A stretch of 64,000 nucleotides of DNA from assembly GCA_026391695.1 (NCBI GenBank), contig JAPLDP010000028.1, positions 1 through 64,000 of the forward strand, written 5' to 3'. The notes below the pieces were generated by a model that saw nothing but the letters and a program-made list of their open reading frames with translations, did no database searches and was not told the DNA's origin. The DNA is from Bacteroidota bacterium (GTDB taxonomy: Bacteria; Bacteroidota; Bacteroidia; Bacteroidales; JAGONC01). The stretch's first letter is position 1; each line of letters starts with the position of its first letter. The translations under genes and the position numbers were made by a program. Shown piece after piece: positions 1 through 64,000 of this stretch.

Positions 1-633
1 GAAACATTCGACTCCAATGTCAGGCTGGAACAGGATGAATATGACGTGGAAAGGAAAGTCAACGGGCAAAAGGTCAAGGTAAAGGAATATTCAGCCGACC
101 TTGGAATTGATGTCAACTCAGGTTGGCGGATATATGATCCCGTGAATAAAAGCATCGCTGACATGAATATTTATTCTTTCGACCGGCGCTGGGATAAAAC
201 AGCCTCAAGCCCTGGTGAAGCCCTGGGCCAGCTTCCGTCAAAGAGGAATGCCATTAACCAGACCGGCATCTATGCAGGCGAACAGTATGGAATCAGGATT
301 TCACCCGTTTGGGCTCATGTCACACGAAGTTATTATTCAAAAGGACAGGAGGATCTGGAACTTGCCAAACGGTATGTAAAGACCAATGAGTGGGAGAAAG
401 CCGCTGAAGTGTGGAAGAAGCTGGCCTTTAATCCGGACAGGGAGCTGGCTGGTAAGGCAGCATATAATATGGCGCTGGCCAGCGAGATGAAGGGTGAACT
501 GGATATCGCACGGGAATGGGCGAAAAAATCGTATGAAGAGTTTGGAAATAAAAAAGCCCTGGGGTATCTGAAAATAATTGAACGGCGTATCGGTGACCAG
601 GAAGACCTGAAAAGACAAATGGGAGATGAATAG
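1..633 (+). CDS. DUF6340-like TPR protein, 5' end outside the window
   Basis: The reading frame is open from the first base, so the gene begins upstream; an internal GTG at 46 is not a credible start. The C-terminal part (from about position 310) has a helical, TPR-like pattern: a stretch on cells accumulating ELAKRY and WEKAAEVWKKLA, followed by AGKAAYNMALASEM and LDIAREWAKKSYE. The upstream part is beta-rich (YDPVNKSIADMNIYSF). This combination resembles the Bacteroidota DUF6340 family, surface or periplasmic lipoproteins of unknown function; any signal peptide would lie outside the window. It stands 34 bp before the glucanase gene on the same strand and could be co-transcribed with it. The family name is a recollection from pattern, not a search result. 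Confidence 0.6.
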   Translation, partial: ETFDSNVRLEQDEYDVERKVNGQKVKVKEYSADLGIDVNSGWRIYDPVNKSIADMNIYSFDRRWDKTASSPGEALGQLPSKRNAINQTGIYAGEQYGIRISPVWAHVTRSYYSKGQEDLELAKRYVKTNEWEKAAEVWKKLAFNPDRELAGKAAYNMALASEMKGELDIAREWAKKSYEEFGNKKALGYLKIIERRIGDQEDLKRQMGDE

Positions 634-667
634 TCTTTAGAAGTGAACCATTATTTTAATTTCGATT

Positions 668-2071
668 ATGCGTAAGATTATTTTTTTCTTTGCTGCAGCC
701 ATGCTGCTCACTGCCCCGGTTGAAATGGGCTGCTGTCATCAGGATAAAAAGGTAAATCTACAAAGGCCCATTCCTGAAAAATTTTCACTCGATGACCTGG
801 AACACAGGACATTTCTTTACTTCTGGGAGCTTGCCGATAAAGTGAGCGGCCAGATACCCGACCGTTATCCCACTGAAGCATTCTCCAGCATTGCTGCTAC
901 TGGCTTTGGCTTGTCGGCATATCTCGTCGGCGTCGAACGGCAGTATATTACCCGACAGGAGGCTGCTGAAAGAGTAGCCAAAACACTGCGGTTTTTATAC
1001 GGATTACCACAGGGGCCGGAAAAAAGTGGAATAGGAGGGTATAAAGGCTTGTTTTACCATTTCAATGATATACGCACCGGTATGCGTTTCAAGGATGTTG
1101 AACTGTCAACTATTGACACAGGCCTGCTCATGGCAGGAATCCTGTCGTGTATGAGTTACTTTAATGGTGATGATGCAGTCGAAATGGAGATACGGGATCT
1201 TGCCGATAAATTATTCCGGCGTGTGGAGTGGGATTGGGCACTGAACGGCAACGACATTCTGTGTATGGGCTGGCATCCGGAATCGGGTTTCCTTCACAGC
1301 TATTGGTATGGTTATAATGAAGCGATGATCCTGATCATTATGGCTATAGGATCGCCCACGCATCCCATACCTGCCTCAAGCTGGACTGCCTGGACGTCGA
1401 AATATAACTGGGCGTCATGGAAAGGCTATGAACATGTGAATTTCGGACCTCTTTTCGGACATCAGTTCTCCCACATGTATATTGATTTCCGGGGTATTTT
1501 TGATGACTACATGCGCGCCAAAGGTATCGACTATTTTGAGAACTCGCGTCGTGCCACCTATGCCCAGCAGGTTTACTGTACAGAAAACCCTAGACAGTTC
1601 AATGACTACAGCCGTGATATCTGGGGACTCACGGCCTGTGATGGGCCGGGTTATGCCACACATGAATGGAAAGGGAAGAAGATGGTTTTCGATGGCTACA
1701 GTGCCCGCGGCACTGCTGCCGATTACAACGTGGATGACGGCACCATCGCTCCAACAGCGGCCGGTGGTTCTATTCCCTTTGCCCCGGAGATTTGTATTTC
1801 TGCTCTCGAAGCCATGTTCAACAAATATGGTGACGCTCTCTACCAGGATTATGGTTTTAAGGATGCTTTTAATCCGTCGTTTACCTGGGGAAAAGGTAAT
1901 GAAAAAGGGTGGTTCGATATCGATTATATTGGTCTGGACCAGGGGCCCATCGTCCTGATGATCGAGAACTACCGTACAGGTTTGCTATGGAATATCATGA
2001 AACGCAATCCCTATATAGTCGATGGCCTGAAAAAAGCCGGGTTCGCTGGCGGATGGCTGGAGCGGCAATAA
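668..2071 (+). CDS. GH144-like endo-glucanase (glucoamylase-like domain), exported
   Basis: 467 residues with an N-terminal hydrophobic signal (MRKIIFFFAAAMLLTAP) and Cys-Cys soon after, so either a lipoprotein or a periplasmic protein. The mature part is a single (alpha/alpha)6-type glucoamylase-like domain: GFGLSAYLVGVERQYITR, KDVELSTIDTGLLMAGIL, MGWHPESGFLHSYWYGYNEA, HQFSHMYIDFRG, NDYSRDIWGLTACDGPGY, TAAGGSIPFAPEICISALEA and LDQGPIVLMIENYRTGLLW. These are hallmarks of the family that includes the endo-beta-1,2-glucanases (GH144). Length fits a one-domain enzyme. It converges on a second, larger paralogue (2098-4071) that belongs to the SusC/SusD locus, so both probably act on the same glycan. 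Substrate is inferred from the family only. Confidence 0.85.
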   Translation: MRKIIFFFAAAMLLTAPVEMGCCHQDKKVNLQRPIPEKFSLDDLEHRTFLYFWELADKVSGQIPDRYPTEAFSSIAATGFGLSAYLVGVERQYITRQEAAERVAKTLRFLYGLPQGPEKSGIGGYKGLFYHFNDIRTGMRFKDVELSTIDTGLLMAGILSCMSYFNGDDAVEMEIRDLADKLFRRVEWDWALNGNDILCMGWHPESGFLHSYWYGYNEAMILIIMAIGSPTHPIPASSWTAWTSKYNWASWKGYEHVNFGPLFGHQFSHMYIDFRGIFDDYMRAKGIDYFENSRRATYAQQVYCTENPRQFNDYSRDIWGLTACDGPGYATHEWKGKKMVFDGYSARGTAADYNVDDGTIAPTAAGGSIPFAPEICISALEAMFNKYGDALYQDYGFKDAFNPSFTWGKGNEKGWFDIDYIGLDQGPIVLMIENYRTGLLWNIMKRNPYIVDGLKKAGFAGGWLERQ

Positions 2072-2097
2072 AGATACGGATATAAAAGTGCAGCATT

Positions 2098-4071
2098 TTA
2101 ATGTGTGAATCCCAGCTTTGACAGTGCCTGGTCTATTTCGGGACTTGACATGAAGAGATCCCACAACAGGCCTGACCTGAAGTTCTCTATCATGCAGATG
2201 ATCGGTCCTTCATCAATGGCTATATAGCTATCTGCCCACCATCCATCGGTCACATCAAAGGCATCATAAAAACCACAGGGGCCCCAGAGATGATCACCAA
2301 GAATATAATAAAAATGTCTTATGACATCCATCGATTGCTCCGGTGTGTAAGGTAGTGCCGAAACGGCGGCAGTGGGAGTGATCACTCCCAGGTCATTTGT
2401 CGGGGAATGTGCATCGTAACCCCAAGGATTATCGCTGGCGGTGAGGCCCCATGATACAGCACTATAACCTATATAGTTTTTGGGATTATCGGTACAATAG
2501 GCCCAATTAATAAGCGATTGGTTTACATTTTGTTCCCAGTAGCTTGCATATATGTCGCTGAGGTTCCTTGGATCCAACCCGAGGAAAGAATAATGTGTGA
2601 AAAACAGAGGCCCGCCATAGGCAGAACCCAGCGGGAGTGTATATCCATAATAGGTGTTGCCGTTCATAATGGCGCCGTTCTTTGCATAGCCCAGATGGTA
2701 CACGTCGGCAGAGACCGGATGGGTCGTTGAGGATGCTGCCAGCACATAGATGATGAGCGTTTCATTATATCCTTCGATTTTCAGGTTCACAGCCCACCCG
2801 CTATTAGGTGACCAATGCCAGTAAAGTACATTTTGACCGCGCGTAAACCAGTCATATTCTACGCCTCCGGCCAGGGTATTTATCCTGCCTGCCAGATCTC
2901 TCTCCTCTATGACAGTTGTATCAAGGTATTGTCTCATTGTCAATAAACCCTCGATCATAAAAGATGTTTCAACCAGGTCACCGCCGTCATCTTTAGGGCT
3001 GAAAGGTACCGTTTCACCTGTAGAGCCATTGAGCCAGTGTGGCCATGCACCATGAAAACGATCGCAGGTCTCAAGAAAACCAAGTATTTTAGTGAGATGT
3101 GCCAATCCATCAGCGCGAGTGATGAAACCCCTGTTCATCCCGACGACAAGTGCCATCACACCAAAACCTGATCCTCCGATAGTAACAACATCGCCTGATG
3201 TATTTCTCTCCCTTGCCAACCCGCATAATGGATGCGAGAAATCATAGAAATACCTGAACGTCTGCTGCTGAACAAGATTAAGCAACTGTTCGTCGGTTAC
3301 TGATGGAAACTTATATGTGGAATCTAATGCAGTGTAAAATGAGTTGGAAAAACCGTCGAAGGAGAAGCCGTTTTTGGCCGCAAGATTTTTTGATATGGTG
3401 AAAAAGAAGCGGCTATAGTCATTCAGATCTCCGGCATTTTTTATGGAAATATTTTTATTATCGTCTGATATGGAAAACGTAATTGGCATTTGGCCTGATA
3501 AAATGAAAAAAGACTGGTAATTAAGTGAGTCGAGGGGATGCGAAAACCTTATATTTATGGTGATGTCCAAGGGATTAATATTTTGCAATGGTAGAGGAAC
3601 ACGGAATTCCAGCCCATTCAGAGTGATGTTATCAATTTCAAGTTTTCCGGCAACAGTGGAAAAGGAAACCTCTAAGCCAGGAAAGGTTTCTCCATTCAGA
3701 CCTTTGATTGCAGAGCTTATCTGAAGCTGGTAGCCAGTCTGATGGTCCAGTTTTCTGTGAAGAGTCAGAACGGCAGACTTGCGATCTGTAGTGAAGGTAA
3801 GCACAAATCCGATGTCAGTATGATCGACTTTCTGCAGAAGCACTCCCTTCCTCACGCTGCCGGTGTCGAGTTGATTATTGAATCCGATGACGATTATGCT
3901 GTCGACAGGAACGTCAGTAGTTTGTCCCTGGAGATTAAGCATAACAGTGCCTATATCAATCTGGGCTAACTGTAAAATCCCAGGATTGGTGACCGTGTCC
4001 TTTTTACAGGAAACGATGCAGCATATTCCTGCCAGGAGCATCAAAGAGAGCGAAAGTAATATCGTCTTCAC
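2098..4071 (-). CDS. GH144-like glucanase lipoprotein with N-terminal Big_5-type domains
   Basis: I choose the GTG at 4071, giving MKTILLSLSLMLLAGICCIVSCKK-type start, a typical lipoprotein signal; the upstream in-frame ATG at 4113 lies inside the stem of a terminator hairpin (4087-4122). After the lipid Cys come about 220 residues of beta-rich, Ig-like Big_5-type sequence (two units), then a catalytic domain of about 400 residues with GGSGFGVMALVVGMNRGFIT, GGDLVETSFMIEGLLTMRQY, WHWSPNSGWAVNLKIEGYNE, SAVSWGLTASDNPWGYDAHS, ITPTAAVSALPYTPEQSMDV and IDEGPIICMIENFRSGLLWD. It is the fourth gene of the SusC-SusD-LamG cluster, following the LamG gene after a terminator-like attenuator. Probably a surface endo-glucanase, with specificity (beta-1,2-glucan or related) inferred. 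Confidence 0.85.
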   Translation of the reverse strand: MKTILLSLSLMLLAGICCIVSCKKDTVTNPGILQLAQIDIGTVMLNLQGQTTDVPVDSIIVIGFNNQLDTGSVRKGVLLQKVDHTDIGFVLTFTTDRKSAVLTLHRKLDHQTGYQLQISSAIKGLNGETFPGLEVSFSTVAGKLEIDNITLNGLEFRVPLPLQNINPLDITINIRFSHPLDSLNYQSFFILSGQMPITFSISDDNKNISIKNAGDLNDYSRFFFTISKNLAAKNGFSFDGFSNSFYTALDSTYKFPSVTDEQLLNLVQQQTFRYFYDFSHPLCGLARERNTSGDVVTIGGSGFGVMALVVGMNRGFITRADGLAHLTKILGFLETCDRFHGAWPHWLNGSTGETVPFSPKDDGGDLVETSFMIEGLLTMRQYLDTTVIEERDLAGRINTLAGGVEYDWFTRGQNVLYWHWSPNSGWAVNLKIEGYNETLIIYVLAASSTTHPVSADVYHLGYAKNGAIMNGNTYYGYTLPLGSAYGGPLFFTHYSFLGLDPRNLSDIYASYWEQNVNQSLINWAYCTDNPKNYIGYSAVSWGLTASDNPWGYDAHSPTNDLGVITPTAAVSALPYTPEQSMDVIRHFYYILGDHLWGPCGFYDAFDVTDGWWADSYIAIDEGPIICMIENFRSGLLWDLFMSSPEIDQALSKLGFTH

Positions 4072-4086
4072 GGGTAACGGTGTTGG

Positions 4087-4122
4087 AAAAAAGAGAGGGT
4101 TAAGGAAATCCATAACCCTCTC
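4087..4122 (-). terminator. Hairpin plus T-tract between LamG gene and glucanase
   Basis: Read on the minus strand, a perfect 10-bp stem (GAGAGGGTTA / TAACCCTCTC, 4122-4113 and 4102-4093) with a 10-nt loop is followed directly by six T (4092-4087). This is the form of an intrinsic terminator. It lies 20 bp past the LamG stop and 15 bp before the GTG of the glucanase gene, so it can reduce glucanase expression relative to susC/susD. Confidence 0.8.
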
Positions 4123-4142
4123 AAAAAGATTTTTTAAAGCAA

Positions 4143-5411
4143 TTACGGTTTTTCTGAGTTGTACATAAGGCTTATTTCGGTAGGCGTCAAGGTCTTGTGG
4201 AAGATTCTGACGTCATCCAGGTATCCACCGAAGTGGTTGGATGTCGGGAAATCATAGCCACCCCAGGGTTCGGTATCCCACAATGTGCCGGCTCTTGACT
4301 GGATAAAGCCAAATGCCAATTCATTGACGACTTCAGGAGCGACACCGCCATATAATAATCCGACGACACCTCTTTTCACATCGCCATCGGGCCAGAGGTT
4401 AAAGTCGAACTGTTTCATCTTTTCGCCGTTGATATACATGGTAGCGAGCCTGGTAGCACTTTCGTATGTGCAGACGACATGAGCCCATGTATCTTTGATA
4501 AGAGCAGCGACGCCACCAGAGGCGGTGAGGTCTTTACAGAATGTCCATCCCTGCCAGCCGCCATTTTCCCATGTCTGCCCATCACCGGGAAACCACAGGT
4601 CTTCGGCTGCAGTGGTGCCGTCAGCCAGCTCATATTGTGCTGCCAGCTTGCACCATGAGTAGTCGGCGGTAATTTCGAACTGGAAGCCATGGAAAGCGCC
4701 AAGTCCCATTACAAAATGTCCTTTCGGGTTACCACCGGCGTCAACATGGCCGGCCGACACTGCCTTGACCCAGAACGACAATGTAAAGTCGGCGGTATTC
4801 ATCAGCAGGTCGCCATTGGCAAATTCAACGATTGTAGTGGTGCCGTCAAACCTTGCACATTTTCCTGCAGTTGCTGTATAAGAGTCAGCATAAGTGAGGT
4901 TCACATTTCCAATAGGAGCGGTGCCAGCAACCTGTTCATTGGGGGTATCGTTGAAATTCCAGTAAGCATACACACCGGCAGGAACGAAGGTTCCTTCGGT
5001 TGTAAAGGTTCTGTCAAAAGCCGGCAGGCTTTGTCCGTCTGTTGCCTTGATGCCTGCTTTAAAGCTTAGCTTATAAAGGGCGCCATTTCCAAGGGATTGG
5101 TCTGGAACTATTGTGATCTTGGCACCGGATACGGTAATAGTCAGGTTAATAGCTGTGGCATCATAATCCTGTTCCAATGTGATCTTAGTAGCATTTGCAG
5201 TAGTAGCATCTACATCGAGCGAAAACACTGCCTCGATTGTCGGATTTGTAGGTACATTGCTCGGCGGAGTGGCTGAATTCATGTCAATGATCCCACTTTT
5301 TAATGATGAGAGCGCAAAGGTGACGGTCTCATCTTTTTTACAGCTGTTTACTCCGATCAGGAGCACCAGTGCTATAATTAATGAACTGAATAACACAATT
5401 TTCTTTTTCAT
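4143..5411 (-). CDS. LamG/concanavalin-fold surface lipoprotein of the Sus-like locus
   Basis: The start is set at the ATG at 5411 (MKKKIVLFSSLIIALVLLIG, then NSCKKDE), a clear lipoprotein signal; the frame stays open nine codons further upstream. Residues about 25-135 are an Ig-like Big_5 type domain (TNPTIEAVFSLDVDATTANA, FTTEG at its end). The remaining 270 residues form a LamG-type jelly roll (GVYAYWNFNDTPNEQ, DFTLSFWVKA, AHVVCTYESATRLATMYING, GGYLDDVRIFHKTLTPTEI). Placed 39 bp after susD, it is best read as the outer-membrane surface glycan-binding protein of the locus, like SusE/SusF in role but not in fold. Binding specificity cannot be read. Confidence 0.85.
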   Translation of the reverse strand: MKKKIVLFSSLIIALVLLIGVNSCKKDETVTFALSSLKSGIIDMNSATPPSNVPTNPTIEAVFSLDVDATTANATKITLEQDYDATAINLTITVSGAKITIVPDQSLGNGALYKLSFKAGIKATDGQSLPAFDRTFTTEGTFVPAGVYAYWNFNDTPNEQVAGTAPIGNVNLTYADSYTATAGKCARFDGTTTIVEFANGDLLMNTADFTLSFWVKAVSAGHVDAGGNPKGHFVMGLGAFHGFQFEITADYSWCKLAAQYELADGTTAAEDLWFPGDGQTWENGGWQGWTFCKDLTASGGVAALIKDTWAHVVCTYESATRLATMYINGEKMKQFDFNLWPDGDVKRGVVGLLYGGVAPEVVNELAFGFIQSRAGTLWDTEPWGGYDFPTSNHFGGYLDDVRIFHKTLTPTEISLMYNSEKP

Positions 5412-5450
5412 ACTTTTTATAAATTTAAGGTTAAACATTATGTGAAATTA

Positions 5451-6950
5451 TTACCAATTTGGATTTTGAGTCAATGTCCCCTGCGAGATATCGATTTCGT
5501 TCTGTGGTATGGGCAGGAGTTCATGTTTGCCGGTAATAAAACCGAGAGGCCCCAGCACTGCAGAGGCTTTTCCTGTCCGCACGAGATCCCAGAACCGATG
5601 TCCTTCCATGGCGAGTTCAAGCCGTCGTTCATTCAATATCAGGTCTTTAAGCTGAGTTTGATTGGTGACTGTGATATCCGGTAAAATGAAATTATTCCCC
5701 TGGCGGGCACGTGCCCTTACCATATTCAAGTATACTAACGCTTCGGTGGGCTTATTATTTTCATTGAGTGCTTCGGCAGCCATAAGCAATACATCGGCAT
5801 AACGTATCACGCGGCGGTGATGGCCCCACTGTGTGATGGTATTATTCCCCGGCACCCATACTTTCCGGTTGTAGCATTCTATTTCTATGATATTGTTCTG
5901 TTCATCATAAGTCACATCCGGGGTAGTGCCGTCTCCAAGTATGACAACACCGTCCAGGGTATCGCCCAGGTTAATGACAGTGCCCTTGTACCGCGGGTCA
6001 CCTGCTTCGAAGGAATTCCGTAAATTGATGGAAGGTCTGTTGAATCCCCATCCACGGTTGGGCGTTCCTCTCACTCCCTGCGTGTTAGCATACTGATCAC
6101 CGCCATTTTCTGTGCCCTCCAACTGCAGAGCGCCGATTTCAAAAACGGATTCAATTCCATTGTTGCCGTCAACACTGTTGGCATTGACGAAAACAGGTTC
6201 CAGCCCATACTCGTTGGAAGTGATCACCTCCAGAGCATATTTTTCAGCATTGACAAAGTCATGCCGAAAGAGATACACCTTAGCCAGCAGAGCTTTTGCT
6301 GCTCCCTTAGTCGCCCTGCCCATATCGGTTGCTGCATATTCGCTTTTTTCAGGCAGAATATCAATGGCGTAGAGGAGATCCTGGACAATGAGGTTATAAA
6401 TTTCCTCCTGTGAAGCACGCGATAATTTCAACGGCGGTGTCAATGTTGTGACCAGCGGCACACCACCCCATGCCCTGACAAGGTCAAAATAAATAAGCCC
6501 CCTGACGAATCGGGCTTCGGCCAGGTACCTGTTCTGTAGATCAGCATCCATTTGAATCAATGGTACTTTTTCAATGACCACATTAGCACGTTTTATACCT
6601 TCATACAGGGCGCTCCACCATCTGTCGAGACCATCCTGGGTAGGTGTGATGGTGAAATTATCATACGGTCCGACATACGACAGCTGATCATTGGGATTAC
6701 TCCCCTTCCTGGCATCATCCGACATGATATCGAGGATAGGATACCCTCCGGAATGGTAAAACCATTCCCGTAAGGAGGCATACGCAGCATTGGTGGCTAA
6801 TAGCGCATCCGCCTGCGTAGTGGGGTATGACTCCTGCGTTAACTCACCCTGGGGCTCTTTTTCCAGGAACTTTTCGCATCCCGGTAATACCAGCAAGAAT
6901 GTCAGTGCCGGTATCAGTAAATATTGTTTATTTAACGATTTCATTATCAT
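5451..6950 (-). CDS. susD: SusD/RagB-family glycan-binding lipoprotein
   Basis: 499 residues starting MIMKSLNKQYLLIPALTFLL with lipobox Cys in LPGCEKFLEKEPQG, the standard SusD opening. The N-terminal TPR-like helices follow (ATNAAYASLREW, FVRGLIYFDLVRAWGGVPLV) and the C-terminal SusD domain ends in the usual way (ERRLELAMEGHRFWDLVRTG, HELLPIPQNEIDIS, TQNPNW). It caps the TonB-dependent SusC barrel outside the cell and captures oligosaccharide. The start overlaps the susC stop by one base (TAATG), so the two are translationally coupled. A second ATG two codons in (6944) is equally possible. Confidence 0.95.
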   Translation of the reverse strand: MIMKSLNKQYLLIPALTFLLVLPGCEKFLEKEPQGELTQESYPTTQADALLATNAAYASLREWFYHSGGYPILDIMSDDARKGSNPNDQLSYVGPYDNFTITPTQDGLDRWWSALYEGIKRANVVIEKVPLIQMDADLQNRYLAEARFVRGLIYFDLVRAWGGVPLVTTLTPPLKLSRASQEEIYNLIVQDLLYAIDILPEKSEYAATDMGRATKGAAKALLAKVYLFRHDFVNAEKYALEVITSNEYGLEPVFVNANSVDGNNGIESVFEIGALQLEGTENGGDQYANTQGVRGTPNRGWGFNRPSINLRNSFEAGDPRYKGTVINLGDTLDGVVILGDGTTPDVTYDEQNNIIEIECYNRKVWVPGNNTITQWGHHRRVIRYADVLLMAAEALNENNKPTEALVYLNMVRARARQGNNFILPDITVTNQTQLKDLILNERRLELAMEGHRFWDLVRTGKASAVLGPLGFITGKHELLPIPQNEIDISQGTLTQNPNW

Positions 6951-9900
6951 TAAAAGGTTAAGTTGATGCCAAATGAATAAACAGCAGTAACCGGGTAGAT
7001 GCCATAATCTATCCCGTTTGATAGCACATCGAAGCTTCCAATTTCGGGCGTATAACCTGTATATTTCGTAAATGTATAAAGGTTGTCGGCTTTTATATAA
7101 ACCCGGAATTTATGCATATAAATTTTTTCACTAATAGATGATGGCAGAGTATATCCCAGAATTACATTTCGTATTCTGATATAGGATCCATCCTGGATAA
7201 ACTTATCGGACGGTGTATAGTTGTATCCTCCGAAAGACGGCCGTGGTTCGGTGTTGCTGGTGCCGGGGCCGATCCATCTGTCCATCACATGCTGCTCGAA
7301 GTTATAGGGATCAGGGCGGACGACCTCTTTGCCATTGAATATTTTATTGCCCGTTTGGCCCTGGATGCTAAAGGAGAAATCTATTCCCTTCCATTCCAGG
7401 TCGGCATTGAATCCAAAAATGAATTTGGGTACAGGGGAGCCGATATATGTTCTGTCTTTGCCATTAATGACGCCGTCATTATTCATATCGACAAAGCGGA
7501 GATCGCCGACACCTGCCTGCCCGTCATGGGGGTATGACTCCATTTCTGTTTCCGACTGGAAGATGCCGTCGGTCTGATATCCGTAAAAAGCGCCGATAGG
7601 CAAACCAACTCTGCTTAAAGTGACAGGAATGCCGTTGCCCAGGTAACCGCCAATCAGCGTTGAATCGATGCCGCTATTACCTCCAATGCTCAGTACCTCA
7701 TTATGGAGGCTGGAACCAAGGAATCCGATGTTATATTTGACAGAACCGATCTGGTCTTTCCAGTTCATATTGAATTCAATACCCCTGTTCAGGATAGAAG
7801 CAGCATTAAATCGCACTTTTTGACCGGCTCCATTTCCAAAATAGCCTGGAGTGGATAATTGTACCAGGATGTCATCTGTCACCCTGTCGTAGTAGTCTAT
7901 TTCAGCTGTAAGTCGGTTGTTTAAAACACCGATCTCCAGACCAATATCGGTTTGTTTTGACACTTCCCACCTCAGGTTTGGATTGCCATTCACAGCATAC
8001 GATGCCGCAGGATTGGGAGCTGCATCTATTCCAAAAATAGTGATCAGATTGGATTGCACCCTGGAATACCGGTCATAATACGTGATTTTTTCATTGCCAA
8101 TTTTTCCCCAGCTGGCTCTTATCTTCAGTTTGTTGATAAAATTAATATTCTCCATAAATTTTTCCTGTGAAATGTTCCATCCTGCTGCAAATGAGGGGAA
8201 ATTGGAATATCTGTTGTCTTTGCTGAATTTGGATGAGCCGTCGCGACGGAATGTGGCAGTCAGAATGTATCTATTATTGTATGTGTAATTCACCCTGAAG
8301 AGATAGGAAATCATAGAGTAGTATTGGTTGGGGTCCACTCCATTGAAAATATTATTAACGGTATTTACATTATTTGCCGGATCATAGATATAGGATGGAT
8401 TAATATACCAGAAGCTTGACGCATCACGAAGTATGTTAGCTCCTTGCACGCGCATTTCTTCCGATGAAGTATTCTGCATGGTGTAACCAATCAGAGCATC
8501 GACCGAATGTTTACCGAAATCTTTTTTATATTTTAATGTGTTTTCCCAGAGCCATGTGAGAAGATCGCTATTATTTTTATTCAGATCGCTGAGAACATTT
8601 TTTTGCATTGATTCAGTGCCGTCGGGATTATATATTGTATAAGCTGGCGTGAAGCTGACACTTTTGTAATACCCTGCGTCAACGCCGAAACTGGATTTAA
8701 ATGTGAAGGCTTTCAGGAAATCTATTTCGACAAAAATATTTCCTACACCTCTTAATCCTTTGTTAAAATTATTGGAATATGAGAGGTCGGCAAGAGGATT
8801 GCCAACATTATACACGACAGCATAACTTCCATCAGGGTAATATGGCACCAGTAATGGCTGGGCACGGTAAACCTGGTAGGTGACATTTGGCGCAACTTCC
8901 TGCTTGAAGGGTGTTAGAGATATGGTAGTCCCAACCCTGGCGAACTTCGATAAATGATATGTATTATTAAAATTTAATGTTATTTTCTGGTAATTGGATT
9001 TGTCGATGATGCCTTCCTGTCCAAAATAACCGAGGCTAAGATAGTACTGCATAGAGGTGGTGGCGCCGGACGCTGAGAGCTGGAAATTAAAGAGGGGAGA
9101 AGTGTGGAAAACCAGGTCCTGCCAGTCGGTGTTTGGCACTGCATCGACATTGTTGTAACTGCCGGATTTTATTTCGTTTGAAATGATGGCAAAATCACGG
9201 CCATTTAAAAGCTTTATTTTTTTTGCCAGGCTTTGCAGACCATATTCACCCGTAAAGTTGAAGGTGGTTTTTACTTCGCCGATTTTACCGGATTTTGTAG
9301 TGACGAGAATCACCCCATTAGCTCCGCGCGATCCATAAATGGCTGTGGCAGAGGCATCTTTTAAAACTTCCATAGAGGCAATATCAGCAGGGTTCAGGAA
9401 TGAGATATCATCGAGAATTACGCCGTCGACGACATAAATGGGCGATGAATTATTGAAGGTCCCGATGCCCCTGATTCTGACTGCCGGCGATGCTCCTGGC
9501 GCACCTGAAGTGTTCATCACCTGCACACCTGTGACTTTACCCGACAAAACTTCGACGGGATTGGCAACCGTAATTTTTGTGATGTCATTGCCTTTAATGC
9601 TGCTCACTGCACCGGTCAGATCACTTTTTTTCACCGACCCGTAGCCAATTACGACAACCTCTTCCAGGGCTATCTTTTCTTGTTCAAGGATTACATTGAT
9701 GACGGTTTGAGTACCGGCCTGAACCTCCTGAGTAATATAGCCTATGAAAGAGAATACCAACATAGCCTGAGGCGACTCAACTTTTATAGTATACCTGCCA
9801 TCCAGATTTGTGCTGGTACCAATAGTGGTGCCTTTAATCATGATGGTTGCTCCGGGAAGGGTTTCCTTCGTGTCGGAGGCAGTTACAGTACCGGAAATGG

Positions 9901-10006
9901 TCCGAACCTGGGCCAAAGAAATTGATACTATGCAAAAAAAGAAAAACAGAAATGCTCCGGTTCTTCTTATCGCTAGCATCTTCCTGCTTGTTGTTTTGTC
10001 TTGCAT
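6950..10006 (-). CDS. susC: SusC/RagA TonB-dependent outer-membrane glycan transporter
   Basis: 1018 residues with a signal peptide ending FCIVSISLAQ. The order is a carboxypeptidase-D-like regulatory domain (about 35-115), a plug domain (PVEVLSGKVTGVQVMNTSGA, PIYVVDGVILDDISF, DASATAIYGSRGANGVILV) and a 22-strand barrel ending in aromatic FGINLTF, as needed for BAM assembly. There is no extra N-terminal signalling domain, so it is not an anti-sigma-coupled type. It is the first gene of susC-susD-LamG-glucanase. A weak -7-like box (TATCTTAG on the minus strand, about 10040) lies upstream but is not a full match. The neighbours suggest uptake of beta-glucan oligosaccharides. Confidence 0.95.
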   Translation of the reverse strand: MQDKTTSRKMLAIRRTGAFLFFFFCIVSISLAQVRTISGTVTASDTKETLPGATIMIKGTTIGTSTNLDGRYTIKVESPQAMLVFSFIGYITQEVQAGTQTVINVILEQEKIALEEVVVIGYGSVKKSDLTGAVSSIKGNDITKITVANPVEVLSGKVTGVQVMNTSGAPGASPAVRIRGIGTFNNSSPIYVVDGVILDDISFLNPADIASMEVLKDASATAIYGSRGANGVILVTTKSGKIGEVKTTFNFTGEYGLQSLAKKIKLLNGRDFAIISNEIKSGSYNNVDAVPNTDWQDLVFHTSPLFNFQLSASGATTSMQYYLSLGYFGQEGIIDKSNYQKITLNFNNTYHLSKFARVGTTISLTPFKQEVAPNVTYQVYRAQPLLVPYYPDGSYAVVYNVGNPLADLSYSNNFNKGLRGVGNIFVEIDFLKAFTFKSSFGVDAGYYKSVSFTPAYTIYNPDGTESMQKNVLSDLNKNNSDLLTWLWENTLKYKKDFGKHSVDALIGYTMQNTSSEEMRVQGANILRDASSFWYINPSYIYDPANNVNTVNNIFNGVDPNQYYSMISYLFRVNYTYNNRYILTATFRRDGSSKFSKDNRYSNFPSFAAGWNISQEKFMENINFINKLKIRASWGKIGNEKITYYDRYSRVQSNLITIFGIDAAPNPAASYAVNGNPNLRWEVSKQTDIGLEIGVLNNRLTAEIDYYDRVTDDILVQLSTPGYFGNGAGQKVRFNAASILNRGIEFNMNWKDQIGSVKYNIGFLGSSLHNEVLSIGGNSGIDSTLIGGYLGNGIPVTLSRVGLPIGAFYGYQTDGIFQSETEMESYPHDGQAGVGDLRFVDMNNDGVINGKDRTYIGSPVPKFIFGFNADLEWKGIDFSFSIQGQTGNKIFNGKEVVRPDPYNFEQHVMDRWIGPGTSNTEPRPSFGGYNYTPSDKFIQDGSYIRIRNVILGYTLPSSISEKIYMHKFRVYIKADNLYTFTKYTGYTPEIGSFDVLSNGIDYGIYPVTAVYSFGINLTF

Positions 10007-10130
10007 AAATATTGGGAATTGTAAATTAAGAACGACTAAGATACAATATTTTTTATTTTAAAATTTTTTTAGATAAAAAAATGTTGTACATTTCATGATG
10101 AATTTTTTGAATAATTAAATTCACTCAATC

Positions 10131-11453
10131 ATGAAAAGAATTATACAAGTAATCTTAATTGTCCTTGTATCAATAGTGATTTCATTTGGACAAGCGCCGC
10201 AATCCATTAACTACCAGGCAATCATCCGCGATTCACTGGGTTTGCCTGTCAGTAATCAGCTGACAAGTTTGAGAATAAGCATTCTTAAGGGAAGCGCCAC
10301 GGGAACGGCTATTTATGTGGAAACCCATTCTGACTCTACTAATTCCTTTGGAATGATCAATATTGCCATTGGTGGCGGAACGGTCGTTTCCGGAAGTTTT
10401 TCTGCTATTGACTGGGGTTCTGACGCTTATTTCTTGAAAATGGAAGTGGATACAACGGCCGGAATGGATTATATATTGATGGGGATCACTCAGCTTCTTT
10501 CGGTACCCTATGCATTATATTCTGAGAAAACAGGCGATACATCCATGTGGAGAAAGAACCAGTCATCAGTATATTACGAAGAAGGCCAGGTGGGTATCGG
10601 TACCAGTGAGCCCGATTCATCTGCCATATTGGATGTGACAAGCTCGACACAAGGCTACCTTCCCCCGCGAATGACCACAACAGAACGGGATGATATTGAA
10701 AATCCCGCCGAAGGTCTAATGATCTATAATCTGGATTGCCATTGCATCAATTTCTTCAATGGTGTTGAGTGGGTTTCCTATGGACAGGATCCTAACCTGG
10801 ACTTTGAATGCGGAGGGCAACTTACTGATGTCAGGGACGATAAAACCTATGGCACAGTTCAGATAGGCGATCAGTGCTGGATGGCCGAGAACCTGAATGT
10901 TGGGACTATGATCAATGGCAGCAACAATCAAGCTAATAATGGTACCATTGAGAAATATTGTCATAACAACAATCCTGCAAACTGCGCAACCTATGGAGGT
11001 TTATACCAATGGGATGAGGCGATGCAGTATGATACAACGCAGGGCGCACAGGGCATTTGTCCCAATGGGTGGCATATACCGACAGATGATGAATGGAAGG
11101 TCATTGAAGGCACTGTTGATAGCCAGTACGGAGTAGGAGATCCAATCTGGAATAATGCGGGGTGGCGTGGATTTGATGCAGGTGGCAATCTAAAAGAAAC
11201 GGGATATACTCATTGGTATTCACCAAATACCGGTGCTACTAACGAGAGTGGGTTTACAGGTCTTCCGGGGGGCATCCGCATCAACGGTGGTATCTTCGGC
11301 AACCTTGGCTACTTCGGTTACTTCTGGTCTTCGTCGCAGCCCATTACCTACGGCGCATGGTTCCGGGGCCTGAGCGGCGACTACTTCGCCAACGTTTACC
11401 GGTACGGCAGCAGCGAGGGGTACGGGTTCTCTGTCCGCTGCCTCAAGGATTGA
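10131..11453 (+). CDS. FISUMP-domain (Fib_succ_major) exported protein, candidate DGR variable protein
   Basis: 440 residues. A signal peptide (MKRIIQVILIVLVSIVISFG) is followed by the Bacteroidota repeat domain opening PQSINYQAIIRDSLGLPV, a tail-fibre-like connector (GQVGIGTSEPDSSAILDVTS, GYLPPRMTTTERDDI) and a C-terminal FISUMP domain (TYGTVQIGDQCWMAENLN, YGGLYQWDEAMQY, ICPNGWHIPTDDEWK, FSVRCLKD at the end). The role is unknown; such proteins are surface-exposed. The last 60 codons are sharply more GC-rich than the rest and 38 of the 60 end in C, mostly TAC, TTC, GGC, AGC. That is the pattern expected of a variable repeat written from AAC-rich template by a diversity-generating retroelement. 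A 23-bp hairpin follows 26 bp after the stop. Confidence 0.85.
   Translation: MKRIIQVILIVLVSIVISFGQAPQSINYQAIIRDSLGLPVSNQLTSLRISILKGSATGTAIYVETHSDSTNSFGMINIAIGGGTVVSGSFSAIDWGSDAYFLKMEVDTTAGMDYILMGITQLLSVPYALYSEKTGDTSMWRKNQSSVYYEEGQVGIGTSEPDSSAILDVTSSTQGYLPPRMTTTERDDIENPAEGLMIYNLDCHCINFFNGVEWVSYGQDPNLDFECGGQLTDVRDDKTYGTVQIGDQCWMAENLNVGTMINGSNNQANNGTIEKYCHNNNPANCATYGGLYQWDEAMQYDTTQGAQGICPNGWHIPTDDEWKVIEGTVDSQYGVGDPIWNNAGWRGFDAGGNLKETGYTHWYSPNTGATNESGFTGLPGGIRINGGIFGNLGYFGYFWSSSQPITYGAWFRGLSGDYFANVYRYGSSEGYGFSVRCLKD
11271..11453 (+). other. Candidate DGR variable repeat at the 3' end of the FISUMP gene
   Basis: This segment holds the last 60 codons. 38 end in C; variable-looking positions are TAC, TTC, GGC, AGC, GAC and AAC, all reachable from AAC by adenine mutagenesis, while invariant motif positions (W, SSS, AW, FSVRC) carry other codons. 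The protein segment is the exposed end of the lectin-like FISUMP fold. No reverse transcriptase or template repeat is in the window, so a distant retroelement would be required. Confidence 0.4.
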
Positions 11454-11479
11454 GTGCGTTATGAGCGCGAAGCAGCGAA

Positions 11480-11528
11480 GTAACAAAGGGATGACATCTC
11501 CGGCACGGAGATGTCATCCCTTTGTTAC
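11480..11528. repeat. Perfect 23-bp palindromic hairpin after the FISUMP gene
   Basis: The left arm at 11480-11502 and right arm at 11506-11528 are exact reverse complements around a 3-nt loop (GCA). The core GGGATGACATCTC is shared with the hairpin at 22715-22755. It separates the convergent FISUMP gene and the hepT remnant and could terminate both, although no long T-tract follows. Its place just after the candidate variable repeat also recalls the hairpin next to DGR target sites. Confidence 0.75.
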
Positions 11529-11529
11529 A

Positions 11530-11684
11530 CTAAATGTCAGATATCATCTCTTTAAGGAGAGGAAGATCAACTTCGACAGTTTTCCAAACGACATCCAAAT
11601 CTACATCCAAATAATCATGAATGAGCTTACAATTTTACCTATTGCCTCAAGAATATGGTCAAGGTATACCTGATCGTTCTTCAT
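11530..11684 (-). pseudogene. hepT: hepT toxin remnant with internal deletion
   Basis: The ATG at 11684 overlaps the mntA stop (ATGA), as in intact MntA/HepT pairs. The first frame reads [18 protein letters not shown] and then runs into a stop after 28 codons. The other frame then reads [18 protein letters not shown] followed by [14 protein letters not shown] and a stop at 11530, which is the normal HepT C-terminus. A full HepT is about 110 residues; about 60 middle residues are gone together with the Arg of the catalytic R-x4-H motif, only LIHDY remaining, and the junction is out of frame. The HEPN ribonuclease must be inactive. Confidence 0.85.
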
Positions 11685-11965
11685 TGATAAATAATTTGCA
11701 GATCCCTCTTGATATTTTCTTTAATAATTTCATTCCTGATCGCACCTTCTGTCACAATGTCAACTCTAATACCCAGTTTTTGAGAGATTAATTTCTCAAC
11801 GTGAACTAATTGGAGAAGCGAGAGTGTAGATTTGAACTTCACAAGAATATCAATATCACTTAAATTTGTGTTTTCATTCCTGGCATAAGAACCAAAAATA
11901 CCAATCATTACAGGATTATAATCCCGTAATGTATTGATAATGATATTTGTAACTTCTGTGTTCAT
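11681..11965 (-). CDS. mntA: MntA-type minimal nucleotidyltransferase antitoxin
   Basis: 94 residues with the complete polymerase-beta-like nucleotidyltransferase signature: IGIFGSYARNENTNLSDIDI, i.e. GS-x10-DxD. MntA antitoxins AMPylate a tyrosine of their HepT partner to silence it. The gene itself looks intact and overlaps hepT by four bases, but its partner is deleted (11530-11684), so it is an orphaned antitoxin. Length matches the family. Confidence 0.88.
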   Translation of the reverse strand: MNTEVTNIIINTLRDYNPVMIGIFGSYARNENTNLSDIDILVKFKSTLSLLQLVHVEKLISQKLGIRVDIVTEGAIRNEIIKENIKRDLQIIYQ

Positions 11966-12260
11966 TATATGTCCCTGAACAAAAATACGATTTTTTTCAA
12001 TAGGTACTAACGTGTATGTATACGGACGTAATTATCTTTCACTTATCAGTGCACTCAGTAAATTTAAACAAATTTAATAATTCTATATCTATAAGGTAAC
12101 TTTTACAGGTAACAAAGGTATGAACCCCAGCTGGCGCGCGTCCCACTTTTACGGGACAAGTCTTCCGAACGCGTGGCCGGTTTCAGTGCGTTTGAAGCGC
12201 GCAATTCTTTCGAATGCATCGCAGACGCACGCTATTATTGGGCTATTTGTATCTGAGTTT
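11966..12260. other. Intergenic stretch with a GC-rich patch
   Basis: No gene is recognised here. Bases 11966-12115 are AT-rich. From about 12120 to 12245 the composition turns sharply GC-rich with many CG dinucleotides (CTGGCGCGCGTCCC, CGAACGCGTGGCCGG, GAAGCGCGC) and a small inverted repeat (GTCCC and GGGAC, about 12138-12158). It may be a fragment of a dispersed repeat or a decayed gene. No promoter for the minus-strand gene to the right would be expected here, since that gene belongs to the nuo operon. Confidence 0.4.
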
Positions 12261-12599
12261 TTAAGCTTTAGGCTTCCGGAAAGCCCAGTAGCGGCTGTCA
12301 GTTTTTGTGGTCCATTGCTTCCAGAAGGAAGCTGTAACTCTCTTTCCGTCTCTTGTGCGCAGGCTCATTTCATATACGGCGATGACCGGATTAAAAACGA
12401 TATCCGTCACACCTAAAATGAACGTCGCAGGGGAATCCACATTATCCTTTATTTCTTCCTGTACATGCACTTCAAATTTATTGTATTCAAGGATGTCTTT
12501 AAGAAAGGCTATCCGGTCAGGATCAGCTCCCTTTTCAACAATGCTGCAACGGATGCCATCGATCTCTTCTACAATATGTTTGCCTTTAGTGAGAGCCAT
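12261..12599 (-). CDS. Conserved hypothetical protein at the end of the nuo operon
   Basis: 112 residues, soluble, no signal or membrane segment, mixed alpha/beta (KHIVEEIDGIRCSIVEKG, RIAFLKDILEYNKFEVHVQE, TFILGVTDIVFNPVIAVYEM) ending in a basic, tryptophan-containing tail (ASFWKQWTT, YWAFRKPKA). It starts 18 bp after nuoN and reads in the same direction, so it is most likely the last gene of the complex I transcript. I do not recognise its function; an assembly or accessory role is only a guess from position. Confidence 0.7.
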   Translation of the reverse strand: MALTKGKHIVEEIDGIRCSIVEKGADPDRIAFLKDILEYNKFEVHVQEEIKDNVDSPATFILGVTDIVFNPVIAVYEMSLRTRDGKRVTASFWKQWTTKTDSRYWAFRKPKA

Positions 12600-12617
12600 A
12601 ATTTAAAAATTTTACGA

Positions 12618-14042
12618 CTAGTTAATTCCGAAACTCAGGTTGGTGATGATCTCATAGATTTCACTGTAAAATCCCAGTGCCACAATACCGATGGTGCATA
12701 TTATCAGCCCGAAGCGGGTGGAGATATCGCTTTTAATATAGGCTATCGGAGATTCATTCCTGTTGATAAACATTGCCTTAACGATAAGTAAATAATAGTA
12801 GAGTGATACGGTAGCATTAAGAACCGCAATGAACACCAACCAGTAATATCCTGCTGATGCTGCAGATGTGAAAAGGAAAAATTTCCCAAAGAACCCGGCG
12901 ACAGGAGGGATGCCTGCCAGTGAGAACAGTGACAGAGTCATCAGCAGGCTCAGTTTGGGATTGGTATGATACAATCCGTTATAATCATCCATGGTTTCTT
13001 TATCAGTCACAGCCGAGATGGCCGACACAACGCCAAAAGCACCAAGGTTTGAAAAAATGTAAACAAGAACAAAATAAATCACCGACGTCATCCCGAGTTT
13101 TGATCCGGCTACAATACCGAGAAGGATGAAACCTGCCTGCGCTATGGATGAAAAGGCGAGAAAACGTTTGAGGTTCTTCTGCCGTAAGGCAAAAAGGTTA
13201 CCGATGGTCATTGTCAGAATGGAGATGATATACACGACATCCTTCCAGATGAATGTAATGGAACTGAAAACTGTATAAAGGACGATGATAAAGATGAATG
13301 AGGCGGCTCCTTTTGAAACCACTGAGAGATAGGAGGTGACATTGACCGGAGCTCCCTCGTAAACGTCGGCAGTCCACAGGTGGAATGGCACAAGCGATAT
13401 TTTGAAAGCCATCCCGGTGAAGAAAAAGATGAATGCCAGCACCTGAAGAGGCGCTTTTGTATAAGCAGCTGCAACTTCAGTGAAGAATATAGATCCGGTT
13501 GTCCCGTAAATCATAGATAATCCAAAAAGCAGAATTCCGGAAGAAAGGGCAGAGGAAAGGATCAATTTGATGCCGGCTTCGGCTGACCGTGTCTGGTGAT
13601 GCACGAACGCTGCAAGCGCCGCCATGGGTATAGTTGCCAACTCAAGGCCAAGATAGAACATCAGAAAATCACCCGACGAGATCATGAAATTCATCCCTAT
13701 CAGCGTGGAGATAAGCAAAAGGAAAAATTCACTGATCTTTTCCCTGTTCTCTTCTCTTTTAAGCCATGTGACCGATTGCAGCATAACGATGAACAATCCG
13801 ATGTTCAGGATGTTCTTCATCAAAATTGTCAGGGTATTGCTGCGAAACATACCGCCAAAGAGAATGCCTGTCGGAACAGGAAGATAACCGATGATCAGGG
13901 TGATGAAAAATAATCCTATGGCAACAGGGATAATTGTGATCTTTTTATCCTTTTTAAGATTCAGATCGGTGACCAAAACGATGACCGCCACAATTGTCAG
14001 CAGCAGTTCATTTCGCATGGTCAAAAAATCGTGTATGTTCAT
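12618..14042 (-). CDS. nuoN: NADH-quinone oxidoreductase (complex I) subunit N
   Basis: 474 residues, about 14 hydrophobic helices, a Mrp-antiporter-like proton-pumping subunit. Signature stretches include FYLGLELATIPMAALAAFVH with the conserved Glu, AFKISLVPFHLWTADVYEGA with its Lys and His, and SLFSLAGIPPVAGFFGKFFL. It follows nuoM with a 58-bp gap and is the last pump subunit of the operon. Length is normal for the family. Confidence 0.95.
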   Translation of the reverse strand: MNIHDFLTMRNELLLTIVAVIVLVTDLNLKKDKKITIIPVAIGLFFITLIIGYLPVPTGILFGGMFRSNTLTILMKNILNIGLFIVMLQSVTWLKREENREKISEFFLLLISTLIGMNFMISSGDFLMFYLGLELATIPMAALAAFVHHQTRSAEAGIKLILSSALSSGILLFGLSMIYGTTGSIFFTEVAAAYTKAPLQVLAFIFFFTGMAFKISLVPFHLWTADVYEGAPVNVTSYLSVVSKGAASFIFIIVLYTVFSSITFIWKDVVYIISILTMTIGNLFALRQKNLKRFLAFSSIAQAGFILLGIVAGSKLGMTSVIYFVLVYIFSNLGAFGVVSAISAVTDKETMDDYNGLYHTNPKLSLLMTLSLFSLAGIPPVAGFFGKFFLFTSAASAGYYWLVFIAVLNATVSLYYYLLIVKAMFINRNESPIAYIKSDISTRFGLIICTIGIVALGFYSEIYEIITNLSFGIN

Positions 14043-14100
14043 AAATTAGGTTATATCGTAAAATGCTTATAATTTTTAATTTTTACTTTTTAAATTTTAT

Positions 14101-15615
14101 TTAAAAGATTCCTGTAACGGGCAAAGCTAGTATCTTATCAATAATGGGTTTCATGCTGAAGTTGATCATATCCGACAGCAGCAGCGGCATCAGACCAATG
14201 GCAGTGATGCCGGCGACAAGTGTGACTGTAGAGAGCCGCTCGTACCAGTGAGCATCGCCTATGTGCAGGTAATGATCATTCTTTATTGGACCAAGCAGAA
14301 GGATGCCTATGACACGCAGGATATATACGGCTGTGATGACAATTGATGTCGTGGCAAGGATCGTTACCACCCGGTGAAACGTATCGGTATGCTGAAAGGC
14401 ACCAACGAAAATGGTCACTTCAGCCACAAATCCGCTAAATCCCGGTAGGCCTAGTGAGGCGAGACCGGCGATGACATAAACTACCGACAGGAAAGGAATG
14501 ACTTTCATTAAACCGCCCATTTCATCAATGATACGAGTGTGTGTTCTGGAGTATATCATGCCTATCAGGGCAAAGAAAAGGGCTGTCATCAAGCCGTGGG
14601 AGACCATCTGTATGATGGCGCCGTTCATGGCTGTCTGGTTCATCATCAGCAGGGCAAACAACACAAGTCCACAATGACTCACCGAAGAATAGGCGTTGAT
14701 ATATTTCAGGTCTTTCTGGACAACGGCTCCGAATGCACCATAAACCACACTGATGGTGGTGAGGATGATGAATATCCATGCCATCTCGTGGGCAGCTTCC
14801 GGCATGAGGTACATGGCGATACGGAAACAACCATAGCCTCCCAGCTTCATCAGCACACCGGCATGGAGCATCGACACTGCGGTTGGCGCCGAGGAATGAC
14901 CATCTGGCGACCATGTATGCAGCGGAAATAGGGCGCCCAGAACACCGAATCCAATGAATGTGAATGGGAAGAAAAACCGCTGTGCAGCCAACGGTATGTT
15001 CACTTTGGCTATTTCGGTCAGGTTAAAGGTTAGCTGGCCACCATCAGGTGCAGAATGGAAATAGAGTCCCAATAACCCGACAAGCAATAACGCTGATCCT
15101 CCCATCAGCATCAGTGTCAGCTTCATAGCAGAATATTCCTTGGGGCCCGATCCCCATATCCCGATTAAAAGATACATCGGTATCACAGCCAGTTCATAGA
15201 AAAGGAACATAGTGAACATGTCGAGTGAAATGAAGAAACCGAAGACCCCTGATGAGAGCAGGATAAGGGATATAAAAAATTCACGCGGCAGGATATCGAC
15301 CTCCCATGATGCGAAAATACCGGCAAAAACCACCATAGCAGTCAAAGCGACCATGGCCACGGATATGCCATCGATGCCTATGGCATAATGGATGTTAAGG
15401 CTTTTAAACCACAGGTGATCAGCCGTGAAGAGCCACTGTGCCGTGTTGCCGGCATGCCGTTCCATAAGGTAACGGATAACCAGCACTGCAGCCAGTAACA
15501 GCTGAATGCTCATCCCTGTCGCACTGACGAGACGCGTGCCTTTAAAATCCTTCGTGAAAGTAATCGCGATGATGGTCAGGATCGGAACCAGTACAAATAA
15601 ACTCAGGAAATCCAT
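14101..15615 (-). CDS. nuoM: NADH-quinone oxidoreductase subunit M
   Basis: 504 residues with about 14 membrane helices. Motifs: LFYELAVIPMYLLIGIWG (conserved Glu in the fifth helix), FPLHTWSPDGHSSAPTAVSM, AYSSVSHCGLVL and LASLGLPGFSGFVAE. It is the second antiporter-like pump of complex I, located between nuoL (14 bp away) and nuoN. Standard length, no defects seen. Confidence 0.96.
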   Translation of the reverse strand: MDFLSLFVLVPILTIIAITFTKDFKGTRLVSATGMSIQLLLAAVLVIRYLMERHAGNTAQWLFTADHLWFKSLNIHYAIGIDGISVAMVALTAMVVFAGIFASWEVDILPREFFISLILLSSGVFGFFISLDMFTMFLFYELAVIPMYLLIGIWGSGPKEYSAMKLTLMLMGGSALLLVGLLGLYFHSAPDGGQLTFNLTEIAKVNIPLAAQRFFFPFTFIGFGVLGALFPLHTWSPDGHSSAPTAVSMLHAGVLMKLGGYGCFRIAMYLMPEAAHEMAWIFIILTTISVVYGAFGAVVQKDLKYINAYSSVSHCGLVLFALLMMNQTAMNGAIIQMVSHGLMTALFFALIGMIYSRTHTRIIDEMGGLMKVIPFLSVVYVIAGLASLGLPGFSGFVAEVTIFVGAFQHTDTFHRVVTILATTSIVITAVYILRVIGILLLGPIKNDHYLHIGDAHWYERLSTVTLVAGITAIGLMPLLLSDMINFSMKPIIDKILALPVTGIF

Positions 15616-15629
15616 TAGCTATCACTTAT

Positions 15630-17549
15630 TTATTTTACAAAAAAAGCAAAAATCAGCACCAGAAGCAGTGCTCCTGTGACAAAAACAAAGGCATATTGTT
15701 GCAACTGACCTGATTGCAGACCTTTGATCTGCACCGAGGTAAATTGTGTCGCCCAGGCTATTCCATTCATGGTGCCATCAACCACGTGCCTGTCAAACCA
15801 GGCCACAGGACGGGAAATATATCTGAAAATAATCTTCCTGGTGACAAAGAGATAGATCTCATCAAAATAAAACTTATTATAGCTCCACTTGTAAAAATGT
15901 TTCAGGGTTGCCGCCACTCTGTCGGGCAGGTCATTTGTCTTCCGGTACATGACGGTGGCAATGGCAATCCCTATCAGTCCGATAAGTATAGATGGAATGG
16001 CCACACCCCATTCAATATGTGATTCAAATGGCTTGCTGTCGGATGTGACCAGGCTGCTGAAAGGGATAAAACCTGCAAACACCGAGCCGATGGCCAGGAA
16101 GATGAGTGGGATAGTCATAACCCTCGGCGCTTCATGAGGTGTTTGGTGATAATGTGTCTCTTTCCCCCAGAAGATGCTGTAATAAAGCCTGAACATATAA
16201 AATGCCGTTATGCCAGCGACAAGATATTCGATAACGAAAAGGAATTTATTATGGAGAAAAGCTGCCGTAAGTATTTCATCTTTACTGAAAAATCCTGCTA
16301 GTGGTGGTATTCCTGCAATTGTAAGGCAGGCAATCAAAAATGTAAGGTGCGTTATTGGGAGATGCTTTCGCAGATTTCCCATATCAGCCATATCATTGAC
16401 GTGGACGGCGTGTATCACAGCGCCGGCGCAAAGAAACAGCAGGGCTTTGAAGAATGCATGGGTGAAAAGGTGGAACATGGATGCCATATAGCCCAGGCCA
16501 TCATGACCACCATATCCCGATACCCCTAAGGCGAGCATCATGTAGCCGATTTGTGAGATTGTAGAATAGGCCAGCACACGTTTGATATCGGTCTGGGTGC
16601 AGGCAATGACTGCAGCAAACAGTGAAGTAAATGCCCCCACATAGGCGACAAGGTCAAGTGCCGGTGTGGCTGCCAGCGCATAAATGGGGAACATACGTGC
16701 GACGAGATAAACGCCTGCAACAACCATGGTGGCAGCATGTATCAACGCAGAAACAGGCGTGGGGCCTTCCATGGCATCAGGTAACCAAATGTGCAACGGG
16801 AACATGGCCGATTTACCGGCACCACCCATGAAGACAAAAATCATCGACCAGGTCATGGTCGATAATCCCATGAATGCTATCCCGCTACCCATTATCAGGC
16901 ATGAACCCTTTGGATCAGTCAGGTTAAGAAAATCAAGTGTGCCTGTCGTAAAGGATAGAATCAATATACCGATCAGAAAGCCCAGGTCGGCAAAACGTGT
17001 GACGATAAATGCTTTTTTTGATGCGGCTACTGCCAATGGCCTATCATAATAATAACCGATCAGGAGATATGATGAAATGCCGACAAGCTCCCAGAAAATA
17101 TACATCTGGAATAAGTTGGTGGCAATGACCAATCCCAGCATGGAGAAACTAAAAAGTGACAGGAAGGAGAAAAACCTGGCAAAGCCACGATCTCCCTTCA
17201 TGTAACCCAGACTGTAAATATGCACCATGAGCGATACAGTAGTGATGACGACAAGCATCATCACCGAAATAGGATCCAGTAAAACGCCAAGGTCAATATG
17301 CAGCCGTTCGGTCAGCCGTAACCATACCGTTTTGAATGCTATAATGGTCTGGAAAGTGCCCTCGACCTTATCCGTTTGAAAAAAATAGAAGAAAGCCGTA
17401 ACATATGACAGCATGGCTGAGATAAATAATCCTATGGTTCCTATGATCCCGGAGACCAGCGGCTTGAATTTGTGCCCCGTCAGCCCTGTAAATATAAAAA
17501 CCAGGAAGGGTATCAGCGGGATCAGAATAGTATAAGAAAAGTTGATCAT
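15630..17549 (-). CDS. nuoL: NADH-quinone oxidoreductase subunit L
   Basis: 639 residues. The antiporter-like core (FWELVGISSYLLIGYYYDRP, KSAMFPLHIWLPDAMEGPTP, AYSTISQIGYMMLALG, CLTIAGIPPLAGFFSKDEIL) is followed by the long C-terminal extension that forms the lateral helix (FDEIYLFVTRKIIFRYISRP and final helices). It is the distal pump of complex I. The gap to nuoK is 70 bp and holds TGATCATT repeats. Confidence 0.96.
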   Translation of the reverse strand: MINFSYTILIPLIPFLVFIFTGLTGHKFKPLVSGIIGTIGLFISAMLSYVTAFFYFFQTDKVEGTFQTIIAFKTVWLRLTERLHIDLGVLLDPISVMMLVVITTVSLMVHIYSLGYMKGDRGFARFFSFLSLFSFSMLGLVIATNLFQMYIFWELVGISSYLLIGYYYDRPLAVAASKKAFIVTRFADLGFLIGILILSFTTGTLDFLNLTDPKGSCLIMGSGIAFMGLSTMTWSMIFVFMGGAGKSAMFPLHIWLPDAMEGPTPVSALIHAATMVVAGVYLVARMFPIYALAATPALDLVAYVGAFTSLFAAVIACTQTDIKRVLAYSTISQIGYMMLALGVSGYGGHDGLGYMASMFHLFTHAFFKALLFLCAGAVIHAVHVNDMADMGNLRKHLPITHLTFLIACLTIAGIPPLAGFFSKDEILTAAFLHNKFLFVIEYLVAGITAFYMFRLYYSIFWGKETHYHQTPHEAPRVMTIPLIFLAIGSVFAGFIPFSSLVTSDSKPFESHIEWGVAIPSILIGLIGIAIATVMYRKTNDLPDRVAATLKHFYKWSYNKFYFDEIYLFVTRKIIFRYISRPVAWFDRHVVDGTMNGIAWATQFTSVQIKGLQSGQLQQYAFVFVTGALLLVLIFAFFVK

Positions 17550-17587
17550 ATCGCTAAATTTCTATTGTTCTATTTTAAATTCCTTTA

Positions 17588-17622
17588 CTGATCATTGATC
17601 ATTGTTCATTGATCATTGATTA
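17588..17622. repeat. Short TGATCATT repeats in the nuoL-nuoK gap
   Basis: Four near-copies of ACTGATCATTG / TTGATCATTG / TTCATTGATCATTG stand head to tail. TGATCA is itself palindromic, so the segment can fold in several registers. It lies in the only sizeable gap of this part of the operon and might affect translation of nuoL. No function is shown. Confidence 0.5.
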
Positions 17623-17937
17623 AAACTTCATTTCATCCACCTTCTCCACATCAATCGATCGGAAATTCCGGTAGATATTGATGATGATGGCTATAGCCAC
17701 AGCGGCCTCGGCGGCTGCAATGGCAATGACGATAAGACTGAAAAAGTGTCCTTGTAATTTATCGGGATACAGATACTTGTTGAATGCCACAAAATTGATG
17801 TTCACGGAATTAAGTATCAATTCAACAGACATGAGCATGGTGATCAGGTTTTTCCTGGTCAGGAAGCCATAAATCCCGATAAAAAACATCAGTGTGCTGA
17901 TAGTCAGAAAATAATATAGAGGAATCCCCTGAGTCAT
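17620..17937 (-). CDS. nuoK: NADH-quinone oxidoreductase subunit K
   Basis: 105 residues with three membrane helices. The conserved glutamate-bearing motifs are present: MLMSVELILNSVNINFVAF in the second helix and VIAIAAAEAAVAIAIIINIY in the third. Length is typical. It sits 17 bp after nuoJ. Confidence 0.96.
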   Translation of the reverse strand: MTQGIPLYYFLTISTLMFFIGIYGFLTRKNLITMLMSVELILNSVNINFVAFNKYLYPDKLQGHFFSLIVIAIAAAEAAVAIAIIINIYRNFRSIDVEKVDEMKF

Positions 17938-17954
17938 AGTATATATAATTTAGA

Positions 17955-18461
17955 TCATTTGGTTTCTTTTCTGGCAACAATGATAGCCCCGATCATAGCA
18001 GCAAGCAGCAATACCGATATCACTTCAAATGGAAGGGCATAGCCGCCTTCACCGTATGAGATAAGTTTCGTGCCAATAGTCTTGATATCACTGCCGATGG
18101 CAGGCTCGGATGATGGAACGAAAGTAAATCTGAAAATAGTGGTAAGAGTAAGAATGGCGCCAATGATGACGGCGAGGGCTGAGAAAAGTGACCGTCTGGC
18201 ACCGGCCATGGGCGCCCGTTCGCTGATATGGCTGGTAAGAAGAATGGAGAAGATGATCAGCACCACGATACCGCCGGCATAAACGGTAAGCTGCACCGCA
18301 GCAAGAAAATTAAAATTCAGCATAAAATACAAACCTGCAGTGGCAAGCAGCACGAACAGAAGATATACCGCTGACCGTAATATCCGCCGGCTTACCACAG
18401 TCATCACTGAGAATATCAGGATGATACCTGCAAATACAAAAAACATGACTTTACTATTCAT
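17955..18461 (-). CDS. nuoJ: NADH-quinone oxidoreductase subunit J
   Basis: 168 residues, five membrane helices. The third-helix segment VQLTVYAGGIVVLIIFSIL, which contains the pi-bulge tyrosine and glycines of NuoJ, is clear, as is the first helix (FVFAGIILIFSVMTVVSRRI). The C-terminus EVISVLLLAAMIGAIIVARK is standard. Fifteen bp separate it from nuoI. Confidence 0.95.
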   Translation of the reverse strand: MNSKVMFFVFAGIILIFSVMTVVSRRILRSAVYLLFVLLATAGLYFMLNFNFLAAVQLTVYAGGIVVLIIFSILLTSHISERAPMAGARRSLFSALAVIIGAILTLTTIFRFTFVPSSEPAIGSDIKTIGTKLISYGEGGYALPFEVISVLLLAAMIGAIIVARKETK

Positions 18462-18476
18462 TTCGTAGTCTCTTTT

Positions 18477-18959
18477 TTATTCTTTGACACCTTCCATAAT
18501 CTTCGAACCGGATTTGTTGAGAACCTTAGTGAGTTTGGACCTGTCCCAAACAGCATGTTCGAATGTCTGCGCCATAACGATAGCCTCCGACGGGCAGTTT
18601 TTTATGCATAGATTGCACATCGTGCACATGCTAAGATGATAGATGTGCTTGTCGATAATCCGTTTTTTCTTTCCGTCGGGTAAAACGATGGTCTTTGAAA
18701 TAATTTCAATGGAGCCATTAGGGCAATTGATTTCACAGATACCACAGCCAGTACAACTATGCTCATTATATTCATTGTGAGGCATAACCACTTCACCGCG
18801 GAAACGATCGAACATCTTCAATTTATCACGGTTTTCCGGGTACTGTTGTGTAACAATGGTTTTTGGCCTGATGATATAATGACCTGTAACTTGCATCCCT
18901 TGCACAAGAGTCCAGATGCCTTTGATGATGGATAGGATATATTTATATAATGCTTTCAT
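18477..18959 (-). CDS. nuoI: NADH-quinone oxidoreductase subunit I, two [4Fe-4S] ferredoxin
   Basis: 160 residues. Two cysteine motifs, CTGCGICEINCP and CTMCNLCIKNCP, bind the N6a and N6b clusters that carry electrons toward NuoB. The N-terminal amphipathic helix with GMQVTGHYIIRPKTIVTQQYP matches the family. It is encoded between nuoH and nuoJ. Confidence 0.95.
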   Translation of the reverse strand: MKALYKYILSIIKGIWTLVQGMQVTGHYIIRPKTIVTQQYPENRDKLKMFDRFRGEVVMPHNEYNEHSCTGCGICEINCPNGSIEIISKTIVLPDGKKKRIIDKHIYHLSMCTMCNLCIKNCPSEAIVMAQTFEHAVWDRSKLTKVLNKSGSKIMEGVKE

Positions 18960-18977
18960 AGGTTCGGATAACGATAT

Positions 18978-20066
18978 TTAAAAATGCCAACCTTTCAAAA
19001 CGATGAACGCCATGATCAGGATGTTCACAAGGTTAATAGGTAGCAGGAATTTCCATTCCAGTGCTAGTATCTGGTCGATCCTAAGCCTGGGGAATGTCCA
19101 TTTAAACCACATGATGAGAAAAATGACCGCCAGGACTTTACCGAAGAACCAGAAAATAGGCGGGATGAAATCCATTATACGGTTGAATCCCTCAAAGTGC
19201 CCAAAGTGGAATGGCATCCATGCCCCAAGGAATACTGTAGTGGCTATTGCTGCTACGATGAACAGGTTAACATATTCTGCCAAAAAGAAAAAGGCGAATT
19301 TTATGCCTGAATATTCAGTGTGGAAGCCTGCTGTGAGTTCCGATTCAGCTTCTGCCAGGTCAAAAGGTCCGCGGTTTGTTTCTGCTGTCCCGGCAATGAC
19401 GAAGACGAAAAAAGCGATGACTGCCGGAATATGGCCTTTGAAAATAAACCAGGTCGCCTGCTGGCCCTCAACGATCTGTGATACCTGAAGCGAACCGGCA
19501 AGAATAGCAATGGTAATGATCGACAGTCCGACAGAAAGCTCATAGCTGACGATTTGGGCGCCACTGCGCATCGCACCGATAAGAGAATATTTATTATTGC
19601 TTGACCATCCGGCCAAAAGAACACCGATGACTCCCACAGCCGACACAGACGTCACAAAAAATACCCCGATGTCGAAATCAAAAGCTTGTAAACCTTTTGC
19701 AAAAGGAATGACGGAAATTGTAAGAAAAGGTACAATAATGACGATAAATGGAGCCAAATTGTAAAGGAACTTGTCAGCTTTTGCAGGCTGGATAAGCTCT
19801 TTCATCAGCAGCTTGATGAAGTCGGCAATGGTCTGTAACAGTCCCCATGGCCCGACACGCATAGGGCCTAACCTGTTCTGGAAAAAAGCACAGACCTTCC
19901 TCTCAGCATAAACAAGGAATAATCCGAATAAGGCAACAAACAGGATAACGGTGACACCGATAATGACCCATTCAATGGCCTGCGTGGCAACCGGTGACAT
20001 GTGTGCACTCAGGCCTTTGTGAATGGCCTCGGTAAGTGATGAAAAATCATATATATCAAACACCAT
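18978..20066 (-). CDS. nuoH: NADH-quinone oxidoreductase subunit H
   Basis: 362 residues, about eight membrane helices. Key motifs are ERKVCAFFQNRLGPMRVGPW, LLQTIADFIKLLMKE, ETNRGPFDLAEAESEL and FHTEYSGIKFAFFFLAEYVN, the Glu-rich loop that forms the quinone entry site. It lies between nuoD (14 bp) and nuoI. Normal length. Confidence 0.96.
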   Translation of the reverse strand: MVFDIYDFSSLTEAIHKGLSAHMSPVATQAIEWVIIGVTVILFVALFGLFLVYAERKVCAFFQNRLGPMRVGPWGLLQTIADFIKLLMKELIQPAKADKFLYNLAPFIVIIVPFLTISVIPFAKGLQAFDFDIGVFFVTSVSAVGVIGVLLAGWSSNNKYSLIGAMRSGAQIVSYELSVGLSIITIAILAGSLQVSQIVEGQQATWFIFKGHIPAVIAFFVFVIAGTAETNRGPFDLAEAESELTAGFHTEYSGIKFAFFFLAEYVNLFIVAAIATTVFLGAWMPFHFGHFEGFNRIMDFIPPIFWFFGKVLAVIFLIMWFKWTFPRLRIDQILALEWKFLLPINLVNILIMAFIVLKGWHF

Positions 20067-20080
20067 AGAATAGGGTTCTT

Positions 20081-21193
20081 TTATCGGTCAATATCTGGAA
20101 TTACAAGGTCAAGTGTCGACATAATGGCTACCAGGTCGGCAATCTTCCAGCCCTTGGCAATGACATTCAATGCTGAAAGATTGGAGAAACCCGGTGACCG
20201 GAATTTAAGCCTGTAAGGATTCTTCTTTCCATCGCTGATGATGAACACACCAAATTCCCCTCTTGCCGCCTCCACTCTCTGATAAAATTCACCCTCGGGT
20301 AGTTTGATGACACCTTTCATCTTAATGGCATAGTCGCCTCCGGGGATGTTATCGATGAGTTGCTCAATTATGGACAGGGATTCCCACATTTCAGTTATCC
20401 TCACCCTGTAGCGGGCAAAGGTGTCGCCGGCAGTGTCAAGGGCTTCGTTAAACTGCACCAAGGGATAGGCGCTGTATGGATGATGCTTTCTTACATCACA
20501 TGCGAATCCGGATGCGCGTCCTGAGGGGCCGGTGACACCATAGGAGATGGCATCTTCGAGGGATAATATCCCAATGTTTTTGGTTCTCTCTTTGAAAATT
20601 ACATTCCCTGTGAGAAGCTGGTCATATTCCGGCAGCTTCTTTTTGAAGTAGATGATAAAATCCTTAACGCGTTTCTGGAAGTTGGGATGGATGTCGAACA
20701 TCACCCCACCCGGTACGCTGTAATTCACTGTTAACCTGGCGCCACAGGTCTCTTCGAAGATGTCAAGAACTTTTTCCCTGTCACGTAGTCCATAAAAAAA
20801 TGTCGTCAATGCTCCCAGGTCCATTCCCATGACGCACCACCAGAGCTGGTGTGAAGCCAGACGCTGTAACTCGGCCATAATGGTGCGGATATACCTGACC
20901 CTGTCGGGAACTTCTATGCCCATTGCATTTTCAACACACAGGCATACAGCCTCATTATTCATATGTGCCGACAGGTAATCCATACGATCAGTCAAATGGA
21001 CAATCTGGGGATAGGCGAGTGATTCACACATCTTCTCAATGCCGCTGTGGATGTAGCCGATATGAGGTTCCACATTGTGCACAATCTCGCCTTCCAGTTT
21101 AAGCAGGAGCCTCAGCACACCATGTGTCGACGGGTGCTGTGGTCCCATGTTTATCAGGTATTCCTGGGTTTTTATTTCATCGGGTGTAGTCAT
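20081..21193 (-). CDS. nuoD: NADH-quinone oxidoreductase subunit D (49 kDa)
   Basis: 370 residues, separate from nuoC, not fused as in Escherichia. It begins TQEYLINMGPQHPSTHGVLR, the invariant quinone-site His-containing motif, and continues with NVEPHIGYIHSGIEKMCES, TDRMDYLSAHMNNEAVCLC and YGVTGPSGRASG. The hydrogenase-like nickel cysteines are absent as expected. The nuoC stop lies three bases upstream. Confidence 0.96.
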   Translation of the reverse strand: MTTPDEIKTQEYLINMGPQHPSTHGVLRLLLKLEGEIVHNVEPHIGYIHSGIEKMCESLAYPQIVHLTDRMDYLSAHMNNEAVCLCVENAMGIEVPDRVRYIRTIMAELQRLASHQLWWCVMGMDLGALTTFFYGLRDREKVLDIFEETCGARLTVNYSVPGGVMFDIHPNFQKRVKDFIIYFKKKLPEYDQLLTGNVIFKERTKNIGILSLEDAISYGVTGPSGRASGFACDVRKHHPYSAYPLVQFNEALDTAGDTFARYRVRITEMWESLSIIEQLIDNIPGGDYAIKMKGVIKLPEGEFYQRVEAARGEFGVFIISDGKKNPYRLKFRSPGFSNLSALNVIAKGWKIADLVAIMSTLDLVIPDIDR

Positions 21194-21196
21194 AGG

Positions 21197-21655
21197 CTAA
21201 CGCTCCACTATTCTGATTTCATCCATATAATCTTTTCGCAAAGGGAATCCCCATCCTTCATCGAGGAAGAGGCGGCGCAGGTCAGGGTGGCCATTAAATT
21301 TAACCCCCAGCAGGTCATATACCTCACGTTCATGGAACTCGGCGGTACGCCATATATCGCATACGGTATCCAGCACAGGATCCTGACGGTCATGGGTCTT
21401 CGTCTTGAGCACCATGATATGTTTATGTTTGTATGATTCCAGATGATAGTACACCATCATGTTCTCGGGGAAATCAATTCCAGTAAGGCAAATGAGATAA
21501 TCAAAGGATGTTTCCTCCGACTCTTTAAGAGCTCTGGCAAATTGCCGCAATTTTTCTGCGGGTATGACAACTTCAAGGTATTGTTTGCCGATTGTGACCT
21601 CTGCTTCCGGCAACATAGTAATAATCTTTGCTTTTAGTGCTTCGTTGGTCATCAA
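21197..21655 (-). CDS. nuoC: NADH-quinone oxidoreductase subunit C (30 kDa)
   Basis: 152 residues. The C-terminal signature is complete: RTAEFHEREVYDLLGVKFNG, HPDLRRLFLDEGWGFPLRKD. It forms part of the peripheral Q-module with NuoD, and almost abuts nuoD. The distance to nuoB is 60 bp. Slightly short for the family but without gaps in the motifs. Confidence 0.95.
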   Translation of the reverse strand: MMTNEALKAKIITMLPEAEVTIGKQYLEVVIPAEKLRQFARALKESEETSFDYLICLTGIDFPENMMVYYHLESYKHKHIMVLKTKTHDRQDPVLDTVCDIWRTAEFHEREVYDLLGVKFNGHPDLRRLFLDEGWGFPLRKDYMDEIRIVER

Positions 21656-21715
21656 AAATATTTTTTAACTGACAATAATGATAATTATTGACTTCTAAAC
21701 ACTTCAACCACTCAT

Positions 21716-22264
21716 TCACTCATTGCTTACTATCTTTTTCTTGCCAAAATTTCTTTCACGTCTAATTTTTTTCTGAAGTTGCATGAGTCCAAATAATAAG
21801 GCTTCAGGACGAGGTGGGCATCCCGGAATATAAACATCAACAGGAATGACGTGGTCAGCACCCTTAACGACGGAATAGGAGTTATAAAAGAAAGGCCCTC
21901 CGGAAATAGCGCATGCCCCCATAGCGATGACATATTTTGGCTCTGCCATCTGATCATAAAGGCGTTTGAGAACAGGAGCCATTTTATAAACGATAGAACC
22001 TGATATGATGATCACATCAGCCTGACGCGGTGTAGCCCGTGCCACTTCAAAGCCGAAGCGAGCAAAGTCATGCCGTGATGCTCCCGTAGCCATCATTTCT
22101 ATGGCACAACACCGTGTGCCAAAAGTCAGCGGCCATACCGAATTGGATCTTCCCCAGTTTATAAGGGCATCCAGCTGGGCCAGGATAATACCGCCTCCGG
22201 CATATTCCTCACTGATCGGGTAATCATTAATATAAAATGGATCTTTTTTCTTTCTTATTCCCAT
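21716..22264 (-). CDS. nuoB: NADH-quinone oxidoreductase subunit B (PSST, cluster N2)
   Basis: 182 residues. The N2 ligands are visible: the tandem cysteines in [13 protein letters not shown], then [12 protein letters not shown] and [20 protein letters not shown]. It transfers electrons to quinone at the NuoB/NuoD interface. The start overlaps the end of nuoA by ten bases. Confidence 0.96.
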
Positions 22265-22605
22265 TTCAAAGCATGTTTTTTCCAGGCATATAAAAGCCCA
22301 AGACCTAAAATAAAGAAGAATATCAGAATTTCAATAAAGCCAACAAGTCCGGCCTGATGCATGATCACAGCCCAGGGATAGACGAAGACAGTTTCGACAT
22401 CGAAAATAAGGAAAAGGATAGCAAACAGGTAATATCCCACTGTATACTGGAGCCAGGCTCCGCCAATGGTCGGAATCCCGCATTCATAAGGTTCGAATTT
22501 CTGAGGATTATAAGATTTACGGGGTACTAAACTTGAAAAAACCACGGCAGCTCCGACGAGGAAGACTGCTGTTATAAAGAATAATACAAGTGATTGACTT
22601 TCCAT
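22255..22605 (-). CDS. nuoA: NADH-quinone oxidoreductase subunit A, first gene of the 11-gene nuo operon
   Basis: 116 residues, three membrane helices, motifs [15 protein letters not shown] and [18 protein letters not shown]. It heads the order A-B-C-D-H-I-J-K-L-M-N. nuoE, nuoF and nuoG are absent, so this is the 11-subunit complex that lacks the NADH-oxidising module and must take electrons from another donor, such as ferredoxin, or from an unlinked module. A -7 box lies 43 bp upstream. Confidence 0.95.
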
Positions 22606-22647
22606 GAGTTAAATATAACAATGACAATTTTTGAAAAAATGAAGGGT

Positions 22648-22655
22648 CAAAAGTA
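22648..22655 (-). promoter_or_regulatory. Candidate -7 box of the nuo operon (TACTTTTG)
   Basis: On the minus strand TACTTTTG matches the Bacteroidota consensus TAnnTTTG, 43 bp before the nuoA ATG. A TTTG that could act as the -33 element lies 23 bp further upstream (22679-22682), slightly beyond the usual 19-21 bp, with a ten-A tract between them. Confidence 0.55.
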
Positions 22656-22714
22656 TGAATTTTTTTTTTGTATCTATCCAAATATATATGATGAGTTTAT
22701 TAACAGAAAAAGGG

Positions 22715-22755
22715 AAAGAGGGATGACATCTCCCCAGAGATGTCATCCCTCTTTT
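22715..22755. terminator. Palindromic hairpin overlapping the GH27 stop codon
   Basis: The stem AAAGAGGGATGACATCTC (22715-22732) pairs with 22737 onward around a CCCA loop, followed by T-rich sequence on both strands. It shares the core GGGATGACATCTC with the hairpin at 11480-11528. The last codons of the GH27 gene (Lys-Lys-Glu-Gly-stop) are part of the stem. It should end transcription of the GH27 gene and insulate the nuo promoter. Confidence 0.75.
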
Positions 22756-25022
22756 TTAACCTTAACCAAAACAACACCATGTGACGGCACATGGGCTTCA
22801 AATATATCCATGATTTCACCAATGTCCTTTTGTCGCCAGAGATCTCGCACTTTAACATTTCCTTCAATGCCTGTTTTTTTCAGGTTTAGCATGTAAGTCT
22901 CAGTTTTTTCGCCGAGGTTGAAAATACCTATTGCACTGTTGCCATTTTCAAGTTTTTTAACCCACACCTGGATGTCTCCTTCCTTGATGACCGGCGTGGC
23001 TTGTTTCCCCAATGGATCCTGGTCAATGGCCAGCACTTCATCATTAGTGAGAAGATTAAGCGTGAAGGCATCCAACCGTTGCATGTCGCAGCCGATTAAT
23101 AACGGGGCTGACAAAAGACACCAAAGAGAGATGTGTGTATATTGTTCATCAGGTGTAAGTTTGGTAGGATGGAGGTTTGGTCCCCAGCCAACCCAGCCGA
23201 CAACAAGCATGTCAGGATCATTCCACCGCCCCGGACCGGCAAAAGGTCCATTTTCAACCTGACCGAAGCCTATTTCACTCAAGCTTTCCCATGTGTCGGT
23301 AATATCGCCTGTAGTGCGCCACAGGTTGCCGCCAACCTCAGCACCCCATTCCCACACATTGCTCATTCCATACTGGCACAGACTGTAAACAATATCCCTG
23401 TCAACCTTGTCAAGAGCATCACGCATGACAAAATAGGGTTTCTTGCGTTCCGGCAGTGAAGTGTCTTTGGCAATACCATCATAGGAACACCAGTCATATT
23501 TCAGGTAGTCCACACCCCAGGAAGCAAAGGAGTTGGCATCCTGCTGTTCATGCTGGTATGTGGCCGTATATCCGCCACAGGTCAATGGGCCTGGAGAACT
23601 ATATATTCCGAACTTTAAACCCAAAGCATGAAGGCTGTCACCGAGCCTTTTCATGTCAGGGAACTTTTCATTGGTTAGGATGTTTCCTTTAGGATCACGT
23701 TTGGGTTCTCTATCCTTTGATATTTCCCATCCGTCATCAATATTAATGTATGTCCACCCATGATTGACGAGGCCTTTTTCGATATATGTCTTTGCACTTG
23801 TAAGTACTTTTCCTTCGTCGACTGATAAGCCCCAGCAGTTCCAACTATTCCAGCCCATTGGTGGAGTGAGGGCTATCAGGTCGCCAATCACAATACGTAG
23901 CTCCTTGCTGTCTTCTCCCTGACTATTTTTAGCTTTTATTATAATCTGATATTCGCCACTCTTATAAACAGTACCTGTAATTAGCCCGGTGGCTCCATCA
24001 AGTGTGAGACCTTCGGGCAGACCGGAGGCTTCGAAAGTCATGGGTCGTTCTCCGGTTGCCGGGATGGTAAAAAGAAACGGATGACCCGGCCGTGCTGCTG
24101 TTATCCTGGCCCCGTTTATACGTGGTGAAGGCGGCGACTCCGGTGTCAGAATATATGGTGTTTCTTCCTTGTACTCGAGGAATGTGCCGGCATCTTCAAA
24201 ATCAAACCGGTATGTGATAAGAGCCGACTGATCCGTCCTGGGCAGATTAACCTTGAAATCACGGGACGTGAGAGGCTGGAGTGTCACTTCTTCTTCCATT
24301 TTATATATTTCCTCCTGTGTCACCTTGTTTACTGCTGTTATGCTGAGATCACCATCCAGGATCAGTGTCTTGGAAGTGTTTTTTATGCTGTATGATTTAC
24401 CTACGCCCTTTTCATCAAAAATAAACGGGCTGTAACTGTTATCGAAAACCAGGTATTCCTTAATGTTCACCATGCTGATGCACTGATTTCCGGTATACAA
24501 GCCTCCCTGGCCGCCCTGATCATAAACACGTACAGTAATTACATTTTCCTGATCCCACCTGATACGCGGATCATCAACTGATAAAGCGTATCTGCGGGGA
24601 TAGTCCCATAAATTAGTCGGTGCAAGCAGAAAAGATGTATCGATAACACAATCCTCTGCCACTGTCTTACCATTAATACCGATAATCTTACCGTTCAGAA
24701 AGGTCTGGTCAAAGTTGTTTATCTTACCAAGAAAGATCCTGAGACTATCCTTCAGGAAAGAGTTTTTCTTAAGTTCCGATGGGATCACTACCTTAAGCCT
24801 GAACCAGGCATAACCATCATAGGGATCATAACCCTGTTCTTCCCAAATCTTATCAACTTTTATTGTTTTCCATGCTGAATCATCGAAAGCCTGATTAGCA
24901 TACTCAAGATTGTCGCCTGTGCTGAATCGCCAGTCAGTGTTCAGATTGATCACGTTTTCAGTGTAATTATGTACACATGAAATACAGAGCAGGATAATTA
25001 GAAAAATGGAATACTTTCTCAT
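22743..25022 (-). CDS. GH27 alpha-galactosidase lipoprotein with GH2-type sugar-binding and Ig-like domains
   Basis: 759 residues. A lipoprotein-type signal (MRKYSIFLIILLCISC) is followed by a jelly-roll resembling the GH2 sugar-binding domain (NLNTDWRFSTGDNLEYANQA, YDGYAWFRLKVVIP, residues 25-180), a beta linker, and a putative-Ig He_PIG repeat (GLPEGLTLDGATGLITGTVY, about 325-375). The GH27 barrel starts near 385: PPMGWNSWNCWGLSVDE, YINIDDGWE, GVDYLKYDWC with the nucleophile Asp, and GRWNDPDMLVVG with the acid/base Asp. It hydrolyses terminal alpha-galactosides in the periplasm or on the surface. It is monocistronic, with a hairpin overlapping its stop codon. Specificity beyond the family is not readable. 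Confidence 0.92.
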   Translation of the reverse strand: MRKYSIFLIILLCISCVHNYTENVINLNTDWRFSTGDNLEYANQAFDDSAWKTIKVDKIWEEQGYDPYDGYAWFRLKVVIPSELKKNSFLKDSLRIFLGKINNFDQTFLNGKIIGINGKTVAEDCVIDTSFLLAPTNLWDYPRRYALSVDDPRIRWDQENVITVRVYDQGGQGGLYTGNQCISMVNIKEYLVFDNSYSPFIFDEKGVGKSYSIKNTSKTLILDGDLSITAVNKVTQEEIYKMEEEVTLQPLTSRDFKVNLPRTDQSALITYRFDFEDAGTFLEYKEETPYILTPESPPSPRINGARITAARPGHPFLFTIPATGERPMTFEASGLPEGLTLDGATGLITGTVYKSGEYQIIIKAKNSQGEDSKELRIVIGDLIALTPPMGWNSWNCWGLSVDEGKVLTSAKTYIEKGLVNHGWTYINIDDGWEISKDREPKRDPKGNILTNEKFPDMKRLGDSLHALGLKFGIYSSPGPLTCGGYTATYQHEQQDANSFASWGVDYLKYDWCSYDGIAKDTSLPERKKPYFVMRDALDKVDRDIVYSLCQYGMSNVWEWGAEVGGNLWRTTGDITDTWESLSEIGFGQVENGPFAGPGRWNDPDMLVVGWVGWGPNLHPTKLTPDEQYTHISLWCLLSAPLLIGCDMQRLDAFTLNLLTNDEVLAIDQDPLGKQATPVIKEGDIQVWVKKLENGNSAIGIFNLGEKTETYMLNLKKTGIEGNVKVRDLWRQKDIGEIMDIFEAHVPSHGVVLVKVKKEG

Positions 25023-25131
25023 GGCTAATGTATTATTTGATATCTGGCTAAAATAGTAAAAGCAAGGTTATGATGAGTTTTTTTTATTTAATTTTACGAC
25101 CCAACTTAAATCTTGAATATTAAATTAAAAT

Positions 25132-26919
25132 ATGAATATTATGGCAGGACTGACATTTGCCGAAAAAATGCTTGGCGCCGGTGCAGGTGTCATTGTTTTT
25201 AAGAAACCCGACATTGTTATGTCGCATGATAATACGGCCAGCATTGAAAAAACGTTTCAGAAAATGGGCGGGACAAAAGTCGCCTACCCTGGTCAGTTAC
25301 TTTTCATCCTTGATCACAATGCGCCGCCGGCCAGTTCTAAACTGGCCAATGATTACCAGCGTATCCGCGATATAGCCGCAGAGCAGGGGGTGAAAAAATT
25401 TCATGATGTCGGCGACGGTATATGCCACCAGCTGATGTCGCTTTATGCCCGCCCCGGCATGATCATCGTGGGCAGCGACAGCCATACATCTACAGCGGGT
25501 GCATTCAACGCTTTTGCCGCTGGCATCGACCGCACCGAAACGGCCGGATTGTGGAAACAGGGTGAAACGTGGTTCAGAGTACCCGAATCACTGAAAATAA
25601 CTCTTAAAGGGAAACTTTCTAAGGGTGTTTATGCTAAGGATGTTGCCTTATGGATCATCGGTATGATTGGTTCCAGCGGTGCCGACTACCTGTCGGTCGA
25701 ATTCCATGGTGAAGGCGTATTAACGCTGACTATCGCCGACCGCATGGTGCTCGCCAACCTGGCATCGGAAATGGGTGCAAAAAATGCTGTCTTCCCTTGT
25801 GATGAAGTTCTGCAGCAATGGATTGGCAGAAAAACTGCCGGAATATGGGCTGACAGCGATGCTCATTATAAAAAGGAGATGACCATCAATCTTGGAGATG
25901 TCTATCCTGTTGTAGCTGCTCCGCATCATGTAGATAATGTAAAAGCCGTATCGGAAGTGCGTGGCACAAAAATACATGAGGCGCTCATAGGTACATGCAC
26001 CAATGGCCGCATTGAGGACCTGCGTGAAGCTGCCCGCATGCTCAATGGCAGGAAAGTCCCCGCTGGATTACAGTTCCTCATTATTCCGGCATCAAAGGAA
26101 ATTTATCTTCAGGCCATGGAGGAGGGGCTGATTAAGAAATTCATAAAAGCCGGTGCTAATGTCCTTTCCGCCTCCTGCGGCCCTTGCCTGGGAACAGGGC
26201 AGGGGATACCTGCTGACGGGTATACCATAATATCAACAGCCAATCGCAATTTCAAGGGACGCATGGGAAATCCCAATTCGGCCATATACCTGGCATCTCC
26301 TGCCACGGTCACTATCTCAGCTTTGAATGGCGAAATCACCGACCCTCGCAATATCATTACAAACGATAAATTCCCACGGTCGGTGGAACAAAGCAAAACA
26401 GTCGTCATTGCACCCGGAGAAGATCGTTTTTCCAATGGCTCCTGGAATTATGCCGACGTGGATAACCTGAACACCGACCAGATGTTTGCAGGCAACCTGA
26501 CTTATAACGTGTTGAGCTCGGAACCCGACAAGATCATGCCGCACCTTTTCAAGGGCTTTGATGACCGGTTTGCTGAACAGGTGAAACAGGGCGACATCAT
26601 TATTGCCGGTGCCAACTTTGGCTGCGGCAGCTCACGGGAACATCCATCTGTTGGCCTGGCATTTGCCGGAATTAAAGCTGTGATATGCAAATCAGTCAAC
26701 AGGATTTTTTATCGCTCTTCTGTTAATCAGGGATTGCCAATCATTATCCTGCCTGAGGCAGTGGATGCTTATAAACACGGCGATAAGGTTGATATAGATT
26801 TCACCAGTGGTACAGTGACTGTCGGTACGAAGACATTCCACTTCGCTCCATTGCCTGAGAAACTAAGAGGAATATTTGACGCCAAAGGTCTTGTGAATTA
26901 TATAATATCAGGCAGGTAA
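25132..26919 (+). CDS. Aconitase-superfamily hydro-lyase, single-chain LeuC-LeuD type
   Basis: 595 residues. The large [4Fe-4S] part carries MIIVGSDSHTSTAGAFNAFA, ALIGTCTNGRIEDLREAARM and ASCGPCLGTGQG, supplying the three cluster cysteines. The swivel domain (from about 480) is fused at the C-terminus: GANFGCGSSREHPSVGLAFA, FYRSSVNQGLPIIIL. It is shorter than AcnA (about 900) or mitochondrial-type aconitase (about 750) and looks like 3-isopropylmalate dehydratase large and small chains joined. Aconitase, isopropylmalate, homoaconitate or dimethylmalate are all possible substrates. No leu genes are nearby. Start may be 25132 or 25141. Cytosolic. Confidence 0.85.
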   Translation: MNIMAGLTFAEKMLGAGAGVIVFKKPDIVMSHDNTASIEKTFQKMGGTKVAYPGQLLFILDHNAPPASSKLANDYQRIRDIAAEQGVKKFHDVGDGICHQLMSLYARPGMIIVGSDSHTSTAGAFNAFAAGIDRTETAGLWKQGETWFRVPESLKITLKGKLSKGVYAKDVALWIIGMIGSSGADYLSVEFHGEGVLTLTIADRMVLANLASEMGAKNAVFPCDEVLQQWIGRKTAGIWADSDAHYKKEMTINLGDVYPVVAAPHHVDNVKAVSEVRGTKIHEALIGTCTNGRIEDLREAARMLNGRKVPAGLQFLIIPASKEIYLQAMEEGLIKKFIKAGANVLSASCGPCLGTGQGIPADGYTIISTANRNFKGRMGNPNSAIYLASPATVTISALNGEITDPRNIITNDKFPRSVEQSKTVVIAPGEDRFSNGSWNYADVDNLNTDQMFAGNLTYNVLSSEPDKIMPHLFKGFDDRFAEQVKQGDIIIAGANFGCGSSREHPSVGLAFAGIKAVICKSVNRIFYRSSVNQGLPIIILPEAVDAYKHGDKVDIDFTSGTVTVGTKTFHFAPLPEKLRGIFDAKGLVNYIISGR

Positions 26920-26927
26920 TCAGTTCT

Positions 26928-28274
26928 TTGATGAAAAAACGGCTCATCTATTACCTGATTATTACATTGATGCTCCTGGCAGGATTTTACCTTCTGCTGC
27001 TGAAAGTATTCCCCAAGACAGCCTCATATTATCCTGGTTTCCTGTTCCTGGCAGCCATAGACCTTTATTTCTGGAGCTCAGCAAGAAAACGTATTCGTAA
27101 AATCCGTCAACCACTGCGAAAAATTTCATCTTTTCTTTACTGGTTACCTCTTTTTGTTCTCGTTGGTTATCTAATGCTGACATTCTTCATAGGGCAAAAG
27201 GAACTCATCAGCAGTTTTGCATCTTACTTAATTGGCACAATACTTATCATTTATGTATCAAAGCTTTTACCCGTGGTTTTACTCTTTCTGGCTGACCTGT
27301 GGAGAGTGGTAAGAAGATCTTTCGATGGATTTAAAATTCTTCTGTCGGGGAATAATCCTACGTTGGCCAGGAAGATACCCCGCAATAGGCATGTTCAAAG
27401 CCTTGCATGGTGGCTGGGAGTCTTCATCTTGTGTATGTTTATTTCCGGCATGGTTTTTTGGGTACATGACTTTAAGATTAGGAATCAGGAAATTACAATC
27501 AAAAATTTGCCTTCAGTTTATAAAGGACTAAAGATTGTGCAGATTTCCGACCTGCACCTGGGAAGCTGGTGTTCTGCAAAGAGTCTACGCAGGGTCGTCA
27601 ATATGGTCAACAGCCTTAAACCTGATATAGTATTTTTTACCGGTGATCTGGTAAATAATATCACGGATGAGGCATATCCGTTCGAACCCATTCTTGAACG
27701 ACTACAGGCTCCATATGGTGTTTTTGCGATTCTCGGAAACCATGATTATGGAGATTATGTTGGATGGCGAACACCGGAAGAAAAGGAAAAGAACCTGCAG
27801 GACCTGGTCGATCTTTACAATCGAATAGGCTGGCGTCTGTTGCGGAATGAACACGTGATCATTGAAAAGGATAGCGCACGGATGGCAGTCATTGGCGTCG
27901 ACAATTGGGGCAGCCTCGACCGTTTCCCCAAACGGGCCGACATGCACAAAGCATTGGAAAACATGGAACTGCAACCGTTAAATATCCTTTTGTCACACGA
28001 CCCAAGCCATTGGGAGTATATCATATCAAAGGAATACCCCGAACTGCAGATTACCATGTCAGGTCATACCCATGGCTTTCAGTTTGGAATTGAAACAAAG
28101 CATCTGAGATGGAGTCCGGTGCAATGGGTGTATAAATACTGGGCAGGTATATATTCAACGACCAACGGAGCAGGTCAGGAGCAATATCTTTATGTCAACC
28201 GTGGTCTTGGTAATATAGGCTATCCTGGCAGAATCGGTATTTTGCCGGAAATCACTGTGTTTAAAGTCAAATAA
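26928..28274 (+). CDS. Membrane-anchored calcineurin-like metallophosphoesterase (YkuE-like)
   Basis: 448 residues. Four or five N-terminal hydrophobic segments (residues about 8-180) anchor the protein; the phosphoesterase domain follows with all metal motifs: IVQISDLHLGSW, VFFTGDLVNN, AILGNHDYGD, LLSHDPSHWEY and MSGHTHGFQFGIE. It lies eight bases after the aconitase-family gene and is likely co-transcribed. Members of this type can act on phosphate diesters such as lipid intermediates; the substrate here is unknown. Confidence 0.9.
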   Translation: MMKKRLIYYLIITLMLLAGFYLLLLKVFPKTASYYPGFLFLAAIDLYFWSSARKRIRKIRQPLRKISSFLYWLPLFVLVGYLMLTFFIGQKELISSFASYLIGTILIIYVSKLLPVVLLFLADLWRVVRRSFDGFKILLSGNNPTLARKIPRNRHVQSLAWWLGVFILCMFISGMVFWVHDFKIRNQEITIKNLPSVYKGLKIVQISDLHLGSWCSAKSLRRVVNMVNSLKPDIVFFTGDLVNNITDEAYPFEPILERLQAPYGVFAILGNHDYGDYVGWRTPEEKEKNLQDLVDLYNRIGWRLLRNEHVIIEKDSARMAVIGVDNWGSLDRFPKRADMHKALENMELQPLNILLSHDPSHWEYIISKEYPELQITMSGHTHGFQFGIETKHLRWSPVQWVYKYWAGIYSTTNGAGQEQYLYVNRGLGNIGYPGRIGILPEITVFKVK

Positions 28275-28342
28275 AAGCTATAAATCCAGGGGTAAGCAAT
28301 GACTCAAATTTCGCAACAAGCTACGGTGAATTTAACCAAGTC

Positions 28343-28394
28343 ACCTCACCTCCTTGCCCCCCCTCCTCCAGGAGAGGGGGACGGGGGGTGAGGT
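28343..28394. terminator. GC-rich stem-loop between convergent genes
   Basis: Outer arms ACCTCACC (28343-28350) and GGTGAGGT (28387-28394) enclose a C-rich and a G-rich run with a second inverted repeat CCCCTCCTCC / GGAGAGGGG. The long imperfect hairpin sits exactly between the stops of the convergent phosphoesterase and repeat-protein genes, so a bidirectional terminator or a dispersed GC-rich repeat is likely. Confidence 0.6.
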
Positions 28395-28404
28395 CATCTA
28401 AAGC

Positions 28405-31400
28405 TTAATCGCCCTGGGATATCTGGATGGAAGTAACCTCAATGTCACCACCTTCGGCATAAAGGTTTAGCCAGCTGTTATCGTTCCGGTACCAGGGATC
28501 CTGTGCACTCACACGGATGATATAATCCGTAATATCGCCTTTGCGAATAAACTTAAGAACCACCCCTCCGGTTTTCTGTGTGCTCAGACCATAACTCAGG
28601 TAAAGCCTTGGAACCGCATCGCCGGCACTGCGCGCTTTTATCATGATATAATTATTCTTTCGTAACCGGATATCTACAGGTGTGAAGTCATATTTGATCT
28701 CTGTATTGTTTTTTATGATGACACTTGTCTTGGTGATATCAACAATGGCATGTTCCTCAAGGTATCTCCTGATATTCCTGATCTGATTCATCGGGTATGC
28801 CTCATCAGACTTAATATTCAAAGCTTCTTCATAAGCAGTGAGGGCTTCATCAAGAATTTTCTGGTTATACAGGTTATCAGCCCTGGCAATGGCTTTTGTG
28901 TAGGCCTCCTTAAGAGCCATCTCCCTGGCCAGGAGGATGGCTTCCACTTCCTTCAATTTGTCTTTGGGATATGTCTCCTCAGGCTTAATACCTATGGCAT
29001 TTTGGTACTGCACCTTGGCATTTTTATAATCCTCCTGCCCAAAATATGCATCGCCCTGAGCAATGGCTTTGTCATAAGCCTCCTGTCGGGCTTTTTCATT
29101 CATCGAAAGAATCGTATTGATCTCGTTTATCTTTTCCTGGGGATATGGCTCCTCGGGCTTTATATTCAAGGCATTTTGGTATGTTGTCCGCGCGTTATCA
29201 TAATCCTTCGACTGGAAGAAATTATCGGCTTTTACTATGGCATCATTGTACGCTTTCTGTTTACTGAGATCGGCAAGAATAATTCGTATCTCCTCCAGCT
29301 TGGATGCCGGATACTGCTCATCCGGGAAGATATTCAGGGCATTTTGAAAAGGAGTCAAAGCCTTTTCATACTCCTGTGACCCAAAAAACCTGTCACCATC
29401 GGCAATAGCCTGCTGGTAGGCCTTTTTCTTTAATTCAAGTTCAGCAAGAAGCTTGGTCAGCTCGCTCACTCTGTCGGAAGGATATTTTTCAAGAGGCTTT
29501 ATCTCAAGTGCCTTTTTATAAGCCGGAAGAGCATTTTCAAAATTCTTCCTGTTATAGAAATCATCTGCCGTGGCTATGGCCGTCCTGTAGGCTTCTTCTT
29601 TGTTTACATTGGCCAGAATGATCTCTATATCCGATATTTTTTGTGCAGGATATGTCTCCTGTGGTTTTATTGAAAGTGCGTTTTTATAATCCGCCAGGGC
29701 ACCAGTGTAATTCTTAACTTTGAATGCCTCATCTGCGTTGGCTACATAGTTTTTGTAATCGCCAAGCAGCTTTGTGATCTCGGTGATTTTTGAAGCAGGG
29801 TAGGACTCTTCAGGTTTGAATTTGAGCGCTTCCTGATATTTGATCAGGGCACCGTCGTAACTTTTGGAGTTATAAAGCTGATCCGCAATGGCAATGGCAT
29901 TATCATAGCCCTGCTGATTGGCTTTTATTTTATTCAGGATATCCTCAATGTCATAAATCATGTTTTTGGGGTAGGTCTCGGAAGGTTTGATACTAAATGC
30001 TTCTTTAAATTTCAACAGGGCATTCTCATAGTCCTGGCTATTATAATAAATGGTTCCGGCAGCTACGACGTTCTTGTAGTTTGCATCCGATATTTTTTGA
30101 TCAGCCAGTATTTTGATGAGTTCGCTGATTTTTTCTTTCGGGTATTGCTCATCGGGTTTTATCGCAGAAGCCTCCCTGAAAGAATTTAAAGATTCCTGAT
30201 AATTTTTATCATTGTAATATTTATCTCCCTTAGTGATAGCCAATTCATAAGCAGCCTGGACTTCATTATTTTTAAGGATCAATCCGATTTCGTCTATTTT
30301 TTCTTTGGGATACTTCTCCTCCGGCTTTATTTTCATGGCTTCCTGATATAATCTTAAAGCTTCGGTATAATTGCCTGCCTTAAATAAATTGTCTCCCTGT
30401 GTGATAGCGCGGTCATACGAATCCTGCCTGAGCCGCATGTCGGCAAGGATTTTATTTATTTCAGCGACCTTGTCCTTGGGATACTGCTCTGCAGGTTTTA
30501 TTCCACTGGCATCCACATACCGTGTTTTCGCCAATTCATAATCCTTCCTGGTAAACAGGTCATCACTCTCCCTGATGGCGGAATAATAAGCGTCCTGCTG
30601 TGCTTTAATCCCGGCAAGGATCTTGTCAATCTCACTGACCTTATCCCTTGGATATTTCTCTTCAGGCTTAAGCTGCACTGCTTTGCTATATTCACTTCTG
30701 GCCTGTTCATATTCCTTTAAACCGAGCGACCTGTCGCCATTCGCAATAGCTTTTGTGTAAGCTTCCTCTTGGTTTTTCAGAATGCCGACCAGCTCATTAA
30801 TATTATTCAGCTTTATCTGTGGGTAGTTTTCTTCCGGCTTGATCCGCAATGCCTCCTGGTAAGCGAGCTTCGCCTTCGTATAATCGCCACTGCTGAAATA
30901 AGTGTCACCGTCAAGTACGGATTTGTCATAAGCCTTTTGCTCGGCATCCTTGTCAGCGATGATTTTTTCAGCTTCGGCAAGCTTGGTCTTTGGATAAGCC
31001 TCCCCGGGCTTTAATGATAAAGCATTCTGGTATTCTGTCATTGCCTCGGGATATTTGGCTGCCTTAAAATAATTGTCAGCAGCAGCAATTGCATTATCGT
31101 AAGCCTTATTAAGGGATTGCTCACTTGCCAGTATCTGGTTTATTTCACTTATCCTGCCTTCCGGATAAGTTTCGCCGGGTTTGAACGTAAGGGCCTTATT
31201 GTAAAATTCCAGCGCTTTTGTATAATTCTTCAGTGTATGATATAAATCAGCGGCAGAAATCGCCTCGTTATATGATTTCTGCTGTGAAGCCAGATCGCTG
31301 ACATTTCTATTGATTAGGGAGATTTGGTCAGATGGGTATTTTTCACCAGGTTTGATGATCAAGGCTTCCTGATAATCATTTCGCGCGTTATCATACTCCT

Positions 31401-32784
31401 TTTTATTTAACAGGTCATCAGCCCTGTTGATGGCATCGGTATAAGCTTTTTCGCGTGTTTGAATATCAGCCAGGATGCTTTCAATCTCTTTTATCTTTTC
31501 CTTTGGATAAGTTTCGCCTGATTTAATGGCGGATGCATTCTGATAAGTCGTTTTAGCCTGATCATATTTCTGCACCTGTAGCAGGCTATCACCGGACGCT
31601 ATGGCACGTAAATAAGAATCTTCCGTAGTTTTCGCATCAGCAAGAATCCTGGTGATCTCATCTGCCTTGTTTTTGGGATAGACCTCGCCGGGCTTCAACC
31701 CAATTGCTTTTTGATAGGCTGTAAGCGCATTCTGATAATCCTTACTCGTCAGATATTTATCAGCACTTAAAATGGTGATGTCATATTCCTTTTGTATCGC
31801 TTTCATCTCGGCGATCAGCGGATCAATCTTGCCAATCATGTTCTGTGGATACCGTTCACCAGATTTTAAGCTGGAAGCTTTCAGGTACTCAATTTTAGCT
31901 TTATCATACTGTTGTTCAATATAAAAATTGTCAGCAATGGTGATGATTTTATCATATTCTGATTTTTGGCTTTGAAGAGATGCCAGGATATTATCTATTT
32001 CTTTGATCTTGTTTTTTGGATAATCTTCATCAGGTTTCTTAATATTGGCATCGCCATAGGTTGTTTTGGCGTCATAGTAAGTTTTTTTGTTAAAAAGGCT
32101 ATCAGCTTTTGCAATGAGCTTATCATAAGCCTCCTGTATGCTGCGCTGGCTGGCAAGAATCTCATTGATCTGCATGATGCGGTCGAGCGGGTATTGTTCA
32201 TGTGGCTTCAGGTCGCTGGCATTCATATATTCGACCTTGGCATCGAAATAGTTTTTTACGGCATATAAACCATCAGCCTGCCGGATAGCTGCGGCATAGG
32301 CGGCTTCAACTTCCGGATCAGTCCATATCTTGCTGATCTGAGCCAGCCTGTCTTTCGGATACTGAGCTTTGGGATCGATCTTCAGTGCATTCAGGAACTC
32401 GATTCTGGCTTTTTTGTAGTCTCCGGCTTTAAACCACTGCTCCGCCGATGTTATGGCCGCCTCGAAAAGAATGTTTTTTGTCTTTTGTTCGTCAAGGAGT
32501 TTTTTAAGATTATGAATCTTTTCATTGATGTAAGCGTCATCCTGTTTGATTTTTGATGCCGATTCATAATCGAACAGAGCCTCAGAGTATTTTTCCTCCT
32601 GATAATACTGATCAGCTCTTCGCACAGTTTCGCGAAAGATGGAATCATTCTGGTTTGTCACTCCCTGTGCATACAATAGGAGTGGAACTCCATTTAAGAT
32701 GATTACCAGCAGGTAAGTGTATAAAAATTTGATGAAATGATTTTTTAAATAGATGAGTAAAACAAAATTCTGACGGATATTCAT
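28405..32784 (-). CDS. Giant exported protein with 23 tandem TPR-like repeats
   Basis: The start is set at the ATG at 32784, because a -7 box (32819-32826) lies inside the longer frame; it gives MNIRQNFVLLIYLKNHFIKF and a signal peptide ending LLLYAQG. From about residue 50 to 1330 the protein is 23 repeats of 54-57 residues, consensus Y-x2-AI-x2-AD-x2-Y-x3-Y-x2-A-x3-YQ-AL-x-IKP-x-E-x-YP-x2-KI-x-EI-x2-ILA, each a TPR-like helix pair plus a linker helix. The last 110 residues form a beta-rich domain (TSVIIKNNTEIKYDFTPVDI, WLNLYAEGGDIEVTSIQISQ). Probably a periplasmic or surface scaffold. The biological role is unknown. Intact; no frameshift. Confidence 0.85.
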   Translation of the reverse strand: MNIRQNFVLLIYLKNHFIKFLYTYLLVIILNGVPLLLYAQGVTNQNDSIFRETVRRADQYYQEEKYSEALFDYESASKIKQDDAYINEKIHNLKKLLDEQKTKNILFEAAITSAEQWFKAGDYKKARIEFLNALKIDPKAQYPKDRLAQISKIWTDPEVEAAYAAAIRQADGLYAVKNYFDAKVEYMNASDLKPHEQYPLDRIMQINEILASQRSIQEAYDKLIAKADSLFNKKTYYDAKTTYGDANIKKPDEDYPKNKIKEIDNILASLQSQKSEYDKIITIADNFYIEQQYDKAKIEYLKASSLKSGERYPQNMIGKIDPLIAEMKAIQKEYDITILSADKYLTSKDYQNALTAYQKAIGLKPGEVYPKNKADEITRILADAKTTEDSYLRAIASGDSLLQVQKYDQAKTTYQNASAIKSGETYPKEKIKEIESILADIQTREKAYTDAINRADDLLNKKEYDNARNDYQEALIIKPGEKYPSDQISLINRNVSDLASQQKSYNEAISAADLYHTLKNYTKALEFYNKALTFKPGETYPEGRISEINQILASEQSLNKAYDNAIAAADNYFKAAKYPEAMTEYQNALSLKPGEAYPKTKLAEAEKIIADKDAEQKAYDKSVLDGDTYFSSGDYTKAKLAYQEALRIKPEENYPQIKLNNINELVGILKNQEEAYTKAIANGDRSLGLKEYEQARSEYSKAVQLKPEEKYPRDKVSEIDKILAGIKAQQDAYYSAIRESDDLFTRKDYELAKTRYVDASGIKPAEQYPKDKVAEINKILADMRLRQDSYDRAITQGDNLFKAGNYTEALRLYQEAMKIKPEEKYPKEKIDEIGLILKNNEVQAAYELAITKGDKYYNDKNYQESLNSFREASAIKPDEQYPKEKISELIKILADQKISDANYKNVVAAGTIYYNSQDYENALLKFKEAFSIKPSETYPKNMIYDIEDILNKIKANQQGYDNAIAIADQLYNSKSYDGALIKYQEALKFKPEESYPASKITEITKLLGDYKNYVANADEAFKVKNYTGALADYKNALSIKPQETYPAQKISDIEIILANVNKEEAYRTAIATADDFYNRKNFENALPAYKKALEIKPLEKYPSDRVSELTKLLAELELKKKAYQQAIADGDRFFGSQEYEKALTPFQNALNIFPDEQYPASKLEEIRIILADLSKQKAYNDAIVKADNFFQSKDYDNARTTYQNALNIKPEEPYPQEKINEINTILSMNEKARQEAYDKAIAQGDAYFGQEDYKNAKVQYQNAIGIKPEETYPKDKLKEVEAILLAREMALKEAYTKAIARADNLYNQKILDEALTAYEEALNIKSDEAYPMNQIRNIRRYLEEHAIVDITKTSVIIKNNTEIKYDFTPVDIRLRKNNYIMIKARSAGDAVPRLYLSYGLSTQKTGGVVLKFIRKGDITDYIIRVSAQDPWYRNDNSWLNLYAEGGDIEVTSIQISQGD

Positions 32785-32818
32785 CAAATTTAAGCGATTA
32801 TAAAATTTAAATAAGGTG

Positions 32819-32826
32819 CAAAGATA
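32819..32826 (-). promoter_or_regulatory. -7 box of the TPR-repeat gene (TATCTTTG)
   Basis: TATCTTTG on the minus strand is a full match to TAnnTTTG and lies 34 bp before the ATG at 32784. No good TTTG is found 19-21 bp further upstream. The site decides against the upstream in-frame ATG at 32844. Confidence 0.55.
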
Positions 32827-33014
32827 AATTGCCCGGATATACATTTTATGATAAACGAAAAAAAAATGAATTTGTTTGATTCATCTTGTCGTATTATTCT
32901 GGTCAAATTCCCCGTTTCGCACTGGCTGGAACGAAACTTAAATTCAATCAACTCTCAGTATCATCTGCAATATAATCAGTTATATGCCAATTTAATATTT
33001 CATCTATTTTAATA

Positions 33015-33046
33015 TTTGGATATCTGTCTAAGTTTGATTATCTTTG
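33015..33046 (+). promoter_or_regulatory. Promoter of the phosphatase cluster (TTTG-N20-TATCTTTG)
   Basis: TTTG at 33015-33018 and TATCTTTG at 33039-33046 are separated by 20 bp, a full match to the Bacteroidota -33/-7 promoter. It lies in a 366-bp intergenic region and leaves a leader of about 155 bases before the first phosphoesterase gene. Confidence 0.7.
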
Positions 33047-33086
33047 AAGCAATCTGATTCCAAATCATTTGATTTAGACAGAGATA
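33021..33086. promoter_or_regulatory. Inverted repeat flanking the -7 box
   Basis: TATCTGTCTAA (33021-33031) and TTAGACAGAGATA (33074-33086) are complementary except for one inserted base. The left arm sits between the -33 and -7 elements and the right arm about 28 bp downstream of the -7 box, so it could be a split operator or a stem-loop in the leader. The regulator is not known. Confidence 0.4.
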
Positions 33087-33210
33087 ATAATATCTGTTTT
33101 GTAAAAAATAATGTTTTTATCGGATATTCTGAAATGTACAACTGTGTTGTGATTGTCAAATTTTATGAATTATTAAGGTATTAAGGATTATTAACTTTTT
33201 AAAAAAATAC

Positions 33211-34941
33211 ATGAAAAAGAAAAACAGAATTTGGCTTTACCCATTAGTAGTAATGGGATTTGTATTAATTCTTAGCAATAGTTGCAAGAACAATGATAGC
33301 GCTACACAGCAAGCGAGCTATCCAATAGATTCTACAGTTCTTACAACAGTCGAAAGGACAATTGTTCCTGATCCCGTGCCTTCTACAGCGCCTAAGATTC
33401 TTCCTACTGAGATTTCTAAATTTGCTGAGTATGGTTATGGCGTTTGGCAATTCGGCATGGGGCTTGGTTATGAGAAAAGACTGGATATTATGCCACTTGC
33501 ATATACAAATACATCGGTCACAAATACTGCAAAACTTTTGAATTTCTTTGCCATGACCGACATCCATATCAGTGACAAGGAATCTCCTGCTCAGGCAATC
33601 TTTTTTGGCTACAAAGGCGGTCTGATTTCAGGATATTCGCCGATTATGTTATATACAACTCATGTCCTCGACGCAGCCGTCCAGACGGTTAACGCCCTTC
33701 ACAAAAAAAATCCGTTTGATTTCGGCATCTCTCTGGGCGATGTTTGCAACGCAACTCAGTATAACGAGCTAAGATGGTATATCGATGTCCTTGACGGCAA
33801 GAATATAAACCCCGATTCCGGTGACAAGGATGATCCTATCCCAGGACCTAATAATGATTATCAGGATGAATACAAGGCGGTGGGGCTTGATAAGACGATT
33901 CCCTGGTATCAGGCGCTCGGCAACCACGATCATTTCTGGATGGGCTTCCTGCCACCGAATGATTATATCCGAAAGAGTCTCATCGGAGAGAATATGCTCA
34001 ACTTAGGCAATCCGTTCATCGATCCTCTCGGCGTAGACAGCCGTGGTTTCTATATGGGATCAATCAACGGCCGGACGCTCTATGGCGACGTTATCGGCGC
34101 GGGACCCGTCGCGGACTTCACAAGTCCCCCGAAGGTGCTCGCAGCCGATCCTAACCGCCGTTCACTTTCGAAAAAGGAGTGGATAAGCGAATTTTTTAAT
34201 ACATCTTCAAATCCCAAAGGACATGGGTTCAATCAAGCAGACACAGCAAATGGATTCGCCAACTATACTTTCGAACCGAAGTCGGATATACCGATTAAGG
34301 TCATTGTGATAGACGATACCCAAAGTAACGACGATCCCAACGATCCCGATGCTCTCGGCTTTGGAAAGGGCTCTTTCGGCTATGGACATGGAGAACTTGA
34401 TGATGAACGTTATAACTGGTTAATCAGCGAACTTGATAAAGGTCAAGCCGAAGGCAATCTTATGATTATCGCTGCGCACGAACCGATAGGCGTCGAAAAG
34501 GTTCCATCCATGATGGCTTGGAACCCGGCCTTTGAAGCCAAACTGATTGCCAAACTTCATACATATCCGAATCTCATCCTGTGGATCGCCGGACATCGTC
34601 ATCTCCATACAATTACTGCATTAAAATCACCTGATGCCGCCCATCCTGAAAGCGGCTTCTGGGAGATTGAAACCTCATCATTAAGGGAGTTCCCTCAGCA
34701 GTTCCGCACGTTTGAGATCGTCCGCAACAGCGACAATACTGTTTCAATCTTTGCGACCGACGTTGATCCGGCAGTCAAAGACGGGTCGTTTGCGGCGAAA
34801 TCGCGTTCTTATGCTGTCGCCGCTCAACAGATATTCAAGCTTCCAATGACTAATTTTTCGTACAATGCAGAGCTTGTCAAACAATTGAGCCCTGAAATGC
34901 AAGCTAAAATACAGAACTATGGGACACCGGTATACAAGTAA
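33211..34941 (+). CDS. Metallophosphoesterase lipoprotein, RPA4764-like family (first copy)
   Basis: 576 residues. A lipoprotein signal (IWLYPLVVMGFVLILSNSC) precedes a calcineurin-like domain with FFAMTDIHISDKE, DFGISLGDVCNATQYNELRW, QALGNHDHFW, LMIIAAHEPIGV and ILWIAGHRHLHT, which supply the two-metal site. The layout and length match the RPA4764 type of metallophosphoesterases (TIGR03768), substrate unknown. It heads five exported phosphatase-type genes (33.2-41.1 kb). A close paralogue is at 36370. The first 30 codons are nearly the same as those of the unrelated HAD gene at 40036. Confidence 0.88.
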   Translation: MKKKNRIWLYPLVVMGFVLILSNSCKNNDSATQQASYPIDSTVLTTVERTIVPDPVPSTAPKILPTEISKFAEYGYGVWQFGMGLGYEKRLDIMPLAYTNTSVTNTAKLLNFFAMTDIHISDKESPAQAIFFGYKGGLISGYSPIMLYTTHVLDAAVQTVNALHKKNPFDFGISLGDVCNATQYNELRWYIDVLDGKNINPDSGDKDDPIPGPNNDYQDEYKAVGLDKTIPWYQALGNHDHFWMGFLPPNDYIRKSLIGENMLNLGNPFIDPLGVDSRGFYMGSINGRTLYGDVIGAGPVADFTSPPKVLAADPNRRSLSKKEWISEFFNTSSNPKGHGFNQADTANGFANYTFEPKSDIPIKVIVIDDTQSNDDPNDPDALGFGKGSFGYGHGELDDERYNWLISELDKGQAEGNLMIIAAHEPIGVEKVPSMMAWNPAFEAKLIAKLHTYPNLILWIAGHRHLHTITALKSPDAAHPESGFWEIETSSLREFPQQFRTFEIVRNSDNTVSIFATDVDPAVKDGSFAAKSRSYAVAAQQIFKLPMTNFSYNAELVKQLSPEMQAKIQNYGTPVYK

Positions 34942-35154
34942 TTATTTTTCTGATCTCTTGGGTGTCGGAAAGATTTTGCTATTAAATGTGTGAATTATAT
35001 AATTTTTTTCGAAAAATATATAACACTTCACAATATAAAGGAATGTAACTTGCTTTTTTGATCAAATATCCATATTTGATTGTTAATCAACATAATGAAA
35101 GGTTTTACTGAGTTTATAAACGAGCTCTAAACAACAGAGCGAACATTTATTACA

Positions 35155-36357
35155 ATGAAAAGACAAATTATAATTTTCGTAACAGTCTGTGCTGCAACAT
35201 TGAGCTCTTTCGCTCAGTTCACTTTTGTTGCTATTTCTGACCTGCACATCTCCGACACCATTGTCCCAAATAGTGACTTCAATGCACAATACTTCCAATG
35301 CGCCATCAAAGAATTTGACACCCTTGATCCAAAACCCGCATTTGTCATAGCAAGCGGGGATATTTCCGATGTAGGTAACCAGGAACCTGAAGGCATGTAT
35401 CCTACGCTTACACAGTTTTTGTTTCCACCAACACTCACTAACCCGGGCATTGGCGACTATTTTATTGATTCTGCCCAGACAATTCCTATCTATTTCACCC
35501 CCGGAAATCATGATTATTGGGTGGGATTCGAACCAAATGGAGAGCCAATATCAACTGGTAATCTTCCGTATTATACGAAATATATCACTGTTGATACAGA
35601 TTATGTAATCACAGCCGATTTTGCAGCGATTGTGTTTCTCCGTTCAGGCCATGACGGCCCCTATGGAAATCCTCCCGATCCGGCAAATATCGAAGGAACC
35701 GGATTCTCCAATGAACAATGCACCTGGCTCAGAAACACATTGATAATGAACAGCAACAAAAGAAAAATTATTGTCTTCCATCATCCTGCAGTAAATGCCG
35801 CCGGTACAAACTCTGATGGTACGCCATATACCGGTGAAATCTCAGATACAACTGATAACTCAATCCTGAATAACAGGACCAATTTCCTGAATATCTGCGA
35901 TTCAAATCATGTGGATGTGGTCCTGAACGGCCATGAACATCAAAATGTGGTTGCAAACAGAAAGGGAGATACAATTGGGGAAAACTGGCCCAATGGTACC
36001 CGGTATGTCCAAACGGCTGCCTCATTTAACCGTTCTTACCGCATTATAACAGTTGATCCGGCATTTGTGACGGTAAGTCGTCCGATGCGAAGCTGTAGTG
36101 CAATTTATGGCGTGAATGAGTTAAGCAATACATTGAAAATCTCAATCTTTCCCAATCCCGCCAAAGATAAGCTTACCATTGAATGCAATCAAAAAGCCAT
36201 GATGGAACTTTTGACCATCGAAGGGCAGATAATTAAAACAATTCAAAACGCGGGCAAAAAAATGACAATTGATCTGGTTAATTTACCAGACGGGGTTTAT
36301 ATAATGAAAGCAATAACTGACAAAGGAATTGCGATAAGGAAATTTATAATACAATAA
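35155..36357 (+). CDS. Secreted metallophosphoesterase with type IX secretion sorting domain
   Basis: 400 residues. The signal peptide (MKRQIIIFVTVCAATLSSFA) is followed by a calcineurin-like domain: VAISDLHISDT, FVIASGDISDVGN, YFTPGNHDYW, IVFHHPAVNAA and VVLNGHEHQN. From about residue 325 the tail IFPNPAKDKLTIECNQ ... LPDGVYIMKAITDKGIAIRK is a type A T9SS sorting domain, so the enzyme is exported across the outer membrane and cell-attached or released. Gene spacing to the next is 12 bp. Confidence 0.9.
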   Translation: MKRQIIIFVTVCAATLSSFAQFTFVAISDLHISDTIVPNSDFNAQYFQCAIKEFDTLDPKPAFVIASGDISDVGNQEPEGMYPTLTQFLFPPTLTNPGIGDYFIDSAQTIPIYFTPGNHDYWVGFEPNGEPISTGNLPYYTKYITVDTDYVITADFAAIVFLRSGHDGPYGNPPDPANIEGTGFSNEQCTWLRNTLIMNSNKRKIIVFHHPAVNAAGTNSDGTPYTGEISDTTDNSILNNRTNFLNICDSNHVDVVLNGHEHQNVVANRKGDTIGENWPNGTRYVQTAASFNRSYRIITVDPAFVTVSRPMRSCSAIYGVNELSNTLKISIFPNPAKDKLTIECNQKAMMELLTIEGQIIKTIQNAGKKMTIDLVNLPDGVYIMKAITDKGIAIRKFIIQ

Positions 36358-36369
36358 ACGGGAATCAAC

Positions 36370-38034
36370 ATGAAAACCCAAATCAGAACCTGGATTTACC
36401 CGCTAATGGGATTTGCTTTATTGATTACAAATAGTTGCAGCAAAGATGATGACCATGGCAATCCTATAGACACCAGGGGTTACACAACACTTGACAGAAC
36501 AATAATCCCGAATACCATTTCTCCATTTCCGCCACTAATTTATCCTTTCGAAATAGCAAAATACACGGAATATGGTTATGGTGGCTGGCAATATGGTCAA
36601 GGAATACCTTATCAAAAAAGGTTGGATATTATGCCAACCGGATATACCGGCACATCGGTTACAAAAGCTTCAAGCCTTTTGCGTTTCTTTACCATGTCCG
36701 ACATTCATCTTTGCGACAAAGAAACACCCACTTCAGCCATCTGTTACTCATACAAGGGAGGTGGTAGTCCCTCAGGATATTCAGCGTCTATGCTATTGAC
36801 AACACAGATGCTCAATGCTGCAGTGCAAACGATAAACGTCCTGAATAAGCAAAGTCAGTTTGATTTTGGCATCTCCCTTGGTGATGATTGCGACAACACG
36901 CAGTACAATGAATTAAGATGGTTCATCAATGTTCTTGACGGCAAGTCAATAAATCCCGATTCCGGTGTCAAGGATGATCCGATCCCCGGGCCGAATAATG
37001 ATTATCAGGATCCATATCAGGCGGAAGGGCTTGATAAGTCGATTCCCTGGTTTCAGACGCTCGGCAATCACGATCATTTCTGGAAGGGTTCATACCCTGT
37101 GACCGATAACTTTCGGCCAAATTATACCGGGTTGGATATCATAAATTTAGACAATCCTCTGACCGGACTTGATGGCAGAGGTTTTTACATGGGATCAATT
37201 GACGGACGGACGCCTTACGGTGACATTATAGGCGTGGGTGCTACCGCAAATTTCCAAACACCTCCGCAAGTGCTTGCAGCCGATCCGGACCGCCGTTCGC
37301 TCAGGAGAGATGAGTGGATTAACGAATTTTTTAATACATCTTCAAATCCGATAGGGCATGGATTCAGTCAATCCAATGCAAACACAGGCTTTGCCTGCTA
37401 TGCGTTTGAACCAAAGATGGGCCTGCCTGTTAAGGTCATTGTTCTCGATGATACCCAGCAGGACAGTGATCCCAATATTGGTGGCTATGCGCATAGCTCT
37501 CTTGATTGGGATCGTTTTAACTGGCTTATAGGTGAACTTGATAAGGGTCAGGCTGAAGGTAAGCTTATGATCATAGCTGCTCATGTACCAATAGGACTTG
37601 GACCTGGATTGTGGAACACTGACGCTCTAATTACAGAACAGCAATTGATTGACACTCTTCATAACCACCCGAATCTCATCCTGTGGATCTCAGGACATCG
37701 TCATATAAATGCAGTTACGGTACAACCATCAACTGATCCAACCCATCCTGAGCTTGGTTTCTGGGAGGTTGAAACTCCATCATTAAAGGATTTCCCTCAA
37801 CAGTTCCGCACCTTCGATATCGTTCGGAACAGCGACAATACTATTTCAATCTTTGCTACCGACGTTGATCCAATAGCCAATCCGGGGTCTTTGCCCGCGT
37901 TATCGCGTTCATATGCTGTGGCATCTTATCAGTTATTCAACATTCAGGAACCTTATTTGCCTTCCGGTGCATACAATGCAGAACTTGTAAAACAGTTGAC
38001 TCCGGAAATGCAGGCTAAGATTCAGAACTACTGA
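36370..38034 (+). CDS. Metallophosphoesterase lipoprotein, RPA4764-like family (second copy)
   Basis: 554 residues, paralogous to the gene at 33211 over the whole length, with the same metal motifs (FFTMSDIHLCDKE, FDFGISLGDDCDNTQYNELR, QTLGNHDHFW, LMIIAAHVPIG, ILWISGHRHIN) and signal TWIYPLMGFALLITNSC. The duplicates differ enough that duplication is not recent, yet stretches such as NPDSGxKDDPIPGPNNDYQD are almost unchanged. Substrate unknown. It lies between a T9SS-secreted phosphoesterase and the purple-acid-phosphatase-like gene. Confidence 0.88.
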   Translation: MKTQIRTWIYPLMGFALLITNSCSKDDDHGNPIDTRGYTTLDRTIIPNTISPFPPLIYPFEIAKYTEYGYGGWQYGQGIPYQKRLDIMPTGYTGTSVTKASSLLRFFTMSDIHLCDKETPTSAICYSYKGGGSPSGYSASMLLTTQMLNAAVQTINVLNKQSQFDFGISLGDDCDNTQYNELRWFINVLDGKSINPDSGVKDDPIPGPNNDYQDPYQAEGLDKSIPWFQTLGNHDHFWKGSYPVTDNFRPNYTGLDIINLDNPLTGLDGRGFYMGSIDGRTPYGDIIGVGATANFQTPPQVLAADPDRRSLRRDEWINEFFNTSSNPIGHGFSQSNANTGFACYAFEPKMGLPVKVIVLDDTQQDSDPNIGGYAHSSLDWDRFNWLIGELDKGQAEGKLMIIAAHVPIGLGPGLWNTDALITEQQLIDTLHNHPNLILWISGHRHINAVTVQPSTDPTHPELGFWEVETPSLKDFPQQFRTFDIVRNSDNTISIFATDVDPIANPGSLPALSRSYAVASYQLFNIQEPYLPSGAYNAELVKQLTPEMQAKIQNY

Positions 38035-38126
38035 ACACCCGTAACTTAGTAACTATATTCATCTTTGCTGTGAAAAGGGTCTTTTATAATTTACTATTTG
38101 ATTTTCATCCTTTAAATCAAGTTAAA

Positions 38127-40010
38127 ATGAAACATTATTTTCTTTGCTGCATTATTTTAAGTCTTGTTTATTGTAATAATCTTTTTGCAGGAACCCGGTA
38201 TTACCGCCTTTCGTATCGCGACGATCCGGCTACCACCATAGTCATTGGCTGGTGTGATAGCGCAATATCCACAAATACTCAGGTTTATTATGGTACTATC
38301 GATTTCGGTACCAATTACTTAAGCTACCCGCTATCTCATGGAATTGACCGGACAGTACTCAATTACTATGGTTTGAACCATCAGTTTGCAAGGCTTACGC
38401 AGCTTACTCCAAATACTGTTTATTACTTTGTTGTTCGCGACGACCAGGGAATAAGTGCCCGCATGTGCTTTAAAACATTGCCCGACAATGCCAATTCTCC
38501 GGTTACCTTTATTTCCGGTGGCGACAGTAGAACGGCAATGGCTGGCGAACCTGATTCACTATTATGCAGGCCCTGGCGACAAGATGCAAACAGATTGATT
38601 TCAAAAATAAGCCCTGACTTTGTTGCTTTTAGTGGTGATTATGTTCTCCTTGGAGCCATTATACCCGATTGGGACGACTGGTTTGACGACTGGCAGCTTA
38701 CTATAACACCCGAGGGACGGCTTTTTGCGCTTGTACCCACATTAGGAAATCATGAAGCTCCCGATGATTTATATAACATGTTTGATATTCCCAATGCCAA
38801 TTCATATTATTCTCTGAGCATTGCCGGTAAATTACTCAGAATATATACGCTAAATACCGATCTTGGATTCAACAGCACCAATTATACATCTTCTTGCGAC
38901 AGCACCCAGCGAAGCTGGCTCGAGAACGATTTGCAATTACACACGGGTAATATTAACGAACCCTACTGGAAATTTGCCCAATACCACTATCCTTTTGCTC
39001 CTCACGGATGCTTTCCGGTTGATACCACAATGATAAACTGTTGGGCATCACTTTTCCAGACCTATAAGGTAAAATTGGTTGCCGAAGCGCACGCCCACGT
39101 TATTAAAGTGACGTGGCCTATTCTGACATCATCTGGTACTGCAAGTGATAATGGTTTTATCCGGAACGACAGTTGCGGGATTGTTTATATTGGAGATGGT
39201 AGCTGGGGCGCACCACAATGTCCTTTATTTACACATTATTCACCCGATGCTGCTTTTAAATGGACGCGCAACCAGGAAAAAATGCCCGGGTTTCAGTTGG
39301 TGTGCGTTTCTAAAGAAAAAATTGAAATACGGGTCATTAAACTCGAAAATGTCATTAATGTAGGTCAGGTTGGAATCAATGACCCTCCCTGCTCACTACC
39401 CGCAAATATTGTTTTATGGAACCCCAGTAATGGCAGTGTGGTCACAATAAATAATCCCAACCCTTTGTCTGATAATGCTGATCTTATAAATCTTAATACT
39501 TCCGGGGGTATTTTAAATCCGGTATTTTCTTCTACGCAATACAATTATACCGTTTTATTAGCAGATACTACTGTTATTCCTCCTACGATCAGCGTTACCT
39601 TATCTGATCCGAATGCCACGGTTCAGGTTACCCAGGCATCCAACCTTTCAGGATCGGTTGCCGAACGCACTGCTACAGCTGTTGTTGTAGCTGAAGATGA
39701 TATTACATCAAATACATACAGCGTTATTTTTTCTAAAAACCAATCCGGGTTACCTGAAATATCAGCCGGTAAAGCTGCTGTAATTTATCCAAACCCTGCA
39801 AACAAAGTGGTTCATATAGATTTTTTTGACAAAAATAATACAGCAAAAGTGGAAGTTTACAATGCTTACGGCAGTAATATTAAATCACTATCGGTAAATA
39901 CCGGTAATACCTTTAATATGGACATTTCTTCATTCAATACGGGCATTTATTACGTTTATATTACAATGAATAAATTCAGGGAATGCTATAAAATTTCGGT
40001 AGTAAAGTAA
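38127..40010 (+). CDS. Purple-acid-phosphatase-like secreted phosphoesterase with T9SS tail
   Basis: The start is set at the ATG at 38127 because it begins the signal peptide MKHYFLCCIILSLVYCNNLF; the frame is open 19 codons upstream. An N-terminal fibronectin-like domain (YRLSYRDDPATTIVIGWCDS, RLTQLTPNTVYYFVVRD) leads into the phosphoesterase domain (FISGGDSRT, FVAFSGDYVLLGA, VPTLGNHEAPDD, FAQYHYPFAPHG, LVAEAHAHVI). Around residue 470 comes a cadherin-like beta-sandwich (SGGILNPVFSSTQYNYTVLL) and then a T9SS sorting domain (VIYPNPANKVVHIDFF). The last metal motif reads EAHAHV, where GHxH is usual. Confidence 0.87.
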   Translation: MKHYFLCCIILSLVYCNNLFAGTRYYRLSYRDDPATTIVIGWCDSAISTNTQVYYGTIDFGTNYLSYPLSHGIDRTVLNYYGLNHQFARLTQLTPNTVYYFVVRDDQGISARMCFKTLPDNANSPVTFISGGDSRTAMAGEPDSLLCRPWRQDANRLISKISPDFVAFSGDYVLLGAIIPDWDDWFDDWQLTITPEGRLFALVPTLGNHEAPDDLYNMFDIPNANSYYSLSIAGKLLRIYTLNTDLGFNSTNYTSSCDSTQRSWLENDLQLHTGNINEPYWKFAQYHYPFAPHGCFPVDTTMINCWASLFQTYKVKLVAEAHAHVIKVTWPILTSSGTASDNGFIRNDSCGIVYIGDGSWGAPQCPLFTHYSPDAAFKWTRNQEKMPGFQLVCVSKEKIEIRVIKLENVINVGQVGINDPPCSLPANIVLWNPSNGSVVTINNPNPLSDNADLINLNTSGGILNPVFSSTQYNYTVLLADTTVIPPTISVTLSDPNATVQVTQASNLSGSVAERTATAVVVAEDDITSNTYSVIFSKNQSGLPEISAGKAAVIYPNPANKVVHIDFFDKNNTAKVEVYNAYGSNIKSLSVNTGNTFNMDISSFNTGIYYVYITMNKFRECYKISVVK

Positions 40011-40035
40011 ACATTTGTAATTTTTTAATAATAAT

Positions 40036-41088
40036 ATGATGAATATAAAAATCAGAACCTGGATTTACCCATTAATATTAATGGGATTTGTATTAATTAT
40101 TAACACCAGTTGCAAGAACAATGATAGCAGTAAAAAGAAAGTCGGCTATCCAGTAGCCTTTGTCGCCGATCCCTTGCCATCCTGGAATAATACCGAACAT
40201 AAGAAAGCCATTGTCACCTTCGTCGAACAAGTGACCAGGGAAGGTTCACCGAACTTTGTGCCGCCTGCCGAGCGTATTGCCACCTTTGATAATGATGGCA
40301 CACTGTGGTCTGAGCAGCCGATATATTTCCAGTATACTTTCACGTTCGACCGGATCAAAGCGCTTGCGCCGCAGCACCCCGAATGGAAGAATAAACAGCC
40401 ATTCAAAGCTGTGCTGGAGGACGACCTTATGACAGTTTTCGCTGGCGGAGGAAATGCTTTGAACGAGATCATCATGGCTTCGAACGCCAACTATACCACG
40501 GAGGAATTCGCACAAATCGTCAGCGAATGGTTGGTTACAGCGAAACATCCGAAGACCGGCCGGCTTTACACGGAAATGATCTTTCAGCCTATGCTCGAAC
40601 TGCTCGCTTACCTGCGTGCCAATGGTTTCAAGACATACATCGTGTCAGGCGGCGGTGTTGAATTTATGCGCCCCTGGACGGAAAGGGTCTATGGTATACC
40701 CCCCGAACAGGTCATTGGCACCAGCTTCAGGATCAAGTTTGAGTTGCGCAACGGCAATCCCGTGCTAATACAATTGCCTGAGTTCAGCTTCATAGATGAC
40801 AATGAGGGCAAACCTGTCGGCATCAACCAGTATATCGGCCGCCGTCCTATAGCTGCTTTTGGTAACTCCGACGGCGACCTGCAAATGTTCCAGTGGACGA
40901 CCGCCGGCAGTGGCGCGAGTTTTGCGCTTATAATCCACCATACCGATTCAGTGCGCGAGTGGGCATACGATCGTACGTCCTCTTACGGTCGGCTTGACAA
41001 GGCACTCGACGAGGCACATGCAAAAGGTTGGACAGTTGTAGACATGAAGAACGACTGGAAGATCATCTACCCATTCGGGATGAAGTAA
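40036..41088 (+). CDS. HAD-family phosphatase lipoprotein
   Basis: 350 residues. The HAD motifs are complete: I in ATFDNDGTLWSE, II in TYIVSGGGVEFM, IV in AAFGNSDGDLQMF. The protein is exported with a lipoprotein signal (TWIYPLILMGFVLIINTSC) almost the same in DNA as that of the unrelated phosphoesterase at 33211; the first 35 codons are AT-rich and the rest is GC-rich, so the gene looks like an acquired enzyme attached to a resident signal. Probably a phosphomonoesterase in the periplasm. The ATG at 40036 or 40039 may be used. Confidence 0.88.
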   Translation: MMNIKIRTWIYPLILMGFVLIINTSCKNNDSSKKKVGYPVAFVADPLPSWNNTEHKKAIVTFVEQVTREGSPNFVPPAERIATFDNDGTLWSEQPIYFQYTFTFDRIKALAPQHPEWKNKQPFKAVLEDDLMTVFAGGGNALNEIIMASNANYTTEEFAQIVSEWLVTAKHPKTGRLYTEMIFQPMLELLAYLRANGFKTYIVSGGGVEFMRPWTERVYGIPPEQVIGTSFRIKFELRNGNPVLIQLPEFSFIDDNEGKPVGINQYIGRRPIAAFGNSDGDLQMFQWTTAGSGASFALIIHHTDSVREWAYDRTSSYGRLDKALDEAHAKGWTVVDMKNDWKIIYPFGMK

Positions 41089-41091
41089 TTA

Positions 41092-41745
41092 CTATTGGAT
41101 AATCACTCCATCCTTTATCAGCAGCTTCCTGTCGGCCATGCCGGCAAATTCGGCATTGTGGGTGACGATAATAAATGTCTGGTTAAACCTGTCTCGAAGC
41201 GTGAAAAAGAGTTTATGTAATTCCCTGGCATTCTCCGAGTCAAGATTGCCGGAGGGCTCATCGGCAAGTATGACCGACGGATCATTGATCAAAGCCCTGG
41301 CAACAGCAACACGCTGCTGCTCGCCACCGGAGAGCTCCGACGGCTTATGATCCAGCCTGGCGCCCAGATCCAGAAATCCGAGTATCTCTCTGGCCTTTTC
41401 TTCCGCTACCCTCCGCGGGACATTCGCGATAAACGCCGGTATACAGGTGTTTTCGAGTGCTGTGAACTCAGGAAGGAGATGATGGAACTGGAATATAAAG
41501 CCTATATGCTTATTTCTGAAAACGGCTATCTCTTTTTCTGAAAATTTGCCCACATCCATGCGGTCGATCTCAACGCTGCCCATGTCGGGCTTATCCAGTG
41601 TGCCGATAATTTGAAGCAGCGTGGTTTTCCCGGCACCCGATGCCCCGACAATAGAAACGATTTCGCCTTTGGTGATGGCGAGATTTATACCTTTCAGCAC
41701 CTTCAGGTTGCCAAAGGATTTATGGATGTTGCTTGCCGTTATCAT
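41092..41745 (-). CDS. lolD: LolD-type ABC transporter ATP-binding protein
   Basis: 217 residues with Walker [14 protein letters not shown]-loop [20 protein letters not shown], signature [15 protein letters not shown], Walker [14 protein letters not shown] and H-loop FIIVTHN. The [15 protein letters not shown] stretch is that of LolD, which with LolCE releases lipoproteins from the inner membrane. The permease is not adjacent, which is usual in Bacteroidota. The gene converges on the HAD gene with a three-base gap. Confidence 0.88.
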
Positions 41746-41763
41746 AGATCAAATATCTGGAAT

Positions 41764-41771
41764 CAAAGATA
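41764..41771 (-). promoter_or_regulatory. -7 box for lolD (TATCTTTG)
   Basis: A full TAnnTTTG match on the minus strand 18 bp before the lolD ATG. No -33 TTTG at the right distance is seen. Confidence 0.45.
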
Positions 41772-41816
41772 TCAATGAATTTTTAATAATTTAAATGAAT
41801 TTCGTTGAATTTCTCT

Positions 41817-41824
41817 TACTTTTG
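41817..41824 (+). promoter_or_regulatory. -7 box for sucC (TACTTTTG)
   Basis: TACTTTTG matches TAnnTTTG 29 bp before the sucC ATG. The lolD box faces the other way 45 bp to the left, so the 108-bp divergent region holds two promoters. Confidence 0.5.
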
Positions 41825-41853
41825 ACCACATAAAGATCAATTATCACTGAAGA

Positions 41854-43047
41854 ATGAATTTACACGAATATCAGGCAAAATCGATTTTAAAAAAATACGG
41901 CGTTAACGTCCCCGAAGGCATGGTGGCTTATTCTCCCGACCAGGCCGTTGATGCCGCATGGATCATCAGGGAAAAGACCGGCTCCGACAAATGGGCTATC
42001 AAAGCTCAGATACATGCCGGCGGCAGGGGTAAAGGCGGCGGCATCCGCATTGCCGGCTCCTTTGATGAAGTAAAAGAACATGCACGGCATCTTATAGGCA
42101 TGATGCTGGTCACACCTCAAACAAGTCCACAGGGTAAAAAAGTCAGTAAAGTGCTCGTCGAACAGAATATCTATTACCCTGGCATATCGGCGATTGAGGA
42201 GTTTTATATGAGCATACTTCTCAACAGGATAACCGGAAAATTCATGATACTTTACTCACCGCGTGGTGGTATGGACATCGAGCAGGTGGCAGCCGAAACG
42301 CCTGATCAGATCTTCAAGGAAGAGATCGAGCCCGGTATTGGTGTCAGCGGCTTTCAGTGCAGGAAAATCGCATTTAACCTTGGATTGAAAGGCAAGGCAC
42401 TCAAGGAGATGATGAACTTCGTGCCATCCCTGTACAAGGCTTTTATCGACTCTGACGCCACTCTCTTTGAGATTAATCCTGTTTTCAAGACTTCCGATGA
42501 TCATATCTTTGCTGCCGACGCTAAAGTTGTCGTGGATGATAATGCCCTGTACCGTCATCCCGACATACTTCAGATGCGCGACCTGGATGAAGAAGATCCC
42601 ATCGAAGTGGAAGCCAGCAAATTTGACCTTAACTATATCAAGCTCAACGGAAATATCGGGTGCATGGTAAATGGTGCAGGCCTGGCCATGGCGACAATGG
42701 ATATCATCAAATTATCGGGTGGCGAGCCGGCTAACTTCCTCGATGTCGGCGGCTCCGCCAGCGCTAAAAGGGTTGAAGAAGGTTTCCGCATCATCCTTTC
42801 CGATCCCAACGTGGAAGGCATCCTGCTCAATATCTTCGGCGGTATAGTACGCTGCGATATTGTAGCACAAGGTGTTGTTGATGCTTACCGGAATATCGGC
42901 GAAATCAAAGTGCCTGTCATCGTCCGCCTGCAGGGTACTAATGCTGAAGAAGGAAAACGCATCATTGATGAATCCGGATTAAAAGTCTATTCAGCTATCC
43001 GGCTCCAGGATGCCGCCGAACTGGTGACACATGTCTTGAATAAATAA
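41854..43047 (+). CDS. sucC: Succinyl-CoA synthetase beta subunit (ADP-forming type)
   Basis: 397 residues. The ATP-grasp domain begins MNLHEYQAKSILKKYGV and includes IKAQIHAGGRGKGGGIR; metal-binding LFEINPVF and the CoA-ligase domain LNGNIGCMVNGAGLAMATMD, VGGSASAKRVEEGF, NIFGGIVRCDIVAQG, RLQGTNAEEGKRII follow. It forms the nucleotide-binding half of succinate-CoA ligase in the TCA cycle or reductive branch. sucD is not next to it. Confidence 0.97.
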   Translation: MNLHEYQAKSILKKYGVNVPEGMVAYSPDQAVDAAWIIREKTGSDKWAIKAQIHAGGRGKGGGIRIAGSFDEVKEHARHLIGMMLVTPQTSPQGKKVSKVLVEQNIYYPGISAIEEFYMSILLNRITGKFMILYSPRGGMDIEQVAAETPDQIFKEEIEPGIGVSGFQCRKIAFNLGLKGKALKEMMNFVPSLYKAFIDSDATLFEINPVFKTSDDHIFAADAKVVVDDNALYRHPDILQMRDLDEEDPIEVEASKFDLNYIKLNGNIGCMVNGAGLAMATMDIIKLSGGEPANFLDVGGSASAKRVEEGFRIILSDPNVEGILLNIFGGIVRCDIVAQGVVDAYRNIGEIKVPVIVRLQGTNAEEGKRIIDESGLKVYSAIRLQDAAELVTHVLNK

Positions 43048-43106
43048 ATCAAACGACTACTTTTGAAATAATTCCAGGGAATTCTTCATGTTGTATTTTT
43101 CATACT

Positions 43107-44978
43107 TCATTCTTCATCTAGCCTCTCATATACCGAATTCACGCTTTTATACTCTGGCAGTATCTCTTTCATTTCCCTGACGATGGCATCATTATCTTGC
43201 GTATCCAGCAGAGCAATTAGATGATCGATTTTTCCGACAGTAATATCCGGTTCGTAGGGTCTTTCTCTTGCTATCATTATTTGCGGGTGATGCGTGGGTA
43301 AAATGTTTTCCTTGTCACTGAGCAGCTCTTCAAAAAGCTTTTCACCCGGTCTAAGACGTGAGTAAACGATCTGAATATCCTTTCCCAATGTAAGCCCCGA
43401 TAGCTTGATCATTTTCATGGCCAGATCTACGATTTTGACCGATTTACCCATGTCAAACACATAAATCTCACCACCTGAGCCCATAGTGCCGGCTTCAAGA
43501 ACAAGCTGGCAGGCTTCGGGTATGGTCATGAAAAAACGCGAGATATCAGGGTGAGTGATAGTTATTGGGCCACCTTTCTCTATTTGCCTGCGGAAAAGAG
43601 GTATCACAGACCCATTCGATCCCAGCACATTACCAAAGCGCGTGGTGATGAACTTTGTCGAATTCCTCTGATTCAGTGCCTGTGCATAAATCTCGGAAAG
43701 GCGTTTTGAAGCACCCATGACACTGGAAGGATTGACGGCTTTATCGGTAGATATCATGATAAATTTCTTTACACCATACTTTACCGCTAGGTCAGCCACT
43801 ATCCTGGTGCCGGTAACATTTGTCCGCAATGCCTCTATGGGATTATTCTCCATCATGGGCACATGCTTATATGCAGCCGCATGATAGATGATATCAGGCT
43901 TGGTGCTCCGGATGATAGCTTCCATGCGCATTTCATTGCATATATCGGCAATAATGACCTCAAAGCTTGTAATATGGGAGGCTTCTGTACATTCCAGCTC
44001 CAACTCGTAAAGGGCTGTTTCAGCCTGGTCAATCAGGATCAGTTTCAGTGGCATGTAACCGGCCAGTTGACGCACCAGCTCACTCCCGATAGAACCCGCA
44101 GCTCCTGTGATGAGAATGGTTTTCCCTGCTATTTCCTTGCTGAGCTTCCTCTCGTCAAGTTTTATCACATCCCGCTCCAGCAGATCTTCGATGTTAATCC
44201 CCTTTATCTGGTTAAAACTCAGCTCTCCATTGATCCACTTGACCACCGGGGGGACATTAAATAACCTTAAGTCAAAGGGCAGGCACATCTCGATGATCTC
44301 CTTTTTACGCTGGGGACTGAGCTTCTGAACTGCAAGAATGACCTGGGTCACGGCATGGGCTTTTATAAGATCGGCTAATTTATCAGTACCATAAATGGTG
44401 ACACCCTCCAGCTTGGCACCATGTTTTTTGATGTCGTCATCAATAAATGCAATCACCTTGTGTTTCGAACCTGCATCCCTGTCCAGCGCTCTTTTTGTGA
44501 TGACACCTGACTCGCCGGCACCGAAAATGATCACATTCGATTTCTCTTTCGAGGGATTAATTAGCTCAAGATAGGCCATCTTTACCAGCATCCTGAAGGT
44601 CGTCATGGCAAAAATGGAAACAAAAAACTCAATGATAATGATGGAGAAAGGAATGAGATATTTATGCGTGATGAAAAAATATGTTACGATGTTGGTCAGC
44701 CCAAAGAAGATGCTGCAAAGCAGGTTAACCATCACAATCCTTATTGCATCTTCAGTGCTGGTATACCTGATGATGCCTGCATAAGTTCGGGCAATGATAA
44801 AACTCAAACTTTTTACGATAAAAAAATAGGCGAGCACATAAGGCAGCGTGATTCTGTCAGAATATGGTATGTCAAAGTTGAACCGCAGCAGGTAGGCAAG
44901 TATGACGGCTGAGAGAACGATAAAAATATCGATCAGGAAAATGGCCCATCTGGGTATGTTGGTAGTTGGAAGGAACAT
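43107..44978 (-). CDS. Membrane-bound nucleotide-sugar 4,6-dehydratase, FlaA1/WbpM (CapD-like)
   Basis: 623 residues. Four N-terminal membrane helices (residues 10-115) precede a Rossmann CoA-binding-like domain (VIIFGAGESGVITKRAL) and the SDR dehydratase domain from about 285: ILITGAAGSIGSELVRQ, YHAAAYKHVPMMENNPIEAL, ISTDKAVNPSSVMGASKRLS. The catalytic tyrosine of classic SDRs is replaced by Met in MGASK, as in this family. It converts UDP-GlcNAc to a 4-keto-6-deoxy sugar for surface glycan or protein glycosylation. It is monocistronic. Confidence 0.93.
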   Translation of the reverse strand: MFLPTTNIPRWAIFLIDIFIVLSAVILAYLLRFNFDIPYSDRITLPYVLAYFFIVKSLSFIIARTYAGIIRYTSTEDAIRIVMVNLLCSIFFGLTNIVTYFFITHKYLIPFSIIIIEFFVSIFAMTTFRMLVKMAYLELINPSKEKSNVIIFGAGESGVITKRALDRDAGSKHKVIAFIDDDIKKHGAKLEGVTIYGTDKLADLIKAHAVTQVILAVQKLSPQRKKEIIEMCLPFDLRLFNVPPVVKWINGELSFNQIKGINIEDLLERDVIKLDERKLSKEIAGKTILITGAAGSIGSELVRQLAGYMPLKLILIDQAETALYELELECTEASHITSFEVIIADICNEMRMEAIIRSTKPDIIYHAAAYKHVPMMENNPIEALRTNVTGTRIVADLAVKYGVKKFIMISTDKAVNPSSVMGASKRLSEIYAQALNQRNSTKFITTRFGNVLGSNGSVIPLFRRQIEKGGPITITHPDISRFFMTIPEACQLVLEAGTMGSGGEIYVFDMGKSVKIVDLAMKMIKLSGLTLGKDIQIVYSRLRPGEKLFEELLSDKENILPTHHPQIMIARERPYEPDITVGKIDHLIALLDTQDNDAIVREMKEILPEYKSVNSVYERLDEE

Positions 44979-45000
44979 CGCTCCGGGAGTTTGATCAGAA

Positions 45001-45008
45001 CAAAAGTA
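45001..45008 (-). promoter_or_regulatory. -7 box for the dehydratase gene (TACTTTTG)
   Basis: A complete TAnnTTTG match on the minus strand, 22 bp before the ATG at 44978. No clear -33 TTTG is found. Confidence 0.45.
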
Positions 45009-45043
45009 GTATTAATCCTTTATACTGTGTTGAGATTTTTATG

Positions 45044-45162
45044 GTTGCAAGTTTCAAGTTTCAGGTTGCAGGTTACAGGTTGCAGGTTGCAGGTTGCAGG
45101 TTACAGGTTACAGGTTACAGGTTGCAGGTTGCAGGTTACAAGTTTCAGGTTGCGAGTTACAG
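45044..45162. repeat. Tandem array of 17 heptanucleotides, GTTRCAG type
   Basis: Seventeen units of seven bases stand without gaps. Nearly all are GTTGCAG or GTTACAG; edge units are GTTGCAA, GTTTCAA, GTTTCAG, GTTACAA and GTTGCGA, showing decay at the ends. The fourth base is the variable position. It lies in the 447-bp gap between the divergent dehydratase and gcvT genes and codes for nothing recognisable. Confidence 0.9.
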
Positions 45163-45299
45163 GTCGGGCGACCCGGCTGTCTCAAAAGTGTTAAAATTGA
45201 CATTTTAACTCTGTGTTACTTTGTGTCTTCTTTGTGAATCTTTGTGTTACAATTAATTCCGACTTCATCGGGATTTCGCTCGCCTTCGCCTCGCTCAAC

Positions 45300-45327
45300 C
45301 TGCAACATGCAACTTGTAACCTGCAAC
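45300..45327. repeat. Inverted copy of the heptanucleotide array, four units
   Basis: CTGCAAC, ATGCAAC, TTGTAAC, CTGCAAC are the reverse complement of GTTGCAG-type units. With the direct array at 45044-45162 they can form a long hairpin with a loop of about 137 bases. Confidence 0.75.
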
Positions 45328-45356
45328 TTACTGGCTCTTCCCGAAAAAATCCCGCA

Positions 45357-45390
45357 TTTGTGATTAAATTAACAATAATTTATAAATTTG
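45357..45390 (+). promoter_or_regulatory. Promoter of gcvT (TTTG-N22-TAAATTTG)
   Basis: TTTG at 45357-45360 and TAAATTTG at 45383-45390, 35 bp before the gcvT ATG. Spacing is one base beyond the usual range. Confidence 0.55.
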
Positions 45391-45425
45391 TCGGCTAGAA
45401 ACACACAAAAACAATCCTTATCATC

Positions 45426-46538
45426 ATGAAATACACTGCCTTTACAAAATTCCACGAAGAGCTTGGCGGACGGATGGTTGAGTTCGCTGGATATTACATG
45501 CCGGTTCAATTCGAAGGTGTCAATGCCGAACACGAAACAGTCCGGAAAAGCCTTGGTGTTTTCGATGTTTCCCACATGGGAGAGGTGTGGATTAAAGGAC
45601 CTAAAGCTCTTGACTTTATTCAGCATATAACCGCCAATGATGCTGCCAGACTTTATGACGGGAAAGTCCAGTATTCCTGTTTCCCCAATGGTAAGGGCGG
45701 CATCGTCGATGACCTTCTTGTTTACCGCATCAACAGCGAAACATATCTTCTGGTCATTAATGCCGCCAATATCGATAAGGATTGGAGCTGGATTGTCAGG
45801 CAGGGTGAACGCTTTGGCCTTAAACCCGCCAGGGAGCTTGTCAATGCTTCCGACGACACAGCCCAGCTCGCCGTTCAGGGCCCTCTGGCGTTGAAAGCTA
45901 TGCAGAAGCTGACACGGGAATCCGTGACCGACATGGAATATTATACATTTAAAATTATCGAATTTGCTGGAGTAAAGAATGTCCTGTTTTCAATCACAGG
46001 ATACACAGGTTCAGGTGGTTGTGAGATATATATGAAAAATTCCGATGGCCCGAAAATATGGAAAGCGGTGTTTGAAGCCGGCAAGGAATTCGGGATAAAA
46101 CCTATCGGGCTTGGCGCACGCGACACCCTGCGCCTCGAGATGGGCTTCTGCCTCTACGGCAACGACATCAATGATACCACATCACCTTTGGAAGCCGGGC
46201 TCGGATGGATCACGAAATTTACCGGCACAAAGGATTTTATCGATAAAGCCTACCTTCTCAAACAGAAAAGTGAAGGCCTGACACGCAGGCTGATGGGCTT
46301 TGAGATGGTCGACAAAGGCATTCCGCGGCAGCATTATGAAATCACCAACAGGGAAGGGGAGAAGATAGGGGAGGTGACATCCGGTACCATGGCACCATCG
46401 CTGAAGATCCCTGTTGGCATGGGCTATGTTAAAGCCGGCTATTGGGCGCTGGACACCGAAATATACATTAACATCCGTGGCAAAGCCCTGAAGGCGAAGG
46501 TTGTGAAGATACCATTCTATAAAACAAATATTCCCTAA
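45426..46538 (+). CDS. gcvT: Glycine cleavage system T protein (aminomethyltransferase)
   Basis: 370 residues, typical length. Family landmarks: [54 protein letters not shown] with the folate-site Asp, [15 protein letters not shown] type motif ([16 protein letters not shown]), [18 protein letters not shown] and [20 protein letters not shown]. It transfers the methylene group to tetrahydrofolate in glycine breakdown. The other gcv genes are not nearby. Its end marks the edge between the core-gene part and the accessory region. Confidence 0.97.
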
Positions 46539-46670
46539 TTGGGTTCCGGAGTTTGCGCCTTTCTCTTCCCTGTTTCTATTCCTCTTAAGAGTGAGTCATT
46601 TTGACGTGCTGAACAAACGTATGCGTTCGGTGAATTATCCCTTTTGTTAAAAAATAAGCCTGACGATGAT

Positions 46671-46865
46671 GCTATTATATCTAAAAATGATATATCTTTA
46701 CGTGGCTTGAATGATATTTAATTCTGAAAATCACCTGGGCATTTAAAACCATTTTAATGATCATTAACTCAATAAAACAACAATCTCTATAACACGCTAC
46801 TCAGTCTCTCCTGTCCACATCCCTAATAGTTTGAAAACAGGACTTTATGAGTAGGTGCTACAAGA
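46671..46865 (+). repeat. 195-bp leader repeat, copy A, upstream of the HEPN gene
   Basis: It aligns over 195 bases with 60721-60915. Shared blocks include GCTATTATAT at the start, TTTTAATGATCATT, ACTCAATAA, CACTCAGTCTCTCCTGTCCAC-type sequence, CCTAATAGT, AACAGGACTTTATGAGT and GGTGCTA. Similarity ends about 45 bp before each ORF. Imperfect -7-like boxes (TATCTTTA here, TAACTTTA in copy B) are at matching places. The rest of the 46539-46670 stretch shows nothing recognisable. Confidence 0.75.
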
Positions 46866-46911
46866 CAATTGTAGGCAAGGCTAAACACACACTAATGACT
46901 GTAAACATTTT

Positions 46912-48222
46912 ATGAAAGAAAAAAGTAAAAACTCTGAATTTGTAGAAGTGTTAAAAGATTTCATTTATGAAATTGATTCTCTTAATGACACTTTACCAAT
47001 GGTAATAGCTATGATTACCGTTAAAAATGAGCAAATTGAAAAAGATTTCCACAATTTTATTGAAAAAAAAAGGATAAAAAAGGAAACAGGTACAATACAA
47101 GATTCAACCCAAAAATCTGATGAAGAGGAAGACATAATTTCACTTACCCTTCGAGATAATATAATCTTTGAGGAACTTGAAAAAAATTTAGTTGTTTCAA
47201 GATTAGCTTATAAGGTAATTCCTAGAAGCCTCTTCGTTTGTTTGATAAGTCAATTTGATGCTTCTTTTAATAAACTAATTAAAAAAATATTTGAATTATA
47301 TCCTGAAAAACTTAGTTCATCTGAAAAAGCTTTAACATATTCTCAAATAATTGATTTTAAAACACTTGATCAAGTAAAAGAATATGTTGTAGAGAAAGAA
47401 ATAGAATCGGTCCTACGGGAGAATCATTCATATCATTTCGAATGGCTTGAAAAAAAGCTTGGAATGCCCTTAAGGAAAGATCTTACAGTTTGGCCATCAT
47501 TTATAGAATTAACAGAACGGAGGAATTTATTTGTCCACAATGATGGTTTGGTTTCAAATCAATACATTACAACATGTCGAAAGCATAGTATTAAACTTGA
47601 CAAAAATATAAAAGTTGGTCAAACTCTACCTCTATCGCCGGATTACTTTCAAAGTGCATATGAATGTCTCTATGAATTAGCAGTCAAATTAACCCATGTT
47701 ATTTGGAGGAAACTACTCCCCGATGAACTTGAAAATGCAGATGAAGCATTAAATGATATCTGTTATGATCTTATCCAAGAAGAAAACTATAAGCTTGCTG
47801 ATATTTTACTTTTTTTTGCTACAGATATCCTTCAAAAACATTACAATGAACAAACTTTAAATGTATTTATCATTAATAAAGCACTGTCAAAATACCTTGC
47901 AAATAATAAAAAGGAATCAACTGAAATTCTCGATAAAAAAGATTGGAGTGCAAGCAACAACACATTTAAATTAGCCGTGAATGTATTAAAAGAGGATTAC
48001 AATCAAGCATTTGAATTAATGGAATTAATTGGGGATTCTGATATACCAAGACATGCTTATCAAATATGGCCTTTATTTAAAAAAATTCGAGAGAAACCTG
48101 ATTTTGCTAAAATGTACAAAAAGATTTTTAAAGAAAACTACAAAATTATAGAACGACCCTCACGATTGACAATAGAACTAATAGAAAAGAAAAAAAATAA
48201 AAGCCTAGCCAACAATAAATAA
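46912..48222 (+). CDS. HEPN-type putative defence protein
   Basis: 436 residues, AT-rich, soluble and helical. Residues about 205-215 read ELTERRNLFVHNDGL, an R-x4-H motif typical of HEPN ribonucleases, in a helical context. N-terminal coiled helices (FVEVLKDFIYEIDSLNDTLP) and a C-terminal TPR-like part (ADILLFFATDILQKHYNEQ) surround it. HEPN proteins of this kind often act in abortive infection. Its DNA context (shared leader upstream, attC-like hairpin overlapping its stop, IS remnant after it) fits an acquired cassette. Exact target unknown. Confidence 0.6.
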   Translation: MKEKSKNSEFVEVLKDFIYEIDSLNDTLPMVIAMITVKNEQIEKDFHNFIEKKRIKKETGTIQDSTQKSDEEEDIISLTLRDNIIFEELEKNLVVSRLAYKVIPRSLFVCLISQFDASFNKLIKKIFELYPEKLSSSEKALTYSQIIDFKTLDQVKEYVVEKEIESVLRENHSYHFEWLEKKLGMPLRKDLTVWPSFIELTERRNLFVHNDGLVSNQYITTCRKHSIKLDKNIKVGQTLPLSPDYFQSAYECLYELAVKLTHVIWRKLLPDELENADEALNDICYDLIQEENYKLADILLFFATDILQKHYNEQTLNVFIINKALSKYLANNKKESTEILDKKDWSASNNTFKLAVNVLKEDYNQAFELMELIGDSDIPRHAYQIWPLFKKIREKPDFAKMYKKIFKENYKIIERPSRLTIELIEKKKNKSLANNK

Positions 48223-48276
48223 AGCTTCGTGTGGCGTCAGCCCAATCCCGACATAAGTCGGGACAGGCTATGAAGC
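48207..48276. other. attC-like structured site at the end of the HEPN gene
   Basis: AGCCAAC at 48207-48213 resembles the R'' box; stem GCTTC / GAAGC (48224-48228 and 48272-48276) encloses an inner hairpin CCCGAC-ATAA-GTCGGG (48247-48262). The stop codon of the HEPN gene lies inside. A matching R' core GTTRRRY is not visible, because the IS copy begins at 48281. Weaker than the two sites at 62250 and 62818. Confidence 0.35.
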
Positions 48277-48280
48277 CGCG

Positions 48281-49094
48281 TCAGACTGTCTAAAACCCTC
48301 TGCTTTTCAACATCAATTTTGTTTATAATTTATTACGTTTTTTCCCTGTATTTACTGGCGTTTCAACTATTTTTCATGTATGGATTATCCCGATTCGGAA
48401 GATTCTCATCGGGATGACTGAATGTAAACCGGTTTTGCTTCTCTACGTTCGCTCAACAGGCAACATTCAGTACACATACAAAGAAAACCCCGCTCACAGA
48501 TTGTTCTCATCGAATCTTCCCTGGAAGAGAAAATAGAACTGGATAACCCGGTAAGGATTATCGATGCATTTGCCGACAGCTGTAAACTTGAAGAGTTTGG
48601 CTTTACCCATGCAAAGCATGCCCCGGAAGGAAGGCCACCCTATTATCCCGGTGACCTTCTGAAACTCTATATTTACGGATATCTGAACAGAATCCGCTCT
48701 TCAAGATTGCTGGAGAAAGAATGCAAACGCAACCTGGAACTCATGTGGCTTCTCAAGGAACTTACTCCTGATCACAACACCATCGCTAATTTCAGAAGAG
48801 ACAACCCCAAAGCCATCAAATTGGTTTTTCGTAAGATGGTCACCCTGTGCAAACGCCTTGACCTGAGAAGACTTATGTCCATCCTTGGCTTGAATGGCCT
48901 GAAACAGGCTGTTCAAAGCATTTTATCGTTATTAGTTAAGCGTATTCCTGCCATAAAACTTTTTAAAAACCCAATAAGATACGTTGTGAGCTACTTTTCC
49001 CCAAAAACTACGTCATATCATTTTTCTCTGAATATTTGTACCTTTATTCCTTAATCTCAAAACGATGGGGAAGTTATTAGACGGACTGACGTTA
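48281..49094 (+). mobile_element. IS1182-like element, internally deleted, copy 1
   Basis: From TCAGACTGTCTAAAACCC to GACGTTA this block recurs at 63152-63868 in the same orientation. It contains a transposase frame from about 48461 to 49054: VLIESSLEEKIELDNPVRII, RPPYYPGDLLKLYIYGYLNR, SRLLEKECKRNLELMWLLKE, LTPDHNTIANFRRDN are the N-terminal part of IS1182-type transposases; then it jumps to a C-terminal-like RLMSILGLNGLKQAV. The catalytic DDE core is absent, so the element cannot move itself. Confidence 0.8.
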
Positions 49095-49285
49095 AGCGCC
49101 TTTGGATAATAAAATGATAATACGTCTAAACAGATAAATCACACGCAGGCGGCCACTGGTCATAGCCGGAGCCGTTGGCATTTAAAGCAAAACCTATGAT
49201 AACCTAAATCAGTAAATCATTAAAACCACTTTGGAAATATTTTCACCAATTTAATTGAATATCGTAACAATAAAAAAAGAAAAAA

Positions 49286-49468
49286 ATGAAAAAAGAATTT
49301 CAATGAAGTGCTCCTTCAGGTGCTGTTTACGGCCTGGGGCTTATCGGCGCAGCTATTTATTTCATTTCACACGCTACAGGCTTCTGGATTGGCGTGCTTG
49401 GCTTTTTGAAAGCAATTGTTTGGCCGGTTTTTTTAATATATGAGGCGTTTAAGCATTTTGGCATGTGA
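49286..49468 (+). pseudogene. Small conserved membrane protein, broken at its 5' end
   Basis: Sixty codons. After six codons from ATG (MKKEFQ) there is a TGA, then the frame reads SAPSGAVYGLGLIGAAIYFI, SHATGFWIGVLGFLKAIVWP, VFLIYEAFKHFGM and stop. This is a known small two-helix bacterial inner-membrane protein with the APSGAVYG start. The TGA at 49304-49306, or a 2-base loss after an ATG at 49302, separates start and body. Function of the family unknown. Confidence 0.65.
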
Positions 49469-49634
49469 TGAAAAACAGACCCTTCCTGAAAAGTTTCGGG
49501 ATAACGGTTGATAGTCCTAAACTGGTTCTGTTCAGAATATGTCATGGCCAGGTGCATTTTTGGACAATGGAAAATAATTTAAAGCCCAAAGAGTATATTA
49601 AATTCTGATTTGGATATATATTCTTACCACTACA

Positions 49635-49720
49635 ATTGAATATCGTAGCAATAGAAAAGAAAAAAATTTTTCAAGGAAATGCATCTTCAGGTGCTGTTTA
49701 CGACTTGGGATTAATTCGTT
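49635..49720 (+). pseudogene. Truncated second copy of the small membrane protein gene
   Basis: AATTGAATATCGTAGCAATA and CTTCAGGTGCTGTTTACGAC repeat the start and upstream region of the gene at 49286 (about 49250-49340). It reads ASSGAVYDLGLI and then breaks off exactly where the structured element copy A begins. Confidence 0.6.
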
Positions 49721-49893
49721 AGACTCACATTTCAAAAACAAAGTGCATTGAAATTTGTAAGTCGAACAACTTAGTGAAGTTATCTCATGAGGCCAAAAGG
49801 CCTAATAATCCCGACAAAGCCTGAGGATATATACCCCGCTGCTCTGCTGCGGAATTTGGGTCCAGGGCTTGCCTTGGGATTCAAAACATTTGG
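49720..49893 (+). ncRNA. Structured repetitive element, copy A (diverged)
   Basis: It aligns with copies at 60493-60699 and 63209-63388: AGACTCA start, TTGTAAGTCGAACAACTTAG, TCTCATGAGGCC, AATAATCCCGACA, a CCGC...GCGG hairpin and a GGGATTCA end. The hairpin reads CCGCTGC-TCT-GCTGCGG where the other copies have CCGCCCC-TT-GGGGCGG, with one C:G pair changed to G:C. Such a compensated change suggests selection on structure, in DNA or RNA. The role is unknown. Confidence 0.65.
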
Positions 49894-50018
49894 CACATTT
49901 GCCTTTACAACCAAACGCATAAACCTAGACCAAAGGCAAAGGAAAAGCGCCGAATTTTTCAAGCGCTGAAAAAGTTCGTATTAAAAAAACTAATTTTGTA
50001 TAGAATAAATGGTTATTA

Positions 50019-51143
50019 ATGAAACCTGAAAATAGTTTGCATTCAACCGAAACTGCTTTGCGTGAGCGAGTCAAAGAACTTGTCTGCCTTTATGGTATTT
50101 CTGAATTAGCACATCAGGACAATTTATCCCTGAATGAACTTTTAGAAAATATTTTAAAATTAATTCCACCTGCTTGGCAATATCCTGAATACACAGTTGC
50201 AAGAATAATTTTAGACAATAATCATTTTAACTCTGCTGAATTTCAGGATTTACCTTACAGGCAAGCAGAAAAAATAATCATCAACGAACAGCCTAGAGGA
50301 ATTGTAGAAGTTTTTTATATTAAAGTAATGCCTGATGCGGACGAAGGGCCATTCCTTAAAGAGGAAAGAAAACTGATTCAAGCAATTGCCCGGAAACTTA
50401 CTTTAATAATTGAACGCAAAGAAGCAGCAGAAAAAATGAAATTGCTGCAAGAGCAAATCCGGCACGCTGACCGGCTTGCAACCATCGGTGAACTTACAGC
50501 AGGTATCGCACATGAAATAAATGAACCGCTTGGAAATATTCTTGGTTTTGCCCAATTAGCGAATAAAAATCATAATCTGCCGCAGCAGGTAAAACAGGAT
50601 TTGGAAAAAATTATAAAAGCATCACTAAATGCCAGGGAGATAATAAAAAAATTAATGTACTTCTCTCATCAGATGCCACAGCTTTTTGAAAAGGTGAATT
50701 TAAATCAGATCATCAAAGAAGCAATGTATTTTCTTGAATCGCGATGCTCAAAAGAAAATATAAACGTTTCATATTTTCTTGCAGAACAACTCCCCTTCAT
50801 TATTGCCGATGCCATTCAGTTAAATCAGATCATTGTCAACCTCGTAGTTAATGCTATTCAGGCGATGCCCAAAGGCGGCAAATTAACTCTTTCAACTTCT
50901 AGTGATTCCGAATTTGTTATATTAAGGGTTGAAGATACGGGAGTGGGAATTTCAGAGGATATTAAACAGCACATTTTCCAACCTTTTTTTACCACTAAAA
51001 AAATTGATAAAGGAACAGGATTGGGGCTTTCCGTTGTACATGGAATAGTTACCGCCCATCAAGGCGAGATTAAAGTCGAGAGTGAAAATGGGAAAGGAAC
51101 AAAATTTGAAATTAAATTTCCGGTCACGAACTCTCAAAAATGA
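50019..51143 (+). CDS. Soluble NtrB-like sensor histidine kinase
   Basis: 374 residues, no membrane segment. An N-terminal GAF-like sensory region (residues 20-130) is followed by HisKA with the phospho-acceptor in ELTAGIAHEINEPLGNILGF, and a HATPase domain: N box LNQIIVNLVVNAIQAMPKGG, G boxes VEDTGVGISEDI and GTGLGLSVVHGIV. It phosphorylates the response regulator encoded next, whose start overlaps its stop by four bases. The input is cytosolic; nitrogen or redox state is a guess from the target operon. Confidence 0.93.
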   Translation: MKPENSLHSTETALRERVKELVCLYGISELAHQDNLSLNELLENILKLIPPAWQYPEYTVARIILDNNHFNSAEFQDLPYRQAEKIIINEQPRGIVEVFYIKVMPDADEGPFLKEERKLIQAIARKLTLIIERKEAAEKMKLLQEQIRHADRLATIGELTAGIAHEINEPLGNILGFAQLANKNHNLPQQVKQDLEKIIKASLNAREIIKKLMYFSHQMPQLFEKVNLNQIIKEAMYFLESRCSKENINVSYFLAEQLPFIIADAIQLNQIIVNLVVNAIQAMPKGGKLTLSTSSDSEFVILRVEDTGVGISEDIKQHIFQPFFTTKKIDKGTGLGLSVVHGIVTAHQGEIKVESENGKGTKFEIKFPVTNSQK

Positions 51144-52504
51144 AAAAACAGAACAATAAAAAATCCGAAAAAATTCTGGTGGTTGATGATTCCCCTGAAA
51201 CATTGGAATTAATTAAAAGAAATTTAGATAGCCATGGATATTTTGTTTTTACTTCATCCAATGTTTCGGATGCTATCAGTTTTTTAAATGCAACCCCTGT
51301 TGACCTTGTTGTGACTGACTTGCGGATGCCTCAGGCAAACGGCATGCAACTTGTCAAACATGTCCGCGAAAATTATAAAAACACCGAAGTTCTCGTAATA
51401 ACAGGTTATCCATCTGTTGAAAGTGCGGTAGAATCCATCAAATTGGGTGCTGAAGAGTATTTAATAAAACCATTTACAGATGAAGAGCTATTTAGTGCCA
51501 TGCAGAAAGCCTTTAACAAACTCTATGCAGCAAAAACAACACAAAAACAAACATTATTTCAGGCTAATATTTACGGTATTATTGGAGAATCAAAAGCAAT
51601 ATGCACAGTTTTTAACGCTATAGAAAAAATCGCTTCTACTAATGTAACTGCCCTGATTACAGGAGAGAGCGGAACAGGTAAAGAATTAGTTGCACGCGCC
51701 ATTCATTACAGAGGTAATCAGGCAGCAGCCCCTTTTGTTGCCGTTAATTGTGCCGCTATACCCAACGAATTATTGGAGAGTGAATTATTCGGATATATTA
51801 AAGGTGCATTTACCGGGGCAAACGAAACAAGAGCCGGCTTTTTTCAAACAGCCAATGGAGGAACAATTTTTCTGGACGAGATTAGCAATACCAGTTTGTC
51901 AATGCAGGCAAAACTCCTCCGTGTATTACAAGAGAAAGAATTTTATATGGTAGGCGATACAAAACCCATCAAGGTTAATGTCAGAATTATTGCTGCCACC
52001 AATGTTGACTTACTTAATTTTGTGAAAAAAGGAAATTTCAGAGAAGATTTATTTTATCGTCTCAATGTCGTAAATATTCAGATACCACCGTTACGGGAAA
52101 GAGAAAATGATGTATTCCTGTTAATCAATTTTTTTGCAAACAAATATGCCAAAGAAATTGGTAAAAAAACAATCCCTTCATTTACTGATAGAGCATTGGA
52201 AGCACTTAAAAATTATTACTGGCCCGGTAATGTAAGAGAATTACAGAATTTCATGTATCATCTTATCATTATGACTGATGGCAATAATATTGATATTACC
52301 GACTTGCCTCCAGCGATGCGTTTCTTTATTCAGAATACTCCAACTTTTAATAAAACCCTCAAAGAAATGGAAAAGGAATATATTCTTAATGTTTTGACTT
52401 CAGTGAAAAACAACAAGACCGAAGCATCAAAAATTTTAGGAATAGACCGCAAAACATTACGCGAAAAAATAAAAGATCTTCCTTTTTCAGCATCTATTGA
52501 ATAG
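51140..52504 (+). CDS. NtrC-family sigma-54-dependent response regulator
   Basis: 454 residues. The receiver (KILVVDDSPETLELIKRN, phospho-Asp in LVVTDLRMPQ) is followed by a complete AAA+ domain: Walker A GESGTGKELVARAIH, sigma-54 loop GAFTGANETRAGFF, Walker B GGTIFLDEIS, sensor YYWPGNVRELQNF, and a Fis-type helix-turn-helix (NNKTEASKILGIDRKTLREK). It activates sigma-54 promoters; one good -24/-12 site lies 178 bp past its stop, before the redox operon, which is therefore the likely target. Confidence 0.95.
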   Translation: MKKQNNKKSEKILVVDDSPETLELIKRNLDSHGYFVFTSSNVSDAISFLNATPVDLVVTDLRMPQANGMQLVKHVRENYKNTEVLVITGYPSVESAVESIKLGAEEYLIKPFTDEELFSAMQKAFNKLYAAKTTQKQTLFQANIYGIIGESKAICTVFNAIEKIASTNVTALITGESGTGKELVARAIHYRGNQAAAPFVAVNCAAIPNELLESELFGYIKGAFTGANETRAGFFQTANGGTIFLDEISNTSLSMQAKLLRVLQEKEFYMVGDTKPIKVNVRIIAATNVDLLNFVKKGNFREDLFYRLNVVNIQIPPLRERENDVFLLINFFANKYAKEIGKKTIPSFTDRALEALKNYYWPGNVRELQNFMYHLIIMTDGNNIDITDLPPAMRFFIQNTPTFNKTLKEMEKEYILNVLTSVKNNKTEASKILGIDRKTLREKIKDLPFSASIE

Positions 52505-52565
52505 GGAATTTTTCCCCGGCCGGTTCAAAACTCCTCAATTATTTTTTCTATTTTATTTTTGAAAA

Positions 52566-52583
52566 AAAGGGTTCCAACCTTTT
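52566..52583. promoter_or_regulatory. Possible activator site upstream of the sigma-54 promoter
   Basis: AAAGGGTTCCAACCTTTT contains a dyad GGTT-CC-AACC flanked by A and T runs, about 100 bp before the -24 element. Position and symmetry suit an enhancer for the NtrC-like regulator, but dyads of this size also arise by chance. Confidence 0.3.
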
Positions 52584-52681
52584 ATATCATTTTTATTCAA
52601 AAGGCAATTCATTGATTATCTTTTGGTTTATCCTATTATACTTTCATTTGCTTTAATCATATTGGGGTGAAATATTTTTAT

Positions 52682-52697
52682 TGGCACCAATGTTGAA
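52682..52697 (+). promoter_or_regulatory. Sigma-54 promoter of the redox/glutamate-synthase operon
   Basis: TGGCAC-CAATG-TTGAA: the -24 box is a perfect TGGCAC and the -12 box TTGAA differs from TTGCA/TTGCT at one base. Ten bases separate GG from the -12 G, the fixed spacing of this promoter class. The first ORF starts 49 bp later. The regulator gene next to it belongs to the class that acts on such promoters. Confidence 0.8.
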
Positions 52698-52745
52698 AAG
52701 GGTGGACGGATAATTTTCATTTAAAATGATAAACTCTATAAAAAA

Positions 52746-53030
52746 ATGACAAATATTACAGCAGCAAACGAAAATATCGGCTTGTGCTCAACCTGTAACT
52801 ATAATGATAATTGTTCTACACGGAAATCATTCAAAGGGGAAATATTACACTGCGAGGAATTTGACGATTATATACCTCAGCAAATTCTTACGGAAGAAAA
52901 AGCAAACGAAGAAAAATCACCTGTTCAATACGCACCGCTAAATGGATTGTGTCTGAATTGCGATTTAGTCAGTACCTGCACATTGCCAAAACATGAAAGT
53001 GGAGTATGGTTTTGCAATGAATATAAATAA
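52746..53030 (+). CDS. Small protein with two four-cysteine knuckles
   Basis: 94 residues. Two repeats of C-x2-C-x5-C-x(11-12)-C-[EN]-E-[FY]: GLCSTCNYNDNCSTRK ... HCEEF and GLCLNCDLVSTCTLPK ... FCNEY. Three more copies of this knuckle occur in the next protein (two) and at the N-terminus of the NuoE-like protein (one). The cysteines could hold zinc or an Fe-S cluster. First gene after the sigma-54 promoter. The function is not known. Confidence 0.8.
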   Translation: MTNITAANENIGLCSTCNYNDNCSTRKSFKGEILHCEEFDDYIPQQILTEEKANEEKSPVQYAPLNGLCLNCDLVSTCTLPKHESGVWFCNEYK

Positions 53031-53054
53031 TAACAATAATTAAATATTAAGATT

Positions 53055-53321
53055 ATGAACCCCGAAGTTTTAGAAAAAACCATCTGTATCAATTGTAATG
53101 AATTTGATAGATGTATTGAAACAAGGCTACAGCCGATATTCTTCTGCGAGGAATATGATAATTATGTGAACGTTCAGAATGACTTTTCATACAATGAAAA
53201 AGAAGTTATGAAGAACGATAAAAACGATTATGCTGGTTTATGTCGGAATTGCGACAACCGTAAATCCTGTAATATCAGAAAAACTGATACAACAAAATGG
53301 TATTGCGAAGAATACGTATAA
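53055..53321 (+). CDS. Second small protein with two four-cysteine knuckles
   Basis: 88 residues. Repeats CINCNEFDRCIETR ... FCEEY and GLCRNCDNRKSCNIRK ... YCEEY follow the same C-x2-C-x5-C-x(10-11)-C scheme as the protein encoded just before. The two are likely products of duplication. It is separated from the NuoE-like gene by ten bases. A role as a metal-binding or electron-carrying accessory of the complex is inferred. Confidence 0.8.
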   Translation: MNPEVLEKTICINCNEFDRCIETRLQPIFFCEEYDNYVNVQNDFSYNEKEVMKNDKNDYAGLCRNCDNRKSCNIRKTDTTKWYCEEYV

Positions 53322-53331
53322 AAGAATAATT

Positions 53332-54300
53332 ATGGAGACTATTAATGATGTAAGGTCTGAAATTATTGAAAAAAGTATTTGTAGCACTTGTAACAAATCG
53401 GACAAATGCCTTAATATTAGATCCTCACTTAAACCAATTATTTATTGCGAAGAGTTTGACAGCTCATTGACAACCGGAATAAAAAGATTTGTTGAGGAAT
53501 TGGCTGCAAAACACAATAATCTTCTTATAGCCATTTTAGAAGAAATTCAAAAACATTATAATTATTTACCTGAAAAAATTCTTAGAGAAATTTCAGACCA
53601 GTTGAAAATACCGTTGAGGGACATTTATGGAGTCGCTACATTTTATAAAGCTTTCAGTTTAAAGCCGAGAGGAAAACATCTTTTATCCGCCTGTTTGGGA
53701 ACTGCATGCCATGTCAGAGGAACAAAATCTGTTGTCGTAGAAATTGAAAAACAACTCGGCATTAAATCCGGTGAAACAACAACTGATAATGAATTTACTT
53801 TTGAAACTGTTAATTGTTTAGGCGCATGCGCTCTTGGTCCGATTGTCGTAGTTGATGGTAATTATTTTACCAGCGTAAAAAAACAAATGGTAAAACAGGT
53901 TATTGATCAAACTTTAAAAGGTCATGATTTAACAGATATTGAAAATGATAAGAGGATTTTTCCATTAAGCGTCAATTGTCCGCAATGCAATCATACCCTT
54001 ATGGATAATACGCATACTCTTGATGGATATCCGTCTATCAGGGTTACAATTTCTTTTAACGGTTTGCACGGATGGCATCGCCTGTCCTCTTTATATGGCA
54101 GCTATATGTATGAGTCGGAACATCAGCGATCTTTAGGCAGTATAGCGAATTATTTTTGCCCCCATTGCCATTCCGAACTATCCGGATCAGTAAAGTGTCC
54201 TGAATGCAGTACAAGCATGATACCCATGATAATTAACAGTGGCGGTGTTGTTCAGGTATGCCCGAAGCGCGGCTGTAAAGGTCATATATTGGATATATAA
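53332..54300 (+). CDS. NuoE-like [2Fe-2S] subunit with N-terminal cysteine knuckle and C-terminal zinc ribbons
   Basis: 323 residues from the ATG at 53332; the longer frame from 53230 overlaps the previous gene and is rejected. Order: knuckle CSTCNKSDKCLNIR ... YCEEF (15-40); NuoE/HndA domain (45-200) with the helical part EEIQKHYNYLPEKILREIS and the 2Fe-2S ligands in CLGTACHVRG and CLGACALGPIVVV; then a C-terminal zinc-ribbon-like part with CPQC, CPHC, CPEC and a final CPKRGCKGH. Normal NuoE is about 160 residues, so both extensions are additions. It should pass electrons between the FMN subunit and its partners. Confidence 0.9.
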   Translation: METINDVRSEIIEKSICSTCNKSDKCLNIRSSLKPIIYCEEFDSSLTTGIKRFVEELAAKHNNLLIAILEEIQKHYNYLPEKILREISDQLKIPLRDIYGVATFYKAFSLKPRGKHLLSACLGTACHVRGTKSVVVEIEKQLGIKSGETTTDNEFTFETVNCLGACALGPIVVVDGNYFTSVKKQMVKQVIDQTLKGHDLTDIENDKRIFPLSVNCPQCNHTLMDNTHTLDGYPSIRVTISFNGLHGWHRLSSLYGSYMYESEHQRSLGSIANYFCPHCHSELSGSVKCPECSTSMIPMIINSGGVVQVCPKRGCKGHILDI

Positions 54301-54330
54301 TAAATCTGAAATTGAAAAAGTTTAAAAATT

Positions 54331-57300
54331 ATGAAGCAGTTATCTTCTGTTGAGAATTTCGTTGAGTTTCGAAAACTTATAGTAAATGAAGCGAAGGATA
54401 ATAAACCTTGTTTGGCAATATGTGCAGGAACAGGGGGGCAGGCAAGCGGTTCGAATGATATTATGAGGATAATAAAACGCCACATAATAGAACACAATCT
54501 TAATGAAAAAATTTCTCTGAGAATTACAGGATGTCTCGGCTTTTGTGAAATGGACCCGTTTATCATTGTTGAACCGGGATTCAATCTGTACCCGAAGTTG
54601 AAAATGGAAGATGTTCCGAAAATCATAAATGCTGCCGTCAAAGGAAAGGTTATAAAAGAAATGCTATATAAGGAACCCGGCGATGATAAACGATATTTCT
54701 CACAATCAGAAATACCTTTTTTTAAGAATCAGACAAGGACGGTTTTGGGCAATAATCAAAAGATAGATCCAATCAGAATATACAATTATATTAAAATCGG
54801 CGGTTATTCGGCTTTTGAGAAAGTTATTTCTAATCCGGACCCCGAATGGATAATAAATGAAGTTGTTGATTCGGGATTAAGAGGACGAGGCGGAGGTGGT
54901 TTTCAGACAGGTCTCAAATGGAAATTTGCGAGCCGGTCAGGTAAGCAGAGAATTCAAAAATTTATTATTTGCAATGCCGACGAAGGAGACCCCGGCGCTT
55001 ATATGGACCGCAGTATGCTGGAAGGAAACCCGCACTCCATAATTGAAGGGATGGTTATTGCCAGTATCGCTATCGGCGCCACCCGCGGTATAATCTATGT
55101 AAGAACTGAATATCCATTGGCTATTAAACATTCGATAATTGCGATAAATCAGGCACGTGGGCTGGGAATTTTAGGAAAAAACATACTAGGTACGGGGAGT
55201 GATTTCGATATTGAAATTATCAAAGGAGCAGGCGCTTTCGTATGTGGTGAAGAAACAGCGCTGATTAAATCTATTGAAGGGCAGATGGGACAACCAAAAC
55301 AACGTCCGCCCTTCCCTGTAAATAAAGGTTTATGGGGATTTCCGACTTGTATAAATAATGTGGAAACATTGGCTAATATACCTGTTGTTATCAATTTGGG
55401 AGCAAAGGAATATGCAAAAGTCGGAACCCCGGGCAATACGGGAACAAAAATATTTTCTCTTGTCGGAAAAATAAAAAATACGGGCTTGGTCGAAGTACCG
55501 CTTGGAACTACAATTAAAGATGTTGTATATAAAATCGGAGGAGGTTCAAGTGGAAAAGCTAAAATAAAAGCCATTCAGACCGGGGGACCATCAGGTGGTT
55601 GTATTCCTGAAAAAATGTTTGATATTCCCATTAATTATGAGAGTCTGACTGAAGCAGGTTCAATTATGGGATCGGGTGGTATGATAGTAATGGACGAAAA
55701 TACATGCATGGTTGACATTGCCAGGTACTTCACTAATTTTTTACAGGAAGAATCCTGTGGAAAATGCTCCACCTGCCGTGAAGGAACAAAAAGAATGAAT
55801 GAAATCCTAACCAATATCACTGAAGGAAAAGGGAAAAAAGAAGATATTGACCTTCTGAAGGAATTAGGACCGGTAATAAAAGATGCCTCCATGTGCGGAC
55901 TCGGACAAACCGCTGCAAACCCTTTGTTGGCAACTTTAAGGTATTTCGAAAATGAATATATTGACCACATAGAAAAGAAAAAATGTACTGCCGGAGTATG
56001 TAAGGAAATCATTTCTTCACCCTGTCAATATACTTGTCCATTAAATACCGAAGTATGCGTGTATGTTGCCCTTATTGCAAAGGGAAAATATAAAGAAGCA
56101 CTTGAAATAATTAAAAAAGACAACCCTCTTCCTTCTGTGCTCGCACGGGTATGTCATCATCCCTGCGAACTGAAATGCAAAGCCGGTGAATACGGAGAGC
56201 CAATAGCAATAAAGAATTTAAAGCGATTTGTTACAGATTATGCTTTGCAAAACAATCTTGTAGCTAAAGTAAAAGCGGTTAAAAAGAAAAATGACAACAA
56301 AGTGGCAATTATTGGCTCGGGCCCCGCAGGACTGACTTGCGGATTTTATCTGGGACAAAAGGGTTATGAAGTTACCATATTTGAAAAACAAGATGTGATC
56401 GGAGGCATGATGATGTTAGGAATTCCAGAATACAGGCTGCCAAAGAAAATTGTACAAGCTGATATTAATTATATTAAAAGTGCAGGAATAGAAATCAAAA
56501 CAAATTCGGCTTTAGGAAAGGATTTTAATATAAGCGATTTATTCAAGAAAGGCTATAAGGCTGTTTTTATTGCTACCGGTGCAAATGTGTCCTTAAAATT
56601 GGATATTGCAGGTGAAGATATCAAAGGAGTGATTCCGGGTATGGAAGCCTTGATAAATCTTAACCTTAATAAGAATATTGAAATCGGGAAACGTGTTGGA
56701 ATTATCGGAGGAGGGAACTCGGCTGTTGATGCTGCAAGAAGTGCGCTGCGCGCTGAAACATCCGAAAGTATTACGACTGTCGATATGGCAAGAAGCGCAC
56801 TCCGCACCACTAAACCCGAAAGTGTTACAATTTTTTACAGACGATCAATGTCTGAAATACCTGCATATAAGGAAGAGGTTGAAGGCGCAATGGAAGAAGG
56901 AATTGAGTTTGAATTTTTAACTGCTCCTGTACGAATCATCTCCGAAAAGGGCAAATTAAAAGCATGTGAGTTTGTCAGGATGGAGTTGGGCGAAGTAGAT
57001 GAGTCGGGCAGAAGAGTACCAGTTCCTGTTAAAGGTTCGGAATTTATTGTCGAACTTGATACATTGATTGTATCAATCAGCGAAAAACCCGATGTTACTT
57101 TTCTTCAGAAAGAAGAATTGGAAATAACGAAATGGAGCACCCTGTCAATAAATAATGAAACGTTGGAAACAAATATTGAAGGGGTTTTTGCAGGAGGCGA
57201 TATCGTTACCGGGCCCAATTCGGTAGTGGCAGCAGTTTCCGCCGGAAAAATCGCTGCCGAATCGATTGATCAGTATGTCCAGGGAAAAGAGGTAAAACGT

Positions 57301-57561
57301 GAATATAAAATTACAAGACCTTCCATGTATGTTGAACCTATGCTGTTATCCGATACAGAATTAGAGAAATTATTATCTGCAAAACGTGTTGAAATGCCAT
57401 TACTGTCTCCTGAAAAGCGAAAATATAATTTAATTGAAGTCGAGCAAGGTTATACCGAAGAGCAAGCAAAAATGGAAGCAATGAGATGCTTGAGGTGTGA
57501 ACTCGAAACACAAGACGGACAGAAGTTTCTGGAAAAAATAAAAGAAATAGCACAATCATAA
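54331..57561 (+). CDS. NuoF-like FMN/Fe-S subunit fused to a GltD/NfnB-like NAD(P)-FAD oxidoreductase
   Basis: 1076 residues. A thioredoxin-like ferredoxin domain comes first (CLAICAGTGGQASGS, GCLGFCEMDPF), then NuoF/HndC (about 165-570: GLRGRGGGGFQTGLKWKF, NADEGDPGAYMDRSMLEGNP, GAGAFVCGEETALIKSIEGQ, N3 cluster ESCGKCSTCREGTKR). From about 560 a GltD-type module follows: Cys-rich CQYTCPLNTEVCVYVALIAK and VCHHPCELKCKAGE, FAD site VAIIGSGPAGLTCGFYLG, NAD(P) site VGIIGGGNSAVDAARSALR, end GVFAGGDIVTGPNSVVAAV. The NAD(P) site carries an 18-codon tandem duplication (56725-56832). The fusion joins an NADH-oxidising flavin site to a second flavin and NAD(P) site, as expected for bifurcation or transhydrogenation. 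Confidence 0.92.
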   Translation: MKQLSSVENFVEFRKLIVNEAKDNKPCLAICAGTGGQASGSNDIMRIIKRHIIEHNLNEKISLRITGCLGFCEMDPFIIVEPGFNLYPKLKMEDVPKIINAAVKGKVIKEMLYKEPGDDKRYFSQSEIPFFKNQTRTVLGNNQKIDPIRIYNYIKIGGYSAFEKVISNPDPEWIINEVVDSGLRGRGGGGFQTGLKWKFASRSGKQRIQKFIICNADEGDPGAYMDRSMLEGNPHSIIEGMVIASIAIGATRGIIYVRTEYPLAIKHSIIAINQARGLGILGKNILGTGSDFDIEIIKGAGAFVCGEETALIKSIEGQMGQPKQRPPFPVNKGLWGFPTCINNVETLANIPVVINLGAKEYAKVGTPGNTGTKIFSLVGKIKNTGLVEVPLGTTIKDVVYKIGGGSSGKAKIKAIQTGGPSGGCIPEKMFDIPINYESLTEAGSIMGSGGMIVMDENTCMVDIARYFTNFLQEESCGKCSTCREGTKRMNEILTNITEGKGKKEDIDLLKELGPVIKDASMCGLGQTAANPLLATLRYFENEYIDHIEKKKCTAGVCKEIISSPCQYTCPLNTEVCVYVALIAKGKYKEALEIIKKDNPLPSVLARVCHHPCELKCKAGEYGEPIAIKNLKRFVTDYALQNNLVAKVKAVKKKNDNKVAIIGSGPAGLTCGFYLGQKGYEVTIFEKQDVIGGMMMLGIPEYRLPKKIVQADINYIKSAGIEIKTNSALGKDFNISDLFKKGYKAVFIATGANVSLKLDIAGEDIKGVIPGMEALINLNLNKNIEIGKRVGIIGGGNSAVDAARSALRAETSESITTVDMARSALRTTKPESVTIFYRRSMSEIPAYKEEVEGAMEEGIEFEFLTAPVRIISEKGKLKACEFVRMELGEVDESGRRVPVPVKGSEFIVELDTLIVSISEKPDVTFLQKEELEITKWSTLSINNETLETNIEGVFAGGDIVTGPNSVVAAVSAGKIAAESIDQYVQGKEVKREYKITRPSMYVEPMLLSDTELEKLLSAKRVEMPLLSPEKRKYNLIEVEQGYTEEQAKMEAMRCLRCELETQDGQKFLEKIKEIAQS
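56725..56832 (+). repeat. 54-bp in-frame tandem duplication inside the NAD(P) site
   Basis: Unit 1 (56725-56778) encodes VDAARSALRAETSESITT, unit 2 (56779-56832) VDMARSALRTTKPESVTI. They differ in about one third of residues, so the duplication has been retained for long. The extra unit follows the GGGNS loop of the NAD(P)-binding Rossmann fold. Confidence 0.85.
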
Positions 57562-57571
57562 AACAACGGAT

Positions 57572-58261
57572 ATGAAAATTACTATTGACGGGATAAATTT
57601 TGATGCACCTAAGGGCTGGACTATTCTTGAATCAGCAAAATTTCTTGGACTGGAAATTCCGACATTATGTTATAATGAAGGTCTTTCACCGTGGGGGGGA
57701 TGTCGTTTATGCATTGTTGAATTATTTACAGGCAAAACATCAAAACTGGTTTCTTCTTGCACTTACCCGGTCGAAGAAGACTTGATTATTAAAACCTCTA
57801 CAAAGAGAGTTTTAAATGCAAGAAAAATGGTACTTGAGCTGCTTATCGCCCAATGTCCTACTTCAAAAGTGCTTCAGGATTTGGCAGCAAGAATAGGTTT
57901 ACAGCAAGTCAGGTTTACGCCCAGATGGGAAAAGTGCATTTATTGCGGATTATGTGTCAGGATGTGCCAGGAACAAATGGTGGCGGGCGCAATTGGATTT
58001 GTTAATAGAGGCAATAAACTGAAGATCAATACGCCGTTTGATAAAACTTCCGAAGAATGCCGCAGATGTGGAGGATGCATGTATATATGCCCTGTATGTA
58101 TGTCAAGATGTGAAGGCATAAATCCTGAAACAGTCCTTTGTGGAAGATGTGAAAACTCGCTTCAGCCGACCTGTACTGAACTAAACGATAATTTCAATTG
58201 CTGGATGGGCCTTAAAGGTGATTGCGGTACTTGTGTTTCTGAAAAATCTAAAATAAAGTAA
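57572..58261 (+). CDS. NuoG/HoxU-like ferredoxin subunit
   Basis: 229 residues. A plant-type [2Fe-2S] domain (TLCYNEGLSPWGGCRLCIVE, SSCTYPVEEDL) is followed by two [4Fe-4S] motifs (KCIYCGLCVRMCQ and ECRRCGGCMYICPVC) and extra cysteines at the C-terminus (LCGRCENSLQPTC, GDCGTC). The His-Cys cluster normally between them (HxxxCxxCxxxxxC) is missing: the place reads LLIAQCPTSKVLQDLAARIG with one Cys. Molybdopterin and H-cluster domains are absent, so it is a wiring subunit. It follows the NuoF-GltD gene by ten bases. Confidence 0.9.
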   Translation: MKITIDGINFDAPKGWTILESAKFLGLEIPTLCYNEGLSPWGGCRLCIVELFTGKTSKLVSSCTYPVEEDLIIKTSTKRVLNARKMVLELLIAQCPTSKVLQDLAARIGLQQVRFTPRWEKCIYCGLCVRMCQEQMVAGAIGFVNRGNKLKINTPFDKTSEECRRCGGCMYICPVCMSRCEGINPETVLCGRCENSLQPTCTELNDNFNCWMGLKGDCGTCVSEKSKIK

Positions 58262-58283
58262 TCAAATAAATAAAAAACTAAAT

Positions 58284-58289
58284 AGGAGG
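58284..58289 (+). promoter_or_regulatory. Canonical Shine-Dalgarno AGGAGG before the FMN glutamate-synthase gene
   Basis: AGGAGG lies seven bases before the ATG at 58297. Bacteroidota genes, including the others here, generally lack such a site. It decides the start of this gene and hints at an origin outside Bacteroidota. Confidence 0.8.
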
Positions 58290-58296
58290 TTATAAA

Positions 58297-59883
58297 ATGA
58301 GTTTGTCAAAAATTAATGCAACAGCAGCTACACTAACAAAAAATAGGACAGAAGGTTCTGTAGTTCCCACAAGTGGTATGTGTGTAACATGCATAGATGG
58401 CTGCATCGGTATGTGTGAAATAGGAAAATCTGCTTACCGTGGGCATGAAGTTATTTATCCGCAACCTTTTGGAGTTATTACAACGGCAGCCGAAAAATCA
58501 TTCCCTGTTGATTATTCGCATTTTAATATCATGGGCGGCGTTGTTGGCGCTCATGGTATTGAAGCTGATAGTGACAAAGCAATTTTCCCGGCGGTTAATC
58601 TTGAAGTCACTTTCGGCCATGATAAAGGGATTAAATTTAAAATGCCTTTTATGATACCCGGAATTGGTTCAACGGATATCGCTAAAAATAACTGGGAGGG
58701 CTTGGCTATTGGCTCTGCATTGGCTGGTACAGGACTCACTATCGGTGAAAATGTTGCAGGTATGGACAATGAAGCGGTTTATAAGAACGGCAAAGTAGTT
58801 GATACAGTCGACTTAAAGCGCAGGGTAAAACTTTATTTAGACCACAGGCAGGATGGTTACGGCGCTATTATAGTGCAGGCAAATGTAGAGGATGCCCGGC
58901 TCGGTAATCAGGAGTATGCAATTCGGGAACTCGGTGTAGAGTGCGTTGAATTAAAGTGGGGGCAGGGCGCCAAGAATATCGGGGGTGAAGTGAAAATAAA
59001 AAACCTGAAGAAAGCCCAGATGTTGCTGGAACGCGGGTATATTGTTTTACCTGATCCGACGGATCCCACAGTCATCAAAGCATTTGAAAATGGTGCCTTC
59101 AGTGAATTTGAAAGACATTCGCGCGTGGGAATGGTGACCGAAGAATCATTCGCAAAAAGGATTGAAGAATTACGCAAAGCCGGGGCAAAATACATTTTCT
59201 TAAAAACAGGTGCTTACCGCCCTGCTGCTCTGGCAACAGCATTGAAATTTGCTTCAAAATATAAATTGGATTTATTGACAGTAGACGGCGCCGGCGGCGG
59301 AACAGGTATGAGCCCGTGGAGAATGATGAATGAATGGGGGGTGCCTCCGGTTGAATTACATTCATTATTATATCAATACGTGAAACAATTACACGAAAAA
59401 GGTGAATACATTCCGGCTATCGCTGTTGCCGGTGGTTTTACTTTCGAAGACCAGATATTCAAAGGACTCGCTATGGGTGCTCCTTTTGTAAAACTTGTCG
59501 GTATGGCGCGCGCTCCCATTGCCGCTGCAATGGTTGGAAAAACAATAGGCAATGCCATTAGAAACCATCAAATTCCCGTTTATGTAGAACGCTTCGGAAC
59601 TACTATTGATGAAGTTTTTGTAACTGCAACCGAACTCAGGCATAAATTAGGAAACGAAGAATTTGAAAAACTTCCCGCAGGAGCAATTGGATTATATACT
59701 TATTACGAACGCCTTGCACAGGGCTTGCGTCAGTTAATGGCCGGTACCAGAAAATTTGCGTTGGAATATGTTTCAAGGAATGATCTTGCTGCTATTACCC
59801 ATGAAGCCAGCAATATCACTGGAATCCCATATATTATGGATTGTGATAAGGAAGAAGCGGAAAAAATCCTTGCTGGTAAATAA
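58297..59883 (+). CDS. FMN-binding glutamate-synthase-family protein
   Basis: 528 residues. It corresponds to the central FMN/synthase domain of GltB, as in archaeal-type glutamate synthases, without the glutaminase part: VDGAGGGTGMSPWRMMNEWG, IPAIAVAGGFTFEDQIFKGL, GAPFVKLVGMARAPIAAAMV, with FMN phosphate-site glycines. The N-terminus carries SGMCVTCIDGCIGMCEIGKS, four cysteines plausible for an Fe-S cluster. It is the last gene of the operon and would accept electrons from the NuoF-GltD/HoxU chain to reduce 2-oxoglutarate plus ammonia or glutamine, or an unknown substrate. Confidence 0.9.
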   Translation: MSLSKINATAATLTKNRTEGSVVPTSGMCVTCIDGCIGMCEIGKSAYRGHEVIYPQPFGVITTAAEKSFPVDYSHFNIMGGVVGAHGIEADSDKAIFPAVNLEVTFGHDKGIKFKMPFMIPGIGSTDIAKNNWEGLAIGSALAGTGLTIGENVAGMDNEAVYKNGKVVDTVDLKRRVKLYLDHRQDGYGAIIVQANVEDARLGNQEYAIRELGVECVELKWGQGAKNIGGEVKIKNLKKAQMLLERGYIVLPDPTDPTVIKAFENGAFSEFERHSRVGMVTEESFAKRIEELRKAGAKYIFLKTGAYRPAALATALKFASKYKLDLLTVDGAGGGTGMSPWRMMNEWGVPPVELHSLLYQYVKQLHEKGEYIPAIAVAGGFTFEDQIFKGLAMGAPFVKLVGMARAPIAAAMVGKTIGNAIRNHQIPVYVERFGTTIDEVFVTATELRHKLGNEEFEKLPAGAIGLYTYYERLAQGLRQLMAGTRKFALEYVSRNDLAAITHEASNITGIPYIMDCDKEEAEKILAGK

Positions 59884-60037
59884 CTCGTGTTACTTAAAAT
59901 ATAACAGAAGATAGAAGTCAGTGTTATAACAAAAGCATAAAGCAATACTGACTTCTTTTTGAATTATGAATTCTGACTCTTAAATTCTTTAGAACATAAT
60001 ATTTTCCAGTGAAAATAATCTCTGTAACCTTTTTCGG

Positions 60038-60355
60038 ATGAAAGAACATAAAGAATATTCAGAAGATGGGGTTTTACTGAAAGAAGGACGGTACAACCTG
60101 AAGAGCCTGAAAACAGGTTTATGGAAAGAATATTATGAAAACGGTAAAATTGCTGCGGAAGAATCATTTCTGGATGGAAAACTTCATGGGTATTTCAGGT
60201 CGTACCATGAAAACGGTAATATCTGGTGCATTGGAAATTACAATCAAAACAATAAAGAAGGAAAATTTGAAATATACGACCAACAAGGGAAATTAATATT
60301 TATTCAGCATTATAACCACGGCAAATTAGTCAAGAAGGCCATACGCAATACATAA
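60038..60355 (+). CDS. MORN-repeat (YwqK-like) protein
   Basis: 105 residues made of MORN-type repeats: EYSEDGVLLKEGRYN, GLWKEYYENGKIAAEESFLD, GYFRSYHENGNIWCIGNYN, GKFEIYDQQGKLIFIQHYN. Such short repeat proteins are common in Bacteroidota; some are labelled antitoxins (YwqK). No signal peptide is seen. It stands alone downstream of the operon and may not belong to it. Confidence 0.8.
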   Translation: MKEHKEYSEDGVLLKEGRYNLKSLKTGLWKEYYENGKIAAEESFLDGKLHGYFRSYHENGNIWCIGNYNQNNKEGKFEIYDQQGKLIFIQHYNHGKLVKKAIRNT

Positions 60356-60492
60356 TTTTAGAATATTTATTTGTGAGTTTCCCACTGAAAGGAATTTACA
60401 GGAACATCAAATGAAATAACTTTAGTAAAAATGGTTCCATAAGATGAGTTTTCAAGGTTTTGTAAAACAGACCATTAGAAAGAGTTATATAG

Positions 60493-60699
60493 TAGACTCA
60501 ATTTTCGAAAGCCGAAGGTGCATCAAAAATTGTAAGTCGAACAACTTAGCAAAGCGATCTCATGAGGCCGACAGACCGAATAATCCCGACAGTCGAAAGG
60601 TATAATACACCGCCCTTTGGGGCGGAAAAAGGGGCCGGGGCACCGCTTGAGCGGTATTTCGTAAAACTCAACTTACACCGGGATTCATACCTGTGATTA
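60493..60699 (+). ncRNA. Structured repetitive element, copy B
   Basis: Close to copy C (63209-63388): ACTCAATTTTCGAAAGCCGAA, TTGTAAGTCGAACAACTTAG, GATCTCATGAGGCCGACAG, AATAATCCCGACA, CCGCCCTTTGGGGCGGA, GGGGCCGGG, and the end TTCATACCTGTGATTA. It has about 30 extra bases near the 3' end with a small hairpin (CACCGCTTGAGCGGT). The AT-rich stretch 60356-60492 before it shows nothing recognisable. Confidence 0.7.
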
Positions 60700-60720
60700 A
60701 AAATTTAGTCGGACACTATT

Positions 60721-60915
60721 GCTATTATATGTAAAAACGCTGTAACTTTACATGGATGGAGTATCGTTTAGCTCGGAAAGTTACCAGAACATCCAACGCA
60801 CTTTTAATGATCATTGACTCAATAACAACAGCAATTAATATAACACACCACTCAGTCTCTCCTGTCCACACCCCTAATAGTGTGCAAACAGGACTTTATG
60901 AGTTGGTGCTATAAG
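60721..60915 (+). repeat. 195-bp leader repeat, copy B, upstream of the nuclease gene
   Basis: The partner of 46671-46865, same length. It is followed by GTTAGCA ... TGCTAAC, a 7-bp inverted repeat (60919-60951), before the ATG at 60982. The repeat adjoins structured element copy B on its left. Confidence 0.75.
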
Positions 60916-60981
60916 ATAGTTAGCAGCCATGCTTGGCGACAGTGCTAACATCAAACAACAGGAACAAAAGGAACTGACAAA

Positions 60982-62208
60982 ATGAAAATTTATGCAGAAG
61001 ACACAACATCTAATTTAATTAGCAGTAAGCATGCGGAAATAAAAGACCGCATTGATAATGAAAGCGAAAGCTACATCCTAAATGTTGGTGAGACACAATA
61101 TATTGAACATTTGAGAAGTCAATTTCACATTGACTTTCCAGAAATTCATACCGACAAGGTTTATGTGGACACATACGAAAAAGAAATTCCCGGGAACCGC
61201 TTTCCAGTGGAATTTATGATAATGGATAAGAGCAAATACTTCAAGAAAGACATTATCGTTTATCATATTCCATACACAGGCAATATTGATCTACTTCGTT
61301 TCAGACCGAACACTTTCACCTCTGTTATAGGAATTGAAATTCCTATTGACAGCAGAACACAAACAATAAAATTAGAGTTCATCAACTTTTACAACGATGC
61401 AGAGAAAATTAAAAGAGCTTATAATGAGAGATTGGGATATTTATTCAGTTGCTTTAATTTCTTAAAACAAGAAATTGAAGCATACAATAGTGGATTAGAG
61501 AGTTTCATACGTTCAACTCTATTAGGAAGACGACAACAACTTCTAAAGAAGAATGATTTCCTTTCATCGTTAGGGGTTCCTTTGAAAAAGAATCCTTCAA
61601 CATCAGAAACATTTGCAATTCCAAAACCCGTCTTGCGGGAAAAAATTTCTATCAAACCAGTAGTAACTGAAAAAGGATTTAAACCTGAACCTACACTTGA
61701 CAATGACAACTACATTAATATTTTGAAAATCATCAATGATGTAGGGAAAAACTTTGAACGGTTACCTTCTGTTTATGCAAAGAAAGGAGAAGAAGATTTG
61801 CGTGACCATATCTTATTAACATTAGATCCGAATTTTGAGTTTGGTAGTGCAAGTGGAGAGACATTCAACAAAACAGGAAAAACAGACATTCTTCTTCGCT
61901 ATGACAGCTCAGTTGTATTTGTTGCAGAGTGCAAATTCTGGAGTGGAGAAAAAAAGTTTTTGGAAACCATTGATCAGCTTTTAGGTTATTTGACATGGAG
62001 AGATTCCAAAACATCAGTTGTAGTTTTTGTTCAGAATAAGGATATGACAGCAGTAGTAGAGACAGCAAAAGAGGCGACAAAAAAGCATGGCAGTTTTATT
62101 CGTGAACTTGCGGCAAGCGACACAAGTTGGTTTAATTACATTTTTTCTCTTCCAACAGACAAGAACAAAGAAATAAAAATGGCGGTACAACTATTTCACA
62201 TACCATAA
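60982..62208 (+). CDS. PD-(D/E)xK nuclease-like putative defence protein
   Basis: 408 residues. The C-terminal quarter has the core of a restriction-endonuclease fold: FNKTGKTDILLRYDSSVVFV followed by AECKFWSGEKKFLETIDQLL, i.e. D-x14-ExK, then a helix and strands SKTSVVVFVQNKDM. The N-terminal 200 residues are a mixed beta/helical domain (YIEHLRSQFHIDFPEIHTDK, YNERLGYLFSCFNFLKQEI) that I do not recognise. It probably cuts DNA and may work in phage defence. It is bounded by the leader repeat and an attC-like site, as in a gene cassette. Confidence 0.65.
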   Translation: MKIYAEDTTSNLISSKHAEIKDRIDNESESYILNVGETQYIEHLRSQFHIDFPEIHTDKVYVDTYEKEIPGNRFPVEFMIMDKSKYFKKDIIVYHIPYTGNIDLLRFRPNTFTSVIGIEIPIDSRTQTIKLEFINFYNDAEKIKRAYNERLGYLFSCFNFLKQEIEAYNSGLESFIRSTLLGRRQQLLKKNDFLSSLGVPLKKNPSTSETFAIPKPVLREKISIKPVVTEKGFKPEPTLDNDNYINILKIINDVGKNFERLPSVYAKKGEEDLRDHILLTLDPNFEFGSASGETFNKTGKTDILLRYDSSVVFVAECKFWSGEKKFLETIDQLLGYLTWRDSKTSVVVFVQNKDMTAVVETAKEATKKHGSFIRELAASDTSWFNYIFSLPTDKNKEIKMAVQLFHIP

Positions 62209-62249
62209 AGTATGAGACGACATAGCCTCGAACCAGTAGTAGCACATGC

Positions 62250-62381
62250 AGCTAACAAAGGATTTATGAAAAAGTGCGTTCATTGCTTAGCCAAACTTTT
62301 GTGCATCTTACTTACTTTCGACAGAGTAGACACGTTGTTGCGTCTAATTCCCCATCTTCATAAATCCTCGGAACGTTAGCT
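62250..62381. other. attC-like recombination site (132 bp) after the nuclease gene
   Basis: AGCTAAC (62250-62256) and GTTAGCT (62375-62381) are exact reverse complements; inside them GATTTATGAA (62261-62270) pairs perfectly with TTCATAAATC (62357-62366), with unequal spacers of 4 and 8 bases. Outer R boxes, inner L boxes, asymmetric spacing and a variable middle of about 85 bases are the layout of integron attC sites. No integrase is in the window. Confidence 0.55.
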
Positions 62382-62415
62382 ACCACCATAAAATAATATT
62401 ATTTCCCTATGTAAT

Positions 62416-62784
62416 ATGAACACACAAACGATTATAATAACAATGCTTGTTCCTGCCATAACAGGTCTTGCATTTATTGCCTACAAACATCCATTGGGAT
62501 TTAGGAAAATTGCATTGGGCATTGCAATAATAATTTCTTGTATTCTTGTCGGACTCATTGCTTATAATTATGGATCTATGGAGTCATATATTGACTCACT
62601 CTATAACAATATACAAACTTCAGCAAATAATGAAACATTAGAATTTAGTATTAATGGTTTACATAGAAGTAAAGAAATTATTAAGGGAGCTTTCATTATT
62701 TATTTATTATCAATGGCTTATTTAGCATTTTTATATTTTTTACCCCATATCCTTGGAATTTCATTTGGAAAAACAAAAACATAA
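62416..62784 (+). CDS. Small membrane protein in a cassette-like unit
   Basis: 122 residues with three hydrophobic segments (TIIITMLVPAITGLAFIAY, KIALGIAIIISCILVGLIAY, AFIIYLLSMAYLAFLYFL) and a short extracytoplasmic loop. No family recognised. The ORF begins 34 bp after the end of one attC-like site and ends 33 bp before the next, as expected of an integron gene cassette. Confidence 0.55.
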   Translation: MNTQTIIITMLVPAITGLAFIAYKHPLGFRKIALGIAIIISCILVGLIAYNYGSMESYIDSLYNNIQTSANNETLEFSINGLHRSKEIIKGAFIIYLLSMAYLAFLYFLPHILGISFGKTKT

Positions 62785-62817
62785 AAGAATTTAAAAAGCA
62801 ATTAATATAATGACGGC

Positions 62818-62875
62818 AGCTAATAAATAAGACTTCATGAGGCACGTAGTGCCCAGCATGAAGTCCACGTTGAAC
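62818..62875. other. attC-like recombination site (58 bp) after the small membrane protein gene
   Basis: AGCTAAT opens the site and GTTGAAC, a full GTTRRRY core, closes it (62869-62875). Between them is a strong stem: GACTTCATG / CATGAAGTC (62831-62839, 62857-62865) with inner GGCAC-GTA-GTGCC. The length is that of short attC sites. Confidence 0.5.
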
Positions 62876-63151
62876 TAAATCCCTGGATTGCGAACTTTCT
62901 ATACACTTTTCGACTATGGATTCTGATTATTTGCAACCAAATGGTTGACTGTAAGCTGTATCCTCCTGTTATTCTTTCACTTCATTTAGATATTTTTTAG
63001 CTGAAGCGATCCTCTATTCGGGTTTCTAAGGAATTTTTGCCAGGCGTAAGCAATACATTACTGATCCTGCTTTTGCGGACATTCTGCCAATGCTTTATCA
63101 TGAGATTCTTACTATGTTTTACGTGGGACAAAGCACATTATTCGGCGAGCA
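62876..63151. other. Region without a clear gene, possible gene fragment
   Basis: No gene is supported. From about 63040 a frame reads RRKQYITDPAFADILP and MFYVGQSTLFGEHQSV before a stop formed in the first bases of IS copy 2, which looks like the tail of a gene cut by the insertion. I do not recognise it. Confidence 0.3.
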
Positions 63152-63868
63152 TCAGTCTGTCTAAAAACCCTCTCCTTTTCAACATCAATTTTGTTTATAA
63201 TTTATTACTGAAACTCAATTTTCGAAAGCCGAAGGCGCATTAAAAATTGTAAGTCGAACAACTTAGCGAAGCGATCTCATGAGGCCGACAGGCCGAATAA
63301 TCCCGACAAAGTCGGAAGGTATAATACTCCGCCCCTTGGGGCGGAAAAAGGGGCCGGGACTTACCCCGCGGTTCATACCTGTGATTACTTCTTTTCCCTG
63401 TATTTACGGGCGTTTTAGCTACTTTTAATGTATGGATTATCCCGATTCGGAAGATTCTCATTGGGATGACTGAATAAAAAACGGTTTTCCTTCTCTACGT
63501 TCGCTCAAACGGCAACATTCAGTACACATACAAGGAAAATCGCGCTCACAGATTGTTCTCATCGAATCTTCCCTGGAAGAGAAAATAGAACTGGATAACC
63601 CGGTAAGGATTATCGATGCACTTCATCGCTCACCTCTATAGGAGACTTATGTCCATCCTTAGCTTGAATGGCTTGAAACAGGCTGTTTAAAACATTTTAT
63701 CGTCATTAGTTAAGCGTATTCCTGCCATAAAACTGTTTAAAACCCAATAAGATACGTCGTGAGCTACTTTTCCCTAAAAAATTACGTCATATCATTTTTC
63801 TCTGAATATTTGTACTTTTATTCCTTAATCTCAAAACGACGGGGAAGTTATTAGACGAACTGGCGTTA
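63152..63868 (+). mobile_element. IS1182-like element, further deleted, copy 2
   Basis: The same left end as copy 1 (TCAGTCTGTCTAAAAACCC), then structured element copy C inserted at 63209, then the transposase start (TCTTCCCTGGAAGAGAAAAT region) which breaks off after ATTATCGATGCA; 21 unrelated bases lead to AGACTTATGTCCATCCTT and the 3' part shared with copy 1 up to GCGTTA. It cannot encode a transposase. Confidence 0.8.
63209..63388 (+). ncRNA. Structured repetitive element, copy C, inserted in IS copy 2
   Basis: The 180 bp are absent at the homologous point of IS copy 1 (after 48336). ATTAC stands on both sides (63204-63208 and 63384-63388), once in the empty site. Foldable parts: GGCCGACAGGCC, CCGAC-AAA-GTCGG and CCGCCCC-TT-GGGGCGG. 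It is either a MITE-like insertion with a 5-bp target duplication or an element inserted after TTAC in the manner of IS200/IS605. No protein is encoded. Confidence 0.8.
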
Positions 63869-63918
63869 GCAGCCAGTATTCGACCGATTACTGATCAGAA
63901 TAATTTAATAATGACACC

Positions 63919-63949
63919 TTTAGTAAGGGAAAATTTTGCTATAGCTTTG
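63919..63949 (+). promoter_or_regulatory. Candidate promoter (TTTA-N19-TAGCTTTG)
   Basis: TAGCTTTG at 63942-63949 is a full TAnnTTTG match; TTTA 19 bp upstream is one base off the -33 element. An ATG follows 43 bp later at 63993. Confidence 0.5.
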
Positions 63950-63992
63950 TAGTTATTAAACATAATATCAGTGTTTTAAAAATAATAAAAGG

Positions 63993-64000
63993 ATGAAAAG
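63993..64000 (+). CDS. Possible start of a gene running out of the window
   Basis: ATGAAAAG ends the window, preceded by AAAAGG and by a good -7 box. Only two codons are visible, so nothing can be said of the product. Confidence 0.3.

Follow-up and report, generated by a model that had tools for sequence, protein, structure and literature searches.

Among described transposase-free elements of the IS200/IS605 type, the closest that we found are PATEs (palindrome-associated transposable elements), known from the haloarchaeon Haloquadratum. These carry palindromes near their termini, lack terminal inverted repeats and do not duplicate their target; some of them arose from IS605-type elements by deletion of the core (PMC3119063). 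IS608 inserts 3' of TTAC, has subterminal hairpins and uses the lagging-strand template (PMC5934647, PMC6006769). Y1 proteins of subclass 1.2, marked by the motif Y---Q--HH, are listed as without REPs and generally occur without IS-like ends or partner repeats (PMC6006769). The element described here resembles PATEs in having no transposase, near-terminal palindromes, no terminal inverted repeats and no target duplication, but it is bacterial, is ~130-205 bp long across the family, joins a swappable left hairpin to a constant right half, and occurs in about 30 families of one order. It is best read as working like a PATE, considering its hairpins, its target, the lack of duplication and its related ends; what sets it apart as new is the exchangeable left end together with the wide distribution.

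The window, that is, the whole 64,000-nucleotide stretch that was analysed, lies on contig C28 of a draft genome (G000) that totals 3.63 Mb, and it holds two copies of an IS on its plus strand. Both are degenerate and belong to a DUF772-transposase IS: IS copy 1 (48281-49100) retains a remnant of the transposase, and IS copy 2 (63152-63868) is internally deleted; the two align with ~92% identity on either side of a site at which copy 2 carries 180 extra bases. At the corresponding point (48334/48335) copy 1 is continuous and reads TTTATTACGTTTTTTCCC. A third copy just past the window end (C28:65339-65629) is shortened and uninterrupted (TTATTAGTTCTTTCCC, ...ACTTATTAGTTCTTTCCC...). With the site empty in two IS copies and filled in one, the insertion was gained in copy 2, which bears out the preliminary description of a 180-bp interruption of this copy; the counter-reading named there, a simple and precise deletion in IS copy 1, is ruled out by the third copy, which is likewise empty. 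The inserted element spans 63207-63386 of the plus strand (180 bp in the parse without duplication), bears an A-type left hairpin, belongs to subfamily P and is missing from IS copies 1 and 3. The sequence TTTATT is read directly to its left (63201-63206, plus strand), and ATTAC, as had been noticed, flanks the insert on both sides (63204-63208 and 63384-63388). IS copies 2 and 3 (the latter from C28:65339 onwards, locus L200) have an identical internal deletion in the transposase gene, which gives them the look of a shortened, non-autonomous IS derivative that has itself moved.

The family to which the insert belongs is far beyond chance. When this genome is searched by BLAST, the insert finds 25 pieces, the best other copy at E = 4e-77, and the consensus of a second subfamily finds 49; a covariance model built on 15 copies scores 44 matches. 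Across the order, 393 genomes were sampled, and 47 of them (12%), from about 30 families, have matches at E <= 1e-5. Copies are modular, with an exchangeable left half, either the type A hairpin (TGAGACTCAAWTTTT..AAAAWTTGTAAGTCGA) or the type B palindrome (CCTCACCCCC..GGGGGTGAGG), and a right half common to both types (GGTTAAATTCCCCGC..GCGGAATTTGGGTCCAGGGCTTGCCCTGGGGTTCATACCTGTGATT). The right end is GTGATT here and TTCATT in other genomes, several of which (e.g. L212, L062, L070) read GATACC..hairpin..GTTCATT or GCTTCATT. Within the window, three copies with common ends had been reported: GTGATT is kept in the insert and in a second copy (60494-60698, plus strand), which has a longer H4 arm and misses TTTATT on its left, while in the third (49721-49885, plus strand) the right end has decayed. 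A number of copies (L034, L035, L024, L210) are placed immediately after hairpins that look like terminators and carry T runs. On contig C85 of this genome a strong DUF805 RNA (RF03081, 80.9 bits; L006 1176-1243, minus strand) adjoins an element copy. A separate observation concerns a 1.3 kb stretch that includes an element copy and is 99.9% identical between two species (G003:C90, L074, and G004:C26:8584-9868, L152) that differ by ~5-20% elsewhere, suggesting, on this sequence comparison, recent transfer or cross-binning.

The insert is predicted to fold into a series of hairpins, all given here on the plus strand. The left hairpin H1, or module A, occupies 63209-63257 (TGAAACTCAATTTT...AAAAATTGTAAGTCGA) and is followed by an extra stretch of ~40 nt (63260-63300), present in the alignment in only some subfamily P copies, namely the three window copies and C21:129259. 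H2 (63302-63315, CCCGAC..GTCGG) precedes H3, or module C (63329-63344), which is like the left-end hairpin of IS200-type tnpA elements; H4 together with the right end forms module D (63353-63386, TTCATACCTGTGATT), which is common to A- and B-type elements and in other genomes is similar to an IS200-type right end. Covariation in H1 was assessed in an alignment (A3) of 33 type A hairpins from many genomes. Both sides are altered in 13 of 20 pairs and 93% of cells are paired; covariation scores 0.495, where shuffles score 0.163 and slid versions 0.112 at most, and 117 cells show double changes, compared with 34 in shuffles, with slid versions pairing 51% or less. Even the outermost stem, which adjoins a conserved GA/GA internal loop, covaries (ATTCGT/ACGAAT, ATTAAT/ATTAAT, ATCAGT/ACTGAT). 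Very few of the paired cells in H1 are G-U pairs, a scarcity that we read as selection on a DNA hairpin. Hairpins thus lie near both ends, as in IS200/IS605-type elements, with compensatory change in H1 and with H2 and H4 helices present. Folded alone, the window copy is unremarkable (z = -1.5), and the copy at L031 is striking (z = -5.0).

A fixed short sequence marks the left flank: of the 24 A-type copies read in this genome, 19 have TTTATT or TTTAAT immediately before them, as do most B-type copies, and empty sites carry TTTA[T/A/G]T. A flanking motif shared among other copies, as anticipated, is therefore present; the TTAC at the window copy, which had been likened to the IS608 target, does not hold for the family at large, whose target is TTTA[A/T]T. 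Two further filled and empty pairs come from relatives, both with B-type copies. At L080 in G004, GGGTTTAAT precedes the element (AATTGACC..CAGTGATT) and GCAAACAATC follows it, with the site empty in G001 and G003 (GGGTTTATTACAAACAATC / GGGTTTAATACCAATAATC; flank identity 94-95%); at G004:C18:18213, TGTTTAAT and CAATATAA surround the element (AGTAATGACC..TTGATC), and the empty site in G001 reads TGTTTAGTCAATATAA. In both cases the flanks join at TTTA[A/T/G]T without target duplication; beyond short ATT-like letters nothing is doubled, and the position of the cut within TTTAWT is uncertain by ~3 bases. At the window site, ATTAC on both sides leaves a 5-bp duplication possible, one for which other copies give no support. 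Most copies in G004 combine AAT at the left with GTGATT at the right, which does not amount to a duplication. With the window copy excluded, left and right flanks in this genome show no correlation (p = 0.19); a flank permutation pooled over all families gives p near 0, a misleading value that stems from compositional differences among families.

Copies that are neighbours on a contig tend to point the same way (24 of 28 in G000 and G004 taken together, p = 9e-5), a clear orientation bias at the level of the contig. For G004, positive local GC skew coincides with the left-to-right strand in 22 of 25 cases, which drops to 18 of 27 once gene strand is corrected for; the genome of the window itself gives 26 of 44, not significant. 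A tie between the orientation bias and the lagging-strand template is thus only suggested.

The preliminary description had also proposed looking for a TnpA in the genome, and five Y1 transposase genes are present. One, on contig C70 (L026), is of the IS200 type; the other four match the Y---Q--HH motif exactly or nearly. The end hairpins of L026 and of its relatives L228 and L229 resemble H3 and H4 of the element, and when right halves are compared with these ends, the score is reached by 0-1 of 1000 shuffles for several genomes. This likeness to IS200 ends is found in G150, G002, G043 and G004 and at L031 of G000; the right half of the window copy is only weakly like an IS200 right end. Compared with IS608 and IS200, which are served by subclass 1.1 TnpA, the element shares a fixed T-rich left site, hairpins near both ends and an IS200-like right half, but it is geneless, its target is TTTAWT instead of TTAC, and relatives of this genome's IS200-type tnpA occur in only 3 of the 27 other bearing genomes searched. 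In G004, where copies are very alike, the Y1 genes among those read are only of the other, non-IS200 kind. Among the 60 nearest genomes, every one of the nine bearing ones has Y1 genes, but so have 38 of the 51 that are free of the element; the presence of such genes is therefore not discriminating. No autonomous element sharing the full set of ends was found, nor any consistent linkage between element and Y1 gene, the sole locus at which copies of the right half flank a Y1 gene on both sides being L110 of G002. The genes that resemble subclass 1.2 have arrays of short palindromes (GTCCCTACGGGAC, CCCACGACTTTAGTCGTGGG, CCCCGCGCTTTAGCGCGGGG) on their flanks, at L027, L028 and L029 in the window's own genome (C27, C34 and C32) and at L092, L098 and L105 in relatives, although REPs are not recorded for this subclass (PMC6006769).

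We assign a probability of roughly 0.7 to the reading that the insert is a transposase-free IS200/IS605-type element, PATE- or MITE-like, and that a Y1 transposase mobilises it in trans. The element contributes hairpins and no gene, and a Y1 (HUH, single-tyrosine) transposase would be supplied from elsewhere in the genome. The enzyme would recognise the hairpins on one strand and excise the element as single-stranded DNA, which would then be joined 3' of TTTAWT without duplication of the target. The left end is a swappable long hairpin of type A or B, and the constant right half (H3-H4-GTGATT) has the look of IS200 ends fused after loss of the transposase gene. The insertion itself, the family, the covarying hairpin, the target and, at two sites, the missing duplication are observed; we infer both that the mover is a Y1 enzyme and which enzyme it may be. 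Much of the earlier proposal survives here: a protein-less element, probably moved in trans, agrees with a sequence that holds hairpins only and has filled and empty sites, and the suggested kinship with IS608-type elements is supported by the T-rich left target, the absence of duplication at two further empty sites, the end hairpins, the co-orientation and the IS200-like right half. Rather doubtful, to our minds, is the proposal that this is a modular single-strand family, its left hairpin swapped between unrelated types and its right end kept, that serves as substrate of subclass 1.2 Y1 proteins (Y---Q--HH).

The perfect ATTAC repeat at 63204 and 63384, along with ATTAA on both sides of L031, is what a classical MITE would leave if a DDE transposase had made a short target duplication of ~5 bp; we regard this as unlikely, because the element has no clear terminal inverted repeat, the two other filled and empty pairs show no duplication, though both are B-type, and the flanks of other copies are uncorrelated beyond a constant ATT. 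Similarly improbable is a REP- or REPIN-type repeat moved by a RAYT, with H1 as the REP and the modules as a BIME-like mosaic. Such repeats (PMC3116915, PMC6006769) share with the element a palindromic, mosaic make-up, a largely intergenic location and compensatory stem changes, and the long covarying H1, the occurrence of module A alone or in tandem (L216, L222) and an inverted dimer in this genome whose last hairpin, H4, is common to both halves (L032) would all fit. However, the GT[AG]G foot of canonical REPs (PMC6006769) is not found in alignment A3, the element has asymmetric, defined ends and inserts at TTTAWT as a unit of 130-180 bp, and its linkage to a Y1 gene is inconsistent.

The preliminary description had further entertained a protein-less relative of HEARO/omega-RNA elements, which would act by means of an RNA, with IscB or TnpB as the nuclease in trans. 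A link between omega-RNA elements and IS200/IS605 elements is described (PMC9755519), and the insert is structured, mobile and GTGA-like in its end letters; we nevertheless hold this origin to be extremely improbable. With E allowed up to 1, the HEARO covariance model (RF02033) still fails to match the genome, and no Rfam hit lies anywhere in the window. TnpB (PF07282) is absent from the nine bearing genomes, its controls being positive, and no partner nuclease of the IscB kind (PF14239) was found in a search in which no control genome gave a hit either. The very few G-U pairs are those expected for a DNA hairpin, and the GTGA that had brought HEARO to mind is no more than a portion of GTGATT, the end of the element. 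A group II intron remnant was also considered and rejected, the insert being far too short and most copies having no 5' consensus.

As probable transposase-free relatives of IS200/IS605 elements, these copies form a natural record of hairpin-end swapping in single-strand transposition, and the family gives orphan Y1 proteins a tangible substrate on which they can be tried. At 62230-62385, and at L200 near its right end, imperfect inverted repeats surround small orphan genes; their ends (GCTAAC..GTTAGC and GCACAAACG..CCGTTGTGTGC) recall integron attC sites. Finally, the repeated arrangement CTCAGTCTCTCCTGTCCACA..CCCTAATAGT..AAACAGGACTTTATG stands upstream of two unrelated ORFs, at 46800-46855 and 60850-60900.
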